From: Polyangiaceae bacterium
GTDB lineage: Bacteria > Myxococcota_A > Polyangia > Polyangiales > Polyangiaceae
Reading direction: 5' to 3'
NCBI GenBank assembly: GCA_019637295.1
Contig: JAHBVX010000002.1
Span: forward strand, 248,001-312,000
DNA length: 64,000 nucleotides
Under the pieces are notes generated by a model. The model did not search any database. It saw only the letters and a list, made by a program, of their open reading frames with translations, and had not been told where the DNA came from. Positions 1 through 64,000 of this stretch are shown here, piece after piece; within the stretch, counting starts at the first letter, position 1, and the number at the start of each line of letters is the position of its first letter. Both the position numbers and the translations under genes were made by a program.

Positions 1-283
1 TGGCGAGGGTGGTGAAGGTGCGCGCTGGAGAGCTGGGAGGAGCGCCCTCGAGCGCGCCCGGCATGATGACCAGGGGTGGGTCGCGCGGCGGCGGCTCGTC
101 GTAGACGTGGACGTTGACCACGAACGGGGGCGTCGGGATCGGCAACGTGACGACCGAGAGCGCGGTGCCGCCGAACGACTGCTGATATGCGGGTGCGCGG
201 AGCTCGTCGTAGGCGTTCGCGTCGTAGTCCGGCGCCGGCCTGGCCGCGCGTTTCTCGAGGTAGTCCTGCCAGAGTTTCTCCAC
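1..283 (-). CDS. Hypothetical protein, partial (C-terminus beyond left edge)
   Basis: The first 94 codons of a minus-strand gene are present and the rest lies left of the window. The start is the GTG at 283-281 (protein begins VEKLWQDYLE), chosen because a good Shine-Dalgarno sequence, GGGAGG on the minus strand, lies about six bases upstream. The visible part has a charged N-terminus, then a segment rich in Tyr, Ala and Pro, then hydrophobic beta-type stretches (LSVVTLPIP, FVVNVHVY). There is no signal peptide or membrane segment. I do not recognise a family. About 130 bases with no visible gene separate it from the stop of the next minus-strand gene, so the two could be co-transcribed. Confidence 0.6.
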   Translation of the reverse strand, partial: MEKLWQDYLEKRAARPAPDYDANAYDELRAPAYQQSFGGTALSVVTLPIPTPPFVVNVHVYDEPPPRDPPLVIMPGALEGAPPSSPARTFTTLA

Positions 284-413
284 GTGTGCCTCCCTCGGCG
301 GGCGAGCTCGCGCCGTCGACGGCGACGGCGCCTCCCAGTCTCGCACGCCTCGAAGGCCGCGTCCGAAGGAAGGCCGTGCCACCCCTCGCGCCCGTCTGGC
401 CCAGTGACTTGCC

Positions 414-1529
414 TCACGTCGCGCGGAACAGGGTCTCCAGCGCTTCCGCGCCGGGGACGCCCTCGAAGCGCAGCTCGACGAGCTCGGCGCCGCTGATGCC
501 GAGCCCGAGGGAGATGGCGTGGGTGATCTGCGGGAGCAGCCAGCTCGGTGTGTCGTTCAAGATGTCGAACATGGGATCTGGCGTCGGTACGGCGGCGCTC
601 TTCAGCTCTCGGCGCAGCACGGCGGCGCCGAAGGCATCGAGGGCGACGCGATCGCGGCTGGCCGCCAGCAGGCCAGGGTTGGTCACGACGCGATCGGCGA
701 GCACGCCCTCGGGGCCGCCGCTGACCATGGCGGTGAGCGCGTCCAGGATGCACAGGGTGGGCGTGAAAGCGCCGTTCAGGATGGCGATGTCGCGGGACAA
801 ACGATCCGGGTCGCCCTCGTTGAAGTGCAGCGGATCTCGCGAGTCGTCGCCGATGGCGCCGATCAGGTTCTTCATCGCGAGCGAGAAGGCGGCCCAGCGG
901 TGGTTCTTGCAAACCGGCAGATCGATGAAGTGGTCCGCCTCGACGATGCGCTTCATGACCAAGACGCCGCCCTCGGCGCTCCACGTCTCTTCCCACTCGG
1001 GGGGCTGCACCAAGAGCCACGCGGACGGATCCTCGCTGGGCCGCGGCGCGGGGTAGACCTCGTCGGCGCCGGCGTCGAGCGCGGTCTCCTCGAGACCCGA
1101 GAGCTGAAAGACGGACACCGAGTCCGACTGACGCCAGGAGCGATCCCCCACCACGATGTGCGCCGGGCGGCGCGAGCGCACCGCGCGGATCACGGCGGCG
1201 AGCACCGCGTGCGACGTGACGATGCCCGGCAAGCCGGTGGTGACGCCGTGTACGGCGTTCGGCTTGATGAACACCGTCTGACCGGGGCCGATCGCGCCGA
1301 GCCCACCGGCCAGAGCGATGGCGCGGCGCACCGCGTGATCGACGTCCGTCGGGTCCGGCGCGCCGACCACGCCCACTGCCGCCCGGCCCGGCTCGACGGG
1401 GACCGGCGCGTAGCGGCCGTCGTCGCGCGCGGGCTCGTCGTCCGCGCCGCAGCCACTGGCGGCCGCGAGCAGCGCCGCGGAGGTCGCTCCCAAGAAGCTT
1501 CGCCGAGACAGATCGTCGTCACCCGCCAT
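414..1529 (-). CDS. DUF362-type protein with Tat lipoprotein signal
   Basis: This is a 371-residue protein. It begins with a twin-arginine signal (SRRSFLGATSA at about residue 8) followed by a hydrophobic stretch ending in AASGC, which fits a Tat-exported lipoprotein. The mature part resembles DUF362 proteins, with segments such as VFIKPNAVHG, HIVVGDRSW and a C-terminal GISGAELVELRFEG. DUF362 domains often occur with ferredoxin-like domains, but no CxxCxxC cluster is visible here. The ATG at 1529 was chosen because it places the Tat motif directly at the N-terminus; the reading frame stays open upstream to 1790 but would then overlap the next gene. The substrate and biochemical role are not known. 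Confidence 0.8.
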   Translation of the reverse strand: MAGDDDLSRRSFLGATSAALLAAASGCGADDEPARDDGRYAPVPVEPGRAAVGVVGAPDPTDVDHAVRRAIALAGGLGAIGPGQTVFIKPNAVHGVTTGLPGIVTSHAVLAAVIRAVRSRRPAHIVVGDRSWRQSDSVSVFQLSGLEETALDAGADEVYPAPRPSEDPSAWLLVQPPEWEETWSAEGGVLVMKRIVEADHFIDLPVCKNHRWAAFSLAMKNLIGAIGDDSRDPLHFNEGDPDRLSRDIAILNGAFTPTLCILDALTAMVSGGPEGVLADRVVTNPGLLAASRDRVALDAFGAAVLRRELKSAAVPTPDPMFDILNDTPSWLLPQITHAISLGLGISGAELVELRFEGVPGAEALETLFRAT

Positions 1530-1666
1530 GACCCGACGTGTACACGAGCGGCGGGCGGGCGCCAAACGCGGTGACCCGAAGCCCGAGCTCGTGTCGGTGA
1601 GGGCTGTCTTCTCCGGCGCTCGCTCGAGCCGCGCGCGGTTCCGCGCCGCACCAACAAAGGCGAGCG

Positions 1667-2611
1667 TCAGTCCTTCGTGCACGCGGGGACGTCGAGCTTG
1701 CCGCTGGCGTCGATGGGGTAGCCGGTGTGCTCCCACTTCGCCGCGAAGGTGACCTCGACGCGGCCGTCTCTCTCTTTGCCCAGCGTCCACTTCGGCGGCG
1801 TCTGGGCGGAGCCGAAGCCGGCGCTCATCTGCGCGGTGAAGAGGGCGCCGCGTAGGAAGGCGCTGTCGGGCGCGCCCTTGCGCGCCGTGACCGCGAGGAT
1901 GGCGTCGACGTTCCAGGGTTGGCGCTCGCAGGACAGCGGTGAGGTCGACAAGACGAGGGTGTCTTCGCCGCCTGCGCGACGCTCGAGCAACGCGCCGACG
2001 ATGGGCAGCGTCTGTCCGGCGATGGTCAGGGTGAAGTGGTCCTGCAGAGCCGGCGCGGGATCACCGTCGCGAGGCGCGGGCGCGCCGCAACCTCGGGCGC
2101 GGGTGGCGCCGGAGAGCGTCAGGGTGCGCGGCTTCTCGCCGGCGCCGACGAACTCGAGCTTGGGCAGCGTGACGATGGCGCCCTTCGTGGCGTCGCCCTT
2201 CACCGTGACGGAGCCCTGGTCCGATTGGCGGCTCGAGCCGTCGAACGACGAGTAGACGACGCGCCAGTCGCGCTGGCCGTCCTTGCTGAGCGTCGGCGCG
2301 AGGGTGAGGGTGACGGACGCTCCGCCGTCGGGGACCATGCCGCCGCCGTCGCCCGGGCAGCCGATGTCGTAGTTGCCGACGCGCAGCTCGATGGCGCTGC
2401 CTCCAGGGCTCGAGGCGACGGCGAACTTCAGCTCGGCGGCGGCGCCGTCGAGGCTGGCGGCGAGCTTGGGATCGTCCTCGGTCGGCGTGGGAGCCGGCTG
2501 GGCCGGGCTCGGCGCGGGCGCGGCGGTGGGCGGGGAGTCGGCGGGGGGAGTCGAGCCCCCGCAGCCAGTCAGGGCCACGGTGGACAGGCCTAGGGCGAGC
2601 ACGCCTCTCAT
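1667..2611 (-). CDS. Hypothetical lipoprotein with Pro/Ala-rich linker
   Basis: This 314-residue protein begins MRGVLALGLSTVALTGC, a standard lipoprotein signal with lipobox LTGC, followed by a Pro/Ala/Thr-rich linker of about 35 residues. The remainder is a beta-rich domain of alternating Thr/Val/Leu strands with several Gly-Gly turns, and four or more cysteines that could pair in the periplasm. No family was recognised. Its start is separated by 146 bases from the divergently transcribed regulator of the isc operon, so the two share a promoter region. The DUF362 gene follows about 137 bases downstream on the same strand. Confidence 0.75.
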   Translation of the reverse strand: MRGVLALGLSTVALTGCGGSTPPADSPPTAAPAPSPAQPAPTPTEDDPKLAASLDGAAAELKFAVASSPGGSAIELRVGNYDIGCPGDGGGMVPDGGASVTLTLAPTLSKDGQRDWRVVYSSFDGSSRQSDQGSVTVKGDATKGAIVTLPKLEFVGAGEKPRTLTLSGATRARGCGAPAPRDGDPAPALQDHFTLTIAGQTLPIVGALLERRAGGEDTLVLSTSPLSCERQPWNVDAILAVTARKGAPDSAFLRGALFTAQMSAGFGSAQTPPKWTLGKERDGRVEVTFAAKWEHTGYPIDASGKLDVPACTKD

Positions 2612-2682
2612 GAACCCGGTGCTAACACGCCCAGGGCGAGGCCACGACCAGCACGGAACTGACGGAAATCATGGGATTCGGG

Positions 2683-2751
2683 TTGACATCCGCGGACTTG
2701 GCCGCTAAAAGTTCCGCAACGTAACCCTAACCCGTACGTAAGGGTTATACT
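2683..2751 (+). promoter_or_regulatory. Promoter/operator of the isc operon with MerR-type dyad
   Basis: TTGACA at 2683-2688 and TAAAAG at 2706-2711 are spaced by 17 bases and could be a sigma-70 promoter. Downstream lies a dyad: TAACCCT (2722-2728) against AGGGTTA (2741-2747), with a second overlapping TAACCC at 2728-2733. A near-consensus minus-10 box, TATACT, sits at 2746-2751, just six bases before the ATG at 2758. That spacing and the lack of a Shine-Dalgarno sequence would suit a leaderless transcript, with the dyad immediately upstream of the minus-10 element as at MerR-type promoters. Which of the two promoters is used cannot be told from sequence. Confidence 0.5.
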
Positions 2752-2757
2752 TAGACC

Positions 2758-3318
2758 ATGTCCACTCGCCGCCACCTCGAGGTGTTGTCGAAGGATCCGC
2801 CGGATCTGCTGCTTGGGTTGCGCCCGGAGGCGGCGGCCGCAGTGGACGGGGCGACGATGTTGGTCGGTGAGCTGGCCCGCGCGGCCGGCAAGACGGTGCG
2901 CGCCATCCACCTGTACGAGGACCTGGGCCTGCTGCGCCCGCAGGATCGCTCCAAGGGGCGTTATCGCCTGTTCGGCGCGGAAGCGCTGGTGCGCGTACGT
3001 TGGATCGCGAAGCTGCAGAGCCTGGGGCTCTCGCTCGCCGAGATCCAGGAGGTCGTGCGCGAGCAAGAGGGCGCGGACAGCGCGAGCTTCGCCGCCGCGC
3101 GGCTGCGTCACGTCTACTTGGAGAAGCTCGCCGAGACGCGCTCCAAGGTGGATGAGCTACACAGGCTCGAGCGCGAGCTGGTGGAGAGCTTGGACTACCT
3201 GGACGCGTGCGGAGTCCGCTGCGAACCGGAGGTGCCGGTCCGCGGCTGCTCCACCTGCGAGCGTCACGCGAACACGGCGGCCGCTCCCGAGCTGGTCGTC
3301 GGGGCGCAGGCGCACTGA
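2758..3318 (+). CDS. MerR-family regulator with C-terminal Cys cluster, head of isc operon
   Basis: This is a 186-residue protein. A MerR winged-helix starts near residue 34 (MLVGELARAAGKTVRAIHLY) with the typical YEDLGLLRP and KGRYRLFG segments. A dimerisation coiled coil covers about residues 95-145. Near the C-terminus are four cysteines spaced C-X3-C-X8-C-X2-C, a pattern that could hold a metal or Fe-S cluster, comparable in position but not in spacing to the C-X2-C-X-C-X5-C of SoxR. It occupies the position that IscR (Rrf2 family) has in Proteobacteria, 18 bases before iscS. I infer that it senses Fe-S status and controls the operon. The ATG at 2857 is an alternative start that removes a 33-residue extension. 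Confidence 0.85.
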   Translation: MSTRRHLEVLSKDPPDLLLGLRPEAAAAVDGATMLVGELARAAGKTVRAIHLYEDLGLLRPQDRSKGRYRLFGAEALVRVRWIAKLQSLGLSLAEIQEVVREQEGADSASFAAARLRHVYLEKLAETRSKVDELHRLERELVESLDYLDACGVRCEPEVPVRGCSTCERHANTAAAPELVVGAQAH

Positions 3319-3336
3319 GAAGAAGGCAACCGAATC

Positions 3337-4560
3337 ATGGCTCTCAAGTTTCCGATCTACATGGACTACCACGCGACTACTCCGGTGGACCCGCGCGTGG
3401 TGGACGCGATGCTGCCCTACTTCACGGAGCACTTCGGCAACGCGGCGAGTCGCACTCATCGCTACGGCTGGGAGGCCGAGAGCGTGGTGGACGACGCGCG
3501 AGACACGGTGGCGTCCTTGATCGGCGCGGAGTCGTCCAAGGAGATCGTGTTCACCTCCGGCGCCACGGAGAGCGACAACCTCGCCATCAAGGGCGTGGCG
3601 GAGTACTACCAGACCCGGGGCAACCACATCATCACCACGCAGATCGAGCACAAGGCGGTGCTCGACTCCTGCAAGCGGCTCGAGAAGCAGGGCTTCTCGG
3701 TCACGTACCTGCCCGTGGGCAAGGACGGGCGGCTCGACCCCGACGACGTTCGCCGCGCCCTGACCGACAAGACCATCCTGGTCAGCGTGATGCTGGCCAA
3801 CAACGAGGTGGGCACCATCCAGCCCATCGCGGAGATCGGCAAGCTGACCCGCGAGAAGGGCGTGCTCCTGCACTGTGACGCGGTGCAGGGCATCGGCAAG
3901 ACCCCCTTCGACGTGAAGGCCATGAACGTGGATCTCGCCTCCCTCACGGCGCACAAGATCTACGGCCCGAAGGGCGTCGGCGCGCTGTACGTGCGCCGGA
4001 GCAAGCCCCGGGTGCGCCTGGTGGCGCAGATGGACGGCGGCGGTCACGAACGCGGCATGCGCTCGGGCACGCTGAACGTGCCAGGCATCGTGGGCTTCGC
4101 CAAGGCCTGTCAGCTCTTGAAGGACGAGGGCGCCGCCGAGGCCGAGCGCATCCGCGGGCTACGCGACAACCTGCACCAGGCCATCCTGCGCGAGCTGGAC
4201 ATGGTGGTGCTCAACGGGCACCCGGAGCACCGGCTGCCGGGCAACCTCAACTTGTCGTTCTCCTTCGTGGAGGGTGAGGGGCTGATGATGGCGATCAAGG
4301 ACGTGGCCGTCTCGAGCGGGAGCGCGTGCACCAGCGCGAGCTTGGAGCCGAGCTACGTGCTGCGCAGCATGGGGCTGGACGAAGATCTGGCTCACTCCAG
4401 CATTCGCTTTGGCCTCGGTCGCTTCACGACCCAAGAAGAGGTGGACTACGTGGCCAAGCTCGTCGTCTCCAAGGTCAAGCGCCTACGCGACATGTCTCCC
4501 CTGTACGAGATGTACAAGGAGGGTGTCGATCTGAAGAGCATCGAGTGGGCGGCGCACTGA
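3337..4560 (+). CDS. iscS: Cysteine desulfurase IscS
   Basis: This is a PLP-dependent class V enzyme of 407 residues, the usual IscS length. It removes sulfur from L-cysteine and passes it as persulfide to the scaffold IscU. The PLP lysine is Lys207 in [10 protein letters not shown], and the catalytic cysteine is Cys331 in [18 protein letters not shown], within the long loop typical of group I (IscS) enzymes. The N-terminus [13 protein letters not shown] and C-terminus [11 protein letters not shown] match IscS closely. It is the second gene of the operon; iscU starts 42 bases downstream. The weak ribosome site AAGG lies before the ATG. Confidence 0.97.
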
Positions 4561-4602
4561 CGCCGGTGCCAGAACGAATTCACTAGCAAGGAAGCAAGTA
4601 CC

Positions 4603-5043
4603 ATGGCCTACAGCGACAAAGTCATCCAGCACTACGAGAACCCGCAGAACGTCGGGACCCTCGACAAAGAGGATCCGAGCGTGGGCACGGGCTTGGTCGG
4701 CGCTCCCGCGTGCGGCGACGTGATGCGCCTTCAGATCCGGGTCAGCGACGACGGCGTGATCGAGGACGCCAAATTCAAGACCTTCGGTTGCGGCTCGGCC
4801 ATCGCGTCGTCGTCCTTGGCCACCGAGTGGATCAAGGGCAAGAACATCGACGAAGCCGCGACCATCAAGAACAGCCAGATCGCCGAGGAGCTAAACCTCC
4901 CGCCGGTCAAGATCCACTGCTCGGTGCTGGCGGAGGACGCCATCAAGAGCGCGATCGAGGACTTCAAGAAGAAGCGCGCTGCCCGGCAGGCGCTGCAGGG
5001 CGACGCCGCTCCGGCCGCGACGGCGGAAGAAGCTCGCGGCTGA
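4603..5043 (+). CDS. iscU: Fe-S cluster assembly scaffold IscU
   Basis: This 146-residue protein is the scaffold on which [2Fe-2S] clusters are built before transfer by HscA/HscB. All key residues are at the Escherichia coli positions: Cys37 in PACGD with Asp39, Cys63 in FGCGSAIASS, and Cys106 in KIHCSVLAED. The HscA-recognition motif LPPVK is at residues 99-103. A C-terminal Ala-rich tail of about 20 residues extends past the normal fold. The intact LPPVK motif agrees with hscB and hscA lying downstream in the same operon. GGAAG about ten bases upstream is the likely ribosome site. Confidence 0.97.
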   Translation: MAYSDKVIQHYENPQNVGTLDKEDPSVGTGLVGAPACGDVMRLQIRVSDDGVIEDAKFKTFGCGSAIASSSLATEWIKGKNIDEAATIKNSQIAEELNLPPVKIHCSVLAEDAIKSAIEDFKKKRAARQALQGDAAPAATAEEARG

Positions 5044-5066
5044 AGCGCACCACTCGAGGAACCGAC

Positions 5067-5465
5067 ATGCAGGCCACCGACACCACCCCGAACCCCGCCG
5101 CCTCGAGCCCGCCCGAGACCGCGGCGGAGCGCAAGGGATTCTTCATCAGCGACGGCGCGGTCGAGTTCGCCCGGCAGAAGCTGCAGAAGCGCGGCACGCC
5201 GGACGCCGCGATCCGCGTGGGCATCAAGGGCGGTGGTTGCTCGGGGTTCAGCTACGTCATTCAGTTCGAGGACGATCCGCCCCGGGAGCGGGATCGAGTG
5301 TTCGAGGCCGGTGGCGTGCGCTTCATCTCGGACAAGAAGAGCTTGGTGTATCTCGCTGGTGCGATGCTGGACTACGAGCGCACCCTGATGTTCCAGGGCT
5401 TCAAGTTCCGGAACCCGAACGAGGCTACCAGCTGTGGCTGTGGACACAGCTTCACCGTGCGCTGA
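5067..5465 (+). CDS. iscA: A-type Fe-S carrier IscA
   Basis: This 132-residue A-type carrier has the three invariant cysteines in GGGCSGFSY and SCGCGHSF. The family accepts clusters or iron from the scaffold and delivers them to target proteins. An N-terminal extension of about 25 residues, rich in Pro, Ala and Glu, precedes the HesB fold (KGFFISDGAVEF). The ATG at 5067 was chosen because CGAGGA lies seven bases upstream and the protein then starts just after the iscU stop, leaving a 23-base gap. Its place between iscU and hscB favours IscA rather than ErpA. Confidence 0.95.
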   Translation: MQATDTTPNPAASSPPETAAERKGFFISDGAVEFARQKLQKRGTPDAAIRVGIKGGGCSGFSYVIQFEDDPPRERDRVFEAGGVRFISDKKSLVYLAGAMLDYERTLMFQGFKFRNPNEATSCGCGHSFTVR

Positions 5466-5511
5466 CGCGGTCCGGCGCAGGAGCTCGTCGGCCAGCGTGA
5501 CTCGGCCCGTG

Positions 5512-6027
5512 ATGGATCCGTTCCAGACCCTCGGCATCGAGCCGGCCTTCGAGCTCGACTCGAAGGATCTGGAGCAGCGGCACCGGGAGCTCTCCCGCGC
5601 GCTCCATCCGGATCGGCACGTGGGCAAGACGCCGGGCGAGCGGCGGCACGCCCTGGGACGGGCGATCGAGGTGAACGACGCCTACCGCATCGTCAAGGAT
5701 CCCGTGCGTCGTGCGGAGGCGCTGCTCGCCCGCCTGGGCCTGAGCGTGGAGGAGGGCGCCGAGCCCAAGGCGGCACCGGAGTTCTTGATGGAGGTGATGG
5801 AGCAGCGGGAGCTCTTGTCCGAGGCTCGCGCCAAGCGTGACCGCGCCGGGCTCGAGCGGCTTCGGGCGACCATCGAGGCCCAGCAAGCCGACGCGCTCGG
5901 CCGCCTCGCTCGGGCGTTCGCGGCGACGACGCCGGACAGCGCCGCGCTGCTCGGCGCCCTCGGCGAGCTGCGCTACTTCGCGCGCTTCCTCGAGGAGGCG
6001 GGCGCGATCGAGGACGAGCTGCTCTGA
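5512..6027 (+). CDS. hscB: Co-chaperone HscB
   Basis: This is a 171-residue J-type co-chaperone that brings IscU to HscA and stimulates its ATPase. An N-terminal J domain is visible with the HPD motif at residues 32-34 (ALHPDRHVG) and the following [18 protein letters not shown] helix. The C-terminal part is the helical IscU-binding domain ([16 protein letters not shown]). The length matches HscB of Escherichia coli (171 residues). The ATG at 5512 is preferred because it begins with [10 protein letters not shown], the family N-terminus; the frame is open further upstream but would overlap iscA. hscA follows within about ten to sixteen bases. Confidence 0.95.
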
Positions 6028-6043
6028 CAGCGGAGAGATGGCC

Positions 6044-7975
6044 ATGGTCCTGCTCGACATCTTCGATCCCAAGGCGCCGCCGAGAGCCATCGGCATCGAT
6101 CTGGGCACCACGCACTCCATCGTGGCTGCCATGCGCGACGAGCGGCCGATGGCGCTGGTGACCTGCGACGGCACGGCGCTCTTGCCCAGCGTGGTGTACT
6201 ACGGTGATCATGGCAACGTCGTGGTCGGCCAAGCGGCGCGGGGTTTCTCCGCCCGCGCGCCCGAGCGCACCATCGCCAGCGTCAAGCGCTTCATGGGGCG
6301 CGGCGCGGCGGACGAGCAGACGAAGAAGCTCGGCACCTATCGCTTCGCAGATGCTGCCGCCGACGAGCGCGTAGTGCACTTCGACGTCGGCTCGCGGGTG
6401 GTCACGCCGGTCGAGGTCAGCGCCGAAATCTTGAGGAGCTTGGCGCAGAGCGCGCGCGACCACCTCGGCGCCGTCGGCGGCGCGGTCATCACGGTGCCCG
6501 CCTACTTCGACGACGCCCAGCGCCAAGCCACGAAAGACGCCGCGAAGCTGGCCGGACTGACGGTGCTGCGGCTCTTGAACGAGCCCACGGCAGCGGCGCT
6601 GGCCTACGGGCTGGACAAGAAGCAGAACGGCACCTTCGCCGTCTACGATCTGGGGGGCGGCACCTTCGACATCACGCTGCTCACGCTGGACGACGGCATT
6701 TTTCAGGTGCGCAGCACCGGCGGCGACAGCGCCCTGGGCGGGGACGACATGGATCGCGTGATCGCCGAAGAGATGCTCGCGGCGATGGGCTGCGCGACCG
6801 AAGCCTCGCGGACCCCGGAGGTCGTCAGCGTGGTGCTCGACGCGGCTCGGCAGGCCAAGCACGCGCTGACGGACGCACTGGTCGCGGAGGTGGAGCTGCC
6901 CAAGCTCGGCGGCGGGCATGTCATGTATCGCCTCGAGCGGGCGCACTTCGAGGACGCCATCGCGCCGCTCGTAGAGCGGACTGGACGTGCGGCGCGGCGC
7001 GCGCTGCGCGACGCTGGGCTCGCGCCGACCGACGTGGACGGTGTGATCTTGGTGGGTGGTTCGACGCGGGTACCTCGCGTGCGCGCTTACGTGCGAGAGC
7101 TCTTTGGCCAGGAGCCCTTGGCGGATATCGATCCCGACTTGGTCGTGGCTTACGGCGCCGCAGTGCAGGCGGAGCTGCTCGCCAGCGAGAGCGACGAGGT
7201 GCTGCTATTGGACGTACTGCCGCTGTCGCTGGGCGTGGAGACCATGGGCGGCGGGGTGGACAAGATCCTGCCGCGCAACACCACCATCCCCGCCGGCGCC
7301 AAGAGCGTGTTCACGACCTACGCGGACGACCAGACGGGGTTCGTGATCCACGTCGTGCAGGGCGAGCGAGAGCTGGCTAGCGACTGCCGCTCCCTCGCGC
7401 GCTTCGTGCTCAGCGGCATTCCCCCCATGCCCGCGGGGATGGCGCGGCTGGAGGTCGAGTTCTTCGTCGACGAGAACAACCTGCTGCAGGTGGAGGCCCG
7501 CGAGCTGACCACCGGGCTCACGCAGCACGTCGAGGTGCAGCCGAGCTACGGGCTGACCGACGAGCAAGTGGAGGCCATGCTCATCGACGCGCTGGATCAC
7601 GGCGAGGCGGATCTGGAGGCGCGTCGACTGGCGGACGCGCGAGTGGAGGCGGAGCGCATCTTGCTCGCGACCCGCAAGGGGCTGGCGACGGACGCGGACT
7701 TGCTCGAACCGGAGGAGGCCGCACGCATCGAGCGAGCCATGAGCGCGTTGGGCGAGGCCATCGAGACCGCGACCAAGCCGGCGCGACTGCAGCTGTGTCT
7801 GGATGAGCTGGACGACGCGACTCACCGGTTCGCCGGGCAGCGCATGAACCGCGCGATCGCCGCCGCGATCGCCGGGCGAAACCTGATGGACGTGGAGAAG
7901 ACCGTGGAGCACGCCGCCGGCGTGGACGCTCACCTGCTCGCGCATGGTCACCCCGTGGAAGAGGAGAGCCGCTGA
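6044..7975 (+). CDS. hscA: Hsp70-class chaperone HscA
   Basis: This is a specialised DnaK-type ATPase of about 643 residues that binds the LPPVK loop of IscU and drives cluster release. Visible motifs are the phosphate loop [12 protein letters not shown], the connect motif [22 protein letters not shown], the second phosphate loop [13 protein letters not shown], the adenosine site [13 protein letters not shown], and the interdomain linker [14 protein letters not shown]. The substrate-binding and lid regions follow. Two ATGs compete, 6038 and 6044; GGAGAG at 6032-6037 is better spaced from 6044. Its TGA overlaps the ATG of fdx by one base (TGATG), so the two are translationally coupled. Confidence 0.95.
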
Positions 7976-8319
7976 TGGCCAAGGTCGTGTTCGCCGATCA
8001 GGGTATCGAGATCGAGGTGCCCGTCGGAACCAATCTGCTCGCCGCCGCCCAAGAGGCTCACGCGCCCGAGGGTCACGCTTGCGGCGGCGTCTGCGCGTGC
8101 TCGACTTGCCACGTCTACGTCGATCAGGGGCTCGAACTCCTGAGCGAAGCCGACGAAGACGAGGAGGACATCCTCGACAAGGCCTTCGACGTACGGCCGA
8201 GCTCTCGTCTCGGCTGTCAAGCGAAGATCGAGCGCGAGGGCGTGGTGGTGGTGCGCATCTCGCGAGAGAGCCTCGACGCCTACTACAACGAGCACCCGGA
8301 CGAGCCGCGTCCAGGTTGA
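7975..8319 (+). CDS. fdx: ISC-type [2Fe-2S] ferredoxin
   Basis: This 114-residue adrenodoxin-like ferredoxin supplies electrons for cluster assembly on IscU. The ligands are Cys36, Cys42, Cys45 and Cys81 (C-X5-C-X2-C-X35-C), and the extra Cys40 corresponds to the conserved non-ligand cysteine of the Escherichia coli protein. An acidic helix, SEADEDEEDILD, is the expected partner-docking surface. The gene closes the isc operon; no iscX follows. GAGGAG lies upstream inside the end of hscA. No clear rho-independent terminator was seen in the 72 bases before the next gene. Confidence 0.96.
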   Translation: MAKVVFADQGIEIEVPVGTNLLAAAQEAHAPEGHACGGVCACSTCHVYVDQGLELLSEADEDEEDILDKAFDVRPSSRLGCQAKIEREGVVVVRISRESLDAYYNEHPDEPRPG

Positions 8320-8391
8320 TTTTCCGCGCTAGCGGCGCGACTCGACTAAAGAATCGCCCAACACCGCCGTTCTCTGCGAACATCGAGCCGG

Positions 8392-9852
8392 ATGGGCCAG
8401 GTGTCTCCATACTCCCGTGGCAGAGCCACGCGCACCGCGGGCCAAGCAGCGCGCGCACTCGGCGTGTGTGCGGCCCTGGGAGCGCTCGCGGGGCCAGCGC
8501 GCGCCGAGCCGCTCCGAGTCCACGGCACGGCCGCGGCCGCGCGTGCCGTCGGAGGGCACCAGCAGGACGAGCTGGGCTGGGGCGGGGGGCTGTTCGTCGC
8601 TGGCGAGCTGTCGCTCTCTCGGGCCATCGGACTGCAGCTCGAGCTGGGCTCGCTCTGGCTGAGCGACGGGGAGCCGCCGAGCGACCCTCGGGTCTCGCCG
8701 GCGGGCGCGGGCTCGGCTGCTCACTTGGCCGCTGGCCTCAGGCTCCGTCCCTTCTACCCCGGCTGGGACGGCAGCGCCCTGAGCCCCGCGGGGCTCTGGC
8801 TGTCAGCCGCGGGTGGCGTCGCGCGCACCGGCGAGCTGACCCGACCCCTGTTCGACGTGTTCGTCGGCTGGGACGTCCTGCTCGCCGAGGGGCGCACCGG
8901 CGTGGGGCCCGCAGTGGGTTACCTGCACGTGTTTCAGCCGAACGACGAGTTCCGCCCCGCGGACGCCAACGTCGTGCTGCTCGGGGTGCATGGCTTCTTC
9001 GGGGGCGCGACCCGGCCCGCCGAGGACGGGGACCGCGACGGCGACGGCATCAAGGACTCGGTCGATCGCTGCCCCGACGAGCCAGAGGACTTCGACGGCT
9101 TCGAAGACGCCGACGGTTGCCCGGACTTGGACAACGATCGCGACGGCATCCCGGACGCCGCCGACGAGTGTCCGAACGATCCCGAGGACAAAGACGGCTT
9201 CCAAGACGAGGACGGCTGCCCGGATCCGGACAACGACGGCGACGGGATCCCCGACTCGGTCGACAAGTGCCCGGGCGAGCCAGAGGACTTCGATGGCTTC
9301 GAGGACGAGGACGGCTGCCCAGACCTGGACAACGACCAGGATGGCATCCCCGACGCCGTGGATCAGTGCCCGAACGAGCCCGAGACCTTCAACAAGTACC
9401 ACGACGAGGACGGCTGTCCGGACGCGGAGCAGGTGCGCGTGGTCGGGGACAAGATCCTGCTCGACGATCGGGTTCACTTTTGGACCAACAGCGCCAAGCT
9501 GCGTCCGGTGAGCTACCCGCTGCTCGAGCGGGTCAAGCAGCTGATCGCCGACAACCCCAGCTGGGTCCACATCGAGGTGCACGGCCACACGGACGAGCGC
9601 GGACCCGAGTGGTTCAACAAGAAGCTCAGCCAGGAGCGCGCCGAGTCGGTCGCCAGCTTCCTCGTCTCGCGGGGGCTCTCGCGGGAGCGACTGTCCGCCA
9701 AGGGGTTCGGCTCGGCCGAGCCGCTCGTGGACAAGAAGAACGAGCGCGCGTGGTTCCTCAATCGGCGCGTGGAGTTTCAGATCACTCGAGAGCGAAAAGT
9801 ACCGGCCAGCCAAGCCGGATTGGAGCAGAGTAGCGAGGGAGAGAAGAAGTGA
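8392..9852 (+). CDS. OmpA-family protein with thrombospondin type-3 repeats
   Basis: This is a 486-residue outer-membrane protein. A signal peptide ends at about GPARA-EP (residue 39). A beta-rich N-terminal domain of about 170 residues may form a small barrel. Residues about 210-345 hold five Asp-rich repeats of the DGDGI-DSVDRCP type, typical calcium-binding thrombospondin type-3 units, encoded by matching DNA repeats at about 9022-9424. The C-terminal OmpA domain (residues about 355-470) has VHGHTDERG and NRRVEFQI, which bind peptidoglycan. Family knowledge suggests it links outer membrane and cell wall. Its stop overlaps the GTG of the next gene (GTGA), so the two are coupled. Confidence 0.9.
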   Translation: MGQVSPYSRGRATRTAGQAARALGVCAALGALAGPARAEPLRVHGTAAAARAVGGHQQDELGWGGGLFVAGELSLSRAIGLQLELGSLWLSDGEPPSDPRVSPAGAGSAAHLAAGLRLRPFYPGWDGSALSPAGLWLSAAGGVARTGELTRPLFDVFVGWDVLLAEGRTGVGPAVGYLHVFQPNDEFRPADANVVLLGVHGFFGGATRPAEDGDRDGDGIKDSVDRCPDEPEDFDGFEDADGCPDLDNDRDGIPDAADECPNDPEDKDGFQDEDGCPDPDNDGDGIPDSVDKCPGEPEDFDGFEDEDGCPDLDNDQDGIPDAVDQCPNEPETFNKYHDEDGCPDAEQVRVVGDKILLDDRVHFWTNSAKLRPVSYPLLERVKQLIADNPSWVHIEVHGHTDERGPEWFNKKLSQERAESVASFLVSRGLSRERLSAKGFGSAEPLVDKKNERAWFLNRRVEFQITRERKVPASQAGLEQSSEGEKK

Positions 9853-11054
9853 GTCGGGGCCCCGTCACCATCTTGGTCGCTCTCGTGGCCCCCGCGGTCG
9901 TCGCCTGGGCATGTACGGACGGCGGCATCGTCGGCGGTGAGTGCCTGCCGGGGGCCTGCGGCGACGGCGGCGGGCATCCGGACGGCGCGGCCGACGGCGC
10001 GGCGGACGGCACCGCCGACGGCGCCCTCGACGCCAGCGAGGACGGGGACAGCGATGGCGCGTCCTGGGACGGGAGCGCCGACCGAGACGGCCCGGACGAC
10101 GACGCGGGAGATGGCGGCCCAGGCGACGGTGGTCCGGGCGATGGCGGGGACGCCTGCACGCCGCCCTACGTCACCGCGAGTCAGTGCGGCGACTGCTTCA
10201 CCCAGTGCGTTGGCGCCACTCCGTTGTGCTCGCCCGGGGACGGCGGTCACGCCTGCGTGCCGCTGTGCGATCCGCCGCTGGTTGCCTGCAACGGCCAGTG
10301 CGTCGACCTCAACAACGATCCGATGCACTGCGGCGCGTGCAACAACCAGTGCCCGAGCGGGATCTGCCAGAGCGGGCAGTGCGTGGGCGCCGTGGTCGGA
10401 CACCTCGTCACCGCGTGCATGAACTACGAGCAGAGCTTCCAGAACGCGCCTCAGACGCTGCTCCTGGGCAACGCCGTGTTCTTGCCTCTGGCGGATCCGG
10501 TGAGGATCCTCGCGTATCATCAGCACACGCCGGCCAACGTTCGTAACCGCGTGAACCAGACCATCGGCTGGGCAGCGCAGGCCAAGAACCGCACCTTCTC
10601 GCTCACGACCGCGGCCACACCCGCGGCTGTCCTCAGCCAGCTGAGCATCTTGTCGTTCGACGTGCTGCTCGTCTACGATCAGCCCAACGCGCCCGCGGGG
10701 ACCCTCGGTCCGGCGGGCGCCAGCTGGCAGACGGCCGTCGATCAGTTCAGCAAGGCGGGCGGGGTCGTGGTCGCCCTCGCGAGCGACGCGGGGGTCAACG
10801 CCATGCCAGCCTTGCTCTCGAGCGCGGGGATCCTGGCCGTCTCGGCCGTGAACGCTCACACGGGCACGCTGTACAACAAGGCCCCCGCCGACGCGGTGGG
10901 CGTCAACGTGCTGTCCCCCTTCGCGTCGCTGACTCGAACCTGCACGCTCACCGCCAGCGACGCGGCAGGACCGACTACGGTGTACGTCGTGGGCGATGCT
11001 CCGGGGCAAGGGCAGGGAGCGCCGGTGGTGGTCCACCGAATCCAAGCTCCGTGA
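9849..11054 (+). CDS. Putative lipoprotein with Asp/Gly-rich linker and Cys-rich repeat
   Basis: This 401-residue protein starts at a GTG that overlaps the previous stop. The N-terminus is hydrophobic and ends in AVVAWAC, a plausible though imperfect lipobox. An unusually Asp/Gly/Ala-rich linker of about 70 residues follows. After it comes a Cys-rich segment (CNGQCVDLNNDPMHCGAC and following), a unit often repeated in myxobacterial surface proteins; a longer array of the same unit is in the protein at 59214-61142. The C-terminal 200 residues look like an alpha/beta domain (LLVYDQPNA, VVVALASDAG), possibly von Willebrand or glutamine-amidotransferase-like, but I cannot assign it. Function unknown; cell-surface location is inferred. 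Confidence 0.75.
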   Translation: MSRGPVTILVALVAPAVVAWACTDGGIVGGECLPGACGDGGGHPDGAADGAADGTADGALDASEDGDSDGASWDGSADRDGPDDDAGDGGPGDGGPGDGGDACTPPYVTASQCGDCFTQCVGATPLCSPGDGGHACVPLCDPPLVACNGQCVDLNNDPMHCGACNNQCPSGICQSGQCVGAVVGHLVTACMNYEQSFQNAPQTLLLGNAVFLPLADPVRILAYHQHTPANVRNRVNQTIGWAAQAKNRTFSLTTAATPAAVLSQLSILSFDVLLVYDQPNAPAGTLGPAGASWQTAVDQFSKAGGVVVALASDAGVNAMPALLSSAGILAVSAVNAHTGTLYNKAPADAVGVNVLSPFASLTRTCTLTASDAAGPTTVYVVGDAPGQGQGAPVVVHRIQAP

Positions 11055-11167
11055 GCTTCGTCAGCGGTCGAGGGTTGGCCCCTGAGCCGGAGCCCGACTC
11101 GGCGGCGCGAGGGAGCGAAATGGTGCATGACAACGGGCTCGCTACGGTCCACGCTTCAGCCACCTTC

Positions 11168-12103
11168 ATGCTCACCCGCCGCTCCCCTTCGCTCGCGTTC
11201 TGCTCCACTGCCATCCTGGCCCTCGCGTGCGGTTGCTCCGCCGCGAGTGGCGGCGGAGGGAGCGGCGGCGACGCGGGTGGCGCGGGCGCGGGCAGCGGCG
11301 GCATGGCCGCCGGCGGCAGCGGAGGCAGCGGCCTGGTGGGGGGCAGCGGCGGCAGCGGTGGGGGCCTGCTGATCGACGCCGCCACCGGCGGCGGCCCGCC
11401 GACGGGCCCGTCCGAGGTGTACGGCCACGGCCCGGACGAGCTGTATCGCCTCGATCCGGACACCAAGCAGGTTCAGGTCATCGGACCCTTCGACGGCTGC
11501 AGCACGGTGTGGGACATCGCCATCGACAAGGACTCCAAGATGTTCGCCACCACCGAGACTGCCCTCTGGCGCATCGATCCGACGACGGCGAAGTGCCAGC
11601 TCATCGCGTCTGGTGGTCCGTTCCCCAACTCGCTGTCGTTCGTTCCTGCAGGCACGCTGGACCCGAGCGCGGAGGTGCTCGTCGGCTACGAGGAGACCGA
11701 CTATGTGCGTGTCCACACCACCACCGGCGCCATCGAGGTGGTCAATGCGGGCGCGTTGACGGACGGACTAGTCTCGAGCGGCGACATCGTGAGCGTGATC
11801 GGGGGCGCCACGTATCTCACCGTGAAGGCCGGGGCTTGCAGCGTGGCCGACTGCCTGGTGGAGATCGATCCGAAGACGGGAGCAGTGCTGAAGAACTGGG
11901 GCTCCGTCAGCCACAAGAGCGTCTTCGGGCTCGGGTTCTGGGCCGGCGCTGCGTACGGGTTCACCAGCGCTGGGCAGCTCTTCCAGATCGACTTCTCCAC
12001 CACGACCGTGTCGACCACGCCCATCGCCATCCCCTCGGCGCCGGTGGGGCTGAAGTTCTGGGGCGCGGGTTCGACCACCGCCGCGCCGCCGCTTCCGCGC
12101 TGA
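11168..12103 (+). CDS. Lipoprotein, beta-propeller-like
   Basis: This 311-residue protein has a lipoprotein signal at its N-terminus (MLTRRSPSLAF, lipobox LALAC) and then about 55 residues of Gly/Ala/Ser-rich linker. The remainder contains repeats of the kind LYRLDPDTKQVQVI, LWRIDPTTAKCQLI and LVEIDPKTGAVLKNW, each a strand pair around a Asp-Pro-x-Thr turn, the signature of a beta-propeller. The ATG at 11168 was chosen because it puts the signal at the start; the frame is open from a GTG at 11051 that would overlap the upstream stop. No enzyme motif is visible. It is the last gene of the plus-strand group and is convergent with 12119. Confidence 0.75.
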   Translation: MLTRRSPSLAFCSTAILALACGCSAASGGGGSGGDAGGAGAGSGGMAAGGSGGSGLVGGSGGSGGGLLIDAATGGGPPTGPSEVYGHGPDELYRLDPDTKQVQVIGPFDGCSTVWDIAIDKDSKMFATTETALWRIDPTTAKCQLIASGGPFPNSLSFVPAGTLDPSAEVLVGYEETDYVRVHTTTGAIEVVNAGALTDGLVSSGDIVSVIGGATYLTVKAGACSVADCLVEIDPKTGAVLKNWGSVSHKSVFGLGFWAGAAYGFTSAGQLFQIDFSTTTVSTTPIAIPSAPVGLKFWGAGSTTAAPPLPR

Positions 12104-12118
12104 GCCGACCAGCAGAGG

Positions 12119-12433
12119 CTAGAGACTCGCGTCTGGGCCGTCGGCGGAGGCGGTCAAGACCAGCGGCGCCTCGTCGTGTCGCTCCTGTGGGTCGGCCGGC
12201 GGCGCCGTGACGCTGGTCCAGACGCTGCGGTAGACGGTGCCGAGCGCACGGCTCGTTCCGTCCATCGCGTCGCGGGCGGCCCGGGTCTCTACGATCGCGC
12301 GCGCGTGCTGAAAGCCGGTGCGCTCGCCCAGCGGGACCACGAAGAACCCGAGCGCGGCGAAGGCGACGACGACTCCCTCCACCGCGCGGCGGGTGATGCG
12401 GCTCAGCACGGCGCGGATCCTAGCGGGCGCCAC
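12119..12433 (-). CDS. Small hypothetical membrane protein
   Basis: This 104-residue protein has one predicted membrane segment at about residues 19-35 (GVVVAFAALGFFVVPLG) with Arg-rich flanks on the N-terminal side. The rest is soluble and slightly acidic. It begins at a GTG with a weak ribosome site, 44 bases below the stop of the DctP-like gene, so it is likely in the same transcript. It is too short and has too few membrane spans to be a normal DctQ subunit. A competing 91-codon frame on the plus strand has no recognisable features. Confidence 0.5.
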   Translation of the reverse strand: MAPARIRAVLSRITRRAVEGVVVAFAALGFFVVPLGERTGFQHARAIVETRAARDAMDGTSRALGTVYRSVWTSVTAPPADPQERHDEAPLVLTASADGPDASL

Positions 12434-12477
12434 CCGAGGCGTTCAAATTAGCGGCGAAGAATGCCGGCTAGCCCGGG

Positions 12478-13497
12478 TCAGCGGGTGTCGCTCTTGCCCG
12501 TGAGCTTCAGCACCTGCTCGATCATCGCTTTGGGGTAGGTTCCCCCGGAGAGCTGCCGAATGCTCGGTACGAGCAGCTTTCGCCACTCCTGGCGATCGGC
12601 TTCGCTCAGGTCCACGACGGTCATCCGCTTGGCCAGGCGGGTGTAGGCCTCGCCGTCCAGCTTACGAATGCGCTGCGCGTTGGACGAACCGAGCTTCTTC
12701 TGCAGCTCGAGGAAGGTCTCCCGGAGGTCCGCCGGCAGGTTGTCCAGCGCCTCCTTGCGCATGACACTTCCGCCCACGGCGCACACCGTGGCCTGGCTGC
12801 CGATGTGATCGAGGCTGCTCGTCCACTGCAGCTGCTCGGCGGCGAGAGACGGCGCGCTCACCGCGTTCACGCGCCCGGCGCGCAACGCGGGCAGCAGCTC
12901 CGTCGGAGACACGGGCACGGGGACGACGCTGCCGATCTTGGAGTACACCAGCGGGCCAAGGGGCTCGTTGCGCCACACCGCCGGACGCTTGCCCTTGAGA
13001 TCCGCCGGACGACGCACGGCGAACCCCTTCGACATCTGGCGCACCAGGCCGACGTCTCCCCAGCCCAGCACCACGAAGCCCTCCTTCAGAAACCCCTGCT
13101 CGAGCTCCGGAGCGAGCGCCGACCGCACCTTGTCGAGCGCGCTCCAAGAGTCCACTACCCCCGGCAGCTGCAAGACCAGCACGTCTCTGTGGATGCGCGA
13201 CAGGCCCACGCTGGTGAGCACTGCGCCGTCGAGCTGGCCGGACTTCATCTTGCCGACCATGCCGTCTTCGTTGCCCTGTACGGCGTTATAGTAGACCTCG
13301 AGCGCGAGCCGGCCGTTGGTCTTCTGATCGACGGCCTTCTGCCAGACCCGAAACACCTTGCCCCAAGCGCTGTTCTTTGGCGCGAGGGTGGCGATACGCA
13401 GCGTGGTCTCGGGCTTGGCCTCCGCGGCGAGGGATGCGCTCAGCGCCGCGAGCCCGCACAGCAAGCCGACAGCCCGGGAAGCGATGCGTCCAGCCAT
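12478..13497 (-). CDS. TRAP-type (DctP-like) solute-binding protein
   Basis: This 339-residue periplasmic protein has a signal peptide ending at about SLAAEA-KP. The DctP fold is shown by LRIATLAPKNSAWGKVFRVW, ALEVYYNAVQGNEDGMVGKMKSGQLDGAVLT, and the central FAVRRPADLKGKRPAVW region. In other bacteria such proteins bind organic acids for a TRAP transporter made of DctQ and DctM. No such membrane subunits are in the neighbourhood; the gene is preceded by two antiporter genes and followed by a small one-span protein. It may work with a permease elsewhere in the genome or act as a sensor subunit. The substrate is not predictable. Confidence 0.85.
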   Translation of the reverse strand: MAGRIASRAVGLLCGLAALSASLAAEAKPETTLRIATLAPKNSAWGKVFRVWQKAVDQKTNGRLALEVYYNAVQGNEDGMVGKMKSGQLDGAVLTSVGLSRIHRDVLVLQLPGVVDSWSALDKVRSALAPELEQGFLKEGFVVLGWGDVGLVRQMSKGFAVRRPADLKGKRPAVWRNEPLGPLVYSKIGSVVPVPVSPTELLPALRAGRVNAVSAPSLAAEQLQWTSSLDHIGSQATVCAVGGSVMRKEALDNLPADLRETFLELQKKLGSSNAQRIRKLDGEAYTRLAKRMTVVDLSEADRQEWRKLLVPSIRQLSGGTYPKAMIEQVLKLTGKSDTR

Positions 13498-13548
13498 GAC
13501 CCTGGAGGGTAGCCGAAATCCGGGGCTGGCGCCCGCCTGTCCCCGAGG

Positions 13549-14910
13549 TCACTCGCTCGTGGCCGGCAGGCTCGAGCGCGCTTCGGGCCCCTCCTTCGCG
13601 CTCTCACCCGTGCGGTCGAGCGCTAGCTTGAACAGCACGGGCCCGACGATCTCGTTGACGGCGACGGTGGCGACCACGAGCGAGCCAAAGCCGGTCAGCT
13701 CCGGGAACTGCCGCTCGATGACGACCCCGAGGCCGAGGGTGAGCCCGGCTTGCGAGACCAGGCCCGACCACCCCCAGCGGCGGATTACCGGCTCGTCCCG
13801 GGCCAGGGCGCTCGCGCCGCGGGCGGCCAGCCAGGTCGCCAGCGCGCGTACGGCGCACAGCGCGAGCGCGATGGGACCGAGTTCCCGGAGCAGCGGCAGA
13901 TCCAGGTGTGCGCCGGCGGTCGCGAAGAACACGACGTACACGACCTCCCCCGTCCGCATGATCGCGGACAGCATGACGGGGCCCTGCCGGGACAGATTGC
14001 GTACCACGAATCCGGCGGAGAGGAAGGTGAGCAGCGGCTCGAAGTGCAGGTAGTGCAGCGCCTCCGTGACGCCGAAGGACAGGGCGATCAAGAGCAGCAA
14101 GAGCTGTCGCCCGAGCAGCTTGAGGTAGATGGCAAGCACGATGCCCAGCGTCGTGCCGACGCAGATGCTGGCGACGATCTCGTAGCCTACGAGCTCCAGG
14201 TTGGCCACCGACAGCTCGGCGCCGGGGACCAACATCGGTCGCACGATGGCGATGACGACGGCGAGCATGACCACCACGACCACGTCGGACGTCATGATGA
14301 ACGCCAGCGAGAAGCCGGCCACGGGTCCTTTGGCGCGGGTCTGCGAGAGCACGGCGAGACACGCCGCGGGGCTGCGGCTGACCGAGAGCACACCCCAGAG
14401 CAGCGCGACGCCCAGGATGGCCTCACTGCCGAGATCCCGCACGAAGGGGATGAACGGCGCCAAGAGCAGGAACGCACCCGCGAGCACGGCGAACACCAGC
14501 ACGCTCTGCACCAGCGTGGAGACGACCAGGCTCCGCATGACCTTGCGGAGCATCGCGATGTCGAGCTCGACTCCGCCCGCCAGCGCAATCAGCGCGAGGG
14601 CGAGGGTGTTGACCGGACTGAGCCGCGCTACGGCGTCGTGCTCGACCAAGTGCAGCACGTACGGTCCGGCGAGCACACCCGCGAGCAGGTAGCCGGTCAG
14701 GTGGGGCAGCCTGAGTGGCTCCAAGAGCTCGGCGACGAGGGTGCCCGCGAGCAGCAACAGACCAATGGCCGCGATCGTGGCCAACGTGCCATCGAAGGTC
14801 GGGACCAAGTGGCGGGCGCCGAGCATCAGCCCGAAGGTCGCGGCCAGCGCGAGCGCCTGGCTCATCCGTACGAGGATGCCCTTGCTCGGTGCGGCGGTCG
14901 TCGCGCTCAA
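13549..14910 (-). CDS. Cation/proton antiporter (CPA2-like), second of a pair
   Basis: This 453-residue integral membrane protein has about twelve hydrophobic segments of the Na+/H+ or K+/H+ exchanger type (LRLPHLTGYLLAGVLAGPYVL, ALALIALAGGVELD, LLWGVLSVSRSPAACLAVL). It lacks the cytoplasmic TrkA-N domain found on many CPA2 members. It starts at a TTG whose sequence TTGA overlaps the stop of the upstream antiporter, so the two are coupled; an ATG at 14865 is an alternative. The two paralogues and the upstream MscS-like channel probably act together in ion or osmotic balance, but ion specificity cannot be read from sequence. Confidence 0.88.
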   Translation of the reverse strand: MSATTAAPSKGILVRMSQALALAATFGLMLGARHLVPTFDGTLATIAAIGLLLLAGTLVAELLEPLRLPHLTGYLLAGVLAGPYVLHLVEHDAVARLSPVNTLALALIALAGGVELDIAMLRKVMRSLVVSTLVQSVLVFAVLAGAFLLLAPFIPFVRDLGSEAILGVALLWGVLSVSRSPAACLAVLSQTRAKGPVAGFSLAFIMTSDVVVVVMLAVVIAIVRPMLVPGAELSVANLELVGYEIVASICVGTTLGIVLAIYLKLLGRQLLLLLIALSFGVTEALHYLHFEPLLTFLSAGFVVRNLSRQGPVMLSAIMRTGEVVYVVFFATAGAHLDLPLLRELGPIALALCAVRALATWLAARGASALARDEPVIRRWGWSGLVSQAGLTLGLGVVIERQFPELTGFGSLVVATVAVNEIVGPVLFKLALDRTGESAKEGPEARSSLPATSE

Positions 14911-16118
14911 GTCGTCTCTCCCGCGCGGCGACTCGAGGACGCCGCGATCTCACCCGCGCGCAGCAGCGCGCTCCGCAGCGAGAGGGGGCCGACCAGCTCG
15001 CCGAGCACCGACGACAGCACCGCGGTGAGAAGCACGAGCTTGCCCACGTCGCCGGGGAACTGCAGGGCGTAGGCCAGGCCGACCATCACACTCACGCTCC
15101 CCGACGAGAGCATGCCGAGGCCCGCTGCTCGCGCGGTGCCCGCGGGAGCTCTGCTCACGCGCGCGAGCGCCGCACCCCCCAGGAGTTTGGCCAATACTCG
15201 GGCCGCGAGCGCCGCGGCGACCAGCCAGCCGAGCCGTCCGATGACGTCGACGTCGACCATCGCGCCGGCGAGCAAGAGCACCGGCAGCACGACGGGTGAG
15301 TGGGTCGGCCGCAGCATGTTGCGGATCTCTTCGCGATGGCGCGAGAGCAGCGAGAGGGTCACGCCCATCACGAAGCAGGTGCTCACGACCGCGAGCTCCA
15401 ACCGCACGGCGCCTCCGATCGCGAGCAGCGCCGCGCCGATGAGCAGGCCCCAGCTCTCGCTGAGCCGATGCTCCATGGCGAACAAGATCGCCACGAGCAC
15501 TCCAACGGCGATGCCTCCGCCCAGGGTGACGCCGAGGCGCACAGCGGTTTGCTCCGCGGTCTCGCTGCTGCCGAGGGCGAACAGCGCGGCGAGCAGGAAC
15601 AGGCCTACGGCGTCGTCGGCGTCCGCGACTTCAGCGATCAGGTTCGAGAGCGGTCCTCGGGCGGAGTAGCGCTGCACGACCCAGCGCACTGCGTGCCGCG
15701 TCGTCTCGGACAGCGCAGCGCCCATGCCCCCACCGAGCAGCCACGCCTCGCGCGTGGGCAGGCCGAAGCGGGCCTGTGCCAGCCACGCGACCGGACAGGC
15801 GACGACCGCGGCCGTCGCCATGCCGAGGGAGAGGCTCACCGCCAGGGTTCGCTTGCGGATGCTCCGCTCGCCCACCACCCCGAAGTCGAGACCGGTGACC
15901 AGGGCGAGCCAGCCCATGCCGACCAGCGCGAGCGGCGCGAACTCCCCGACCACCGAGCGCTCCGCGACGTTCAGCGCGTGCGGACCCACGACGAAGCCGA
16001 GGATCAGGTACTCGGATCCGGAGGGCAGGCCGAAGCCGCGCAGGGTTCGCCCACCCACCAGGATGCTGCCTGTGTAGGCCAGCACCAGCAACACGAGCAA
16101 CAGCCCGATCCCGCTCAC
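14907..16118 (-). CDS. Cation/proton antiporter (CPA2-like), first of a pair
   Basis: This 403-residue membrane protein has about twelve hydrophobic segments and antiporter-like features (GFGLPSGSEYLILGFVVGPHALN, LALVTGLDFGVVGERSIRKR). No nucleotide-binding C-terminal domain is present. It begins at a GTG whose GTGA overlaps the stop of the MscS-like gene, and ends in the TTGA overlap with the second antiporter. The paired arrangement suggests either two antiporters of different specificity or a heteromeric exchanger; this is inference. The protein is only moderately similar to its neighbour by eye, so it is not a recent duplication. Confidence 0.87.
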   Translation of the reverse strand: MSGIGLLLVLLVLAYTGSILVGGRTLRGFGLPSGSEYLILGFVVGPHALNVAERSVVGEFAPLALVGMGWLALVTGLDFGVVGERSIRKRTLAVSLSLGMATAAVVACPVAWLAQARFGLPTREAWLLGGGMGAALSETTRHAVRWVVQRYSARGPLSNLIAEVADADDAVGLFLLAALFALGSSETAEQTAVRLGVTLGGGIAVGVLVAILFAMEHRLSESWGLLIGAALLAIGGAVRLELAVVSTCFVMGVTLSLLSRHREEIRNMLRPTHSPVVLPVLLLAGAMVDVDVIGRLGWLVAAALAARVLAKLLGGAALARVSRAPAGTARAAGLGMLSSGSVSVMVGLAYALQFPGDVGKLVLLTAVLSSVLGELVGPLSLRSALLRAGEIAASSSRRAGETT

Positions 16119-17809
16119 GCGTCGGCTGGCTCCGAGGCGGCAGCCGGCTCGGGGCGCTGCGCGGCGTGAGCGAGCGCGGTCACCAATTTCGACGCCGCGG
16201 TGAAGGCCTCGGTCTTCACCGAGACCCGGTAGCGGATCGAGCGCACGTCCAGGGAGACGACCTCGAGGGTTGGCTCGCTGCCGATGGCGGCCGCCGCCGA
16301 GTGGAGCGCCGCCTCGATCTCCACGAGCGATCCGAGGGGGACGACGATCTCCGCGGCGAGTCGCTCGCCGTTACGGACGATGGGGCGAACGAGCGTCACC
16401 AGGTGGGGTACGGTCGTGGTGCCCCCCTCGCCGTCGACCAGGTGCACGCCGAGCAAGGAGATGGTCTCCACCCAGCCCCGCTGCTCTCCGATCTGCGTGG
16501 ACTCACCGATCCGGAGCCGTCCGCTGAACATGGTCGTCGCCCCCACCACCAGCGTCGCGAGCAACGGCACCGAGGCCATGCCGAGCGCTGCCAGGAGCAC
16601 GATGCCGACCTTGGCGAAGGCGCCCTCGGAGTCGCCCGTCACGACCGGACCGGCGAACACCAGCGCGCCGACGATCACGCCCACACGCAGCAGCACGCTG
16701 GTGGGTCGCGCCAGATGCGGCGGAATCCAGCCGACCGAGCTCTCGCGACGCTCCACGCTCTCGAAGAACAGCGCAATGAACCGCACCAAGAGCGCCACCG
16801 CCAGCGCGGCGATGAGCGCTACGAAGAGGACGGGGACGCCCGTGGCGAGGCGGCGCAGCATCCCGCCCACGGGCTCGAACAAGAAGCCCGTCAGCTTCTC
16901 GTTGTACTCCTTCGTGGTCTCGAACAAGCTGAGCGCGAAGACGATCCAGAAGTAGATGACGCTGAACTGGCCGAGCACTCGTCCCAGCGACAGACCCGTG
17001 GACAGCGAGCTCTTGAGCAGCGCGGGGCTGATGACCTCGAGCGACTGCAGGTGGATGCCGGTGAGCCGACCAGCGTTGTTCGCGAGCCAGGCGTGGGCGC
17101 GCTCAGCGAAGTCGCCGAGCTTGCGCATCAGGTAGACGGCGATGAGCCCGGTGAACACCACCAGCGAGATGGAGAAGACGGTGGAGGCGATCCGTTGGCG
17201 CTGGCGTTCCCGCGCCACGGCCTGGCGTACGCGGTCCGCTGTCGCTGCGGCGTGCACTTCGAGGCTCGAGTCTCGGGCGGCTTCCGAGTCTTCGGGACCG
17301 AGCTGGATGATGGGCGTGGAGCCGACGTAGACCGTGACCGTGTCGCCCTTGCGCTCGGTACGAACCTCGTCATTGGCTTGCTCGAAAGCGGAACCTAGCG
17401 CCTCGGTGGCCCGCGCGGCGCGCTGCTCAGCGGGGATACCGCTGCGGGGGACGAGCACCTGGAACACCGTGGTGCCCTTGAGCATGACGGCGGTCGGATC
17501 CGCCGGTGGGGCGTCGTCGGATGCACTCGGTGCGGGTCCCGCGGGCTCGGGCTCGACCGGCGCGGCCTCGGCCTCGACCGGCGCGTCAGGGGTGGCGTCC
17601 ACCCTCGCAGTCGACGCCGCGTCGGCGGCAGCCGCTGCGTCCGACGCTTCCCCACCATCCAGGGTCGCGGCGCTGCCGTCGGGTCCAGCGTCGGCGGCGG
17701 CGTCCTGGGCGACGGCGGCGAGCGACCACAGCGTGACGCCGACGGCGACCGTACACCCGACTCGAAGCGCGCGCCTCTGCGCCGCTCCTCCGTTGAGAAT
17801 TCTCGACAT
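16115..17809 (-). CDS. MscS-family mechanosensitive channel with long periplasmic N-terminus
   Basis: This 564-residue protein has a signal peptide (LWSLAAVAQ) and an Ala/Asp/Pro-rich exported region. A folded segment of about 130 residues (VFQVLVPRSGIPAEQRAAR) follows, reminiscent of periplasmic domains on large MscS-type channels. Several membrane helices come next. The pore-lining helix and beta domain resemble MscS: LLATLVVGATTMFSGRLRIG, then STQIGEQRGWVETISLLGVHL. The ATG at 17809 places the signal peptide at the start. Its stop overlaps the first antiporter's GTG by four bases, which suggests joint production. The role is probably relief of turgor or ion flux in osmotic change. Confidence 0.85.
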   Translation of the reverse strand: MSRILNGGAAQRRALRVGCTVAVGVTLWSLAAVAQDAAADAGPDGSAATLDGGEASDAAAAADAASTARVDATPDAPVEAEAAPVEPEPAGPAPSASDDAPPADPTAVMLKGTTVFQVLVPRSGIPAEQRAARATEALGSAFEQANDEVRTERKGDTVTVYVGSTPIIQLGPEDSEAARDSSLEVHAAATADRVRQAVARERQRQRIASTVFSISLVVFTGLIAVYLMRKLGDFAERAHAWLANNAGRLTGIHLQSLEVISPALLKSSLSTGLSLGRVLGQFSVIYFWIVFALSLFETTKEYNEKLTGFLFEPVGGMLRRLATGVPVLFVALIAALAVALLVRFIALFFESVERRESSVGWIPPHLARPTSVLLRVGVIVGALVFAGPVVTGDSEGAFAKVGIVLLAALGMASVPLLATLVVGATTMFSGRLRIGESTQIGEQRGWVETISLLGVHLVDGEGGTTTVPHLVTLVRPIVRNGERLAAEIVVPLGSLVEIEAALHSAAAAIGSEPTLEVVSLDVRSIRYRVSVKTEAFTAASKLVTALAHAAQRPEPAAASEPADA

Positions 17810-17854
17810 GGGCGGGGCACGATTGTCCCTTGTCCCCCGCACAGCGGGCCAAGT

Positions 17855-19297
17855 TCACAGGCCCGGGGCGCGCAGTAGGGACAGCTCACCCCGCGCGGCC
17901 CAGGGCGTGGCGCCCGCGCGCCGGGCCAGTGCTGTCTGTTCGTCGCCGGTGACCACGAGCCAGTGAGCGCCCGTGTTCGATATGTACTTCATGAACTCCG
18001 CTGGGCTGGCTGGCGCTCCCTGCCGCGGGGGCAGCCGAGGATCGCCGCCGCCGATCGCCAGGGACGACTCGGGGCTGCCATAGCCGGTGAACACCGAGTA
18101 GTAGCCGTAGTCCGGCGTGCTCACGAGCAGTACGCGGCCGGGGGCTGCTGCGCGAGCCGCGCGCCCCAGCTCGACGTGGTCGCTGCGATCGATGAAGCCG
18201 TCACGCCGAGCGTACCAGGGACGAGCGAACAAGGCCGCGCAGAGCACGGCCGAGAGCGCTCCGAGCGTGGTCAGCCGCCGGGTCAGCGGGCTCAGCCGGA
18301 CTCGCAGCGAACAGGCCAGATCACCGACCAGCAGGGCGGAGGCGAGCCAGCAGGCGAGCAGTGTACGCTCGGCGTGATGGGTCGGCGCGGCGCCGCGCAC
18401 GTCGCCGATCATCAGGAAGGCGAGCAGCGCGCCAAGGCCGAGGCCGACGCGAGCGTAGCGCCCGAGGGGCGCTGTGCCCCGCGAGAGCTGCGCGACGAGC
18501 AGGACCACGAGCAGCGCCATGAGCTCCGGCTCACAGCGAACGAGCGCGATGGGCTTGTCGAGCAGGCGCTCCCACGCCGGGCGCGCGTCGCCACCGACAG
18601 CAGCGTGATACGCGGCCACCCGCTTGACGAAGAAGAAGGCGCTGCCGTGGCGCACCAGGCCACTGACGAGCCAGCTGAGCGGTCCGAGCGCCGCGATGAC
18701 CGCGGGTAGCAAGCGCCGCAGGTCCCGGTGCCGAAGGGCGTCCCAGGCGCCCAGGGCTGCCAGCCCGAGCACCACGGGCCAGGCCTCGTAGCGAGACAGC
18801 GCCGCCGCGGCCAGGAGTACTCCGCCGGCGAGCCGTTGCGTGGGGTTCGGGCTCGCTGCCGTGGCCAGCGCGAACACGATGAGCGAGGCCGTGAGCAGCT
18901 CGGGGACCGTCGCCACGCCCAGCCAGGCGGAGTACGGAAACGCTGCGGCGATCGTCGCGCCGAGCAGCGCGCCCTGCCTGCCGACGCCGAGGGCCCGCGC
19001 CGCCGCCCAGAGCAAGGCGACGCCGAGCACGCCCGACGCCACCGCCACGACGCGCGCCACGATGGGATCCGTGCCCAGGAGCGCCATGGCGGCGCCCGTG
19101 AGCCAGAAGGGCAGCGGCAGCCAGCTCGTCCCGCTCGGGTCGAAGCTGGGGGCTTGCGCGAAGCTCTGCGCGATGTGGACCCGCGCGTAGTCGTCGTCCG
19201 ACAGCGCGCGAAAGCCAGCCGCCAGGACCAGCAGCGAGACGAGCGACTTGAACCCAGCGACTAGCCAGAGCTCACTGGGAGCTCGCGGGAGCCGCAC
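17855..19297 (-). CDS. Membrane glycosyltransferase, GT39/ArnT-like
   Basis: This 480-residue polytopic protein of the dolichyl-phosphate-mannose/ArnT class has the conserved acidic pair in the first loop (ALSDDDYARVHIAQSF) and SGTSWLPLPFWLTG, then about ten hydrophobic segments and a soluble C-terminal domain. Such enzymes use a polyprenyl-phosphate sugar to glycosylate lipids or proteins on the outer face of the inner membrane. It starts at a GTG inside the end of secG (26-base overlap), so it is probably expressed with the glycolytic/secG operon. Acceptor and sugar are unknown. Confidence 0.8.
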   Translation of the reverse strand: MRLPRAPSELWLVAGFKSLVSLLVLAAGFRALSDDDYARVHIAQSFAQAPSFDPSGTSWLPLPFWLTGAAMALLGTDPIVARVVAVASGVLGVALLWAAARALGVGRQGALLGATIAAAFPYSAWLGVATVPELLTASLIVFALATAASPNPTQRLAGGVLLAAAALSRYEAWPVVLGLAALGAWDALRHRDLRRLLPAVIAALGPLSWLVSGLVRHGSAFFFVKRVAAYHAAVGGDARPAWERLLDKPIALVRCEPELMALLVVLLVAQLSRGTAPLGRYARVGLGLGALLAFLMIGDVRGAAPTHHAERTLLACWLASALLVGDLACSLRVRLSPLTRRLTTLGALSAVLCAALFARPWYARRDGFIDRSDHVELGRAARAAAPGRVLLVSTPDYGYYSVFTGYGSPESSLAIGGGDPRLPPRQGAPASPAEFMKYISNTGAHWLVVTGDEQTALARRAGATPWAARGELSLLRAPGL

Positions 19298-19592
19298 CGA
19301 TTTCGACCCTCTCCGGCTTCGTCGTGTCCGCTCGCTTCTGCAGGGACTCGTCGGTGCTGGTGGATAGATACGCGAGCGACAGCGCGGTCACGAAGAAGAT
19401 GGCGGCGGTGACCCACGTGATCTTGGTCAGGATGTTGCCGGCTCCGCGCCCGCCGAACACCTGCTGAGCCGCGCCGCCGGAGAGCGCGCCGAGGCCGCCG
19501 GAGCGTCCCGGCTGAATCAGGATCACGAGCATCAAGAAGATACACGCGATGATGTGCACGACGGTGATCGGGGTCTTGAGGATCTCGCCCAT
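19272..19592 (-). CDS. secG: Preprotein translocase subunit SecG
   Basis: This 106-residue inner-membrane protein has two membrane helices, one at about residues 9-27 (VVHIIACIFLMLVILIQ) and one at about residues 58-77 (ITWVTAAIFFVTALSLAYL). The conserved SecG linker QPGRSGGLGALSGGAAQQVFGGRGA lies between them. SecG assists SecYE in export. A polar tail of about 25 residues follows. The placement of secG directly after gap-pgk-tpiA is common in bacteria and supports the call. Its 3-prime end overlaps the start of the downstream glycosyltransferase gene. Confidence 0.95.
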   Translation of the reverse strand: MGEILKTPITVVHIIACIFLMLVILIQPGRSGGLGALSGGAAQQVFGGRGAGNILTKITWVTAAIFFVTALSLAYLSTSTDESLQKRADTTKPERVEIGAAPASSQ

Positions 19593-19615
19593 GAGTTTGG
19601 CTTTCTAGGTGCGCT

Positions 19616-20377
19616 TCAAGCGGCGGACGGCGCGGCCGCGACGATTCTGCAGAAGGACTCGGCATCCAGGCTCGCGCCGCCGACCAGCGCGCCATCGATG
19701 TTGGGCTGGTCGAGCAGGGCGGCCGCGTTGTCCGGTTTCACGCTGCCGCCGTACAGGATGCGCGTGCGCTCCGCAACCTCCGGACCGTGATTGGCCAGGC
19801 GGGCACGCAGCGCCGAGTGGACCTCCTCCGCCTGTTCGACGCTGGCGACCTTGCCGGTGCCGATGGCCCAGACGGGCTCGTAGGCGACCACCCCGAAGCC
19901 TGGCTTGCTGGCCAGAGTCGCCGCGAAGGCGTCGAACTGGCGGTGAACGACCTCGAGCGTGCGCCCGGCCTCACGCTCGGCCAGCGTCTCCCCGAGGCAG
20001 ACGATGGGGCGCAGGCCGTGCTCCAGGGCGGCGCGCACCTTGTCGCGCACGGAGTCGTCCGTCTCGCCGAAGAGCTGCCTGCGCTCGCTGTGCCCGATGA
20101 TGACCCAGCGCACGCCGGACTCGAGCAGCATGGGAGCGCTGACCTCACCGGTGAACGCCCCCTCCGCGGCGGGGTGTAGGTTCTGCGCGCCCAGATCGAT
20201 GCGGCTGCCCTGCAGCTCGTGCGCGACGGCCGCCAGCGCCGTGAACGGCGGCGCGACGACGACGTCCACCGTGGCGAGATCGCCGCAGGCCACGACGAGC
20301 TTCTGCGCGAGCTCGACGCCCAGGGCGCCGCCCTTGTACATCTTCCAGTTCCCCGCGATCACCGCGCGCCGCTTCAT
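19616..20377 (-). CDS. tpiA: Triose-phosphate isomerase
   Basis: This 253-residue TIM-barrel enzyme interconverts dihydroxyacetone phosphate and glyceraldehyde 3-phosphate. The N-terminal AGNWKMYK holds the substrate-binding Asn and Lys. The catalytic histidine is in IIGHSERR, the catalytic glutamate in YEPVWAIGTGK, and the phosphate-binding end in ILYGGSVKPDNA. Length and motifs are fully normal. It starts one base after the pgk stop and is followed by secG 23 bases downstream, so it sits in the middle of the glycolytic operon. Confidence 0.97.
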   Translation of the reverse strand: MKRRAVIAGNWKMYKGGALGVELAQKLVVACGDLATVDVVVAPPFTALAAVAHELQGSRIDLGAQNLHPAAEGAFTGEVSAPMLLESGVRWVIIGHSERRQLFGETDDSVRDKVRAALEHGLRPIVCLGETLAEREAGRTLEVVHRQFDAFAATLASKPGFGVVAYEPVWAIGTGKVASVEQAEEVHSALRARLANHGPEVAERTRILYGGSVKPDNAAALLDQPNIDGALVGGASLDAESFCRIVAAAPSAA

Positions 20378-20378
20378 G

Positions 20379-21584
20379 TCAGCCTCTCACCAGCCGGAGC
20401 GCCTCGATGCCCGGCAGCTTCTTGCCCTCCACCAGCTCGAGTGCCGCGCCGCCGCCCGTGGAGACGAAGGAGACCCGAGCCGCCAAGCCTGCGGCGCGGA
20501 TCGCCGCGGCGCTGTCGCCGCCGCCCACGACGGTGAACGCCGCCGAGTCCACCAGCGCGCTCGCCACCCCGGTGGTGCCAGCGGCGAAGGCCGGGTTCTC
20601 GAACAGCCCCATGGGCCCGTTCCAGAACACCGTCTTGGCGGCCAGGATCTGAGCGCGGAACGCCGCGACCGTCGCCGGTCCGATATCGAGCGCGAGCTGT
20701 CCGTCGGCGAGCATGGCCACCGCCACGGTGCTGCCGCTCGTGGCCTCCAGCGAGCCGCCGGTGACCACGTCGCTGGGCAGCAGCAGCTTCACGCCCTTCT
20801 TCTCGGCTTGTTCGAAGAGGGTGCGACCGCGCGCGACCAAGTCTTGCTCGAGCAGCGAGGCGCGCATGTCGTAGCCGCGGGCAGCCAACAAGGTGTTGGC
20901 CATGGCGCCGCCGATGCAGAGGCAGTCGCACTTGTCGAGCAGCGCCTCGATGACGCCGAGCTTGTCGGTGACCTTGGCCCCGCCCAGCACCGCGACGAAG
21001 GGCCGCTCGGGCGTCTCTACCACGCGCGCTAGCGACTCCACCTCGCGAGCGACCAGGAAACCCATGGCGCGCTTGGGCATCATCCTCGGCAGCGCGTCGA
21101 CGCTGGCGTGCGCGCGGTGGGCAGCGCCGAAGGCGTCACCCACGTACACCGTGCACAGTGACGCGAGCTCCTTGGCGAAGGCGTCGTCGTTCTGCTCCTC
21201 GGCCTCGTGGAAGCGCAGGTTCTCGAGCAGGCAGAGCTGCCCCTCGCGCAGATCCGAGATCACCTTCCGCGGGGCCTCGCCGATGCAGTCGTCCGGGACG
21301 TGCACCTCCATCTTGGTCAGCTCGGCGAGGCGAGCGCCGACGACCTCCAGGCTGTAGGCGGGGTTGGGCTTGCCCTTGGGTCGACCGAAGTGCGACGCCA
21401 AGATCACCTTCGCGCCGGCCTTGGCCACATGCAAGATGGTGGGCAGCGCTGCGACGATGCGCTCGTCGTCGGTGATCGCGCCCGTCTTCTTGTCGAGCGG
21501 GACATTGAAGTCCACGCGGATGAAGACCCGCTCGCCCGCGAGCTCGAGGTCCGTGACGCTCGCGATTCCGTCCAGGAGGGCCAT
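20379..21584 (-). CDS. pgk: Phosphoglycerate kinase
   Basis: This is a 401-residue cytosolic enzyme that makes ATP from 1,3-bisphosphoglycerate in glycolysis. It shows RVFIRVDFNVPLD at the N-terminus, ILASHFGRPKG in the N-domain, FVAVLGGAKVTDK for nucleotide-domain entry, TVFWNGPMGLFE, and the C-terminal VGGGDSAAAI and FVSTGGGAALEL. The length is normal. The gene lies 20 bases downstream of gap and one base before tpiA. It is expected to be transcribed from the gap promoter. Confidence 0.97.
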   Translation of the reverse strand: MALLDGIASVTDLELAGERVFIRVDFNVPLDKKTGAITDDERIVAALPTILHVAKAGAKVILASHFGRPKGKPNPAYSLEVVGARLAELTKMEVHVPDDCIGEAPRKVISDLREGQLCLLENLRFHEAEEQNDDAFAKELASLCTVYVGDAFGAAHRAHASVDALPRMMPKRAMGFLVAREVESLARVVETPERPFVAVLGGAKVTDKLGVIEALLDKCDCLCIGGAMANTLLAARGYDMRASLLEQDLVARGRTLFEQAEKKGVKLLLPSDVVTGGSLEATSGSTVAVAMLADGQLALDIGPATVAAFRAQILAAKTVFWNGPMGLFENPAFAAGTTGVASALVDSAAFTVVGGGDSAAAIRAAGLAARVSFVSTGGGAALELVEGKKLPGIEALRLVRG

Positions 21585-21604
21585 GGGGGCTTACCGCTCC
21601 GCGC

Positions 21605-22754
<1,150 letters not shown>

Positions 22755-22876
22755 GGACCCCTCGGTCGAGCCCAAGCGCTGGCATTTGCCTTGGAAGTTC
22801 AATCACTTGTCTTGCGCCACGCGGTCCCGGCGACGGGCATTGAGTCGGCGCCCGAGCCGTGGCCAGCATGCCGCGG

Positions 22877-23350
22877 ATGCAGGTGCTGCTGATGCGACAC
22901 GCCCGCGCCGTGGACGAAGGCCCCCGGCTCGCCGATGAGCAACGCTTCCTGACCCTGGAGGGCCGGCGGACCGCCCTGGCCGTGGGACGCCGGCTGGGCG
23001 AGCTCGGCGCCGCGGTGGATGCGGTGCTCACCAGTCCGCTGGTCCGCGCCGTGCAGACCGCCGAGCTGGCGTCGCAGTCCCTCGGCTACGCCGGTGCGGT
23101 CGAGTCCTTCTTCGCGCTCGCTCCCGGCCTGCCGGTCAGGCTCGTCGCGGAGGAGCTCGCAGCGCATGGAACCTGTGTGTTGGTCGTGGGCCACGAACCG
23201 TCCATCTCCGCGCTCGGTGCGTTCCTGGCCAGCGCCCCGAGCTTCCCGCCGCTTCGCCCCGGCCAAGCGGTGATGCTGGAGCGGGGCCAGCCGCGCTGGT
23301 CGCTGCACCCCGAGACCCTGGAGCAGGACGTCGTCCGCATTGGGCCTTGA
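22877..23350 (+). CDS. SixA-like histidine phosphatase
   Basis: This is a protein of about 157 residues of the histidine phosphatase superfamily. The N-terminal MQVLLMRHARA holds the phosphorylated histidine in its RH motif. A basic loop, TSPLVRAVQTAEL, and the second catalytic histidine in VVGHEPSISAL are present. Length and order match SixA, which removes phosphate from His-containing phosphotransfer proteins. Starts at 22868 (ATG) and 22859 (GTG) are also possible; 22877 begins exactly at the family's first strand. The gene is divergent from gap and converges on a lipoprotein gene 13 bases downstream. Its phosphoprotein target is not known. Confidence 0.88.
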   Translation: MQVLLMRHARAVDEGPRLADEQRFLTLEGRRTALAVGRRLGELGAAVDAVLTSPLVRAVQTAELASQSLGYAGAVESFFALAPGLPVRLVAEELAAHGTCVLVVGHEPSISALGAFLASAPSFPPLRPGQAVMLERGQPRWSLHPETLEQDVVRIGP

Positions 23351-23363
23351 GCCCGCGCGCGCG

Positions 23364-24080
23364 TCAGAAGTGATACGCCACCGTGTAGTCGAGGCAGGCG
23401 CTGGCTTGGTCGACCTGCATGGTGATGGCGGCCGAGTCGTCGTCCGTCAGCCCTGGGCAGTCGTGATCGATCTCCACGGCGGCAGGCGCTTGCGCACAAC
23501 AGCCCTGGAGTTCGCCCGGGCCCGGTGTGAGCGTCCCCTTCTTGCAGCCCGTGATGGTGGTCTGCTTGCCGCCCCCGCACTGCGCGAAGATGCACAGTCG
23601 AAAGCCCGAGTCCAAGGTGGAGGCTTCGGCGTTCACCGTGCAGGTCACCTTGTCCTCGCCGAAGTAGGTGAACAGGTCGACGTCGCCGGGTGAGAGCACG
23701 CCGGTGAGGTCACCTCCAGCGCTGTCGCTGCAGCCGATGGTGCAGGGCGCAGGGCTGCACACGGGCGTGGCCTTGGGCAGCGTGTCGTTGGGCTCGGGAC
23801 CCGGGTCGTTGCAGCTGCCGCCCACGGCTCCCGCGCCGCCGCTGCCGCCCGTGGGGCTCGCTCCGCTGCCGCCCACTCCGGCGCCCCCTGCGCCGCCGGC
23901 CCCGAAGCCGCCCACTCCGGCCCCGGCGCTGCCCCCGCTCGCCGCGCCCCCGCTGCCGCTCGCTCCCGCGCCGGCCGCGCCGGCGTAGCCGCTCGCGTCG
24001 TCCGCTTCGCTGCCGCAGGCGCTCGCGAGCAGCAGGGCAGCACCCAGCAGCCACCGCACGCCGAGACCTTGGTTCGTCAT
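23364..24080 (-). CDS. Hypothetical lipoprotein with Gly/Ala/Ser-rich linker
   Basis: This 238-residue protein begins with a lipoprotein signal (WLLGAALLLASAC) followed by about 65 residues of Gly/Ala/Ser repeats. The mature domain of about 150 residues contains nine or so cysteines and segments such as EPNDTLPKATPVC and LSPGDVDLFTYFGEDKVTCTV. These recall the bacterial pre-peptidase C-terminal (PPC) domain, a beta-sandwich that follows secreted proteases, here as a stand-alone protein. The ATG at 24080 has GAGGAG four to five bases upstream. Cell-surface or periplasmic location is inferred. Confidence 0.78.
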   Translation of the reverse strand: MTNQGLGVRWLLGAALLLASACGSEADDASGYAGAAGAGASGSGGAASGGSAGAGVGGFGAGGAGGAGVGGSGASPTGGSGGAGAVGGSCNDPGPEPNDTLPKATPVCSPAPCTIGCSDSAGGDLTGVLSPGDVDLFTYFGEDKVTCTVNAEASTLDSGFRLCIFAQCGGGKQTTITGCKKGTLTPGPGELQGCCAQAPAAVEIDHDCPGLTDDDSAAITMQVDQASACLDYTVAYHF

Positions 24081-24103
24081 ATCGCTCCTCACCGCTCCTC
24101 ACT

Positions 24104-25054
24104 CTACGCCACGAAAGAGCCGAGGCGCCGAAAGCGCGAGTAGCGATCCTCGCGCAGCGCCTCTGCGTCCAGCCCGCCCAGCGACATCAAGGCTTCGTAC
24201 AGGGCCCGGTCGAGGCGCCGCGCGGCCTCGTCGTGGTCCTGGTGGGCGCCCCCGGGAGGTTCCTCGACGATGGCATCGACGCAGCCGAGATCGAGCAACT
24301 CGGGCGCCGTGATGCGCAAGCGTTCGGCGGCCTCCGGAGCCCGCGTGCCATCCTTCCACAAGATCGCGGCGCAGCCCTCGGGCGAGATCACCGAGTAGTA
24401 CGAGAACTCGAGGATCAGCACGCGGTTGGCCACGCCGAGCGCGAGGGCGCCGCCCGAGCCTCCTTCGCCGATGATGGTCGTGACGATTGGCACGCCGAGC
24501 CGACTCATCACCTCGAGGCTCGAGCCGATGGCCTCGCTCTGGCCTCGCTCCTCCGCTTCGATGCCCGGGAACGCGCCGGGCGTGTCGATGAACGTCACGA
24601 CCGGGAGGCCGAAGCGGTCGGCGAGCTCGTACAGCCGGATGGCCTTGCGGTACCCTTCGGGGTTGGGCATCCCGAAGTTGCGCACCATGTTCTCCTTGGT
24701 GCTGCGCCCCTTCTGGTGCCCCACCACCACCACCGAGCGGCCGTGGTAGCGGCCCAGGCCGCCCACGATGGATGCATCGTCGGCGAAGCGCCGGTCCCCC
24801 CGCAGCTCGATGAAGTCGTCGAACAGCCGGTGGACGTAGTCCAAGGTGTACGGCCGGTTCGGGTGCCGCGACAGCTGCACCTTCTGCATCGGGGTCAGGC
24901 GCGCGAACACTTCGCGCGCGGCCTTCGCGGCCTTCTCCTCGAGTCGCTTCAGCTCGGCGCTCAGCCGTGCGTCTTCACGAGCCAGCTCGCGCAGCTCGGC
25001 TACGCGCTTGACCAGCTCGACGACGGGTCGCTCGAACGCCAGGACGTGGTTCAT
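24104..25054 (-). CDS. accA: Acetyl-CoA carboxylase carboxyltransferase, alpha subunit
   Basis: This 316-residue subunit forms carboxyltransferase with AccD in the first step of fatty acid synthesis. An N-terminal helix-rich part (ELRELAREDARLSAELKRLE) precedes the crotonase fold. Conserved segments include RHPNRPYTLDYV, GHQKGRSTKENMVRNFGMPNPEGYRKA, TFIDTPGAFPGIEAEERGQSEAI and IIGEGGSGGALALGVANRVLILE. The ATG at 25054 was chosen by protein similarity; an upstream extension would overlap the cyclase gene. Lipid-synthesis control by the neighbouring cyclase is possible but not shown. Confidence 0.96.
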   Translation of the reverse strand: MNHVLAFERPVVELVKRVAELRELAREDARLSAELKRLEEKAAKAAREVFARLTPMQKVQLSRHPNRPYTLDYVHRLFDDFIELRGDRRFADDASIVGGLGRYHGRSVVVVGHQKGRSTKENMVRNFGMPNPEGYRKAIRLYELADRFGLPVVTFIDTPGAFPGIEAEERGQSEAIGSSLEVMSRLGVPIVTTIIGEGGSGGALALGVANRVLILEFSYYSVISPEGCAAILWKDGTRAPEAAERLRITAPELLDLGCVDAIVEEPPGGAHQDHDEAARRLDRALYEALMSLGGLDAEALREDRYSRFRRLGSFVA

Positions 25055-25121
25055 CGACGGAGCGCACAGGTCTCGCCGATCCAGCCGCTCAGAGCAAGAC
25101 CCGTGGCTCCGCGCCCCGAAT

Positions 25122-26957
25122 TCAGCCTTCCCCACTCAGGGCTGCGGGGACCTGAGCGCTCTCGAGCGTTCCGAGGACATTGAACGTTCGAAACGGCTTG
25201 CCCTTACCCTTGAGCTGGGCGGGAGGCAGCTCTTCCCAGCGGAAGCGGTGCTTGACCCGCGACAGGGTCTCTTCGCTGACCAGGATCTGCCCGGGGACGG
25301 CGACGCCGCACAGCCGCGCACTGGTGTTCGCGGTGTCGCCGATGACCGTATAGGACAGCGCTCGGGAGCTGCCGATGTAGCCGGCGACCACCGGCCCGGT
25401 GTGGATGCCGATGCCGATGGCGAGGGGCAGCTGGTCTTGCTCCATCCGCCGGCGATTGAAGCGCCCGAGCACCTCGAGCTGTTCGATGGCGCAGCTCACG
25501 GCGCGGATGGGATCGTCCGGGTGACGCACCGGGGCGCCCCACAGCGCCATGATGCCGTCGCCCATGAACTTGTCGAGGGTGCCTTCGAACTTGAACAGCG
25601 TCTCGACCATCTGTTCGAAGTACTCGTTCAGCATTTCGACGATGCCTTCCGGGTTCGCCCCCTCGCTCATGCGCGTGAAGCCGCGAATGTCGGAGTTGAA
25701 CACCGTGCACTCGGTGACGAGCTGGCCGCCCTTCTTCACGTCCAGCTCGCCCGACAGCACCCGCTGAGCCAGGTTCGGGGAGAGCAGCCGGCTGAACCGC
25801 TCGCGATTGACGATCTCCTGTTCGATCTTCTTTCCGAGGATGTTGATCTCGATGAACATCGCGGCCTGGGCGGCGATCGCGGTCACGATCTCCATGTCCT
25901 TCGGCTGGAATTGAGCGAGGGTCTCGCTGTCGAGCCAGAGCACCCCGAGAATGTCGTCGTTGTGCAGCAAGGGTGCCACGATCGCGGAGCTGATCCGGTT
26001 CAAGATCATGCTCTTGCCCTTGGAAGCCGCGAAATCCATGGCTGCGTCGTGGGTGAGCACCGTCGCCCGCTCCATCATCACGTGGTTCATGATGGTGGAG
26101 GACACGGTGATGGGCGTCTCCGTGCCGTCGCGCCGCAGGCTCGCGCCGGGCACCAGCTCCCCGGCGGTGTCGCGCAGGAAGATCACGCCCCGGTCCGCGC
26201 GGACGAACTTGAAGATCGTCAGCAAGATCTTGTTGAGCAACGTGCGCAGATCCCGCTCCATGGCGATCTCGCGGCTCAGCTCGTGGGAGAGGCGTAGCCG
26301 CTCGTAGTCGGCCTGCAGCTGCGAGGTGTTCCCGGCGATCTGGTCGTAGGGCAAGAAGCCCTTGTGGGTCGCCGCGATCTGCGTGCCAATCGCGCGCGAC
26401 TGGTCGCTCACGTCGATGCGCGTCGACTGCAACGGTGGCAGCCCGGCGCCCTGCGGGTCGTCGAGGGTCGGGGTGCGCGTCGGGAGCGCCGGCGCTGCTT
26501 CGAAGCCGAGCGGGGCGACGGGCACCGGCGGGTTCGCCGCCACGGTGGGCGGCGGGGCGCTCATGGGCCTCTGCAGTCCCGGGGCGGCTGACGCCGGCGG
26601 TGCGGACTGCCATCCGGCCGGGGCCGGGGCCGCGCCCTGCCCCACCGGGGCCGGAGGCGCGACGGGGGCACCCGTACCGTCGTCGAAGCGAGCTCGAGTG
26701 CCGCCGAGCGCGATGTCGTCGCCGTGGCGCAACCCGCGCTCGCCGTTCACGCGCTCGCCGTTCACATAGGTGCCGTTCAAGCTGCCGAGGTCCCGCAGGA
26801 CGTACTCGCTGCCGCGCAGTTCGACGATGCAGTGCTCCTTCGAGACGATCTTGTCGAGCAGCTGGATGGTATTGCTCGGGTGGCGCCCGAGCGTATTGAA
26901 CGCGCGCAGCTCCACGACTTGTTGCCCCTCCGGGCTCGCGAGCAGAATTCGCGCCAT
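25122..26957 (-). CDS. FHA-GAF-class III adenylate/guanylate cyclase
   Basis: This 611-residue cytoplasmic signalling protein has three parts. Residues about 1-95 form an FHA domain that binds phosphothreonine (TLGRHPSNTIQL, SKEHCIVEL, LGSLNGTYVNG). A Pro/Ala-rich linker leads to a GAF domain at about 225-390 (FVRADRGVIFLRD, NDDILGVLWLDSE). The class III cyclase domain at about 415-600 has the two metal-binding aspartates Asp423 (NSDIRGFTR) and Asp467 (FMGDGIMALWG). It probably makes cAMP or cGMP in response to a small ligand bound to GAF and to phosphorylated partners on FHA, perhaps substrates of Hanks-type kinases. The ATG at 26957 gives the normal FHA start. Confidence 0.93.
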   Translation of the reverse strand: MARILLASPEGQQVVELRAFNTLGRHPSNTIQLLDKIVSKEHCIVELRGSEYVLRDLGSLNGTYVNGERVNGERGLRHGDDIALGGTRARFDDGTGAPVAPPAPVGQGAAPAPAGWQSAPPASAAPGLQRPMSAPPPTVAANPPVPVAPLGFEAAPALPTRTPTLDDPQGAGLPPLQSTRIDVSDQSRAIGTQIAATHKGFLPYDQIAGNTSQLQADYERLRLSHELSREIAMERDLRTLLNKILLTIFKFVRADRGVIFLRDTAGELVPGASLRRDGTETPITVSSTIMNHVMMERATVLTHDAAMDFAASKGKSMILNRISSAIVAPLLHNDDILGVLWLDSETLAQFQPKDMEIVTAIAAQAAMFIEINILGKKIEQEIVNRERFSRLLSPNLAQRVLSGELDVKKGGQLVTECTVFNSDIRGFTRMSEGANPEGIVEMLNEYFEQMVETLFKFEGTLDKFMGDGIMALWGAPVRHPDDPIRAVSCAIEQLEVLGRFNRRRMEQDQLPLAIGIGIHTGPVVAGYIGSSRALSYTVIGDTANTSARLCGVAVPGQILVSEETLSRVKHRFRWEELPPAQLKGKGKPFRTFNVLGTLESAQVPAALSGEG

Positions 26958-27115
26958 CAGAGGTCGCAAGGCTACCCAACGCGGAGCGCGGCGACAAGGC
27001 TGGCGCAGGGTCCGCGTTTAGGCGCAGCTTTCAGCGCTTCCGGCTGCCAAGCGCGGCCCCGGCGGGGCTAGGGCCCGCTCGGCGATTCCGGCCGCTCACT
27101 GTCGGTTCGGGAGGC

Positions 27116-27121
27116 TAAGAT
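27116..27121 (+). promoter_or_regulatory. Possible minus-10 box of a leaderless glpK transcript
   Basis: TAAGAT lies exactly six bases before the GTG start of glpK, and no Shine-Dalgarno sequence is visible upstream. Transcription starting at or next to the GTG would give a leaderless mRNA. A matching minus-35 box is not evident, so this is weak. Confidence 0.25.
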
Positions 27122-27127
27122 ACCCGC

Positions 27128-28645
27128 GTGACGCAGCATCTACTGGCCATCGATCAGGGAACGACCGGCTCGACCGCGCTGGTCATGGACAGGACCGGGG
27201 CCACCCTCGGCCGCGACAACCGGGAGTTTGCTCAACACTTCCCGAAGCCGGGTTGGGTCGAGCACGAGCCCGAAGAGATCTGGCAGAGCGTCGTCGATTC
27301 GGTCGCCGGCGCGCTGCGCAGCGCGGGCGCTCGGGGCGAGGACATCGCCGCCATCGGCATCACCAATCAACGAGAGACGACGTTGGTCTGGGACCGCAAG
27401 ACGGATGCCGCCGTCCACCGCGCCATCGTGTGGCAGGATCGCCGCACCAGCGCCCGCTGCGCGGAGCTCAAGGCTCGGGGCCTGGAGCCGGCGTTCCGTG
27501 AGCGCACGGGGCTCGTGCTCGATCCCTACTTCTCGGGCACCAAGGTCGAGTGGATCTTGGACAACGTCGCTGGCGCACGTCAGCGCGCGGAGCACGGCGG
27601 GCTGGCCTTCGGAACGGTCGATAGCTACTTGGTCTGGCGGCTGTCCGGGGGCGCGAAGAACGCGGCGACGCACGTCACGGACGTGACCAACGCCTCGCGA
27701 ACGCTGCTGATGAACCTCGAGACGCGTCGCTGGGACGACGAGCTGTGCGGCGTCTTGAACGTGCCCTCTGCGGTCCTGCCGCAGATCGTGCCCTCGGCTG
27801 GACGGATCGCGGCTACCCGCGGCGTCCCGGGCCTGCCGGACTGGATCCCGATCTCAGGCATCGCGGGGGATCAGCACGCCGCGCTGTTCGGCCAGGCGTG
27901 CTTTCGCGTCGGAGAGGCCAAGTGCACCTACGGCACGGGGGCGTTCGTGCTCGTGAACGTGGGCCCGAAGCCGGTCCCGAGTCGCTTCGGCCTGCTCTCC
28001 ACGCTGGGGTGGCAAATCGGCGACGACGTCGTCTACGCGCTCGAGGGCAGCGCGTTCATCGCGGGCGCCGCCGTGCAGTGGCTCCGTGATGGGCTCGGCA
28101 TCGTCACGTCGGCATCCGAGATCGAAGCGCTCGCGCGTCAGGTCTCGTCGAGCGACGGCGTCAGCTTCGTGCCAGCGCTGGCTGGGTTGGGCGCGCCGTA
28201 TTGGGATCCCGACGCGCGTGGGATCATCACCGGACTGACCCGCGGGACGACGCGCGCGCATCTGGCGCGAGCCACGCTCGACGCCATCGCGCTCGAGGTA
28301 GGTGACCTGCTCGCCGCCATGAGCGAGGATCTGGGGGCACCCGTGCCGCGCATGCGCGTGGATGGAGGTGCCGCGGGCAACGACCTGCTCATGCAGCTGC
28401 AGGCGGACTACTCGGCGCTCACGGTCGAGCGGCCGGTGGACCTGGAGTCCACCGCCCGTGGCGCAGCGATGCTCGCCGGCATCGGCGCCGGAGCCTTCGC
28501 TGGCCTGGACGAGGCGCGCGCGATGCTGCGAGTGGACCAGACCTTTTCGCCGTCCCTGGCGGCACCAGCGCGCGAGGCAGCCCTGGCCCAGTGGCATGAC
28601 GCAGTGCGTCGTTCGCGAAGTGATCTGGGCGTCGGGGCGGGTTAG
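27128..28645 (+). CDS. glpK: Glycerol kinase
   Basis: This 505-residue FGGY-family kinase phosphorylates glycerol to glycerol 3-phosphate. It has the N-terminal AIDQGTTGSTALVMD, the glycerol-binding region TNQRETTLVWDRKT and IVWQDRRT, DPYFSGTKVEWIL, and the C-terminal nucleotide site MRVDGGAAGNDLLMQLQAD. Length is normal for GlpK. The start is a GTG at 27128, fixed by the family N-terminus (MTQHLLAIDQG). No facilitator (glpF) or dehydrogenase (glpD) gene is adjacent; two small unrelated genes follow on the same strand. Confidence 0.96.
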   Translation: MTQHLLAIDQGTTGSTALVMDRTGATLGRDNREFAQHFPKPGWVEHEPEEIWQSVVDSVAGALRSAGARGEDIAAIGITNQRETTLVWDRKTDAAVHRAIVWQDRRTSARCAELKARGLEPAFRERTGLVLDPYFSGTKVEWILDNVAGARQRAEHGGLAFGTVDSYLVWRLSGGAKNAATHVTDVTNASRTLLMNLETRRWDDELCGVLNVPSAVLPQIVPSAGRIAATRGVPGLPDWIPISGIAGDQHAALFGQACFRVGEAKCTYGTGAFVLVNVGPKPVPSRFGLLSTLGWQIGDDVVYALEGSAFIAGAAVQWLRDGLGIVTSASEIEALARQVSSSDGVSFVPALAGLGAPYWDPDARGIITGLTRGTTRAHLARATLDAIALEVGDLLAAMSEDLGAPVPRMRVDGGAAGNDLLMQLQADYSALTVERPVDLESTARGAAMLAGIGAGAFAGLDEARAMLRVDQTFSPSLAAPAREAALAQWHDAVRRSRSDLGVGAG

Positions 28646-28701
28646 CCTGATACTGATGGATGCGCCAGCGACCTGCCGGCGCTGAGCAGCGATCGAGCAT
28701 C

Positions 28702-29472
28702 ATGAGCGACACGCAGACTGGCGGCGCAGAGGCCACGCGCAACGTGCCCGTGGATTGGGAAGCCCTCGAAGACGCCTTCGAGAACAACGCCCCCGAGGTG
28801 CACAGCTATCTGCACCTCGACACGGGTGAAGTGCTGCGGGTGGTCGATGGCATCGCGGATCCGGAGATGCACGCGCGCATCGCCTCTGACACGGCCTACA
28901 TGCGCGTCGAGCCGGTCAGCTCGCGCGAGCAATACCGATGGATGGAGCGCTTCATCCCCATGGTGGAGGACGAGGCGCTGCGTGAGCGCCTGACCCGCGC
29001 CATCGACGGCAAGGGTGCGTTCCGTCGCTTCAAGGACGTCCTGATGTCGCAGGCGACGGAGCGCGAGCGCTGGTTCGCGTTCCGGAGCGAACGGCTGCGC
29101 GTGTTCATGGAGGCGTGGCTGTCCGCGCACGACCTGGTGGCGGTGGCCCGCCCGGTGGCCGCACCCGCGGTCGCCGAGCGGCCGCCGGACACTGCACCCA
29201 TCTCGCAGGAGCTCCTCAGCGGGCGTCGCGGTCGCAGCGCCGAGAGCCTCCGCAAGTCTCTGCGTGAAGTCGCCGAGGCGCTCGGCGCCCGCGACCTGGA
29301 CAAGGTGCTGGCGTTCGCGGAGTTCGTGAAGGCGCGCCGCGCGGCACGAGGTTTCACCCAGCGTCTCGAACCCCGCGTCGGGGAGGAAGAGGGGGAAGCG
29401 GACGCTGACGGGGACTCGCTCGAGGGCCCGGATCAGAGCAATCCGTCCTCGAGCAAGCGGGCCCTGCCGTGA
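28702..29472 (+). CDS. UPF0158-family protein
   Basis: This 256-residue soluble protein has the UPF0158 region at about residues 15-150: VDWEALEDAFENNAPEVHSYLHLDTGEVLRV, then YMRVEPVSSREQYRWMERFI and WFAFRSERLRVFMEAWL. Nothing firm is known of the family's activity. A variable C-terminal region follows, with a possible short helix-turn (SLRKSLREVAEALGARDLDKVLAFAEF) and an acidic tail. The ATG at 28702 was chosen because the conserved domain begins soon after. Its TGA overlaps the GTG of the next gene (GTGA). Confidence 0.8.
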   Translation: MSDTQTGGAEATRNVPVDWEALEDAFENNAPEVHSYLHLDTGEVLRVVDGIADPEMHARIASDTAYMRVEPVSSREQYRWMERFIPMVEDEALRERLTRAIDGKGAFRRFKDVLMSQATERERWFAFRSERLRVFMEAWLSAHDLVAVARPVAAPAVAERPPDTAPISQELLSGRRGRSAESLRKSLREVAEALGARDLDKVLAFAEFVKARRAARGFTQRLEPRVGEEEGEADADGDSLEGPDQSNPSSSKRALP

Positions 29473-30140
29473 GGCGCGCGCTGGCGTTGCTCATCCTGAG
29501 CGGCGCCCTCGTCGCGCCGTCGCTGCGTGCCGAGCCGGCGCTGGCGGATCGGGTGGTGGTGCGCTTCACGGCGCCCGAGACCGGCGGCGCGCGCTCCCCG
29601 CGCTTCGTGTTGGAGCGAGTGCTCGCGTTCGAGGCCCGCCTCGAGGCGCTGGGGGATCCGGACCACGTGGTGACGGATGAGCGGCCCTATCGCGAGCGGC
29701 ACGTGCGTGCGGCCCTGGAGCGCCATGTTGCCGAGACCCTGCTGGCGTCGCTGCGCATCGATCCCGAGCCCAGCGAGCGCGAGCTCGTGCGCACCGCGCA
29801 GACCGCTCGGACCATCTTGTATCAACGCGCGAAGAACCCGGTCGCCGTCGAGCGCGCGCGTGCGGCAGAGGGAATCGATGATCGCGAAATCCTCAGGATG
29901 CTGCGCCGGCAGGCCAGGGCCAGCCTATACCTGGACCGCATGGTCGCCCCCATGCTCGCGCCCAGCCGCGCCGAACTCGAGGTGATCCATCGCACCCTGG
30001 ACACGCCCTTCGCGGCGCTCCCCTTCGAGCAGGCACAGGCGCCCTTGGCGCGCTGGACCGTAGCCCTGCGACTGTCCGAGGCGCTGGCGACCTTCTACCA
30101 GAACGCGCGCTCGCGCCTGGAGCTCACGATCGTCAGCTGA
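29469..30140 (+). CDS. Exported hypothetical protein, weakly SurA-N-like
   Basis: This 223-residue protein starts at a GTG coupled to the previous stop. A signal peptide is present (ALALLILSGALVAPSLRA). The mature protein is almost wholly alpha-helical and Arg/Glu/Leu-rich. The pattern VAETLLASLRIDPEPSERELVRTAQ resembles the N-terminal helical domain of periplasmic SurA/PpiD-type chaperones, but no parvulin domain is present and the likeness is weak. Its partner, the UPF0158 protein, is cytoplasmic, so shared function is not obvious. It converges on 30156 with only 15 bases between stops. Confidence 0.65.
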   Translation: MRRALALLILSGALVAPSLRAEPALADRVVVRFTAPETGGARSPRFVLERVLAFEARLEALGDPDHVVTDERPYRERHVRAALERHVAETLLASLRIDPEPSERELVRTAQTARTILYQRAKNPVAVERARAAEGIDDREILRMLRRQARASLYLDRMVAPMLAPSRAELEVIHRTLDTPFAALPFEQAQAPLARWTVALRLSEALATFYQNARSRLELTIVS

Positions 30141-30155
30141 CCGCCGTCGACCCGC

Positions 30156-31616
30156 TCAGCAGCCGGGGGCGAAGATGTGCAGCGTCGTGGCGGTGGTGGG
30201 TGATTGACTCGGCGGCGTGAGCACGAAGCCATAGCGGCGATTGGCAGCGACCCCGATCTGCGAGGGTGGGAAGGGCAACACTGGCGGCGGCGTCTCGCTG
30301 CCCAGGGTAAGCGTGCTGCCGCTGCGCGAGACGCTGCGGACCAGCGTCTGCTGTGGGTCCGGGGGATAGGCCACGGTAGCCAGCGCAAGCGTTGGCGTGA
30401 TGACCGCGCTCGGGCCGGCCAGCGCGGCGTTCACGCCGGTTGGGTTGAAGGAGGCCAGCACGACCTCCGCGCCGGCGTCGATGCTGCCGCTGCTGCCAAT
30501 CACGGGCCAGCGCAGCACGACGCCGGTGGTCTCCTGGCTGCCCGCCGCGCCCTCTATGCGATTGGTCGTCCACAACACCGAGCCGTCGTAGCCCGAAGTG
30601 AAGTGATGCGCCGACAGGGAGTTCGGGGCTTCGAAGGTCTGCGCCTGCAAGGCGCCAGCTTGCGCGCTGGAGGTGCCCGCCGCGGTGATGAAGCCGAGCT
30701 GCGGCTCATACACCCCCAAGCTGGTGTCCACCAGGTAGGCGAGCAGTCGCGTTCCGCTCGCCGCGACCACGCTCGCGCCGCTGACGAGTCCGGCCGACGG
30801 ATAGAGCGTCACCGTCGTCTGGCTGGTGAGCGGGTGGGGCAGGTAAGCGGCGGGGAACAGAGTGTCGTTCTGCACCAGGAACATGCGATCCTGCGCGGCA
30901 GGGTACGCCGCCGCGTAAGTGTCGCTGAAGTTCACCCCCGCCGAGTTGATGGTCAGATCCGTCGCGAGTGGATCGCTCGGCACGTCGATCCACGCGATAC
31001 TCAGCTTGCCGGCCGACGCCGGTCCCAGGATGAAGAGCCTGTTGTCGATGGCGACCATGCGGGTGATCGCGAAGGAGGGCGACTGCACGTTGACCGGCTC
31101 GGGAGCCAGCGGGGAGAGCACGCGCCAGGCGTTGAGCCCGGACGTAGTCCCTACGAACACGTAGTCGTCAATGGCGGCCACACAGCGGCCCGGCACCCCG
31201 CTGCAACCGACGGCATCCGGGAGCGTGACCGTTCCGGCTCGGAAGGTGAAGGCCTCGGGGGCTTTGCAGGCGTTCACCGCGGTAGTCGTGTCGCACGCAC
31301 GCGCGGTGCAGGCCGTGCTGACCGGACACAGCTCGTACACGCACGTGCCGCCGGAACAGCGACCCTCGACGCAGCCGCCGTCCGTCTCGCACTCCGCGTT
31401 GGCGTCGCACGCTCCGCCGGAGTCCAGGATCTTGCCTCCGGTACCGCCGTTGCCTCCCGATGCGCCGCCGCCGGCGCCGGAGCTGCCGCCCAGGGACGAG
31501 TCCGCGCCGGCATCGCCCTTGGCGAGCAGGGCCTCGTCGAGATCCAGCGAGCAAGCCACGAAACCCGCCAGCAGGGAGCCCGCCGCCGACCACCACACCA
31601 CGTCGCTCCGCTGCAT
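30156..31616 (-). CDS. Lipoprotein, Cys-rich N-terminus plus beta-propeller-like domain
   Basis: This 486-residue protein has a lipoprotein signal (GSLLAGFVAC), then a Gly/Ser-rich linker. A Cys-rich module of about 65 residues follows (GGCVEGRCSGGTCVYELC). The larger C-terminal part reads as a beta-propeller: GRCVAAIDDYVFVGTTSGLNAW, MVAIDNRLFILGP, and further strands with repeated Val-Ala-x-x motifs. Its ATG overlaps the upstream TGA by one base (TGATG), coupling it to the TPR-PEGA-like gene and, through it, to the kinase. I infer a periplasmic or surface partner of that signalling operon. No enzymatic motif is visible. Confidence 0.8.
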   Translation of the reverse strand: MQRSDVVWWSAAGSLLAGFVACSLDLDEALLAKGDAGADSSLGGSSGAGGGASGGNGGTGGKILDSGGACDANAECETDGGCVEGRCSGGTCVYELCPVSTACTARACDTTTAVNACKAPEAFTFRAGTVTLPDAVGCSGVPGRCVAAIDDYVFVGTTSGLNAWRVLSPLAPEPVNVQSPSFAITRMVAIDNRLFILGPASAGKLSIAWIDVPSDPLATDLTINSAGVNFSDTYAAAYPAAQDRMFLVQNDTLFPAAYLPHPLTSQTTVTLYPSAGLVSGASVVAASGTRLLAYLVDTSLGVYEPQLGFITAAGTSSAQAGALQAQTFEAPNSLSAHHFTSGYDGSVLWTTNRIEGAAGSQETTGVVLRWPVIGSSGSIDAGAEVVLASFNPTGVNAALAGPSAVITPTLALATVAYPPDPQQTLVRSVSRSGSTLTLGSETPPPVLPFPPSQIGVAANRRYGFVLTPPSQSPTTATTLHIFAPGC

Positions 31617-32584
31617 CAGAACTGGCCTTCCGCGAACAGCTGACTCCCGGCGACGCGAACCGAGAGCTGCTTCGCTTCGCTCGGCGGCGATTCCTTCTTC
31701 TTGGTGCTCTCCCACACCAACAGGCCGACGCCCGCCGCCGTCAGCACGCCACCGGCGATGAACATGATGTTCGTCTTGGACTCGAGCCCGCGCGCGTGGT
31801 CGAGGGTATCTCGCGTCGGAGCCGCCTTGTAGGTCTCCTCAGCGTCGTTGGCCGAGAGCCCTAGCAGCGCGCCGCCGCCGAGGGCAGCGAGCCCCGCGCC
31901 GGTGGTGAAGTAGCCGATGGTGCGCCAGGGGCTCTTGGGCTGGGTCTCGACCACGATGGGCTTCTTCTGTGGCTCGGAGAGCGGGACGGTCTTGGGCTCG
32001 GGAGTGGCCTCGGTTGCCTCTTCCGCCTTGCCCTCCTCCGTGTCGAACTTCGTGGACTCCCCGGCGCTCAGCACGACGCGGTGGGTCTCGGTGGCACCGC
32101 TGGGGCGGATGACGGACACCGTCTGCTCACCGGGCGCGCCGTGAAGCCGCGCGGGGGGCTCGAGCTCCATGTGGTCCGCGATGCGAACTCGCACGCCGGG
32201 CGGTCCCGCGATCACGAGCACCCCGAGCTGCTTCTGGAGGTCAGCGAGGCGCTCCCGGGAGCGCTGCGCTTGCGCGTCGCTGAGCTTGGGCGTGTCGAGG
32301 GCGAGCGTGTAGGCGTCCGCCGCGCGAGCCGGGCTACCGGCGAGCTCCCAGGCTTGCGCCGCCGTGTACAGCGCGACAGCGTGAGGGATCAGCATGCTCG
32401 CGCCTTCGAACGCGAGGGCAGCTTGCTGGTAGTTCTTGTCGCTCATCGCCTTCTTGGCTTCGTTGTACAGGCGGCGCGCCTCCTCTTTGGCGCTGCGGTC
32501 ATCCGCGAACGCGCCCGGAGAGGCAGACAAGCAAAACAGCGCGCCCAGGGTTGCGAGCGCGCGACGGGATGCTGCCCAAGACAT
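31616..32584 (-). CDS. TPR and PEGA-like protein with two C-terminal membrane helices
   Basis: This 322-residue protein has a signal peptide (ALFCLSASPGAFA). TPR-like helices follow (ARRLYNEAKKAMSDKNYQQAALAFEGAS), then a short beta domain with PEGA-like features (LGVLVIAGPPGVRVRI, then GAPGEQTVSVIRPSG). A Pro/Glu/Lys linker leads to two hydrophobic helices separated by about 35 residues (GYFTTGAGLAALGGGALLGL and IMFIAGGVLTAAGVGLLVWE). The same architecture occurs in the protein at 49655-50614. It is encoded 32 bases below the kinase and coupled to the following lipoprotein. The PEGA-like piece also occurs on the kinase, which suggests they meet outside the cytoplasm. Confidence 0.82.
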   Translation of the reverse strand: MSWAASRRALATLGALFCLSASPGAFADDRSAKEEARRLYNEAKKAMSDKNYQQAALAFEGASMLIPHAVALYTAAQAWELAGSPARAADAYTLALDTPKLSDAQAQRSRERLADLQKQLGVLVIAGPPGVRVRIADHMELEPPARLHGAPGEQTVSVIRPSGATETHRVVLSAGESTKFDTEEGKAEEATEATPEPKTVPLSEPQKKPIVVETQPKSPWRTIGYFTTGAGLAALGGGALLGLSANDAEETYKAAPTRDTLDHARGLESKTNIMFIAGGVLTAAGVGLLVWESTKKKESPPSEAKQLSVRVAGSQLFAEGQF

Positions 32585-32616
32585 GCGGCGAAGCCTACCA
32601 CGCGCGCCAAGCGTGG

Positions 32617-34386
32617 TCAGAACGGGTTGTCCGGGATGTCCGGCTTGGGCGGCTTCTTCTTGTCCGCCGGCGCCGCGGGCGCCTTGGACTCTGCCGTCGG
32701 ACGCGGCGTGGGCTCCGCCCCGGTGGCCTTGGGTTCGGGCTTCGGCTCGGGCTTGGGTTCGGGCTTGGGTTCGGGCTTCTCCGCGCCGACCCTGGCCAGC
32801 GCCACGTCGAACACGTCCGGGGTCTCGGCGTCCACCCGCAGGGTGTCGTCCTGATAGCCCTCGGCGCGTGCCTTGACCAGCGTGAACTCGCCGCGCTTCG
32901 GTCGAGGCACGGTCAGCGTGGCCGCAGGGAGCGGCTTGCCGTCCACCTCCAGGGTCACGCCGCTCGTCGGAGCGACCAGCCTGAACGTGATGCGGGAGAT
33001 CGGCTCTACCGGCGCTTCGGGCGCGGGTGCGGCGGCCAGCGGCGGGGTCGCCACCGTCGCCTCCGGCTCGGGCCCGCCGCGCAGCACGACGACCGCTGCG
33101 CCCACGGCCACGAAGGCAGCGACGCCGATGCCGATGCCGATCAGTGCGTTGCGGGCGGTGTGGTCCGGAGCCGGCGCCGCGTACTGCGGGTGCTGGAGCG
33201 TGAACTGCGCGCTGGGAGCCGACTGACCTGCGGTCGAGGGGCTGCTCGGGCTGCTCGGGCTGGTCGCGTGCGCCACGCTGCGAATGGCGCTCGCGCTGGG
33301 GCTCGAGATCTTGGAACTCGAGGTGTCGCCGGGTGACGCGAACACGTTCGGGTCGAGCGCCGCGGACGGGGCCCGCGTGCGCTCGCGGATCAGCGCGCTG
33401 CGCTCCTCTACGGCGCCACCTACTCGGCTGCGCACCAACTCGGCCACCTGCATCTCCGTGACCACGGGGCCGGAACGCGCCAAGAACTCCTCCAGCGCGA
33501 CGCGCATCTGGTCCGCGCTGGCGAAGCGCCGGTCGGGGTTCGAGTCGAGCGCTCCGGAGACGATGGCCTCGAGCTCGCGCGGATAACCGGGGATCAGCTG
33601 AGACGGCGGAGCGAAACGACCTTCCAGGAGTTGTCGGAGCACCGCGACCTGATTCTCGCCCTGAAACGGGCGCTGCCCCGTCGTCGCTTCGTACAGACAC
33701 ACGCCGAGCGCGAACAGATCGCTGCGGCGGTCGAGCTTGGCGCCGGTGGCCTGCTCGGGCGCCATGTACGCCGCCTTGCCCTTGATCTGGCCCGCCGCGG
33801 TGGCTTCACTCGAGCCACCGAGCGCCTTGGCGACACCGAAGTCGGTGACTTTGACCGTGCCGGACAGCGCCACCAGGATGTTTTGGGGTGACACGTCGCG
33901 GTGTACGACGTTCAGCTTTTGCCCAAGCTCGTCGCTCAGTTCGTGCGCCGCGTGCAAGCCGGCAGCCGCGTCGGCGATGATTCGCGCCGCGACTCGCGGA
34001 TCGATCGGCACGGGCGTACGCGTGCCGTCCGTCCGGCTCGGCTTGAGCAGGCGAGCCAAGCTCTCGCCGTTCACCCACTCCATCGCGATGTACAGGACTC
34101 CGTGATCCTCACCCAAATCGAAGATCTCGCACACGTTCGGGTGGTGCACGCCGGCTGCGACCCGAGCCTCCTCCAAGAACATGGCCTCGAACTGCGGATC
34201 GCTGGCCAGCGCCGGGAGTATGGTCTTGATGGCGACGATCTTGCTGAAGCCACGCTGCCCGTGCTGCTTGGCGGCCCACACCCGCGCCATGCCGCCCTCG
34301 GCGATGCCGAGCAGCACTTCGTACCGGCCCAGCCGAAGACCAGGCCGAACGTCGGTCAGACCGATGCTAGCTTCCCGTGCAGACAC
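32617..34386 (-). CDS. Receptor-like Ser/Thr protein kinase with PEGA-like sensor
   Basis: This 589-residue Hanks-type kinase has a glycine loop [11 protein letters not shown], the catalytic Lys in VAIKTI, the catalytic loop [10 protein letters not shown] (His162-Arg-Asp164), DFGVAKAL and the activation end YMAPEQAT. The kinase domain covers about residues 20-290. A juxtamembrane region and one membrane helix ([22 protein letters not shown]) follow. The exported part is a PEGA-like beta domain ([22 protein letters not shown]), and the end is a KPEP-repeat spacer encoded by a 12-base tandem repeat near 32728-32781. It starts at a GTG. It is second in an operon between a small lipoprotein and the TPR-PEGA-like protein. 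Confidence 0.93.
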
Positions 34387-34439
34387 GTTCGTATTCGGCT
34401 CCGACTATACCCGAGGGGCTCGGGTCCTGGCTTGTCCCT

Positions 34440-34667
34440 TCACAATTGGCCCGGCGCAGCTCGCCGCGCCAACACCACCCGATTGCCATAGGCCGGCGGC
34501 GGCGCGATCAGCTTGGGGCCAGGATCTCGCGGAGATTGGGGGGACACGCCGGTGCTGGGGTCCACCGCGGGAGGCGGGGGCGCGCTGGGCTCCGGAGGAC
34601 GCGCACCCGCGCAGCCCGACGCACCGCCGAGCAAAAGGGCCAGGGTCAGGGCACTCCTACTCCACAT
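34440..34667 (-). CDS. Small lipoprotein
   Basis: This 75-residue protein begins MWSRSALTLALLLGG, with lipobox GASGC. The mature part of about 55 residues is Pro-rich (PPEPSAPPPPAVD) and lacks a fold that I can recognise. It starts at an ATG with AGGTA just upstream and stands 53 bases before the kinase gene in the same direction, so it is likely the first gene of the kinase operon. Short Pro-rich lipoproteins often tether the outer membrane or act as spacers; this is only a guess. Confidence 0.6.
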   Translation of the reverse strand: MWSRSALTLALLLGGASGCAGARPPEPSAPPPPAVDPSTGVSPQSPRDPGPKLIAPPPAYGNRVVLARRAAPGQL

Positions 34668-34769
34668 TACCTGGAAATCTAGCACCCGGCGCCGGGTTCG
34701 CCAGTCAGCTCGCCCGCCTCGGGGACGCGGGATTGCGCCGCGCCGGACGCGGCTGAAGGCTAAAACCCA

Positions 34770-36494
34770 ATGCGCTTGCTCTGGGCTCTGATCGCGAACC
34801 TCATCCGGCTGCTGCTCCTGCCGCTGACCTGGCTCCGGCGCACCTTCGCCGCACCGCGCGGGTCGTGGCTGCTGCTCGAGCTCGACGGCGCCGTCGTCGA
34901 GATCGCCGGCCGGCGGCCCTTCTGGGACCGCCGACCGAGACCGCTGTCGATACAGCAGCTCCGTCAGGTGCTCGCGCTCGCCCGCGAGGACTCTCACGTC
35001 GTGGGGCTGGTCGTGGCGTGTGAGTCCTTCGACGCCGGCCCCGCGACGGCGGAGTCGCTGCGACAAGTGCTGGTGGAGTTTCAAGCGAGCGGCAAGCAGC
35101 TCGTGTGTTACCTGCCCCGGGGCGGTGGTGCGCGCGCGTGGTACCTGGCCAGCGCGGCTTCGCGCATCTTCGTCGGCACCGACGCGTTGGTCGAACCTCT
35201 CGGCTTCTCGATCCAGTCGCCCTACCTCGGCCAGCTGCTGGACCGAGTCGAGGTGGATCGAGAGGTGCTGGCGCGGGGACGGTTCAAGACCGCGGCCGAG
35301 CCCCTGCTCGAGCGCGCGATGAGCGAAGCACAGCGGGAGCAGCTAGGCGCGTACCTCGACGCGCTCTCGCAATCTCTCGTCGACGCGCTCGCGAGCAGCC
35401 GGGGAGTCACCCCGAGCGCTGCGCGCGAGTGGATCGACGGCGGACCCTGGACCGCGCGGGAGGCGCTCGAGCGCGGCATGTGCGACGCGGTGCTGCACGT
35501 CGACGAGGTCCCCACCACCCTCGATCCGAGCCGCAGCGACGGCGCGGTGCTCGTGCCGGTGTTCGGCTATGGCGCTCGCCGCGCCGTACGCTTCGTGCCC
35601 CTTCGCCCGAGCCCCCACCTGGCCGTCTTGCCACTGCAGGGCGCCATCGTGAGCGAGGCTCCCGGCTCCTTCGTTCCCATGGCGGAGGAGAAGGAGCTGG
35701 TGGAGGCCTGCCGCAAGCTGTGGGCGGACTCGCGAGTCCGTGGCGTCGTGCTCGTGGTCAACTCGCAAGGGGGCAGCGCGCTCGCGTCAGAGCGCATTCG
35801 ACGCGCCCTGGAGCGGCTTGGATCGAGGAAGCCGCTGGTGGCGTACCTGTCCAACGTAGCCGCGAGCGGAGGGTACTTGGCGGCGGTCGCCGCACCGACC
35901 ATCGTCGCGCAGCCGACCACACTGACCGGCTCGATTGGCGTCATCGCAGCGCGGCTGTCCGTGGGTCGTATCCTGGGGCGCGTTGGCGTCGCCGTGCAGG
36001 TCGAGAAGCGCGGCGAACACGCGGACATCTATTCTCCCGCGCGCACCACCAGCGAGTCGGAGCGCGCGCGGCTCGAGCACTACGTCGACGACGCGTACGA
36101 GTCGTTTCTCGCCGCCGTCGCCGCGGGACGGAAGCTGGAGCGAGACGCGGTGCACGCGGTGGCGCAGGGCCGGATTTGGTCGGGTCGGGACGCCAAGGAG
36201 CGCGGCCTGGTCGACCGCCTCGGTGGGTTCGACGCCGCGTTGGCCGCGCTGCGAGACCAGCTCGGGCCCAAGTCTCACGCCTGGGAGCCCAAGGTCGTGG
36301 GGCGGCGCCGCGGACCGTCGCCGCTCGCGCAGATCTTGGTCCGCGCGAGCGGCGTGCAGGTTCCGGCAGGGGCGCTCGGCAGCGTAGTCCGGAGCGGCGT
36401 CGGCGCTCTCGCACCGTTGCTCTTCGACTCCGAAGCCCGCGCCTACGCGCTGTGCGCGAGCGTGGCCGCACCGTATGACGCGGTGGACGGCTGA
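34770..36494 (+). CDS. sppA: Signal peptide peptidase SppA, long form
   Basis: This 574-residue S49 serine protease has two tandem domains. An N-terminal membrane anchor (LWALIANLIRLLLLPLTWL) precedes the domains. The general-base lysine is Lys173 in RGRFKTAAEPLLE and the nucleophile is Ser366 in NVAASGGYLAA, which gives a separation close to that in Escherichia coli SppA (Lys209, Ser409). The enzyme degrades cleaved signal peptides in the membrane. A C-terminal extension of about 60 residues lies beyond the second domain. It is convergent with the B12-controlled lipoprotein gene, with ten bases between stops. Confidence 0.94.
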   Translation: MRLLWALIANLIRLLLLPLTWLRRTFAAPRGSWLLLELDGAVVEIAGRRPFWDRRPRPLSIQQLRQVLALAREDSHVVGLVVACESFDAGPATAESLRQVLVEFQASGKQLVCYLPRGGGARAWYLASAASRIFVGTDALVEPLGFSIQSPYLGQLLDRVEVDREVLARGRFKTAAEPLLERAMSEAQREQLGAYLDALSQSLVDALASSRGVTPSAAREWIDGGPWTAREALERGMCDAVLHVDEVPTTLDPSRSDGAVLVPVFGYGARRAVRFVPLRPSPHLAVLPLQGAIVSEAPGSFVPMAEEKELVEACRKLWADSRVRGVVLVVNSQGGSALASERIRRALERLGSRKPLVAYLSNVAASGGYLAAVAAPTIVAQPTTLTGSIGVIAARLSVGRILGRVGVAVQVEKRGEHADIYSPARTTSESERARLEHYVDDAYESFLAAVAAGRKLERDAVHAVAQGRIWSGRDAKERGLVDRLGGFDAALAALRDQLGPKSHAWEPKVVGRRRGPSPLAQILVRASGVQVPAGALGSVVRSGVGALAPLLFDSEARAYALCASVAAPYDAVDG

Positions 36495-36504
36495 GGCCGG
36501 TGGT

Positions 36505-37842
36505 TCACGGCTGAACGACCACGCTGCCGGCGGCGAAGCCCAGGCTGCCGAGGAACGGATCGCTGAGCACCGTCGAGTGGTTCTGGGTCGCGGTGTCGTA
36601 GCGGACGACCTCCACGCTCGTGCCGCCTTCGAGCGTCTGGAACGACAAGCCGAGGAGGGACGTACCGGCCTCGAAGGTCGCGCCGGTCGGCACGGCCGCC
36701 AGCGACGCCCCCAGGCTGGACGACGTGGTCGTCCAGAGATGCCAGTACTCCGCGAAATTCGCGTCGAAGCCGTTGATGATGGCTTGGCCGCTACCGAGCA
36801 ACAAGAGCCGCGCCAGGTAGTCGCCGCTGGTCGGCAACAGCAGTGGGTCCTCGCTGAGGCCGCTGAGCGATACGGCAGTGACGCCGTACGCGCTGCGCGC
36901 CGTGCCGGCTTCGGAGGCCGCGAAGCAGCCCGCGGAGAGCACGAGCAACCGGTCGTTCACCGGGTCGAGCACCATGTCGACGGGGTTCTTCAGTGACAGG
37001 TCGACGCCGGTGCCCGGCGCCGACCCATTCAGATCGACCAGTGTCTTGCTGGTGGGGTCGAGGGCCAGGAGCAGCGCAGGCGCCGCCGAACACGCGAGCT
37101 CGTAGTTCGGTGGCGCGATGGTGGTGCGATCGATGCGGCCCGCGATGAAGTAGAAGCGATCACTCTTGGGATCGTACGTCGCGTTGCCGAGCTCGATCGC
37201 CCCGTCGCCGTCGCCCGTATCCAACAGGTCGTCGAGTACGATGGTCGACGCGATCTGTCCGGTGGTCAAGCTGGCCACGGCGATGCGGTTCACGTCGTAC
37301 AGAAAGACGAAGGCGTCGTCGCCGCTGGCGACCACGTCGGACGGGTTGGTGCTGCCGGTCCCGGTGGTGCCGATGGCCGCGTGGCCCACGTCGATGACAG
37401 GCGTCGCCGTCGTCTTGCCGACCACGACGACCTCGCTCGACGAGCGCGCCAACAGAAAGCCGCGACCTCGACTGGCCCGTGGCACCGCGTCGCCGTCGGT
37501 CACGTCCACGCGCTGGGTCACGGTGTTGGTGGCCAGATCGACCACCGCCAGCTCGGTGGTCGAGAAGAAGTCGGTGGCCGCCGTCAGCAGCAGCCCCGGC
37601 GCCAGTCCGCCGTCCGAGCCTCCGCTGCCCGAGCTGCCGCCGAGGCCTGCTTCCGAGCCTCCCGCGCCGCCGGACCCGCCGGACGCACTCGAGCCGCCGC
37701 TGCCGCCGGACCCGCCGGACGCCCCCGAGCCGCCGCTGCCGCCGCTCGCCCCACCGCCCAGGGGCTCGTCCTCACCACAGGCCCAGCTGCCAAGCGCCAC
37801 GGCCAGCGCCGCGACGCATCCACTCAATTGTCGGCTCTTCAT
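36505..37842 (-). CDS. Beta-propeller-like lipoprotein under cobalamin riboswitch, BtuG-like candidate
   Basis: This 445-residue protein has lipoprotein signal CVAALAVALGSWAC, then a Gly/Ser/Ala-rich linker of about 50 residues. The rest (about 380 residues) is built of repeated strand units: TELAVVDLATNTVTQRVDV, DAFVFLYDVNRIAVASLTTG, NATYDPKSDRFYFIAGR, DMVLDPVNDRLLVLSAG. This YncE-like pattern fits a seven-bladed beta-propeller. It is the only gene downstream of a complete B12 riboswitch about 200 bases before the ATG, which has GGAG suitably placed. In Bacteroides the B12-binding surface lipoprotein BtuG is also a beta-propeller. I infer a role in cobalamin capture; sequence homology to BtuG cannot be judged here. 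Confidence 0.88.
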   Translation of the reverse strand: MKSRQLSGCVAALAVALGSWACGEDEPLGGGASGGSGGSGASGGSGGSGGSSASGGSGGAGGSEAGLGGSSGSGGSDGGLAPGLLLTAATDFFSTTELAVVDLATNTVTQRVDVTDGDAVPRASRGRGFLLARSSSEVVVVGKTTATPVIDVGHAAIGTTGTGSTNPSDVVASGDDAFVFLYDVNRIAVASLTTGQIASTIVLDDLLDTGDGDGAIELGNATYDPKSDRFYFIAGRIDRTTIAPPNYELACSAAPALLLALDPTSKTLVDLNGSAPGTGVDLSLKNPVDMVLDPVNDRLLVLSAGCFAASEAGTARSAYGVTAVSLSGLSEDPLLLPTSGDYLARLLLLGSGQAIINGFDANFAEYWHLWTTTSSSLGASLAAVPTGATFEAGTSLLGLSFQTLEGGTSVEVVRYDTATQNHSTVLSDPFLGSLGFAAGSVVVQP

Positions 37843-38331
37843 GTTCTGCTCCGGCGTCCCACGCGACCCCGCGGGGGACGAATCGAAGGGCTCCCCTCGA
37901 GGGCGAGCCCTGGTTTTTGACGCCGAAGGGTGGAAGAGCGCGGTCCGGCGGCCGCCACGGGGCGAGCCGCTGCTCTCGCGCGCTCCGCACCCCGCGGAGC
38001 CTTGCCGAGTAGCCGGGGCCAAAATGGCCTCGACTGGCGTCACGGCCAGGTCTCCTGGCTCTGGATCGTCCTCCGGTGCGCCCTTCCCAGGCCGAAGCCC
38101 AGTGGTCACGCGCGCCGTCGTCCCCAGTTACAGTGGCGGGGGCCGCGCCGGATTCACACCGGCTTCCCTTGACCGTGACGTGTCCGAACCCGCCTCGAGC
38201 GAGGTCGATACCCGGCCACTGCTATCACGACGCTCGCGAGACCTCCAAGCCCAAACTCCCCGGACGCAGGCTTGGATTGCAGGCTGGCGCCAAATCGACG
38301 ACGCTAACGCCGCGCCAAACGACGGACCCCG
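37843..38331. other. Intergenic region (489 bp) between lipoprotein and kinase genes
   Basis: This divergent spacer carries the riboswitch and its expression platform on the minus strand. On the minus strand the sequence downstream of the aptamer has hairpins GGCCA-TTTT-TGGCC, GCTCCGC/GCGGAGC, GGGCTC/GAGCCC and CCCCGCGGGG, any of which could be the ligand-dependent switch. Promoters for the two divergent genes were not identified with confidence. Confidence 0.5.
38030..38195 (-). promoter_or_regulatory. Cobalamin (B12) riboswitch
   Basis: Reading the minus strand, all landmark elements of the cobalamin aptamer appear in order. GGGAAGCCGG then GGTGTGAATCC is at 38168-38150, CCCGCCACTG at 38140-38131, CCACTGGG at 38105-38098, TGGGAAGG at 38089-38082, and the B12 box AGCCAGGAGACCTGGCC at 38060-38044. 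The GCCGG/CCGGC pairing around GTGTGAAT forms the usual hairpin. Class boundaries are approximate. Several stem-loops lie between the aptamer and the ATG (for example GCTCCGC paired with GCGGAGC near 37980-38000), but none has a U-run, so control may be at translation rather than termination. Confidence 0.93.
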
Positions 38332-40026
38332 ATGGCTCAACCTTCGCGAAATGCTCCCGCCCTGTCCCAGGGTTCCGTGGTCAACGACCGCTACGAGATC
38401 CGACAGAGCCTCGGCAAGGGTGGCATGGGCGAAGTGTTCTTGGCCTACGACCGGAGCACCCAGCAACCGGTAGCGCTCAAGATCGTGCGCGAAGAGTCGC
38501 GCATGCCGGGCGATGACGAGGCTCTTCGGCAGGAGCTGCTGCTCGCCCGCTCGGTCAGTCATCCCAACGTGTGCCGCGTTCACGATCTCGCGCCCAGCCC
38601 GTGGGGCCCCATCCTGGTGATGGAGCACATCGCGGGCCAGACGCTGCACACCCACATCCGCCGCCGCAAGGCGCAGGGTGGGTACACTTCCGACGAGTTC
38701 AGGAAGATCGCGAGCGAAGCGGCGGCGGGTCTCGCGGCAATTCATGCGCAAGGGCTCGTTCACGGGGACCTCAAGCCGGGCAACGTGATGGTGACCAACG
38801 ACCGCGCCATCATCCTCGACTTCGGCTTCGCGCAGGAGCGCGCGCGCCTCTCGGCGCGCCGGCCAGGCGCGCCGCCGGACGGGGGCACCCCCAACTACAT
38901 GGCTCCCGAGCGCCTGCGCTCTGGCGGGGCCAGCATGGAGGACGACATCTACGCTCTCGGCCTCACGTTGTGGGAGATGTGGACCTGCCGAGTCCCCGAG
39001 CCCGGCTATCGGCCGCGTGCCAAGCCGATGCGATCGCAGATCATGTTCGACGTGCCAGCTGGTCTCAGCGTCGACGAGGTGAAGCAGGTGTTTCGTTGCT
39101 TGAGCGACGACGCCGAGCTGAGACCTGGCGCGCGGCACCTCAGATTTTTCAATCCCTCGGCGCTGACCACGAGCCAGCTCTCGATCCCCCGCGAGCGGCT
39201 CTCGCCCGGCCCGCCGCTCGGCCGCAGCGTGTCCGAGGCGTTCGTCTCGGGAGCCCAGTCCCTGCTACTCACCTACGCCAGCAACGCCCCCGACGCCGCC
39301 GGCCGCCTGTATTCCCTCGACAAACCGGTGATGACCATCGGTCGGCGCAGCAACCAGGACCTGGAGATGCCCGAGGCGACCGTCAGCGGCGCGCACGCGG
39401 TGCTTCGCTGGCAGGCAGGGTCGTGGGCGCTCGAGGACACGGGCAGCACGAACGGGACGTACGCGGACCACAGCTTCGAGCGCAAGAAGTCCGTCGCGCT
39501 ACTGCACGGCGGCGAGGTTCAACTCGGCGAGTGTCGCATCAAGCTGGTGAGCTTCCATGACGGGTCGCCCCAGCACCAGAAGGCGCGCGCGTACCTGAGC
39601 CAGCGGGATGGACTCACTGGCCTGCTGCAGCGCGACAACTTCCTGCGCTGGCTCAAGGACGATCTGGTCTTCGCCGAGTGGGACGGGGTACCCCTGGCTG
39701 TCGCGCGTTACCATGTGCGCGGGCCGAACCGCCATGTGAGCGACCGCCCCACCATTCTCGAGATGCTCGCGCTGCGGCGAGCTGCACAGCGCGTGATTGA
39801 GCTCACCGAGATGTTGCTCTTGAGCGTCATCCCCGTCACGGCGGGTCGCATCGGTCCGCTCAAGTTTGCGATCGCGATGACGGGGCCGAGCGTGGAGGAG
39901 GCGCGGCACGTCGTCGAGCAGGTGGTCGCGCAAGTCCAGGGTCTGATGCCGGAGTCACTCGATTTGGCGGCCACGCTCGTCAAGGCCGAGCCCGGGCAGC
40001 CCGCCGAATCCCTGCTGGAAGACTGA
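38332..40026 (+). CDS. Ser/Thr kinase fused to FHA and a degenerate GGDEF-like domain
   Basis: This 564-residue protein has a kinase domain at about residues 20-270: loop GKGGMGEVFLAYD, Lys in VALKIV, catalytic loop HGDLKPGNVM (His144-Gly145-Asp146, so a non-RD kinase), DFGFA and APERL. An FHA domain lies at about residues 315-405 (MTIGRRSNQDLEM, SGAHAVLRW, TGSTNGTYAD). From about residue 424 the sequence begins RDGLTGLLQRDNFLRWL, which is how GGDEF domains start, but no GGDEF signature follows, so it is probably not a cyclase. No membrane helix. It is divergent from the B12-controlled lipoprotein and lies 14 bases before a small anchored protein. Confidence 0.92.
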   Translation: MAQPSRNAPALSQGSVVNDRYEIRQSLGKGGMGEVFLAYDRSTQQPVALKIVREESRMPGDDEALRQELLLARSVSHPNVCRVHDLAPSPWGPILVMEHIAGQTLHTHIRRRKAQGGYTSDEFRKIASEAAAGLAAIHAQGLVHGDLKPGNVMVTNDRAIILDFGFAQERARLSARRPGAPPDGGTPNYMAPERLRSGGASMEDDIYALGLTLWEMWTCRVPEPGYRPRAKPMRSQIMFDVPAGLSVDEVKQVFRCLSDDAELRPGARHLRFFNPSALTTSQLSIPRERLSPGPPLGRSVSEAFVSGAQSLLLTYASNAPDAAGRLYSLDKPVMTIGRRSNQDLEMPEATVSGAHAVLRWQAGSWALEDTGSTNGTYADHSFERKKSVALLHGGEVQLGECRIKLVSFHDGSPQHQKARAYLSQRDGLTGLLQRDNFLRWLKDDLVFAEWDGVPLAVARYHVRGPNRHVSDRPTILEMLALRRAAQRVIELTEMLLLSVIPVTAGRIGPLKFAIAMTGPSVEEARHVVEQVVAQVQGLMPESLDLAATLVKAEPGQPAESLLED

Positions 40027-40040
40027 GCGCAGGCGGCCTT

Positions 40041-40712
40041 ATGGCGCGTCCGTCGTTTCCAGTTCCCAGTGAGCCCAGCCTTCGCCGCCTGGGTGTGGGC
40101 GGGGGTGGTGGTGGCGACCGGCCGCTGCGCGCCCAGCTCGTCGTCGCCATCGTCGTCGGTCTGGTCCTGCTCGCGGTACCTCTGTACCTGTGGCGTCGTC
40201 CCAGTGGTACGGAGAACGCGCCGGCGACGGCGTCCGCGGATGCCCTCGCCGCCTCGCTGGCGGCCGACGCCGCAGCCGCCGCGGCCGCCGCCGACGCCGC
40301 AGCCGAGAACGAGCGGGTGCGACTGTCACCGCCTCAGCGGGTGAAGTGCGCCGCATCGGCCACGGCTCGCGGCCAGGAGGGCGATCTGTGCGACCGACTC
40401 GAAGCGTTCGAACAGGCGCTCGCACGAGCGATCCGCGAGAACGTCGACTGTGCGCCGCGCACCGGCAAGCAGGGGACGATCAACTACGTCCTCACCGTCG
40501 ACTTCGCGGCCAAGCGCGTGCACATGTTCCCAGGCAAGAGCGGTGAGTGGAAGGGACCGCTGGCACGCAAGGCCGCCGAGTGCGTCAAGCGCGCCATGGT
40601 CGTGCCGGACTGGGACTCGGTGAAGCACCAGTACCGCTTCTACATGATCGCGCAGCTGGCGACCTACCCGCCGCCGGGCATGTCGGGTGGCTCCGTGCCG
40701 CTCTTCGAGTGA
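40041..40712 (+). CDS. Membrane-anchored hypothetical protein
   Basis: This 223-residue protein has a short Gly-rich cytoplasmic N-terminus, one membrane helix at about residues 32-50 (LVVAIVVGLVLLAVPLYLW), an Ala-rich coiled segment of about 40 residues, then a folded domain of about 120 residues with three to four cysteines. Segments such as ENVDCAPRTGKQGTINYVLTVDF and KAAECVKRAMVVPDWDS are beta/alpha and recall the small TonB-C-like or AgmX-type fold seen in myxobacterial envelope proteins; that likeness is weak. It is 14 bases after the kinase-FHA gene, so co-expression is probable. Its last 49 bases overlap the end of the convergent gene at 40664. Confidence 0.7.
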   Translation: MARPSFPVPSEPSLRRLGVGGGGGGDRPLRAQLVVAIVVGLVLLAVPLYLWRRPSGTENAPATASADALAASLAADAAAAAAAADAAAENERVRLSPPQRVKCAASATARGQEGDLCDRLEAFEQALARAIRENVDCAPRTGKQGTINYVLTVDFAAKRVHMFPGKSGEWKGPLARKAAECVKRAMVVPDWDSVKHQYRFYMIAQLATYPPPGMSGGSVPLFE

Positions 40713-41302
40713 GCTGCCGGCAGCACGGGAAGCTCGAGGGTCCCCGCGAGCTTCAGCGCGGCGAGCAGCCGGGCCAGCACTGGCCGCCGCTGTCCGGGGG
40801 CGAGGTCATCGCGAATCGCTGCCAACGCGATCGCGAACTGGCCCAGGTCCGCGGCGGTCAACACGCGATCGAGCTCCTCCCGAAGGCGCCGCGCGAGCAG
40901 TGGCGCGCGCCCGTCGGTCGAGATGGAGAGCGTAACGGGCCCGTGGCGCGTGACCGCCACGTGATGAAAGCTGCTGCTCCCATCCGGCTGGTCCACGGCG
41001 CAAAACAGGCGCTGGCGCCGCGCGCACTCCGCGCCGAGCTCGGCTCGCAGTCGCGCGTCGACGTCTGCGAGGATGACGAGCCAATGGTCTCGGATGTCGG
41101 TGGCGCCGGCACCGCGCCGCTCCAGTGTCGCTCCGCACTCGGACACGGCGCTCAGCAGCTCCGCACCGGGCTCGTCCGCGATCACCGTCACGACCGCGCC
41201 GACGGCGCGCAGGTTACGGACCCGCAGGGCCGCCTCGCCGCCGCTTCCAACCACCAGACAACGCCGACCGCCGAGCAGCAGCATCACTGGCAGGCCCGTC
41301 AC
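40664..41302 (-). CDS. Precorrin-2 dehydrogenase/sirohydrochlorin ferrochelatase (CysG N-terminal type)
   Basis: This 212-residue protein matches the N-terminal half of CysG (Met8p type). It oxidises precorrin-2 with NAD and may insert iron to give siroheme. The NAD-binding site is RRCLVVGSGGEAALRVRNL, followed by VTVIADEP, CAVDQPDGSSSFHHVAV, and TLSISTDGRAPLLARRLREEL. The methyltransferase half of CysG is absent. It starts at a GTG whose GTGA overlaps the DUF4390-like gene. Its 3-prime end overlaps the convergent anchored-protein gene by 49 bases. Confidence 0.9.
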   Translation of the reverse strand: MTGLPVMLLLGGRRCLVVGSGGEAALRVRNLRAVGAVVTVIADEPGAELLSAVSECGATLERRGAGATDIRDHWLVILADVDARLRAELGAECARRQRLFCAVDQPDGSSSFHHVAVTRHGPVTLSISTDGRAPLLARRLREELDRVLTAADLGQFAIALAAIRDDLAPGQRRPVLARLLAALKLAGTLELPVLPAAHSKSGTEPPDMPGGG

Positions 41303-41985
41303 TTCTTCTCCTTCGGTGGCGGCGGCACGATCGGGACGACGGTCTTGGTGGTGAACTTCAACTCGCGCTCGGCCTCACCGATGCGTTGCAGGAAGAGCCC
41401 GGTGAAGGTGCTGAACAGTGCGTCTCCAGGCGCCGCGGTGCTCGTCCCCGTGGGGCGGCTGACCCAGCGCTTGATCTTGCGCAACACCTCCGGGCTGACC
41501 GGATTGACCTGAACCTTCGCGTTCATGTAGAGCGCGGCGCCTTGCGGCACCTCGTCGCGTGTACCGGCGATGAGCTGTCGCGCCTCTGCGCAGCGCCGGA
41601 GCACGCCGTCCACGGTGATGGCGGCGGACGAACGAGTGCCTCCGGGCCTGGTCATTTCGATGAGATACACCTCGTCCCAGACGTGCCAGGTGATTTTGCA
41701 CGTTTGTGCGGTCGTGCTCACCGGCTCGGTCGCTCCCGCGCGGTAGACGGCTGCGGTGAACACGATGGTGGTAGGCAGGCCCCGGGACAGCTTGCGGCGG
41801 ATGCTCTCGTCGACGACGTCTCGGTACGACACGGCGACGTACACGGCGGAGCGCGACGTGTCCCAGTTGAAGCGCACGTCGCGCGGCGGCGATTCCGCCT
41901 CGCTCTTCTCTTGGGCGGCGCCCCGCGCGGCGACCATGAACATCGAGCCTGCGACCAGGCAGCACACCGCGTATCGAAGCGTCAA
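41299..41985 (-). CDS. Exported DUF4390-like protein
   Basis: This 228-residue protein has a signal peptide ending near ARGAA-QE. The mature domain reads VAVSYRDVVDESIRRKLSRGLPTTIVFTAAVYR, then TCKITWHVWDEVYLIEMT. This is like DUF4390: a strand, a region of helix ending in SGLP-type turn, and long strands, though the assignment is tentative. It starts at a TTG whose TTGA overlaps the stop of the Omp85-like gene; a GTG at 41967 is an alternative. The coupled position suggests it serves the barrel protein upstream, perhaps as a periplasmic partner. Confidence 0.75.
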   Translation of the reverse strand: MTLRYAVCCLVAGSMFMVAARGAAQEKSEAESPPRDVRFNWDTSRSAVYVAVSYRDVVDESIRRKLSRGLPTTIVFTAAVYRAGATEPVSTTAQTCKITWHVWDEVYLIEMTRPGGTRSSAAITVDGVLRRCAEARQLIAGTRDEVPQGAALYMNAKVQVNPVSPEVLRKIKRWVSRPTGTSTAAPGDALFSTFTGLFLQRIGEAERELKFTTKTVVPIVPPPPKEKK

Positions 41986-43586
41986 GGCCCGCCCTCCCGC
42001 CGCAGGGGAACGAAGGACAGGACGTTCGAGAACGCGAAGGAGAAGCCGCCGGCGCTCGTATCCATTCGAAAGCCGACGTTCGCCGTCAGGTCGAGGGGTG
42101 CGAGCTGCAGTCGGGAGTAGCCGCGGGCCGGATCTGTCAGGTCCCGGCGGTGAGCCACGGCGAAGAGCCCTGCGCTCCCAAACAAGTCGATGCCGTAGAC
42201 CGAGCGCTGCCCACGAAACAGCGGGATGCGGTACTCTCCGCCGAGCTTCGCGGCGTAGTGTCCGTAGCGCACCTCGACGATGGCCGTATCCAAGAAGTTG
42301 GGCGACGGTCGGCGATCGAAGTTCAGGCCCAGCACGCGCCCTGGCAGAAAGTCGCTGAAGTCGCCGACGTAATACTGCTCGAAGAACGGCGCGTCCCCCG
42401 CGATGGCGCCCCCGAACAGCTCGAGGCGGACGACGTGTTGCCAGGGCAGCGCCCACCAGCGTGAGGCGTGTACGTCGATGCGCTGAAACCCGTAGTCGCT
42501 CCCGAAGGGAGCGAGCCCGAGCTCACCGGTGACGGAAGTGTACCAGCCGCGGGTGGGTAGGAAGGGTGAGTCGCGCGTGTCGAGTTGGAGCGTTGCCCGC
42601 GCCGTGGACAGCACGCTTCGCCCGGATTGGATGTCGAAGAGGATCGGCTCGCGATCCAGCCCACGGGTGTGCGTCGCGGCCCGGGGCAGGTCGGTGTCGA
42701 GCCCTTCGAGCCGGTAGTGGAGCCAGAGCTGGGTGGCGACCGATAGGTCCCGCCCGATGCCGAGGTTACCGCCGAAGCGCTTGTAGCGGACCACGGCGTA
42801 GTCCGGCACCTCCTCGAGCTGGAGTGGGTCGTCCCACAGCACGTCGGCGTTGCCAAAGAAGTCCTTGGCGTCATTGAACAGCAGCTGTCCGCTGGTCATC
42901 CAGCGCGAACCCAAGAACGCTGGGTCGAGGAAGCGTACGCGCAGCGCGAGTTGATCCTGGGCCAGCCCGATGGCTGAGCCGAGGGTGACGCCGGAGCCAG
43001 CGAGGTTGGTCTCCGCGATGTCCACGCCAGCGTACGCCGTGAGCGGTCGCGCGTTGCCGCGGGTGTCAGCGTCGGCGGACAAACCCATCCACAGGTCCGT
43101 CACGACGATGGTGTTGCGCTCGACCACGTCGATGACGAGCACCACGCTGCCGCGCCGACTGCCTTTGCGCAGTGAGAGCTGCACGTCTCGGAAGAAGCCA
43201 GTGCCCAGCAGGCGGTAGCGCAAGAGCTCGATCTCCGGATCGTCCACCCGGATCACGTCCCCTTGCTGAAATGGCACGTACCGGAGCACGACGCGGGATC
43301 GCGTACGTGAGTTGCCGCGGACCTCGATGCCCTCGAGGGCGTAGCGCAGGTCGTGCTTGTCAGCAGGTGAGTCCCGAGCGCGCTCGTCGCGGTCGGGTCG
43401 ACGACGGGGCGGCGGGAGCTGTTCCGGGAGTGGGCGCGGTGCTGGAGGAGACGAGGCACCGCTACCCCAGGTGTCCATCGCGGCAGGGGGCGCCGGTGCC
43501 TCGGCGGAGGGCGGCGCGGCGGGTTGAGCAGAAGCGATCGAAGCGAGCGCCGTCACGAGCGCGGCCGCTCCGACGAAGTGCCGCAT
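41982..43586 (-). CDS. Omp85-family (BamA/TamA-like) outer-membrane barrel
   Basis: This 534-residue protein has a signal peptide (ALVTALASIASA), a Pro-rich spacer, and a single visible POTRA domain (YALEGIEVRGNSRTRSRVVLRYVPFQQGD, then LLGTGFFRDVQLSLRKG). A beta-barrel of about 370 residues follows, with typical strands and RYGHYAAKLGGEYRIPLFRG near the C-terminus. With one POTRA it is shorter than BamA (five POTRAs), so it is more like a specialised Omp85 insertase or lipase-type barrel. The ATG at 43586 is used because the signal then starts at once; an ATG at 43622 is also possible. It heads the three-gene operon with the DUF4390-like and siroheme genes. Confidence 0.88.
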   Translation of the reverse strand: MRHFVGAAALVTALASIASAQPAAPPSAEAPAPPAAMDTWGSGASSPPAPRPLPEQLPPPRRRPDRDERARDSPADKHDLRYALEGIEVRGNSRTRSRVVLRYVPFQQGDVIRVDDPEIELLRYRLLGTGFFRDVQLSLRKGSRRGSVVLVIDVVERNTIVVTDLWMGLSADADTRGNARPLTAYAGVDIAETNLAGSGVTLGSAIGLAQDQLALRVRFLDPAFLGSRWMTSGQLLFNDAKDFFGNADVLWDDPLQLEEVPDYAVVRYKRFGGNLGIGRDLSVATQLWLHYRLEGLDTDLPRAATHTRGLDREPILFDIQSGRSVLSTARATLQLDTRDSPFLPTRGWYTSVTGELGLAPFGSDYGFQRIDVHASRWWALPWQHVVRLELFGGAIAGDAPFFEQYYVGDFSDFLPGRVLGLNFDRRPSPNFLDTAIVEVRYGHYAAKLGGEYRIPLFRGQRSVYGIDLFGSAGLFAVAHRRDLTDPARGYSRLQLAPLDLTANVGFRMDTSAGGFSFAFSNVLSFVPLRREGGP

Positions 43587-43799
43587 GCTGCGTCCGACGT
43601 CAGTCGGCGAAGATCGATTCATTCCGGCCGGTCGCCCTGGCGCATCCGGGCCTGGCTCGAGCTGGGTCGGGGTGGCCACGGCGCTCGGGAGCCTACCTGC
43701 GGTCGGGCGTTTGTTCCACGTCACACGCGCTACGAGCTCGGGATGGACCGCCCGCAGGGCTGTTCTCGCTGCGCCTCAGGGGGTAGGTTACGGCGGCGC

Positions 43800-44810
43800 A
43801 TGGTGCTCGACGGGCAACTCTTGGGCGGACGCTACCGAGTCTCCGGGCTGCTCGGCGAGGGAGCGGCGTCCATCGTCTATTGCGCCGAGAGTCAGCTGTT
43901 CGGACAGGTCGCCGTCAAGGTGTTGCGCGAGGCGGTCAGAGCCGAAGCCCAGGCCGTCGCGCGGTTCATGGCGGAGGCGCACGCGACCAGCGCCATCAAC
44001 CACCCGAACGTCGTCCGCGTCCTCGACGTGGGCAGTCACGATGAGCTGCCATTTCTGGTGATGGAGCTGTGCGAAGGCGACACCTTGAGGAGTATCGTCG
44101 ATCAGCGGGGCGCACTCGGCGTCAGCTACGCTTGCGAGCTCTGTCAGCAGGTCCTCGATGGGCTCTCCGCCGCCCACGCCATCGGTATCGTGCATCGTGA
44201 CCTGACGCCAGCGAACGTGGTCGTGAGCCACCCGACGCCCGAGCGTCCGCTGGCCAAGGTGCTCGACTTCGGAGTGGCAAAGCGCATGCTCGGAGCCTCG
44301 TCCCGCGACGACGCGGTGTTTGGCACGCCCGGGTACATGGCACCGGAGCAGGTGCAGCTCGGACGCGTGGATCATCGCGCCGACGTGTACGCCGTCGGGG
44401 CGGTGCTGTACGAGCTGCTCACCGGCAGAACTCCGTTCCGTGGCGACAGCGCCGCCGAAGTCATGAACCAGATCGTTTCGCGCCCCCCGATGCCGCTGAT
44501 GGCCTTCGATCGGTCCCTGTCGCGCGAGCTCGACGCGCTCGTCCGCACCTGTCTGGCGAAGAACCCCATCGATCGCCCCGCGTCCGCGCGCGAGCTGCGC
44601 GATCGGCTGGCCCCGTTCGTGACCAAGCTCTCGATCCCGGCGGCTGGGTCGATGCACCCGCTCAGTCAGGAGCCGGTTCCCCTCGTTGCCAAACGAGGCC
44701 CCGAGACCCAAGCGGTGCCTCTGGTGATGCGTCCGCGAAACGACGCGAACCCGCGACCGAGGCTCGAGTTGCTCACCGACAGCATCGTCGACGATGACGA
44801 GCTGAGCTGA
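43800..44810 (+). CDS. Soluble Ser/Thr protein kinase
   Basis: This 336-residue Hanks-type kinase has the glycine loop GLLGEGAASIVYCAE, Lys in VAVKVL, catalytic loop HRDLTPANVV (His132-Arg-Asp134), DFGVAKRM, GTPGYMAPEQ and the subdomain IX DVYAVGAVLYELLTG. After the kinase domain (about residues 8-275) only a short, probably disordered tail of 60 residues follows, with no membrane helix. The ATG at 43800 was chosen because the kinase domain starts at once; an ATG at 43743 would add a small Cys/Arg-rich extension. Divergent from the Omp85-like operon; substrates unknown. Confidence 0.92.
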   Translation: MVLDGQLLGGRYRVSGLLGEGAASIVYCAESQLFGQVAVKVLREAVRAEAQAVARFMAEAHATSAINHPNVVRVLDVGSHDELPFLVMELCEGDTLRSIVDQRGALGVSYACELCQQVLDGLSAAHAIGIVHRDLTPANVVVSHPTPERPLAKVLDFGVAKRMLGASSRDDAVFGTPGYMAPEQVQLGRVDHRADVYAVGAVLYELLTGRTPFRGDSAAEVMNQIVSRPPMPLMAFDRSLSRELDALVRTCLAKNPIDRPASARELRDRLAPFVTKLSIPAAGSMHPLSQEPVPLVAKRGPETQAVPLVMRPRNDANPRPRLELLTDSIVDDDELS

Positions 44811-44838
44811 AGGTCTGTCGAGAATTGACCCAGTTCAT

Positions 44839-44914
44839 GCCGGCGAAGCCGGCCCGCGTGGGGTGGGGCCCCAACGAATTCACTTCGTTGGGGCGGGGAG
44901 GCGCGTGCCTCCCC
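44839..44914. repeat. Cluster of three stem-loops in convergent spacer
   Basis: Three successive inverted repeats lie between the stops of a kinase gene and a helicase gene: GCCGGC/GCCGGC (44839-44853, GAA loop), GCCCCAACGAA paired with TTCGTTGGGGC (44868-44894, five-base loop) and GGGGAGGC paired with GCCTCCCC (44895-44914, GCGT loop). A fourth follows at 44928-44955. Such clustering is unlike a simple terminator and may be a REP-like or MITE-like repeat. Confidence 0.6.
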
Positions 44915-44927
44915 GGCGACAGAATGA

Positions 44928-44955
44928 AAGAGCTGTCGATTTTTCGACAGCTCTT
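44928..44955. terminator. Bidirectional terminator hairpin between convergent genes
   Basis: The twelve-base arms AAGAGCTGTCGA and TCGACAGCTCTT are perfectly complementary with a TTTT loop. The stem ends in A:T pairs on both sides, so a short T-rich run is transcribed in either direction. It lies between the stop of the kinase gene (44810) and the stop of the helicase gene (44966) and is well placed to end both transcripts. Confidence 0.6.
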
Positions 44956-44965
44956 GAGCTGAGGC

Positions 44966-47104
44966 TCAGCGGCTACGTGCCTGCGCGACGAGTGTGTGAT
45001 CGCCGAGCGTCGCGGTGAGCGGGACAGGGGCCGGCGCGGACGTGCCGCTCACTCGCGCGACGCTGAACGTCTCGGCGGGTGGGCGCCGCGCGGGCCCGTC
45101 GCCGAGCGTCGAGCTCCTGCGCAGGCACGCCGCGCAGCGGCCGCAGCGCTCCCAGCCTCCGGTTCCGAGGCTGCGCTCGAGGACCGCGCGTGGGCAGTCC
45201 GAGCCGAGGGCCAAGGCACGCACCGCCTCGAGGCGGTGCTCGTCCTGCTTGCACAGCGTCTGGAGGCGCGCGGCGAGCGCGTGGCTGCAGGCGGCCACGT
45301 CGGCGGGCGAGCGAGCGTTCACGCGTTCGGCCTCGAGGCGCACCGCCCCGACGGACTCGAGGGCTCGAGCCAGAAGCTCGGCCGTGTCGAGGGGCAGTCC
45401 GCTCTGCAGCGCGAGCGACTTCAGCGTCGTCGTGCGCGCTTCCGCCGTCTGCGCTTCGAGCGCGCGAGCGAAGTTGTGGACCTTGTGGGGGAACACGCGG
45501 AGGCGGCACAGCTCGCCCGACAAGCGGCTGCTGTCGCCGTCGTCCCAGAACAAGAGCGCGCGGGTGTCCTCACCGTCCCGGCCGGCGGCGCCCAGCTCCC
45601 GCGCGAGCTGCTCGAGGGACGCGGGGGCCCCGAAGTGAGCGACGAACCGCACGTCGCGCTTGTCGAGACCCAGGCCGAAACCGCCGCGGCGCGGCTCGGC
45701 TCCGCGGCCTTCGTCCAAGCCGAGCAGGCCTGATCTTGGGGCGAAGGCGCTGGTCGCGACCATCACGGTGCGCCTGCCCGGGAGCATGAAGTTGAGCTGC
45801 TCGCTGGCGCGTTCGCTCGGGGTGAGCCCGTCGTGGTAGCGGTGCGAGGGGATGCGGGCGGCGGTGAGCGCCGCGTGCAACTGGTCCACGTCCCGAGGTG
45901 TGGGCGCGAGGATCAACCCCGGGCGACGCAGCTCCTGAACCACGCGCACCAAGGCGCGCACGCGGTCCGTCCCGGTCGTGCGAATCACGTCGAGCTGGAC
46001 GTTGGAGCGAATGGCCGCGCCCTCGACGCCGACGCGGTCACGAAGGCCGAGCACGCCGGCGACCTCCCGCTGCACCGTGAACGAGACGGGGCCGATCAGC
46101 GCCAACATGGGCGGAGAGCCGAGGCGGGCGAGCAGACGGCCCAGCTGAGCGTCCACCGGGGACAGCTCGTGAGCGGCATCGGTGAAGGCGTGCGCCTCCT
46201 CCACCACCACGAGCGCGGGCGCGAGTCGCGCGAGGTGGGCGACGAGGTCTTCCCGGGCGAGCAGCGCCGCGGGGGTCGCGAAGATCGCGAGCGGGCTGCG
46301 CGGGTCGGCCAGCCGCGCCAGGGCGTCTGCGGAGCAGTCCTCATCCAGCCACAGACAGGCGATGCGGCGGTGGTGCAGGCGCTCGTACTGCTCTCGGCAC
46401 AGCGCGGGTCGAGGCGACAGGATCAACGTCAATCCGTCCAGCGCCTGCGCCAACACGGCAGCGACCGTCGACTTGCCCGCGCCGCTGGCGGCGGCGTAGG
46501 AGACATCTCGCCCCTCGAGCGCGGCGCCGATCACCCGCCGCTGGCTCTCGGACAGCGATGGCACGCCGAGCCGCAGCGCCCCCGCGGTGACCCGCTCCCA
46601 GGTCGACTCGCTGGGCTCGGGGCGGCGGGCCCGTGCGAGCTCGCCGCGTGGAGGCAGGCGGCCCACGCGAACCCCGACCGCGCTCGGCGTCGCGACGTCG
46701 GCTACGCGAAGCACTGGGTGAGCCTCGGTCTCCGTGGTCGGGGGAGGGGACGGCGCCTCGCGTCGGTCGCTCTTGGAGCGAGTGACGGGCGTGACGAGCT
46801 TCGATTGGGTACCTGCGGGGGGCAGGCGCGGCGCGCGCTTGGTCTTCGGTGTGGCCGTTGCCGTGGAGCGCTGCAGCTTGGGCGTGCTGGCGTGGCGAGC
46901 CACGAGGGCGGGCAGCTTCGATCGGCGCCTGGCGGTGCGAGGGAGGCGGGGCGCCCGCTTGGCCTTCGGCGCCTTGCGGGTCGCGGTGCGCGCGATCGGC
47001 GCGGCGGCTCCGCGGGCCGAGCCCGAACTGGCGTCACGCTTGACCGCTGAACGGACGTCTGCCCTGCTCGCTGCCGCCCGGGTCTTCGATGCCCGTTTCT
47101 TCAT
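44966..47104 (-). CDS. Divergent RecQ-like helicase with basic N-terminal tail
   Basis: This 712-residue protein starts with about 110 residues rich in Lys, Arg and Ala, including two KRAPRLP repeats, resembling a nucleic-acid-binding tail. The helicase core follows: Walker A ASGAGKST with Lys211, Walker B VVEEAHAF (Glu302-Glu-Ala-His, in place of DEAH), then motifs LILAPTPRDVDQLHAAL and MVATSAFAP. The C-terminal part has ERCGRCAACLRR after DCPRAVLERSLG, as in the RecQ zinc module, though one of the four usual ligands is uncertain. No HRDC domain is evident. I read it as a RecQ relative with unknown substrate. The ATG at 47104 is the start of the basic tail. Confidence 0.82.
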   Translation of the reverse strand: MKKRASKTRAAASRADVRSAVKRDASSGSARGAAAPIARTATRKAPKAKRAPRLPRTARRRSKLPALVARHASTPKLQRSTATATPKTKRAPRLPPAGTQSKLVTPVTRSKSDRREAPSPPPTTETEAHPVLRVADVATPSAVGVRVGRLPPRGELARARRPEPSESTWERVTAGALRLGVPSLSESQRRVIGAALEGRDVSYAAASGAGKSTVAAVLAQALDGLTLILSPRPALCREQYERLHHRRIACLWLDEDCSADALARLADPRSPLAIFATPAALLAREDLVAHLARLAPALVVVEEAHAFTDAAHELSPVDAQLGRLLARLGSPPMLALIGPVSFTVQREVAGVLGLRDRVGVEGAAIRSNVQLDVIRTTGTDRVRALVRVVQELRRPGLILAPTPRDVDQLHAALTAARIPSHRYHDGLTPSERASEQLNFMLPGRRTVMVATSAFAPRSGLLGLDEGRGAEPRRGGFGLGLDKRDVRFVAHFGAPASLEQLARELGAAGRDGEDTRALLFWDDGDSSRLSGELCRLRVFPHKVHNFARALEAQTAEARTTTLKSLALQSGLPLDTAELLARALESVGAVRLEAERVNARSPADVAACSHALAARLQTLCKQDEHRLEAVRALALGSDCPRAVLERSLGTGGWERCGRCAACLRRSSTLGDGPARRPPAETFSVARVSGTSAPAPVPLTATLGDHTLVAQARSR

Positions 47105-47169
47105 GGATGCTGGGCAATCCCGTAGCACTCACGACGGCTCATGTGAACACAAAAGCAGTGAGCGGACGC

Positions 47170-49545
47170 TCAGGAGGTCTGGAGCGAACGCGAGCGACGG
47201 CGTCGCGCTCCAGCGAGCGCGAGCAGGTACAGCAGCCCGACCACGCCGGCCGTGGGCCCGCCGCCAGGCGCGAGCGAGCAGCCGCGCTTGGGCTCTTCAG
47301 TCGGCTCCACGGACGGTTGCGGGCGTGGGGCGCGCGCGGGGGCGTCGGCGCGACCCCGCCGCACGGACTTGTCGCGGTACTGCGCCACGTCGAGTTCGAG
47401 CAGCAGCTCGCTCGCGTCCTCGACTCTATCGAGCAGCCAGAGCATGTAGCGGATGTCCACGCCGATGTTGCGCGACCTGGACTGGGTATAGCCGAAGTCG
47501 CCCGCGATGTTCTCCCACACGCGGTCGAAGTTGAGACCCACCAGCCGCCCTTGGCCATCCACGATCGGGCTGCCCGAGTTGCCACCGGTCGTATCCGCGT
47601 TGGTCAGGAAGCACAACGGCAAGTCGCCGAGCTCCGGGTCCGCCCAGTACGAGTCGCGTGCGGCGGGCGCCTTCTCGATCACCGCCGCGGGCAGGTCGAA
47701 TGGATCGGCTCCGGTGTGCTTGGCGATCGCGCCACGCAGTGTCGTGTGTGGCACCGCCGTCAGACCGTCCCTCGGCGAGTACCCCATCAGCCGCGCGAAG
47801 CTGACGCGCAGGGTGCCGTTCGCGTCTGGATAGACCGGCCCCGAGCGGACCGCCTCGAGCAACCCGAAGTAGAGCGGCCCCGAGCGTGAGAGTCGTCCGC
47901 TGCGCGCATGCCCGAGCTGCTCGACGCGTTCGAGCTCCGCGGCGAGCTCACGGCCGAGGGTGACGATGGGGTCGCTGTTCTTGGCGAGCGTCGCTGCGTC
48001 GGCATCGAACAGCCGCTCGGCCTCCTTGGGCAGGGTGGAAGCCCGAAATCTCGGCGCGAGGGCGCGGCTGATCCCAGTCGGGTCCGACTGCCCCGGGGCG
48101 ATCCGGTCGAGCGCCGCGATCTTCTGCGTGGCCGGGAGCGCGCGAGCCCGGGAGACGAGCAGGGCCAGGAGCCGGGCGTCCACCTCCGCGTCGAAGTCCC
48201 GCAACCGACGCGCCATCGACTGACGCAGCGCCGCCAGATCCCGCTGCTGGTAGCCGAGCGAGCGCTCGAGGTCGGGCTTCGCTCGTTCGGTGGCCAGCCG
48301 AGCGAGGTCCACGGCGAGTGCCAGCAGGTTGGGGCCGCGAGCGATGGCGGAGAGCAACAGCTCGCGATCGTGGCTCTCGCGCCGCTCCTCGGACAGCCGG
48401 CTCAGCTCCGCCAGGGCTGCTCGCTCTGCGGCCCGCTCGGGCGCCTTCGCCCGTTCGTCGAGGGCGGCCTGCTCCTTGGTGCGTCGGTCCAGCAGGTTCA
48501 TCGACCGGATCCCCTCCAGCATGCCGCGAGAGTTCTTGTGCCGGTTCGCCAGCGACTTCTCGAGCGCGGCGACCTTGATGGCCGTGCCGGGGCTCTTCTT
48601 GGCCTCGTCACGCAGGATGTCCAGCATCGCTCCGTACAGGGAAATGACGCCGGGGAGCACCTGCTCGACGTGTCGCTCCACCTCGGGCCTCGGCAAGTGT
48701 CGGTGAGTCTGGCCCGGGTAACCCATGACCATCACCAGCTCGCCAGCGCGCACGCCGTCCGCGCTGACCGACAAGTGCACCTGTGGCGTGAACGGGACGT
48801 TGTCGGCGGCGTGCTCCGCAGGTTGATTCCCCGCCTTGGCATAGGCGCGCAGCAGCGCGAAATCGCCGGTGTGCCGGGGCCACATCCAGTTGTCGACCTC
48901 GCCTCCGTACTCGCCGATGGCCGCCCGGGGCGCGTACACGAGACGAACGTCCCGCAGCTCGAGGCTCTGAAACAGCTTGTACTGCTTGCCCAGAAAGAAG
49001 TCGGCGACGTCGCAGCGCAGGCCAGGACCCTTGGCCTCACAGGTGGCGACCAGCTCCTTCGCTCGCCGATCGATGGCGCGGCTGCGCGCCGCGTCGTCGG
49101 GTGCCGCCTTCTTGACCGCCTCGATCTCACCCGTCACGTCCGTGATGGTCTGGAGCACGCGAACCGTCAGGCCCTTGGCCTCGAGCTCGTCTCCGCGCTT
49201 GCGCGCCAAGAAACCACCCTTCAGCAGGTCCCGCTCTGGCGAACTCTGGCTCTGGATGGCGCGGTAGGCGCAGTGGTGGTTGGTGGCGATCAGGCCATCC
49301 TTCGAGACGAAGGCTCCCGAGCAGCCGGACACGTTGACCGACGCGCGAGCGATGCCGCCGTCGTCGCTCCAGATCTGCTCGGCGCTCAGGCGCAATCCCA
49401 GGCCCTGGAACTGCTTCAGGTCCAGCGTGGAGAGGGTGTCGATGGGCCACTGCCCCTCGTCCGCCGCGGCGCTCCCCGCGTGCAGCGCCGCTGCACCGCA
49501 CAGCGCGGTCAAGGAGCAACGCAGAGCTCGTTGGTTCCTGGGCAT
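47170..49545 (-). CDS. S46 dipeptidyl-peptidase with MYXO-CTERM-like tail
   Basis: This 791-residue exported serine peptidase has a signal peptide (LCGAAALHAGSAAA). The catalytic residues are visible: the His of NHHC (His90/91), Asp228 in HTGDFALL, and Ser657 in GGNSGSPIV. Eighteen residues after Ser657 is Arg675 (LNFDRVWE), matching the Arg that gives DPP11 its preference for Asp/Glu in position P1. Near the end is Cys-Ser (RGCSLAPGG), then a hydrophobic stretch (VVGLLYLLALAGA) and RRRR, the MYXO-CTERM pattern processed by myxosortase-type enzymes. GGAG is about seven bases upstream of the ATG. It removes dipeptides in the envelope or on the surface. Confidence 0.93.
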   Translation of the reverse strand: MPRNQRALRCSLTALCGAAALHAGSAAADEGQWPIDTLSTLDLKQFQGLGLRLSAEQIWSDDGGIARASVNVSGCSGAFVSKDGLIATNHHCAYRAIQSQSSPERDLLKGGFLARKRGDELEAKGLTVRVLQTITDVTGEIEAVKKAAPDDAARSRAIDRRAKELVATCEAKGPGLRCDVADFFLGKQYKLFQSLELRDVRLVYAPRAAIGEYGGEVDNWMWPRHTGDFALLRAYAKAGNQPAEHAADNVPFTPQVHLSVSADGVRAGELVMVMGYPGQTHRHLPRPEVERHVEQVLPGVISLYGAMLDILRDEAKKSPGTAIKVAALEKSLANRHKNSRGMLEGIRSMNLLDRRTKEQAALDERAKAPERAAERAALAELSRLSEERRESHDRELLLSAIARGPNLLALAVDLARLATERAKPDLERSLGYQQRDLAALRQSMARRLRDFDAEVDARLLALLVSRARALPATQKIAALDRIAPGQSDPTGISRALAPRFRASTLPKEAERLFDADAATLAKNSDPIVTLGRELAAELERVEQLGHARSGRLSRSGPLYFGLLEAVRSGPVYPDANGTLRVSFARLMGYSPRDGLTAVPHTTLRGAIAKHTGADPFDLPAAVIEKAPAARDSYWADPELGDLPLCFLTNADTTGGNSGSPIVDGQGRLVGLNFDRVWENIAGDFGYTQSRSRNIGVDIRYMLWLLDRVEDASELLLELDVAQYRDKSVRRGRADAPARAPRPQPSVEPTEEPKRGCSLAPGGGPTAGVVGLLYLLALAGARRRRSRSLQTS

Positions 49546-49654
49546 CGGTCGCTCCAGGGTCTCCGCGACTTGGCGTCGACGCAAGGCCCTGATGGGCTCC
49601 CTCGCGCCGCGCGCATTGCCAGCGGCGAGAAAACGCGAAACACTGAAGGTCACC

Positions 49655-50614
49655 ATGAGACTTCGCCGCCTGTTCTGCATCGCCGCGCTAGGGGTGTTCG
49701 CGCTCAGCCCCGGCGCTCTGGCCAAGCCGTCCCGGGCCGACATGGCCGAGGCGAAGAAGGCGGCGAGCGCCGGCAAGAAGGCCGAAGCAAAGAAGGACTG
49801 GGAAGCTGCCCGTGAGGCGTATCAGCGGGCCGTCGAGCTGAACGACACGCCCGCCGCGCGCATCGGGCTGGCGCGTGCGGAAGAGAAGCTCGGGCACCTG
49901 CTCGAGGCCGCGGAGCACCTCCGCGGCGTGATCCAGGCTCCTGCGGTGAAGTGGAACGACAAGCGTACGGCAACGACGCGGCTGGCCGCGCTGGAGAAGC
50001 GCATCCCCACCCTCAGCTTCGAGCTGCCGGGCGGCTTCGAAGGTGAACTGCACGTCGATGACGAGCTGATCGAGCCCGACGAGCGTCGCCAGCCGGTGGC
50101 CGTCAACCCGGGCTCGCGCAAGGTGCGAGCCACGGCTGAAGGATTCCTGCCCTTCAGCGAGACCTTCGAGCTGGCCGAGGGCGAGAACAAGACCATCACC
50201 GTGCTGCTCACGGAGAAGCCGGTGCCGGTCCGGCGCGAGCCGAAGCCCGAGCCGGTGAAGCGCTCCGGCAGCGGTCAGAAGACCCTCGGCTACGTCAGCC
50301 TCGCCGTCGGCGGCGCTGGGCTCGTGGTCGGGACAGCCATGGGGCTGGCCGCTCGGTCCACGCGCAGTGAGCTCGACTCGGCGTGTCCCAACGATCGCTG
50401 CAGCGCCTCCGAGCGTGATCTCTACGACAAGGGCAAGACTCAAGCGAGCTGGTCCACCGCCGGCTTCATCGTCGGCGGCGTTGGCTTGTCGCTGGGCACC
50501 GTGCTGCTGCTCACCGCCGGTGACGACGCCGAGAAGAGCCCAGCGGACCAGGCCAAGGTGCGCTGGCAGCCCGTGCTCGGCCCCGGACACGTCGGCGTTC
50601 ACGGAAACTTCTGA
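49655..50614 (+). CDS. TPR and PEGA-like protein with two membrane helices (paralogue)
   Basis: This 319-residue protein has a signal peptide (LFCIAALGVFALSPGALA), TPR-like helices (DWEAAREAYQRAVELNDTPAARIGLARAEEKLG), a PEGA-like beta domain (ELHVDDELIEPDERRQPVAVNPGSRKVRATAEGF) and a Pro/Lys linker. Two hydrophobic helices end the chain (YVSLAVGGAGLVVGTAMGLAA and TAGFIVGGVGLSLGTVLLLTA). The layout is that of the protein at 31616-32584 in the kinase operon, but this copy lies alone. It is divergent from the S46 peptidase and four bases before the aminotransferase. Confidence 0.8.
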   Translation: MRLRRLFCIAALGVFALSPGALAKPSRADMAEAKKAASAGKKAEAKKDWEAAREAYQRAVELNDTPAARIGLARAEEKLGHLLEAAEHLRGVIQAPAVKWNDKRTATTRLAALEKRIPTLSFELPGGFEGELHVDDELIEPDERRQPVAVNPGSRKVRATAEGFLPFSETFELAEGENKTITVLLTEKPVPVRREPKPEPVKRSGSGQKTLGYVSLAVGGAGLVVGTAMGLAARSTRSELDSACPNDRCSASERDLYDKGKTQASWSTAGFIVGGVGLSLGTVLLLTAGDDAEKSPADQAKVRWQPVLGPGHVGVHGNF

Positions 50615-50618
50615 GCCC

Positions 50619-51794
50619 ATGGGGTTGGCCGAGCTCGGCAGTCGCGCGCTGTTCCCCCAGCTCGTCGCTGGTGCCTACCTCAACCACGCCGCCGTCTCTC
50701 CGCCGTCGCTCGTCGTGCGCCAAGCCGTCATCGCCGCCCTCGGCGAGTACGAGCGTGAGGGCGTCGGCGCGGTGCACTGGGCCATCGAGCAGCGCGTGCG
50801 GCTCAAGGGAGCGCTCGCGACGCTGCTCGGCGCGGCCGCCGACGATCTCGCGCTTGGCTTCGGGACCACCCGTGGACTGATCGACCTGGCGCTCTGCATG
50901 CCGCTGCGACCGCGGGAGCGGATACTGCTCTTTGCTGGGGAGTTCCCGGCGAACGTGACGCCCTGGCAGCAGGTGGCCGAGCGCTTCGGGCTCGAGATCG
51001 TGATGCACGACGCTCGCGCGTTCCTGGACGCACCCGAGCAAGCGTGGCAGCGGTTCATCCGCGAGCTCGAGACCGGCCTACGACTGGTCGCTACCAGTCT
51101 GGTGCAGTTCTCGACCGGCTTGGTGATGCCCGTACAGCGCATGGCGGAGGCGGCTCACGCGCACGGCGCAGAGATTTGCGTGGACGCCATCCAGGCGCTC
51201 GGCGTGCTGCCGTGCGACGTACGCCAGCTCGGAGTGGACTACCTGGTGGCCGGCGCCCACAAGTGGCTCATGGGAGTGGAGGGCGTCGGCGTCGTCTACG
51301 TCGCTCCGCGGGTCGTCGCCTCACTCAGGCCCGTGGTGGCGGGCTGGCTCAGTCACGTCGACCCCCTCGGCTTCCTGCTGCAGGGTCCAGGCCAGCTGCG
51401 TTACGATCGACCCATCCGCCGGAGCGCGGATTTCCTCGAGGCTAGCGCGCCGAACACGCTGGGCGCAGCGGCGCTCGAGGCCTCGGTGGGCTTGCTCGCG
51501 GAGCTGTCGGTGCCGGCGATCTTCAGCCACGTTCAAGGATACCTCGATCGGCTCGAACCCTCGTTGGTTCAGCGCGGATTTCGCAGCCTGCGCGCCGCCG
51601 ACCCCGGAGCGCGTTCCGCGCTGCTGTGCGTGCTGCCGCCGCCGGGGGTAGACGTGGTCAGGCTCCACGCGGCCCTGAACACGCTCGGCGTCGCGTGCAG
51701 CATCCCCGACGGCGTGCTGCGCTTCTCGCCCCACTGGCCGAACGCTCATGACGAAATCCCGTTCGTCATGAGTTGCTTGGATCGAGCGCTGTGA
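50619..51794 (+). CDS. Class V aminotransferase/cysteine desulfurase-like protein
   Basis: This 391-residue PLP enzyme of fold type I has the PLP lysine in DYLVAGAHKWLMG, the Asp of VDAIQALGV, and an AYLNHAAVSPPS N-terminus typical of class V members. There is no conserved catalytic cysteine loop as in IscS or SufS, so it is not a proven desulfurase. Possible activities include kynureninase-like or isopenicillin-epimerase-like chemistry; neither is shown. The ATG at 50619 is four bases after the previous stop. It converges on a small lipoprotein gene, 35 bases apart. Confidence 0.85.
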   Translation: MGLAELGSRALFPQLVAGAYLNHAAVSPPSLVVRQAVIAALGEYEREGVGAVHWAIEQRVRLKGALATLLGAAADDLALGFGTTRGLIDLALCMPLRPRERILLFAGEFPANVTPWQQVAERFGLEIVMHDARAFLDAPEQAWQRFIRELETGLRLVATSLVQFSTGLVMPVQRMAEAAHAHGAEICVDAIQALGVLPCDVRQLGVDYLVAGAHKWLMGVEGVGVVYVAPRVVASLRPVVAGWLSHVDPLGFLLQGPGQLRYDRPIRRSADFLEASAPNTLGAAALEASVGLLAELSVPAIFSHVQGYLDRLEPSLVQRGFRSLRAADPGARSALLCVLPPPGVDVVRLHAALNTLGVACSIPDGVLRFSPHWPNAHDEIPFVMSCLDRAL

Positions 51795-51829
51795 GTTGGT
51801 TGCGCTGGGAGCAGGTCTCGACACCTAGG

Positions 51830-52084
51830 CTACTTGCCTGCGCACTCCATCCGGCACGACGCTTCGATCACCGGTGCGGCGACCGCCTCTGCCTGACGCC
51901 GCCTGACGCAGCCCGCGACGCACTCGGCGAGGGTGGGCGCGCCGCTGGCGGTCGTGATGCCGAGGGGCGAGCGCGGCGCGCTCGCGCTCGGTGCCGCGGG
52001 CTCGGGCTGGCGGGCCGAGTCGTCGGCTGCGCGCTCGCACGCGAAGACCAGGGGCAGCGAGACGAGCAGGCGGGTGACGTTCAT
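51830..52084 (-). CDS. Small Cys-rich lipoprotein
   Basis: This 84-residue protein begins MNVTRLLVSLPLVFAC, a lipoprotein signal with lipobox VFAC. The mature part of about 68 residues has a disordered Ser/Pro/Ala stretch and, at the end, four cysteines spaced as CVAGC and CRMEC, suggesting two disulfides in a small helical hairpin. The ATG overlaps the stop of the epimerase gene (ATGA), so it is translated with it. Function unknown. Confidence 0.65.
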   Translation of the reverse strand: MNVTRLLVSLPLVFACERAADDSARQPEPAAPSASAPRSPLGITTASGAPTLAECVAGCVRRRQAEAVAAPVIEASCRMECAGK

Positions 52085-52935
52085 GGTGAGCCTCCCCTCG
52101 GGGACAGCAGGCTAGCGTAGCCCTCGCGATAGGTGGGGAACAAGAACTCGTAGCCGCTCTCACGTAGCCGCGTGTTGCAGCAGCGCTTGTTGCTGGTCGG
52201 ACGCCCGGGGGGCTCGGCCTGGCTGCTCACTCGGGGCTCCGCTACTTCCAGCCGAGCAGCGAGCCAGCGCAGGACCACGGCGCGCTCCACGGGCTCGTCG
52301 TCCACGCCGACGTAGAGCGGCTCTGGCTGCGGCAGCTCGAGCAGGTGCGCGATTGCGCCGGCGCAATCGTCGCGGTGAATACGGTTGGTCAGCTGCCCGC
52401 GCTCGGCCGCGATCGTCGCTCGTCCGTCGCGCACGCTCCGCACCAGCGAGTCGCGCCCGGGGCCATAGATGCCCGCGAGCCGGAGGATCACGTGCTCGAT
52501 CCCGCTGTTCGACGCGAGCTCCTCGGCCTCGAGCAGCCGCTGGCCGGTGAAGTAGGCGGGGGTCGTGGGCGACAGCTCGTCCACCGACTCTCCCGCCTGC
52601 TGCGCGTACACCGCCGTGCTGGAGGTGAACACCAAGCGCGCGAGCTCGCGCTGCCCCGCCAGCGCGCCCAGCAGGTTCCCCAGGCCCTCGACGTAGGTGC
52701 GCCGATAGGCGGCGTCCGACGTCTCGTCGGCCCCGGCGCAGAACACGACGTGCGTGAGCCCCGAAGGCAGCGCCGCGAGGGTCGCGGGCCGCGCCAAGTC
52801 CGCGCTCAGCGCGCAGAGGGGTGCCGGCACCTCGGCCGCGTCGCGCCGGAGGCCGAACACGACGTGACCCTGGGCGCATAGGGCCCGGCCGAGGGGTATG
52901 CCCACGTAGCCAGCGCCTGCGATCAGCACTCTCAT
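52081..52935 (-). CDS. NAD-dependent epimerase/dehydratase family protein
   Basis: This 284-residue SDR-extended protein has the cofactor motif MRVLIAGAGYVGIPLGRAL. The middle part carries LVFTSSTAVYAQ (Ser) but the usual YxxxK is replaced by YFTGQRLL, so the catalytic Lys is missing. The C-terminal region (NKRCCNTRLRESGYEFLFPTYREGYASLL) resembles YeeZ-type proteins. The start at 52935 is the family N-terminus; an ATG at 52959 would add MKAAVGWL. It is coupled to the small lipoprotein by ATGA. A possible mobile element lies just upstream. Confidence 0.85.
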   Translation of the reverse strand: MRVLIAGAGYVGIPLGRALCAQGHVVFGLRRDAAEVPAPLCALSADLARPATLAALPSGLTHVVFCAGADETSDAAYRRTYVEGLGNLLGALAGQRELARLVFTSSTAVYAQQAGESVDELSPTTPAYFTGQRLLEAEELASNSGIEHVILRLAGIYGPGRDSLVRSVRDGRATIAAERGQLTNRIHRDDCAGAIAHLLELPQPEPLYVGVDDEPVERAVVLRWLAARLEVAEPRVSSQAEPPGRPTSNKRCCNTRLRESGYEFLFPTYREGYASLLSPRGGSP

Positions 52936-53273
52936 GAGCCAGCCTACAGCGGCTTTCATTGGGTCGTAACCTGTGTGTGTCCCGCGACTCGCGCGACCGG
53001 CGAGCAGCCGGCGCCGGCCCCGCCGGAAATTCCCGGTGGGGCTGACGCCCCACACCCCGCGCGGGGTCCCCAACCGCGCGCCGCTGCTGTTCCATGCATT
53101 GGAAAGCCGCTGTAACCGTAGCAGCTTCGCCGCGACGGCCGGCTCGGAAAGGCCGCCGCGCCAGGCTGACGGCTCCGCGGCAGCGGACCCGCCTCGACCT
53201 GGGCAGTCTCGGCACGACCAGGATTTTAGCAGGCCGAGATCGGCTCGCCCCGAGACTAGAATGCTCATCCGAC
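52936..53273. other. Intergenic region (338 bp) holding the hairpin element
   Basis: This divergent spacer between the epimerase and acyltransferase genes contains the element at 52945-53114. The remaining 159 bases on the right carry only a possible minus-10 box, TAGAAT at about 53257-53262, eleven bases before the acyltransferase ATG. I see no other gene or RNA. Confidence 0.5.
52945..53114. repeat. 170-bp hairpin-rich element with 13-bp terminal inverted repeats
   Basis: TACAGCGGCTTTC (52945-52957) is the exact reverse complement of GAAAGCCGCTGTA (53102-53114). Between them are four hairpins or palindromes: GCCGGCGCCGGC (53007-53018), GTGGGGC/GCCCCAC (53036-53053), CCCCGCGCGGGG (53055-53066) and TTCCA/TGGAA (53090-53104). 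No coding frame fits. The left end lies ten bases upstream of the ATG at 52935, and no clear target duplication is seen. It resembles a MITE or REP-type repeat. Confidence 0.55.
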
Positions 53274-54074
53274 ATGCGCTTCGTCCTGCCCGAGGTCGAG
53301 CAACGCCTCGCTCGCCTGGAGATCCCGTTCAATCGAGACGGTATCGATCCCTTCGGGCTGTCGCGGGATCACCTGGCCAAGTTCCTGTCGATGCTCACGT
53401 TCTTCTACCGCCACTACTTCCGCTGCACGGCGCGGGGGGTCGAGAACGTGCCGGTACGCGGCAGGGCAATGCTCGTGGGCAACCACTCGGGCGGGTATGC
53501 CATCGACGCAGGCATGCTGATCGCGTCGGCTTTTCTCGAGCTCGAGCCGCCGAGGCTGGCGCAAGGCATGGTGGAGAAGTTCCTGAGTCGCATGCCGCTC
53601 GCGGGGACCTGGCTGCAGCGGACCGGTCAGTTCACGGGACTCCCCGAGCATTGCACACGCCTGCTCGAGGAAGAGCGGTTGCTCATGGTGTTCCCGGAGG
53701 GCGCACGAGGGACCGCCAAGCTGTTCGTCGAGCGCTACTCGCTGGTTCGTTTCGGCACGGGCTTCATGCGCCTGGCCCTAGCCACCAGTACGCCAATCGT
53801 GCCCTTCGCGTTCCTCGGTGGCGGCGAGGCCGTGCCCACCGTCGTCAACCTGGAGCGTGTGGGCAAGATGGTGGGCTTGCCGTACGTGCCGGTCACCCCT
53901 TACGGACTAGCCGTGCCGCTCCCGGTCCACGTCGAGCTGCACTTCGGTGAGCCGATGCAGTTTCGAGGCACTGGCAACGAAGACGACGTCGAGATCTTGC
54001 ACAAGGTGGACGACGTGAAGCGCAAGATTTCGACCCTGATCGACCGGGGCCTCCGGAGGTACGCGCCGACATGA
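53274..54074 (+). CDS. PlsC-family acyltransferase
   Basis: This 266-residue protein of the lysophospholipid acyltransferase type has the motif-I region [13 protein letters not shown] (an HX6D variant of the usual HX4D) and motif [15 protein letters not shown], with [13 protein letters not shown]-like strand region [14 protein letters not shown]. Such enzymes transfer fatty acyl groups from CoA or ACP to lipids. No clear membrane helix is present except near residue 60. Its TGA overlaps the ATG of the next gene by ATGA. With the neighbouring SDR and GMC oxidase it suggests a lipid-related locus. Confidence 0.85.
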
Positions 54075-54991
54075 AGGTACTCGTCATCGGTGTCGCCGGG
54101 AAGATCGGCCAGCGCGTGGCGATCGGGCTCGCGGAGCATGGTCACCAAGTGCTCGGCATCGACCGGCGCCCGTGGCCGGACGCGCCAGCCTCCATCGCCG
54201 TCAGCGAGTGCGACATCCGCAAGCGCGCCGCCGAAGACGTCTTTCGCACGGAGCAGCCCGAGGCGGTGGTTCACATGGCGACGGTCACACACCTGACCGC
54301 GGCGAGCAGCGAGGATCGTTATCGCATCAACTTGGGTGGTACGAAGAGCGTGTTCGACTTTTGCCACCGCTACGGCGTGCAGCGAGCCATCTTTCTCGGT
54401 CGACACACCTACTACGGTGCGGCTCCGGACTCGGTGCTCTACCATACGGAGGACGAGCCCCCGTTGGCGCTCGAGACCTTCCCGGAGCTTGCGGACTTGG
54501 TCGCCGCGGACTTGTTCGCCGGCACGGCCTTGTGGCGCTATCCGGAGATCGATACTGCCGTGCTGCGGGTCGTGTACACGCTCGGCCCGTCGCGTTCGGG
54601 TACCTTGGCGTCGTTCCTTCGCGGACCCCGGGTGCCGATGGTCTTCGGCTACGATCCTTTGTTTCAGTTCATGCACGAGGACGACGTGGCGGCAGCGATC
54701 ATCGCTGCCCTCGAGTCCAAGCTGCGTGGGGTTTACAACGTGGCGGGCCCGCCGCCGCTGCCCTTGTCGCTGGTCGCACGCGAGGCCGGGCATCGTGCGC
54801 TGCACGTCCCCGAAGCCCTCTTTCGGCTGATGCTCGGGCGCTTCGGCCTGCCCCGATTGCCACCGGGCGCCCTCGCACACGTCAAGTACCCGGTGGTGAT
54901 CGACGGCAGCGCTTTCAAGCGCAAGACCGGTTTCTCGCATCGGCACGACGAGTATCGCACCATCGAGGCCTTCGCGCGGGCGCCCCGCTGA
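54071..54991 (+). CDS. NAD(P)-dependent SDR-extended protein
   Basis: This 306-residue protein has the Rossmann motif [20 protein letters not shown]. The mid-region [17 protein letters not shown] lacks the normal Ser-Tyr-Lys layout, and the C-terminus ends in [17 protein letters not shown]. It may be a cofactor-binding regulator or an atypical reductase of sterol or lipid substrates. It is coupled to the acyltransferase (ATGA) and abuts the convergent GMC oxidoreductase gene with no gap between stops. Confidence 0.82.
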
Positions 54992-56509
54992 TCAGGCCGC
55001 GGCCCGGCGACGCTCCTGCATCCGCTGGGCGATCCGGGTGGCCAGGGCCATGATGGTGATCTGCGGATTGACGCCGATGGCCGTGGGAAACAGGCTGGCA
55101 TCGGCGACGTAGCAGCCGGGCAGCTCCCAGAGCTGACCGTCGAGCCCGACGACGCTGCGCTTGGGATCCGAGCCCATGCGGCAGGTGCCCATCAGGTGTG
55201 GCGTGAACAGCTCGAGGGTGCTCGGGCTTCGCTGCAGCTCGTCGATGGTGCGGAGATCGTCTGGACTCTGAGCCTCGGGCTGATTGAAGAAGGGCAGGAT
55301 GACCTTCTCGGCGCCCATCTCGAAGTGCATCGTCGCGAGCAGCTTGATGCCGCGCAAGAAGCGGCGATGATCCAGGGGCTGGATCTGGTAGCGCGCGAGG
55401 GCCATGCCGAAGGGGCCACGAGTGACCGTGCCGGAGCTCGAGTCCTCCACCAGCACGCCGCTGACGACCATCTGGTTGTAGCGCTGCATGAGCTCCCAGG
55501 CTCGCTGCCCATGGAAGGGCAGGTAAGCGCCCAGAACCGAAGGCGGCACGAAGTTCTCCGCCATCAGGATGCCGTCCTCGTGAAACTCGCGGATCTGAGT
55601 GTTCTGACTGACGCCCTTCCAGCCGTTGACGTCGTGGGGATAGATGGCCACCACCTTCGCGTTCGGGTGACACAGGAAGTTCTTGCCCAAGAGCCCGCTC
55701 GGGCGGCCGAGCTTATGGCGCTGCAAGAGCAGCGGCGACTGCACCGCGCCGCATGCGATGATGACGGCGCGCGCGCGCACGCGGATCTCGCGGTCCGCCC
55801 GGCGAGTGAGGGGGCAGACGCCGCGGCCGATCACGCCCACGGCGCGGCCGCGCTCGATCCAGAGCCGCTCGACCCGAACCTGCGTGAGACAGCCCGCCCC
55901 CGCCGCGAAGGCGCGGGGCAGGTAGCTGACCAGGGTCGACTGCTTGGCCCCCGTGGGGCAGCCCAGGCCGCAGTTGTTGGCTCCGACGCACGCCTGTTGA
56001 TTGCGTTGATTGACGGTGTACGCCCAGCCCATCTTCTTGGCGCCCTCGGTCATCAGGCGGTTGTCCTCGCCGATGCTGCTCGGCGTCTGACGAGCCACCG
56101 ACACGCGGGCCTCCACCCGCTCGAAGAGCGGCTCCATGGCGCGCGGGCCGAGCTCGTCCGACCCCGACTCCTCTCGCCAGTGCGCGAGCACGCGCTCCGG
56201 GGTGCGGTACGCCATGCCGCCGTTGATCACCGTGCTGCCGCCCACGACTCGCCCCTCCACGTACGGGATCGGCGGGTTGCCTAGGATGACCGTGGCGCCC
56301 GCTTCCCGGTACAGCCGAGGGATGCTCGCGGTGGCGTAGGGGTTGAAGCTGTCGGTGCGAACGTAGCTGCCCTCCTCGACGAACAGCACCTGCTCGCCGG
56401 CCTCCGCCAGCTCCGTGCCTACCACCGCGCCGCCCGCCCCGGTGCCGACCACGACCACGCCGGTGGAGAACTCGCGCTCGGTGGCGTAGTCGTCGTACTC
56501 GAGGATCAC
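54992..56509 (-). CDS. GMC-family oxidoreductase, long-chain alcohol oxidase-like large part
   Basis: This 505-residue flavoenzyme has the FAD motif VVVVGTGAGGAVVGTELAEAG, VVGGSTVINGGMAYRTPE, the Cys pair of NNCGLGCPTGAKQS, and the C-terminal HLMGTCRMGSDP and GCYVADASLFPTAIGVNPQITIMALATRIA, with His and Asn at the active site. It starts at a GTG whose GTGA overlaps the 209-residue gene upstream. That protein resembles the N-terminal domain of long-chain fatty alcohol oxidases, so the enzyme seems split in two. Likely substrate: long-chain or sterol alcohols. Confidence 0.9.
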   Translation of the reverse strand: MILEYDDYATEREFSTGVVVVGTGAGGAVVGTELAEAGEQVLFVEEGSYVRTDSFNPYATASIPRLYREAGATVILGNPPIPYVEGRVVGGSTVINGGMAYRTPERVLAHWREESGSDELGPRAMEPLFERVEARVSVARQTPSSIGEDNRLMTEGAKKMGWAYTVNQRNQQACVGANNCGLGCPTGAKQSTLVSYLPRAFAAGAGCLTQVRVERLWIERGRAVGVIGRGVCPLTRRADREIRVRARAVIIACGAVQSPLLLQRHKLGRPSGLLGKNFLCHPNAKVVAIYPHDVNGWKGVSQNTQIREFHEDGILMAENFVPPSVLGAYLPFHGQRAWELMQRYNQMVVSGVLVEDSSSGTVTRGPFGMALARYQIQPLDHRRFLRGIKLLATMHFEMGAEKVILPFFNQPEAQSPDDLRTIDELQRSPSTLELFTPHLMGTCRMGSDPKRSVVGLDGQLWELPGCYVADASLFPTAIGVNPQITIMALATRIAQRMQERRRAAA

Positions 56510-57135
56510 GACGCTGCCCCCCGGTGTGCAGCCGCCAGCACGGGTTTGGCCGTCAGTGATCCGAGCGGCGATGGCTCATGGTCCGTGGCGCTCTGTCGGG
56601 CGAGCAAGCGCTCGCGCGTCGCGATACGCTCCGTGAGGAACGCAACCGGGTGATAGTCGATGGCGCGGTGCACCTCGTCTTGATCGAAGTAGGCGCTGAG
56701 CACGACGCCGCGTATGGCGACCACGAGCATGCGCAGCGCCGCGAAGCGGCCGTGGACCATCTGATCGAGCAACGCCGAGCCGCGCTCCTGGGGCATACGG
56801 GAGAGCCGGCGGGTGGACTGAAACAAGAACCAGGGCGACAGGTCCAAGATGCGAACCGTGAGCCACAGGCCGAGGGCGGAGAGGGGGTGCATGTAGCGCG
56901 TCCACAGGCGCATGGTGCGCTCCACCCGCAGCACGATGTCCTCGGGTCGCGGCGCGGGCGGCGGCGGCAGCAGCACCGAGATCAATCCGCGCAACACTCG
57001 GGTCGTGCCTCGACCGAGTGAGTAGGGCCTCGCCAGCTCGAGGCCGTCCTTTGGGTAGCGCCCGAGGGCCCTGTCTTTGGCGATGGGCAGGCGTGTGGAC
57101 GGCGTCGGACCAGTGGCGAGGTGATGGTGGGTCAT
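56506..57135 (-). CDS. Small partner of GMC oxidase, FAO N-terminal-domain-like
   Basis: This 209-residue protein is mostly helical, with Pro-rich stretch LLPPPPAPRPED and a helical core LSRMPQERGSALLDQMVHGRFAALRML then VVLSAYFDQDEVHRAIDYHPV. This order (Leu-rich helix, a Phe/Tyr-x-D segment, and x-IGY-like end) resembles the N-terminal domain of long-chain fatty alcohol oxidases and subunit 3 of gluconate dehydrogenase. It is coupled to the GntR gene (ATGA) and to the oxidase (GTGA). I judge it an accessory subunit; homology needs confirmation. Confidence 0.75.
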   Translation of the reverse strand: MTHHHLATGPTPSTRLPIAKDRALGRYPKDGLELARPYSLGRGTTRVLRGLISVLLPPPPAPRPEDIVLRVERTMRLWTRYMHPLSALGLWLTVRILDLSPWFLFQSTRRLSRMPQERGSALLDQMVHGRFAALRMLVVAIRGVVLSAYFDQDEVHRAIDYHPVAFLTERIATRERLLARQSATDHEPSPLGSLTAKPVLAAAHRGAAS

Positions 57136-57923
57136 GGCTTGTCGGGCTCTTTGGGGTCGGGAGGCTGAGCAGCGGTTCGATCGTGCTCGGCTCGGTGAGC
57201 GAGCACTGCGTCGAGTGCCTTGATGAACGCACCGTCGACGCGGTGGTAGTAGTCGCGGGTGACGGCGATGGCCGTCGTGCTGTCGCCCGCGTCGAGCGCG
57301 GCCATCAGCTCCTTGAGGTGGCGCGGAAAGCTGGGCTCGAGCACCCACAGCGCTGGAAAGCGGTCGATGATCTCGCGGTAGGCCTCCAAGAATGGATTGG
57401 CGATCCAACGAATGGACACCGAGTGTCCCGCGTCGATCAGCGCGTCGAGCCAGCGCTGGAATCCGTGGCCGACGATCTTTGGATCGCCACGCTCGAACGC
57501 GGTGATGAGCAGCTCGGTGAGGTCGCGCAGGCGCTCGAGGTCGGCCTTGTGGGCGCGCTTCACCGCCAGCTCGGTCGCGAACTCGATGACCATGAGCCGC
57601 GCCGGCAAGATGTCCTCGAGCAGGTGCACCACCTCGCTGAGATCGGGTGCCGCTTCGAGGTAAGCGGGCAAGAGCTCCATGGTGCCCGTCCTGCGGAAGT
57701 CCGCCACCGTGACCCCCTGCCCATGACGGACGGTGACGAGCCGGGACTGCTCGAGCTTGCGCACCGCCTCGCGCAGCGTGTTGCGGTTGGTGCTGTAGCG
57801 CGCGGCGAGTTCGCGCTCCCCCGGCAGGCGCTCCCCCGGCGTCAGCTCCCCGCGCAGGATCTGGCGGCGGAGCTCGTGGAAGATGGTGGCGGCGATGTTG
57901 GCGGTGTGGGCGGTGTCATCCAT
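57132..57923 (-). CDS. GntR-family regulator of the FadR/FCD type
   Basis: This 263-residue transcription factor has an N-terminal winged helix (IFHELRRQILRGELTPGERLPGERELAARYSTNRNTLREAVRKLEQSRLV) and a helical FCD ligand-binding domain at about residues 85-235. Such proteins respond to small acids or acyl-CoA. Directly upstream lies a perfect inverted repeat containing two TGGTTnAACCA sites overlapping the promoter, so it probably represses its own operon, including the alcohol-oxidase genes. The ATG at 57923 is the family start. Confidence 0.92.
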   Translation of the reverse strand: MDDTAHTANIAATIFHELRRQILRGELTPGERLPGERELAARYSTNRNTLREAVRKLEQSRLVTVRHGQGVTVADFRRTGTMELLPAYLEAAPDLSEVVHLLEDILPARLMVIEFATELAVKRAHKADLERLRDLTELLITAFERGDPKIVGHGFQRWLDALIDAGHSVSIRWIANPFLEAYREIIDRFPALWVLEPSFPRHLKELMAALDAGDSTTAIAVTRDYYHRVDGAFIKALDAVLAHRAEHDRTAAQPPDPKEPDKP

Positions 57924-57955
57924 GGTCTGTTTCCCGGCGAAATTGCGGTGCGGGG

Positions 57956-57999
57956 ACCAAGTGGTTCAACCAATATAGCTGGTTGAACCACTTGGTCAA
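57956..57999 (-). promoter_or_regulatory. GntR-operon promoter within a perfect inverted repeat
   Basis: ACCAAGTGGTTCAACCA (57956-57972) and its exact reverse complement (57980-57996) are separated by ATATAGC. Each arm contains one quasi-palindromic TGGTTnAACCA, like FadR-type operators (TGGTCnGACCA). On the minus strand TTGACC (57999-57994) and TATATT (57977-57972) are 16 bases apart, a good sigma-70 promoter whose minus-35 box and spacer carry one site, with the other site just downstream of the minus-10. Binding would block transcription of the GntR-GMC operon. Confidence 0.85.
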
Positions 58000-58030
58000 G
58001 GTCTTTTTGTCACGTCCTCGGACGCTCGGT

Positions 58031-59134
58031 TCAGCGCACGAACCCGTACTGCTCGGCGTTCTGGAGCGGCGGAACGGCCGTCTTGGGTAGCAGGATGGTG
58101 CGCACCGCCCAGAGCTCGTCGAAGATCCGGTAGCGGGCCGTCTCATCCAGGTAGTCCACGCCGGAGGAGCCCCCGGTGCCCACCCGCCGGCCGATGATGC
58201 GCTCGACCATCCGTGCGTGGCGAGTTCGGAACAGCACCAGCTGCTCCTCGAGCTCCACGACCGTGTCGATCAACAGCCGCGGCCAGGCGAGCAGCGGCAG
58301 TTCCCGGTAGGACTCGATGAAGAGGACGCCCGCCCGAACCCGGCGCATGCGGGCGCGCTCGCCCTCGGGGACATCCTGGGCCCAGAGGAAGCGCTCCGCC
58401 GCGCGCAGACCCTCTTCGATGCGCTCGCGAAAGGGCCCGGGGTCATCGTTGAGCGCGGCAGCCAGCCGCTCCGCCTTGCCCTCGCTGCTCGCGCGCAGCG
58501 CTGCGAGATAGTCGGACAGGAACCGTGAGACTGTCTCCTCGTCGTCGCCATCCGCTGGCCCTTTGCCTTGCACCGGCGTGCGATACAGCCACTCACGCAG
58601 GGCTTCTTTGAGGGACAGCTCCTGTCGCGCCGCCTCGATCCGTTGCCACGCGAGCTGGCCGGAGGGAGAGGTCTCGGCCAGCTGCTTGATGTGGTCGAGC
58701 GGATCCTTTCCGGCGTAGGAGGGCCGCAGCTGCTCGTCGAGACCGAGCACCAGCTCGAGCTCCCGCAGCTGAAAGGACTGAAAGCCGCTGGCTGGGATCA
58801 ACTTGTCCCGGAAGGCGAGGAAGTCCTGCGGCGTCAGCGTCTCCATCACGCGAAACTGATCCACACACAGCTCCAGGATCGAGCTGCCGCGCCGGAGATG
58901 GTGCACCACCCGCGGGATCTTCTCCTCCGGCACTCGTTCCGAGGCGAGGTGATCGCGCGCCTCTCGCAGCTCCCGCAGGCACAGCTTGAACCACAGCTCG
59001 AAGGCTTGATGGACGACGATGAAGTGCAGCTCGTCCGAGAGGAGCTTGCCCTCGTCGTCTTCGAGCCCCCCTTGCAGGCCGAGCAGACGGTCGAGCTTGA
59101 GATAGTCCCAGTAGTTCGGAGCGGGGGAGGTCAT
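58031..59134 (-). CDS. kynA: Tryptophan 2,3-dioxygenase
   Basis: This 367-residue heme enzyme opens the indole ring of L-tryptophan to N-formylkynurenine. The N-terminal SPAPNYWDYLKLDRLLGLQGG and FIVVHQAFELWFKLCLRELREA match the family, the latter with the heme-pocket His. GFQSFQLRELELVLGL and VERIIGRRVGTGGSSGVDYLDET also agree. The length is in the usual range. The ATG at 59134 gives the standard N-terminus. No kynureninase or formamidase gene is adjacent. Its stop lies 107 bases before the GntR gene, and it may share readthrough with that operon. Confidence 0.92.
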   Translation of the reverse strand: MTSPAPNYWDYLKLDRLLGLQGGLEDDEGKLLSDELHFIVVHQAFELWFKLCLRELREARDHLASERVPEEKIPRVVHHLRRGSSILELCVDQFRVMETLTPQDFLAFRDKLIPASGFQSFQLRELELVLGLDEQLRPSYAGKDPLDHIKQLAETSPSGQLAWQRIEAARQELSLKEALREWLYRTPVQGKGPADGDDEETVSRFLSDYLAALRASSEGKAERLAAALNDDPGPFRERIEEGLRAAERFLWAQDVPEGERARMRRVRAGVLFIESYRELPLLAWPRLLIDTVVELEEQLVLFRTRHARMVERIIGRRVGTGGSSGVDYLDETARYRIFDELWAVRTILLPKTAVPPLQNAEQYGFVR

Positions 59135-59149
59135 GGCCGGACCACGGTA

Positions 59150-59191
59150 GACAAAAAGAGAAACGGCGGGCACCCCTCGGGGTACCCGCCG
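59150..59191 (-). terminator. Rho-independent terminator of the gene at 59214
   Basis: On the minus strand a GC-rich hairpin of about 13 pairs with one G-U and a two-base loop (CGGCGGG at its base, 59191-59164) is followed by TTTCTCTTTTTGT (59163-59151). This is a classical terminator placed just after the stop of the Cys-rich lipoprotein at 59214, between it and the dioxygenase gene. Confidence 0.85.
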
Positions 59192-59213
59192 CGCTCCTTC
59201 GACCCGCTGAGGG

Positions 59214-61142
59214 TCAGCCCGTGCCCGGCAGAGTGGCGTTCGTCAGCCACTTGAAGCCGTCGATCAGCGCCAACGAGTCGTAGGCCGAGTCGCCCACGTC
59301 CCAGATGACCATGCGGATCTCGACGATTCCACCCGGGATGACGTTGCCGGCGGTGGTCAGCCAGAACGTCCCGCCGCCGATGGGGCAGGTGCCGAAGTTG
59401 CCGACCTGGAAGCCGGTGCCGGCCAGCCCCGACGCGCCGAGCGTGCAGGACTTGTTGCTCACGTCCGCGTCGAAGCAGCTGCTGCCCGACTGGCTCACCG
59501 ACGGATCGCAGACCGCGAACAGGCCCGTGCCGTTGGCGATGTTGATGCCGATCGGCCACTTGCTCTGGGTCGAGAGGTCCGAGTAGACGAGCAGGTTCTT
59601 GTCCACGGGGTTCGGCAGCGGCGACGGGGTGCCGCCGGGGGTGTCCACCAGCGCGACGAACTGGTCGTTGAAGGTGGAGCACACGAACTCCGGGTACTCC
59701 GCCGAGAAGAAGTAGCTGTTGAAGGAGAACGCGCGCGCGTTGGTGGGCGCCCGCAGCCGGACCCGCAACATGACCGAGTCGTTGGCCGTCGGCGAGTTGC
59801 CGCCGGTGGAGCAGCCTGGCGACGACGGCAGCGCGTTGGCGGCCTTCAGCGGCAGGTTCGGCGTCGAGTACCAATCCTTGATGCAGCGCGGATCCGTGCA
59901 GGTGGAGATGTTCACGCTGCTCGAAGGCGAGTGGGTCTCGCTCACGTTGCCGCCGGTGGGCGCCCCGCCGTTGGGGCCGGGGTTGGTCTGCGTGCCGTCG
60001 GCGGCGATGCCGCTCGAGAGCACGACCAGCGAGGAGCCCTCCAGGGTGGAGATGTTCTGACCGAAGCCCGTGCGGATGCTCTTGGCGCCCGAGAACGCGA
60101 GCGCCGTGCCGTCCGCCCGCAGGATCTCCGCGGAGATGAGGCCCCAGCTCTTCTGCGCCTTGTTCGCCGGGTTCTCCTCGGTGCTGCGGCAGATGCCGAG
60201 CGCCTTGGCGTAGTCGACGGCGTTGTTGGAGCTGCTGGCGAGCCCGGCGTCGCAGGCGAAGGTGTCCTCGGTGTCGAACAGATCGACCTTGCCGTTGCAG
60301 TTGTCGTCGATGCCGTTGCCGACCACCTCGAACGCGCCCGGGTTGACCAGCGCGGGGTTGGCGCCGCAGAAGCCGGGCTTGTCGCAGCAGTCGCCCTCGC
60401 TGACCAGCCAGCCGTCGCCGTCGCAGTCCGTGGTGGCGCTGTCGCACACGCCGCAGGTGCCCTGCAGGCAGTCCTGGTTGGCCGCGCAAGCGTTGCCGCA
60501 GGTGCCGCAGTTGTTCTTGTCGGTCAGGATGTTGACGCAAGAGTTGCTGCAGTTGATCGAGCCGTCCGGGCAGGTGCCGAGACAGGCGCCAGCCACGCAG
60601 ACCTCGGACTGCATGCAGGCCGTGTCGCAGCTGCCACAGAACTGCTTGTTGTTCTGCGTGTCCACGCACTGGGTGCCGCACTTCGTGGAGCCGCCGGCGC
60701 ACTGGATGCCGCACACGCCGAGCGAGCAGACCTCGCCTTGGGCGCATGCGTTGCCGCAGCCGCCGCAGTTGGCCGGGTCGACGTTCGTGTCCACGCACTT
60801 GGCGCCGCAGGCCTCGGTGCCGCCGCCACAGGTGGTGGTACACGCGCTCTGGGAGCAGAACTGGCCCGCCGGGCAGGCGGTGCCGCAGGTGCCACAGTTG
60901 GCCGGGTCGTTCTTCAGATCGGTGCACGCGCCGTTGCACACGTCCAGGTTGCCGCAGGCGCTGCTGCCGCCGAACGCTCCGAGGCCGCCGGTGCCGGACG
61001 TAGCTGCGCTACCGCCGCCGCCGCCTGCGCCGCCGCCGCTCGACCCGCACGCTGGGGCTCCCGCGATCGCCGCTCCAGCCACCAAAGCGCTCGCCGCTAC
61101 GCGCCACGCCGTCATGCCCTTGAAGAAAGTCTGAACGCTCAT
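59214..61142 (-). CDS. Lipoprotein with Cys-rich repeats and choice-of-anchor-L-like domain
   Basis: This 642-residue protein has a lipoprotein signal (ALVAGAAIAGAPAC) then a Gly-rich linker. Residues about 65-250 hold four to five Cys-rich units of the kind CNGACTDLKNDPANCGTC-GTAC, each with about eight cysteines. A DGDGW segment follows, like Asp-rich calcium sites. The C-terminal half includes RLRAPTNARAFSFNSYFFSAEYPEFVC and FNDQFVALVDTP, as in choice-of-anchor-L domains, beta-sandwich modules of surface proteins. GGGAGG stands before the ATG. It sits below the small exported protein and the TonB receptor on the same strand. Confidence 0.85.
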   Translation of the reverse strand: MSVQTFFKGMTAWRVAASALVAGAAIAGAPACGSSGGGAGGGGGSAATSGTGGLGAFGGSSACGNLDVCNGACTDLKNDPANCGTCGTACPAGQFCSQSACTTTCGGGTEACGAKCVDTNVDPANCGGCGNACAQGEVCSLGVCGIQCAGGSTKCGTQCVDTQNNKQFCGSCDTACMQSEVCVAGACLGTCPDGSINCSNSCVNILTDKNNCGTCGNACAANQDCLQGTCGVCDSATTDCDGDGWLVSEGDCCDKPGFCGANPALVNPGAFEVVGNGIDDNCNGKVDLFDTEDTFACDAGLASSSNNAVDYAKALGICRSTEENPANKAQKSWGLISAEILRADGTALAFSGAKSIRTGFGQNISTLEGSSLVVLSSGIAADGTQTNPGPNGGAPTGGNVSETHSPSSSVNISTCTDPRCIKDWYSTPNLPLKAANALPSSPGCSTGGNSPTANDSVMLRVRLRAPTNARAFSFNSYFFSAEYPEFVCSTFNDQFVALVDTPGGTPSPLPNPVDKNLLVYSDLSTQSKWPIGINIANGTGLFAVCDPSVSQSGSSCFDADVSNKSCTLGASGLAGTGFQVGNFGTCPIGGGTFWLTTAGNVIPGGIVEIRMVIWDVGDSAYDSLALIDGFKWLTNATLPGTG

Positions 61143-61166
61143 CGAACCTCCCAATCGAGAAGGGGG

Positions 61167-61490
61167 TTAGCGCTGATCCGGACGTCGCGCAACTACATCC
61201 GCGTACATTCTGCGCCGCGCGAGCCATGCGAGCGCGCAAGTAGCGAGCATCATTAGGGGGGTGGGGTCGTCAGGGCGCCCACTCGTTGCGCAACGCACGC
61301 CTTGCTCGTAGCTGTAGGGTGGCGGCTGGGCGCCCGCGCCCGCGGCGCCGGAGCTGCCCGCGGCCCCGGCCGCTCCGGCCAGCCCCCCATCGGCTCCGGC
61401 CGACCCCGCCACCCCCGAGTCGGCCGCGCGGGCCGGGCCGGTGAGCACGACCGAGAGCGCGATGCAGCAGAGTCCGGCGCGGCTCATCAC
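61167..61490 (-). CDS. Small exported protein with possible MYXO-CTERM-like end
   Basis: This 107-residue protein begins with a signal peptide (AGLCCIALSVVLTGPARA), continues with about 35 residues of Gly/Ala/Ser, and ends with GVRCATSGRPDD, a hydrophobic stretch (PLMMLATCALAWLA) and RRR. A Cys, a membrane helix and an Arg cluster form the layout of MYXO-CTERM tails, but the tail after RRR is longer than normal, so this is tentative. It starts at a GTG directly after the receptor's stop (ATG at 61487 is an alternative), with GGAG six bases upstream. It may be co-expressed with the receptor. Confidence 0.6.
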   Translation of the reverse strand: MMSRAGLCCIALSVVLTGPARAADSGVAGSAGADGGLAGAAGAAGSSGAAGAGAQPPPYSYEQGVRCATSGRPDDPTPLMMLATCALAWLARRRMYADVVARRPDQR

Positions 61491-64000
61491 TCACAGCTCC
61501 ACGTTCAGGTTGGCCAGCAGCGTCCGACCAGCCTGGGGCAAGGTCAGCATGCGAAACTCCCCGCTGACGGGCACGGACTGGTGCCAGTCGGCGATGTTGT
61601 AGGCGCCGAGGTTATAGCGAACCTTGCCCGCCATGACCTCGCCCGAGAGCACCAGGTCCCAGGTGACGGCTCCGTCCGTCCGGCGCTGGCGCGGGTCGCC
61701 GGTCGTCTCGTGGCGATCGTAGCGACCACTCTCGAGCGTGAGCCGGCTCATGGCCATGATGCTGCGCCCGACGATGGGGACCGCCCCCTTGACGGCCGCC
61801 AGGTGTGTGGGCGAGTTCGGCAGTCTGCGCAGCTCCGCGTCGTTGTCCACGTACTCGGAGCGCTGCAGCGAGTACTGCGCGCCGACCATCCAGCCATCCC
61901 GGTACTCGCGCCGGACCTCCGCTTCCGCGCCGGTGGTGAGCACCGGCGAGGACGAATTGACGAGCACCAGAGGATCGGTGTCCGTGCCCTGACCGCGCCC
62001 GACCACCAGACCCGTGACGTAGTTGGCGAACACCGACGCAGTGCCCGTGACAGCGGCGGAGAAGCGGTGCGTGTGCTCGAGCTCACCCGAGACCACCCGC
62101 TCCGGCTCGAGGTTGGGGCTCGGCGCCTGCACGGCGCTCTGGTAGAAGATCTCGTACACGCTCGGGGCGCGGAAGGCGCTGCCGCCCAAGAGCTTGGTCA
62201 CGCCGCTGTCGTAGGGCAGCGCGATCAACGCGGCGCGCGGGTTGAACGCGCTGCGGCTCACTTCGCCGAAGGAGAAGTCCCACACGAAGGCGTCGTAGCG
62301 GGCGCCGACGTGGGCGCGGAGCTTCTTGCCCAGCTCCGCGTCCGCCACGGCGTAGGCGCCGCCGACGAGGTAGCTGTTGCGCTCGTCGGGCAGGTACACA
62401 CCGGAGTCGTCCTCGCCTTTCATGCTCGCGCGAAAGTGCCGCTGCCCCTCGGCGCCGAGGGTGAGGGTCAGGGCCTGCATCGGCTGGAGCACGAACCGCT
62501 GCTCGAGCCCCACCCACTGGCCCACGTAGCTCTCCAGTGCCAGACCGCCATCGGCGTCGTCGTAGGGTGCGCCGCTCTCGAACAGGTACACGTTGCCATG
62601 GGCGCGGGTCAGGGACTGCACTTCCTTGCCGAGCTTGGGCTCGAAGCGAGCCTCGAGGTAGCCGCGTTGGTCCTTGAAGAAGCTGCGTGAGTCCCCGAAC
62701 AGGGTCTCGTACTCGGCGGTGGGCAGCGTCTTTCGCCGATAGTGCCAGAGCCACTGCAGCGTCAGATCCTTCCACCACACGCGACCGGTGGCCGTGCCCA
62801 GCTTGGTGTCGTCCACGCCGCGAGCGTTGCCGTCGAGCCCGGACGGGTCGTTCAAGTACTCCTGGAAGTAGAAGTCCCGTCCGGCGCCGCGTCCGCCGGA
62901 GACGCTGGCCCAGACGCCGGAGTCCTTCCCCAAGCGGTGGTAGGCCATCACGCGCCCGCGCTGCATGCTGTACTCCACCGCCGAGGCGCCGATCTCGAGG
63001 CGATTGTTCTGATCGCGCCCGTGAGTCACCACGTTGATGACGCCGAAGAACGCGCCCGTACCGTACAGGGCCGAGCCGGGACCGCGCACGACCTCGATCC
63101 GGTCGACGTCCTCGAGGTCCGTGCGGCCCTCGAAGCCCGGGAAGGACTGATACAGGATGTTGTCGTTGTACGGGTGCCCGTCGTACAGGATGAGCACCTT
63201 GTTGCCATAGTCGCCGGGGCGTGAGAAGCCGCGCACGCCGATGGTGCTGTAGCTGCGATCGTCCGAGAGGTAGATCCCGCGCACGCCGCGCACCGCCTCG
63301 GCGATGGTGGGATAGCCCATCTGGCGCAGCTCCTGTTGGCCGATGATGGTCACGGAGGAGGGCGCCTCCTCGACGCGCTGGGCGGCGCGCGAGACGGCGC
63401 TGACCTCCGCTTCGCGGGCCAGCTCCAGGCTGATCCGCTGCTGCCGATCCACCAGGACCACGACGTCCCGCTCGATGGGGCGAAAGCCCGCCAGCGAGAC
63501 CCGCACGCGATGACGCCCTACGGGCAGAGTGAGCACCGCCGGGGTGAAGCCCTTCGGCGTGCCGTCCACCTCGATCAGCGCGTCCTTGAGATCCGTGGAC
63601 AGCACCAGGGTGCCGGTGAGCGCCGCCATCACGGGCCGCACGATCTGCGCCCGGTTGGCTTGCACCACGACGTCCACGTCCGCCGTGCGAAACCCCGGTC
63701 GCGTGAGCACGAGGCGCCGCGTGCCTGGGGGCAAGCGAACCTCCGCGGGCGCCACCGCCAGCACCTCGGCTCGTTCACTGCCGACGCGCACCTCCGCGCC
63801 GTCGGCGCCCTCGATGCGCACCGTGCCCAGGATGGGGGTGAGCTCGAGGGACACGGACTTCTTCTCGCCGGCCTTGATCTCGAGGGTCTGCGAGCGCGCG
63901 TCCTTGTGGCCATCCAGCGACACGATCACCGTGTACTTCCCGGGGGCGAGTCCGAGCGCGCGCGGGGTGGAGCCCCGTGCGCCGAGATCCTTCCGGTCGA
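61491..64000 (-). CDS. TonB-dependent receptor with N-terminal PEGA-like repeats, partial
   Basis: At least 836 residues are seen and the N-terminus lies right of the window. Three PEGA-like beta repeats of about 70 residues come first (for example LGLAPGKYTVIVSLDG, LPPGTRRLVLTRPGFR, LPVGRHRVRVSLAGFR). A plug domain follows (APSSVTIIGQQELRQMGYPTIAEAVRGVRGIYL, then IEVVRGPGSALYGTGAFFGVINVVT), and a barrel of about 550 residues ends the chain at NLNVEL. PEGA-like repeats on a TonB receptor are unusual; carboxypeptidase-like CarbopepD domains are more common there. Ligand unknown; the TonB box, if any, lies outside the window. Confidence 0.9.
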   Translation of the reverse strand, partial: DRKDLGARGSTPRALGLAPGKYTVIVSLDGHKDARSQTLEIKAGEKKSVSLELTPILGTVRIEGADGAEVRVGSERAEVLAVAPAEVRLPPGTRRLVLTRPGFRTADVDVVVQANRAQIVRPVMAALTGTLVLSTDLKDALIEVDGTPKGFTPAVLTLPVGRHRVRVSLAGFRPIERDVVVLVDRQQRISLELAREAEVSAVSRAAQRVEEAPSSVTIIGQQELRQMGYPTIAEAVRGVRGIYLSDDRSYSTIGVRGFSRPGDYGNKVLILYDGHPYNDNILYQSFPGFEGRTDLEDVDRIEVVRGPGSALYGTGAFFGVINVVTHGRDQNNRLEIGASAVEYSMQRGRVMAYHRLGKDSGVWASVSGGRGAGRDFYFQEYLNDPSGLDGNARGVDDTKLGTATGRVWWKDLTLQWLWHYRRKTLPTAEYETLFGDSRSFFKDQRGYLEARFEPKLGKEVQSLTRAHGNVYLFESGAPYDDADGGLALESYVGQWVGLEQRFVLQPMQALTLTLGAEGQRHFRASMKGEDDSGVYLPDERNSYLVGGAYAVADAELGKKLRAHVGARYDAFVWDFSFGEVSRSAFNPRAALIALPYDSGVTKLLGGSAFRAPSVYEIFYQSAVQAPSPNLEPERVVSGELEHTHRFSAAVTGTASVFANYVTGLVVGRGQGTDTDPLVLVNSSSPVLTTGAEAEVRREYRDGWMVGAQYSLQRSEYVDNDAELRRLPNSPTHLAAVKGAVPIVGRSIMAMSRLTLESGRYDRHETTGDPRQRRTDGAVTWDLVLSGEVMAGKVRYNLGAYNIADWHQSVPVSGEFRMLTLPQAGRTLLANLNVEL

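Follow-up and report, generated by a model that had tools for sequence, protein, structure and literature searches.

The window, a stretch of 64,000 nucleotides of Polyangiaceae DNA, encodes a lipoprotein of 445 residues that is probably a distant BtuG-type corrinoid-capture protein of Myxococcota, placed behind a cobalamin riboswitch of its own and apart from the receptor gene. A reading made earlier from the sequence only had proposed that this protein captures B12, and that interpretation is supported by the present analysis. Corrinoid binding, surface location and hand-over to a receptor are parts that we infer; because binding has this standing and the gene does not adjoin a receptor gene, the protein is referred to as BtuG-type rather than as a proven BtuG. 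The computed support consists of the riboswitch, its conserved linkage to the gene, a predicted propeller with BtuG as its nearest fold, a related group of proteins (the sister group A3) found partly in strings with receptor genes, and a host that has B12 enzymes and in which corrin-ring methylases went undetected.

RF00174 was the sole Rfam match in the whole window (cmscan; 38169-38048, minus strand, 87.1 bits, E 4.2e-20). The gathering score of this model is 31.5, so the window riboswitch is over the curated cut-off, and the B12 riboswitch first read at 38168-38044 of the minus strand is recovered with ends agreeing to within 4 bases. The alignment covers positions 45-169 of the 189-position model and leaves its outer part unmatched. 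The same match was recovered again in the search of the whole genome, whose other RF00174 match lies ahead of genes for a different lipoprotein and a TonB receptor. The features of the locus are as follows.

38048..38169, minus strand: cobalamin riboswitch aptamer (RF00174; cmscan, 87.1 bits)
37843..38047, minus strand: leader of 205 nt, the interval between the aptamer and the ATG start codon
36505..37842, minus strand: BtuG-like propeller lipoprotein, 445 aa, ATG at 37842 (ORF, homologues, switch linkage)
37777..37842, minus strand: signal peptide and lipobox, residues 1-22 (conservation of Cys22)
37762..37776, minus strand: acidic patch after Cys22, residues 23-27 (Asp25 invariant in 13/13; resembles the Bacteroidota surface-export signal)
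37603..37776, minus strand: Gly/Ser-rich tether, residues 23-80 (sequence; pLDDT below 50 over residues 1-80)
36508..37602, minus strand: propeller domain, residues 81-445, 365 residues (AlphaFold2 domain model; BtuG gives the best PDB matches)
37204..37212, minus strand: D-x-D, residues 211-213, a possible metal-binding loop (conservation)

The downstream neighbour SppA (34770-36494, plus strand) is convergent and the upstream neighbour, a Ser/Thr kinase (38332-40026, plus strand), is divergent, so that 36505-37842 stands alone behind RF00174, as had been claimed. A longer frame with a GTG start (534 aa) runs into the aptamer and was set aside for the ATG at 37842, given that the signal peptide and the conserved Cys22 fix the position of the start. 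The scan for terminator-like sites over 36400-38400 gave three (0.9 expected), all of them within the ORF and none in the leader. In folding, the segment 37826-38047 was more stable than shuffled sequences (z −2.69), and the aptamer with the early leader was no better than shuffled sequences (z 0.10).

The Pfam scan of the 445-aa protein at E values up to 10 returned no family, hence no YNCE or related propeller model and no DUF5074 (PF16819) either. The NCBIfam scan gave one weak match far under the cut-off, and phmmer against PDB matched mainly the tether. Cys22 is invariant in all 13 close homologues and in 21/21 aligned sequences once the sister group A3 is added. The lipobox of the window protein, SWAC, is a weak fit; a lipoprotein signal was called in 13/13 homologues by our own rule, which is wide enough to accept SWAC. 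Both Asp residues of the D-x-D are invariant in the 13 homologues and nearly so among the 21 sequences that include the sister group, and in the window protein they may form a metal-binding loop.

The group of the window protein is further referred to as A1. Asp occurs at position +4 after Cys22 in 13/13 A1 proteins vs 22/62 control lipoproteins, and at least two acidic residues are found at +2 to +5 in 12/13 vs 13/62, respectively. The 62 controls are lipoproteins called by the same rule in the fetched loci, other switch-linked proteins included. The same acidic count was reached by 5/8 A3 proteins; in lipoprotein group A7, where the rule called 10 of 12 members, six reached it, and in the further lipoprotein group A2, with nine of 12 called, two did. 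Given the wide lipobox rule, the switch-linked controls and the kinship of the 13 proteins, the acidic enrichment in A1 is no more than suggestive of an export signal. The lipoprotein export signal of Bacteroidetes occupies the position right after the lipidated Cys, according to PMC6143338, and by analogy the acidic patch may export the window protein.

AlphaFold2 models built from four input sequences were moderate in quality, both for the full-length protein (mean pLDDT 60.0, pTM 0.65) and for the domain (mean pLDDT 68.8, pTM 0.69). When the domain model was compared by Foldseek with 350,542 PDB chains, BtuG took ranks 1-9 and 11-13, rank 10 being the YVTN propeller 1l0q (best E 4.7e-10; TM 0.65/0.71 for 8bmz_A). 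With VIA-align 2 the top 11 matches of the domain model were BtuG (Z 24.4-23.4, 297-308 residues, 3.4-3.8 Å), at 11-15% identity over the structural alignments. BtuG chains are hence the best PDB matches of the domain model in both programs, a ranking that refers to models of the window protein alone, from 4 sequences. BtuG also headed the list for the full-length model (Z 19.3), with cytochrome cd1 level with it (18.8). YncE/YVTN propellers resemble the window protein in overall fold and match it weakly by sequence; the fold rank of YncE is lower (Z 21.4 vs 24.4), but 1l0q is close at Z 23.0, tied with most BtuG rows. We know of no link between these propellers and B12 switches.

Profile searches against PDB placed A1 and A3 differently. 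For A1 the matches were 1l0q (7.5e-6) and YncE (1.8e-4), with BtuG far weaker (E 2.5). For A3 BtuG came first: the best nine sequences had E 7.4e-5 to 1.5e-3, seven of them being BtuG by name (8bai, 3dsm, 8bmy, 8bmx, 8bn0, 8okv, 8p97) and the other two, 8baz and 8puj, which match alike, being named 'surface layer protein' and 'YncE family protein'. The joint profile of A1 and A3 was weaker than A3 alone, with the designed propeller 6rej (4.9e-4) just above BtuG (8.6e-4). The sequence-only reading had described an unrelated-looking propeller. Both AlphaFold2 models bear out the propeller; to call it simply unrelated-looking needs correction, BtuG being first by fold and A3 matching BtuG by sequence. 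Since the domain model ranks BtuG first and A3 matches BtuG, a distant common origin of the window protein and BtuG, reached through the A3 bridge and the moderate models, is likely and is preferred to a chance analogue.

Homologues were searched among the proteins of 59 genomes, the host genome G000 included. Low-complexity rows matching only the tether were dropped, and matches extending past residue 200 were kept. This yielded 23 domain-level homologues in 16 of the 59 genomes. Directly behind RF00174 are 14 of them (13 of the 15 loci scanned, plus the window), as the sequence-only reading had led one to expect; eight are without a switch (six copies in G034 and two further copies in G021), and the one in G013 starts where its contig ends. 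Five loci, namely four switchless ones and that of G013, were rescanned permissively, and no riboswitch was found. In a draw of 282 genomes from the phylum the family profile matched 26 genomes at E up to 1e-15, copy numbers there being lower bounds, as six candidates at most were scored per genome. In 14 genomes of the draw E was below 1e-40, all of them from the same taxonomic family as the genome of the window. Five of the 14 were new, four with switch-linked copies and one (G109) without. In total, a switch-linked copy is kept in 18 of 20 testable genomes, and the identity of homologues to the window protein goes down to 24-27%. By simple arithmetic for 7.65 Mb and 2 switches, about 1 in 10,000 is expected by chance for a switch within 700 bp upstream on the same strand. 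In G034, four tandem copies of the family occupy 4994-10644 of contig C133 (L070), which has no detectable switch, and the two others are located elsewhere in that genome.

RF00174 matches over the cut-off numbered 116 in 54 of the 59 genomes, and their surroundings were classed by our own profiles built from the same loci, using same-strand frames within 6 kb downstream, which are not proven operons. The uptake class was defined as A1, A2, A3, A7, the PGPDF lipoprotein family or a TonB receptor. At least one gene of this class was found behind 77/116 switches and a propeller-type lipoprotein (A1, A2 or A3) behind 49/116. A ribonucleotide reductase gene was present behind 13/116, and 24/116 had no gene of the defined classes. 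Across the 116 switches, none of the A1, A2 and A3 genes shares its switch with the ribonucleotide reductase class.

Iterative searching with the window protein as seed extended to groups A3 and A2. A1 aligns with A3 at E 9.4e-38 over 391 columns (hhalign), signal peptide and tether included, and with A2 at E 3.4e-14 in a profile comparison. A BtuB-type TonB receptor gene is located behind the same switch as A3 at 3/10 switches (L105, L092, L086), the string at L105 consisting of A3, PGPDF, A2 and the TonB receptor. For A2 a TonB receptor gene follows the same switch at 16/26, and for A1 at 0/14 within 6 kb. Five of the 14 genomes with switch-linked A1 also have A2 beside the receptor, and in three (G000, G001, G014) the receptor string lacks A2. 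Among the remaining ones, G025 is cut by the 6-kb limit and five show no receptor behind a switch. Given these mixed layouts, A1 is not simply the missing BtuG: some genomes have it as an extra factor, whereas in others no further switch-linked propeller was found.

Other lipoproteins were observed behind these switches. A7 is the uptake-class gene at L101, L089, L087, L096, L100, L104, L135, L138, L145, L150, L158 and L169 and, with L084, stands behind 13/116 switches; three members scanned had no Pfam match. G025 is the only one of the 59 genomes with both A7 and A1 behind switches. A relationship of A7 to A1 was rejected, as hhalign aligned the signal peptide alone; the PDB search with A7 gave nothing below E 0.28. 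PGPDF lipoproteins (A9; L002:1744-2538 and relatives) lie behind 27/116 switches, often adjoining a TonB receptor gene; a weak match to the LIC_13355 lipoprotein family stays below the cut-off (E 7.3e-12). Their assignment to DUF4465 was rejected: eight members had no such Pfam match, the best being a weak F5/8 (E 0.056), and there was no PDB match. Two further switch-linked lipoproteins, L146:706-1941 and L139:779-1774 (both plus strand), are YncE-like propellers. The former is over the Pfam cut-off for DUF5074 (31.7 vs 27.2 bits) and also for three other propeller models, one of which scores higher. The latter is over the cut-offs for YNCE and Cytochrom_D1, not for DUF5074.

The host genome (7.65 Mb, 98.47% complete) encodes MetH and methylmalonyl-CoA mutase, both over their cut-offs, and has 22 B12-binding-domain matches, 20 of them over the cut-off. 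For MetE there is only one candidate frame, of 376 aa, which PF01717 matches in two partial pieces (56.3 and 21.5 bits). De novo synthesis of the corrin ring needs several more enzymes of the TP_methylase family than the two genes present, one of the CobA-HemD type and the other of the RsmI type; one family search of this 98.5% complete assembly detected no corrin-ring methylases. Given the B12 enzymes and the two TP_methylase genes, neither of which is for the corrin ring, the host probably scavenges B12 and seems unable to make it. Its TonB receptor gene is located about 180 kb from the window lipoprotein gene, behind the other B12 switch, and in NCBIfam the product comes nearest to TonB-B12, at a score far below the cut-off (E 1.3e-31). 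That second switch precedes, in a layout common to G001 and G014, genes for a PGPDF lipoprotein and the TonB receptor, and no propeller gene follows it. Further uptake parts include one FecCD permease and two Peripla_BP_2 proteins.

These parts may act together as follows. At low cellular cobalamin the switch would permit expression of the gene, a direction taken from general knowledge of this riboswitch family. The product would be lipidated at Cys22 and delivered to the outer membrane, where the Gly/Ser tether would extend the seven-bladed propeller outward, presumably at the cell surface. The propeller would bind corrinoids and pass them to the BtuB-type TonB receptor, supplied in trans from the distant locus. 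In a B12-replete cell the switch would, by the same expectation, shut the gene off.

The A1 gene is a transcription unit separate from the receptor gene, all 14 switch-linked A1 copies stand behind switches that no receptor gene follows within 6 kb, and A2 occupies the place at the receptor in five of those 14 genomes. Such an arrangement would also suit a protein for corrinoid binding or remodelling, for corrinoid storage or for transport on shed vesicles, with no receptor contact; vesicle-borne B12 lipoproteins of Bacteroides are described in PMC12751083. We consider this role unlikely. The sister group A3 is found in receptor strings at 3/10 switches, and BtuG, the closest fold, acts as a lid of BtuB according to PMC10404256.

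Alternatively, the propeller might serve another ligand needed at B12 shortage, e.g. a metal, haem or a related tetrapyrrole, or a protein partner. YVTN/YncE propellers come first for the A1 profile alone, the cd1 nitrite reductase ties with BtuG on the full-length model, and other switches in these genomes, 13/116, are followed by ribonucleotide reductase genes; but A3 and A2 occur partly in uptake strings, no A1, A2 or A3 gene is on a reductase switch, and both fold lists of the domain model are headed by BtuG, which leaves this explanation improbable. A degenerate or chance leftover of a switch before a protein unconnected with B12 is hardly credible: the aptamer model is unmatched in its outer part, no terminator was found in the leader and the copies in G034 and G109 are switchless, but the window aptamer scores 87.1 bits and the switch is retained before a homologue in 18/20 testable genomes at identities as low as 24-27%.

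The preferred reading, a BtuG-type capture lipoprotein, rests on several likenesses to BtuG1-3 of Bacteroides (PDB 3DSM, 8BAI, 8BMX). Both are lipoproteins with a seven-bladed propeller (predicted here) under B12-switch control (switch action likewise predicted), the host has B12 enzymes with corrin-ring methylases undetected, BtuG gives the top fold matches, and the A3 sister group matches it by sequence. In contrast to BtuG, the window protein has no DUF5074 match, shares 11-15% identity in the structural alignments, carries a Gly/Ser tether, belongs to another phylum and is encoded away from a receptor gene (0/14 A1 copies within 6 kb). In PMC6143338, a BlastP search over 313 gut strains is reported to have found BtuG homologues absent outside Bacteroidetes. 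BtuK1 (PDB 9S6C), BtuH and BtuJ (DUF4465) of Bacteroides are similar in being accessory B12-binding lipoproteins from switch-controlled loci. BtuK1 is among the fold matches of the full-length model, with Z 15.9, well below BtuG; BtuJ differs in being a jelly roll (PMC13398666), and the window protein has no DUF4465 match.

Titles and abstract starts of the literature on B12 riboswitches, BtuG and B12 lipoproteins in Myxococcota or Polyangi*, with subscription papers and preprints outside the scope, contained no description of the window protein. According to PMC13398666, DUF4465 occurs in Myxococcota, and 40% of the larger cluster is found beside PF16819 propellers; BtuG-type propellers in this phylum may therefore be partly foreseen there. 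More broadly, Myxococcota may possess a B12-scavenging surface system of their own, parallel to that of Bacteroidota. It would comprise the A1/A3 and A2 propellers, PGPDF and A7, families without a Pfam name as judged from the members scanned, under separate switches and some with an acidic export-like signal, A1 being a stand-alone trap that works in trans with BtuB. This wider proposal is tentative, the case for it falling just short of balance. Lipoprotein-assisted B12 capture has so far been worked out chiefly in gut Bacteroides. If the proteins described here bind corrinoids, this strategy extends to Myxococcota, several unnamed protein families acquire a function open to testing, and dependence on scavenged B12 becomes readable from such genomes.

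Two other genes of the window may be mentioned. A siroheme synthase N-terminal domain of the precorrin-2 dehydrogenase type is encoded at 40664-41302 (minus strand), 2.5 kb from the switch, and a like gene is located about 3 and 7 kb from the homologues in L067 and L078, possibly by chance. A TonB-dependent receptor is encoded at 61491-63929 (minus strand); the match of its plug region to TonB-B12 is weak, at 61.3 bits far below the cut-off, and its N-terminal part carries, by our own reading, PEGA-like repeats.
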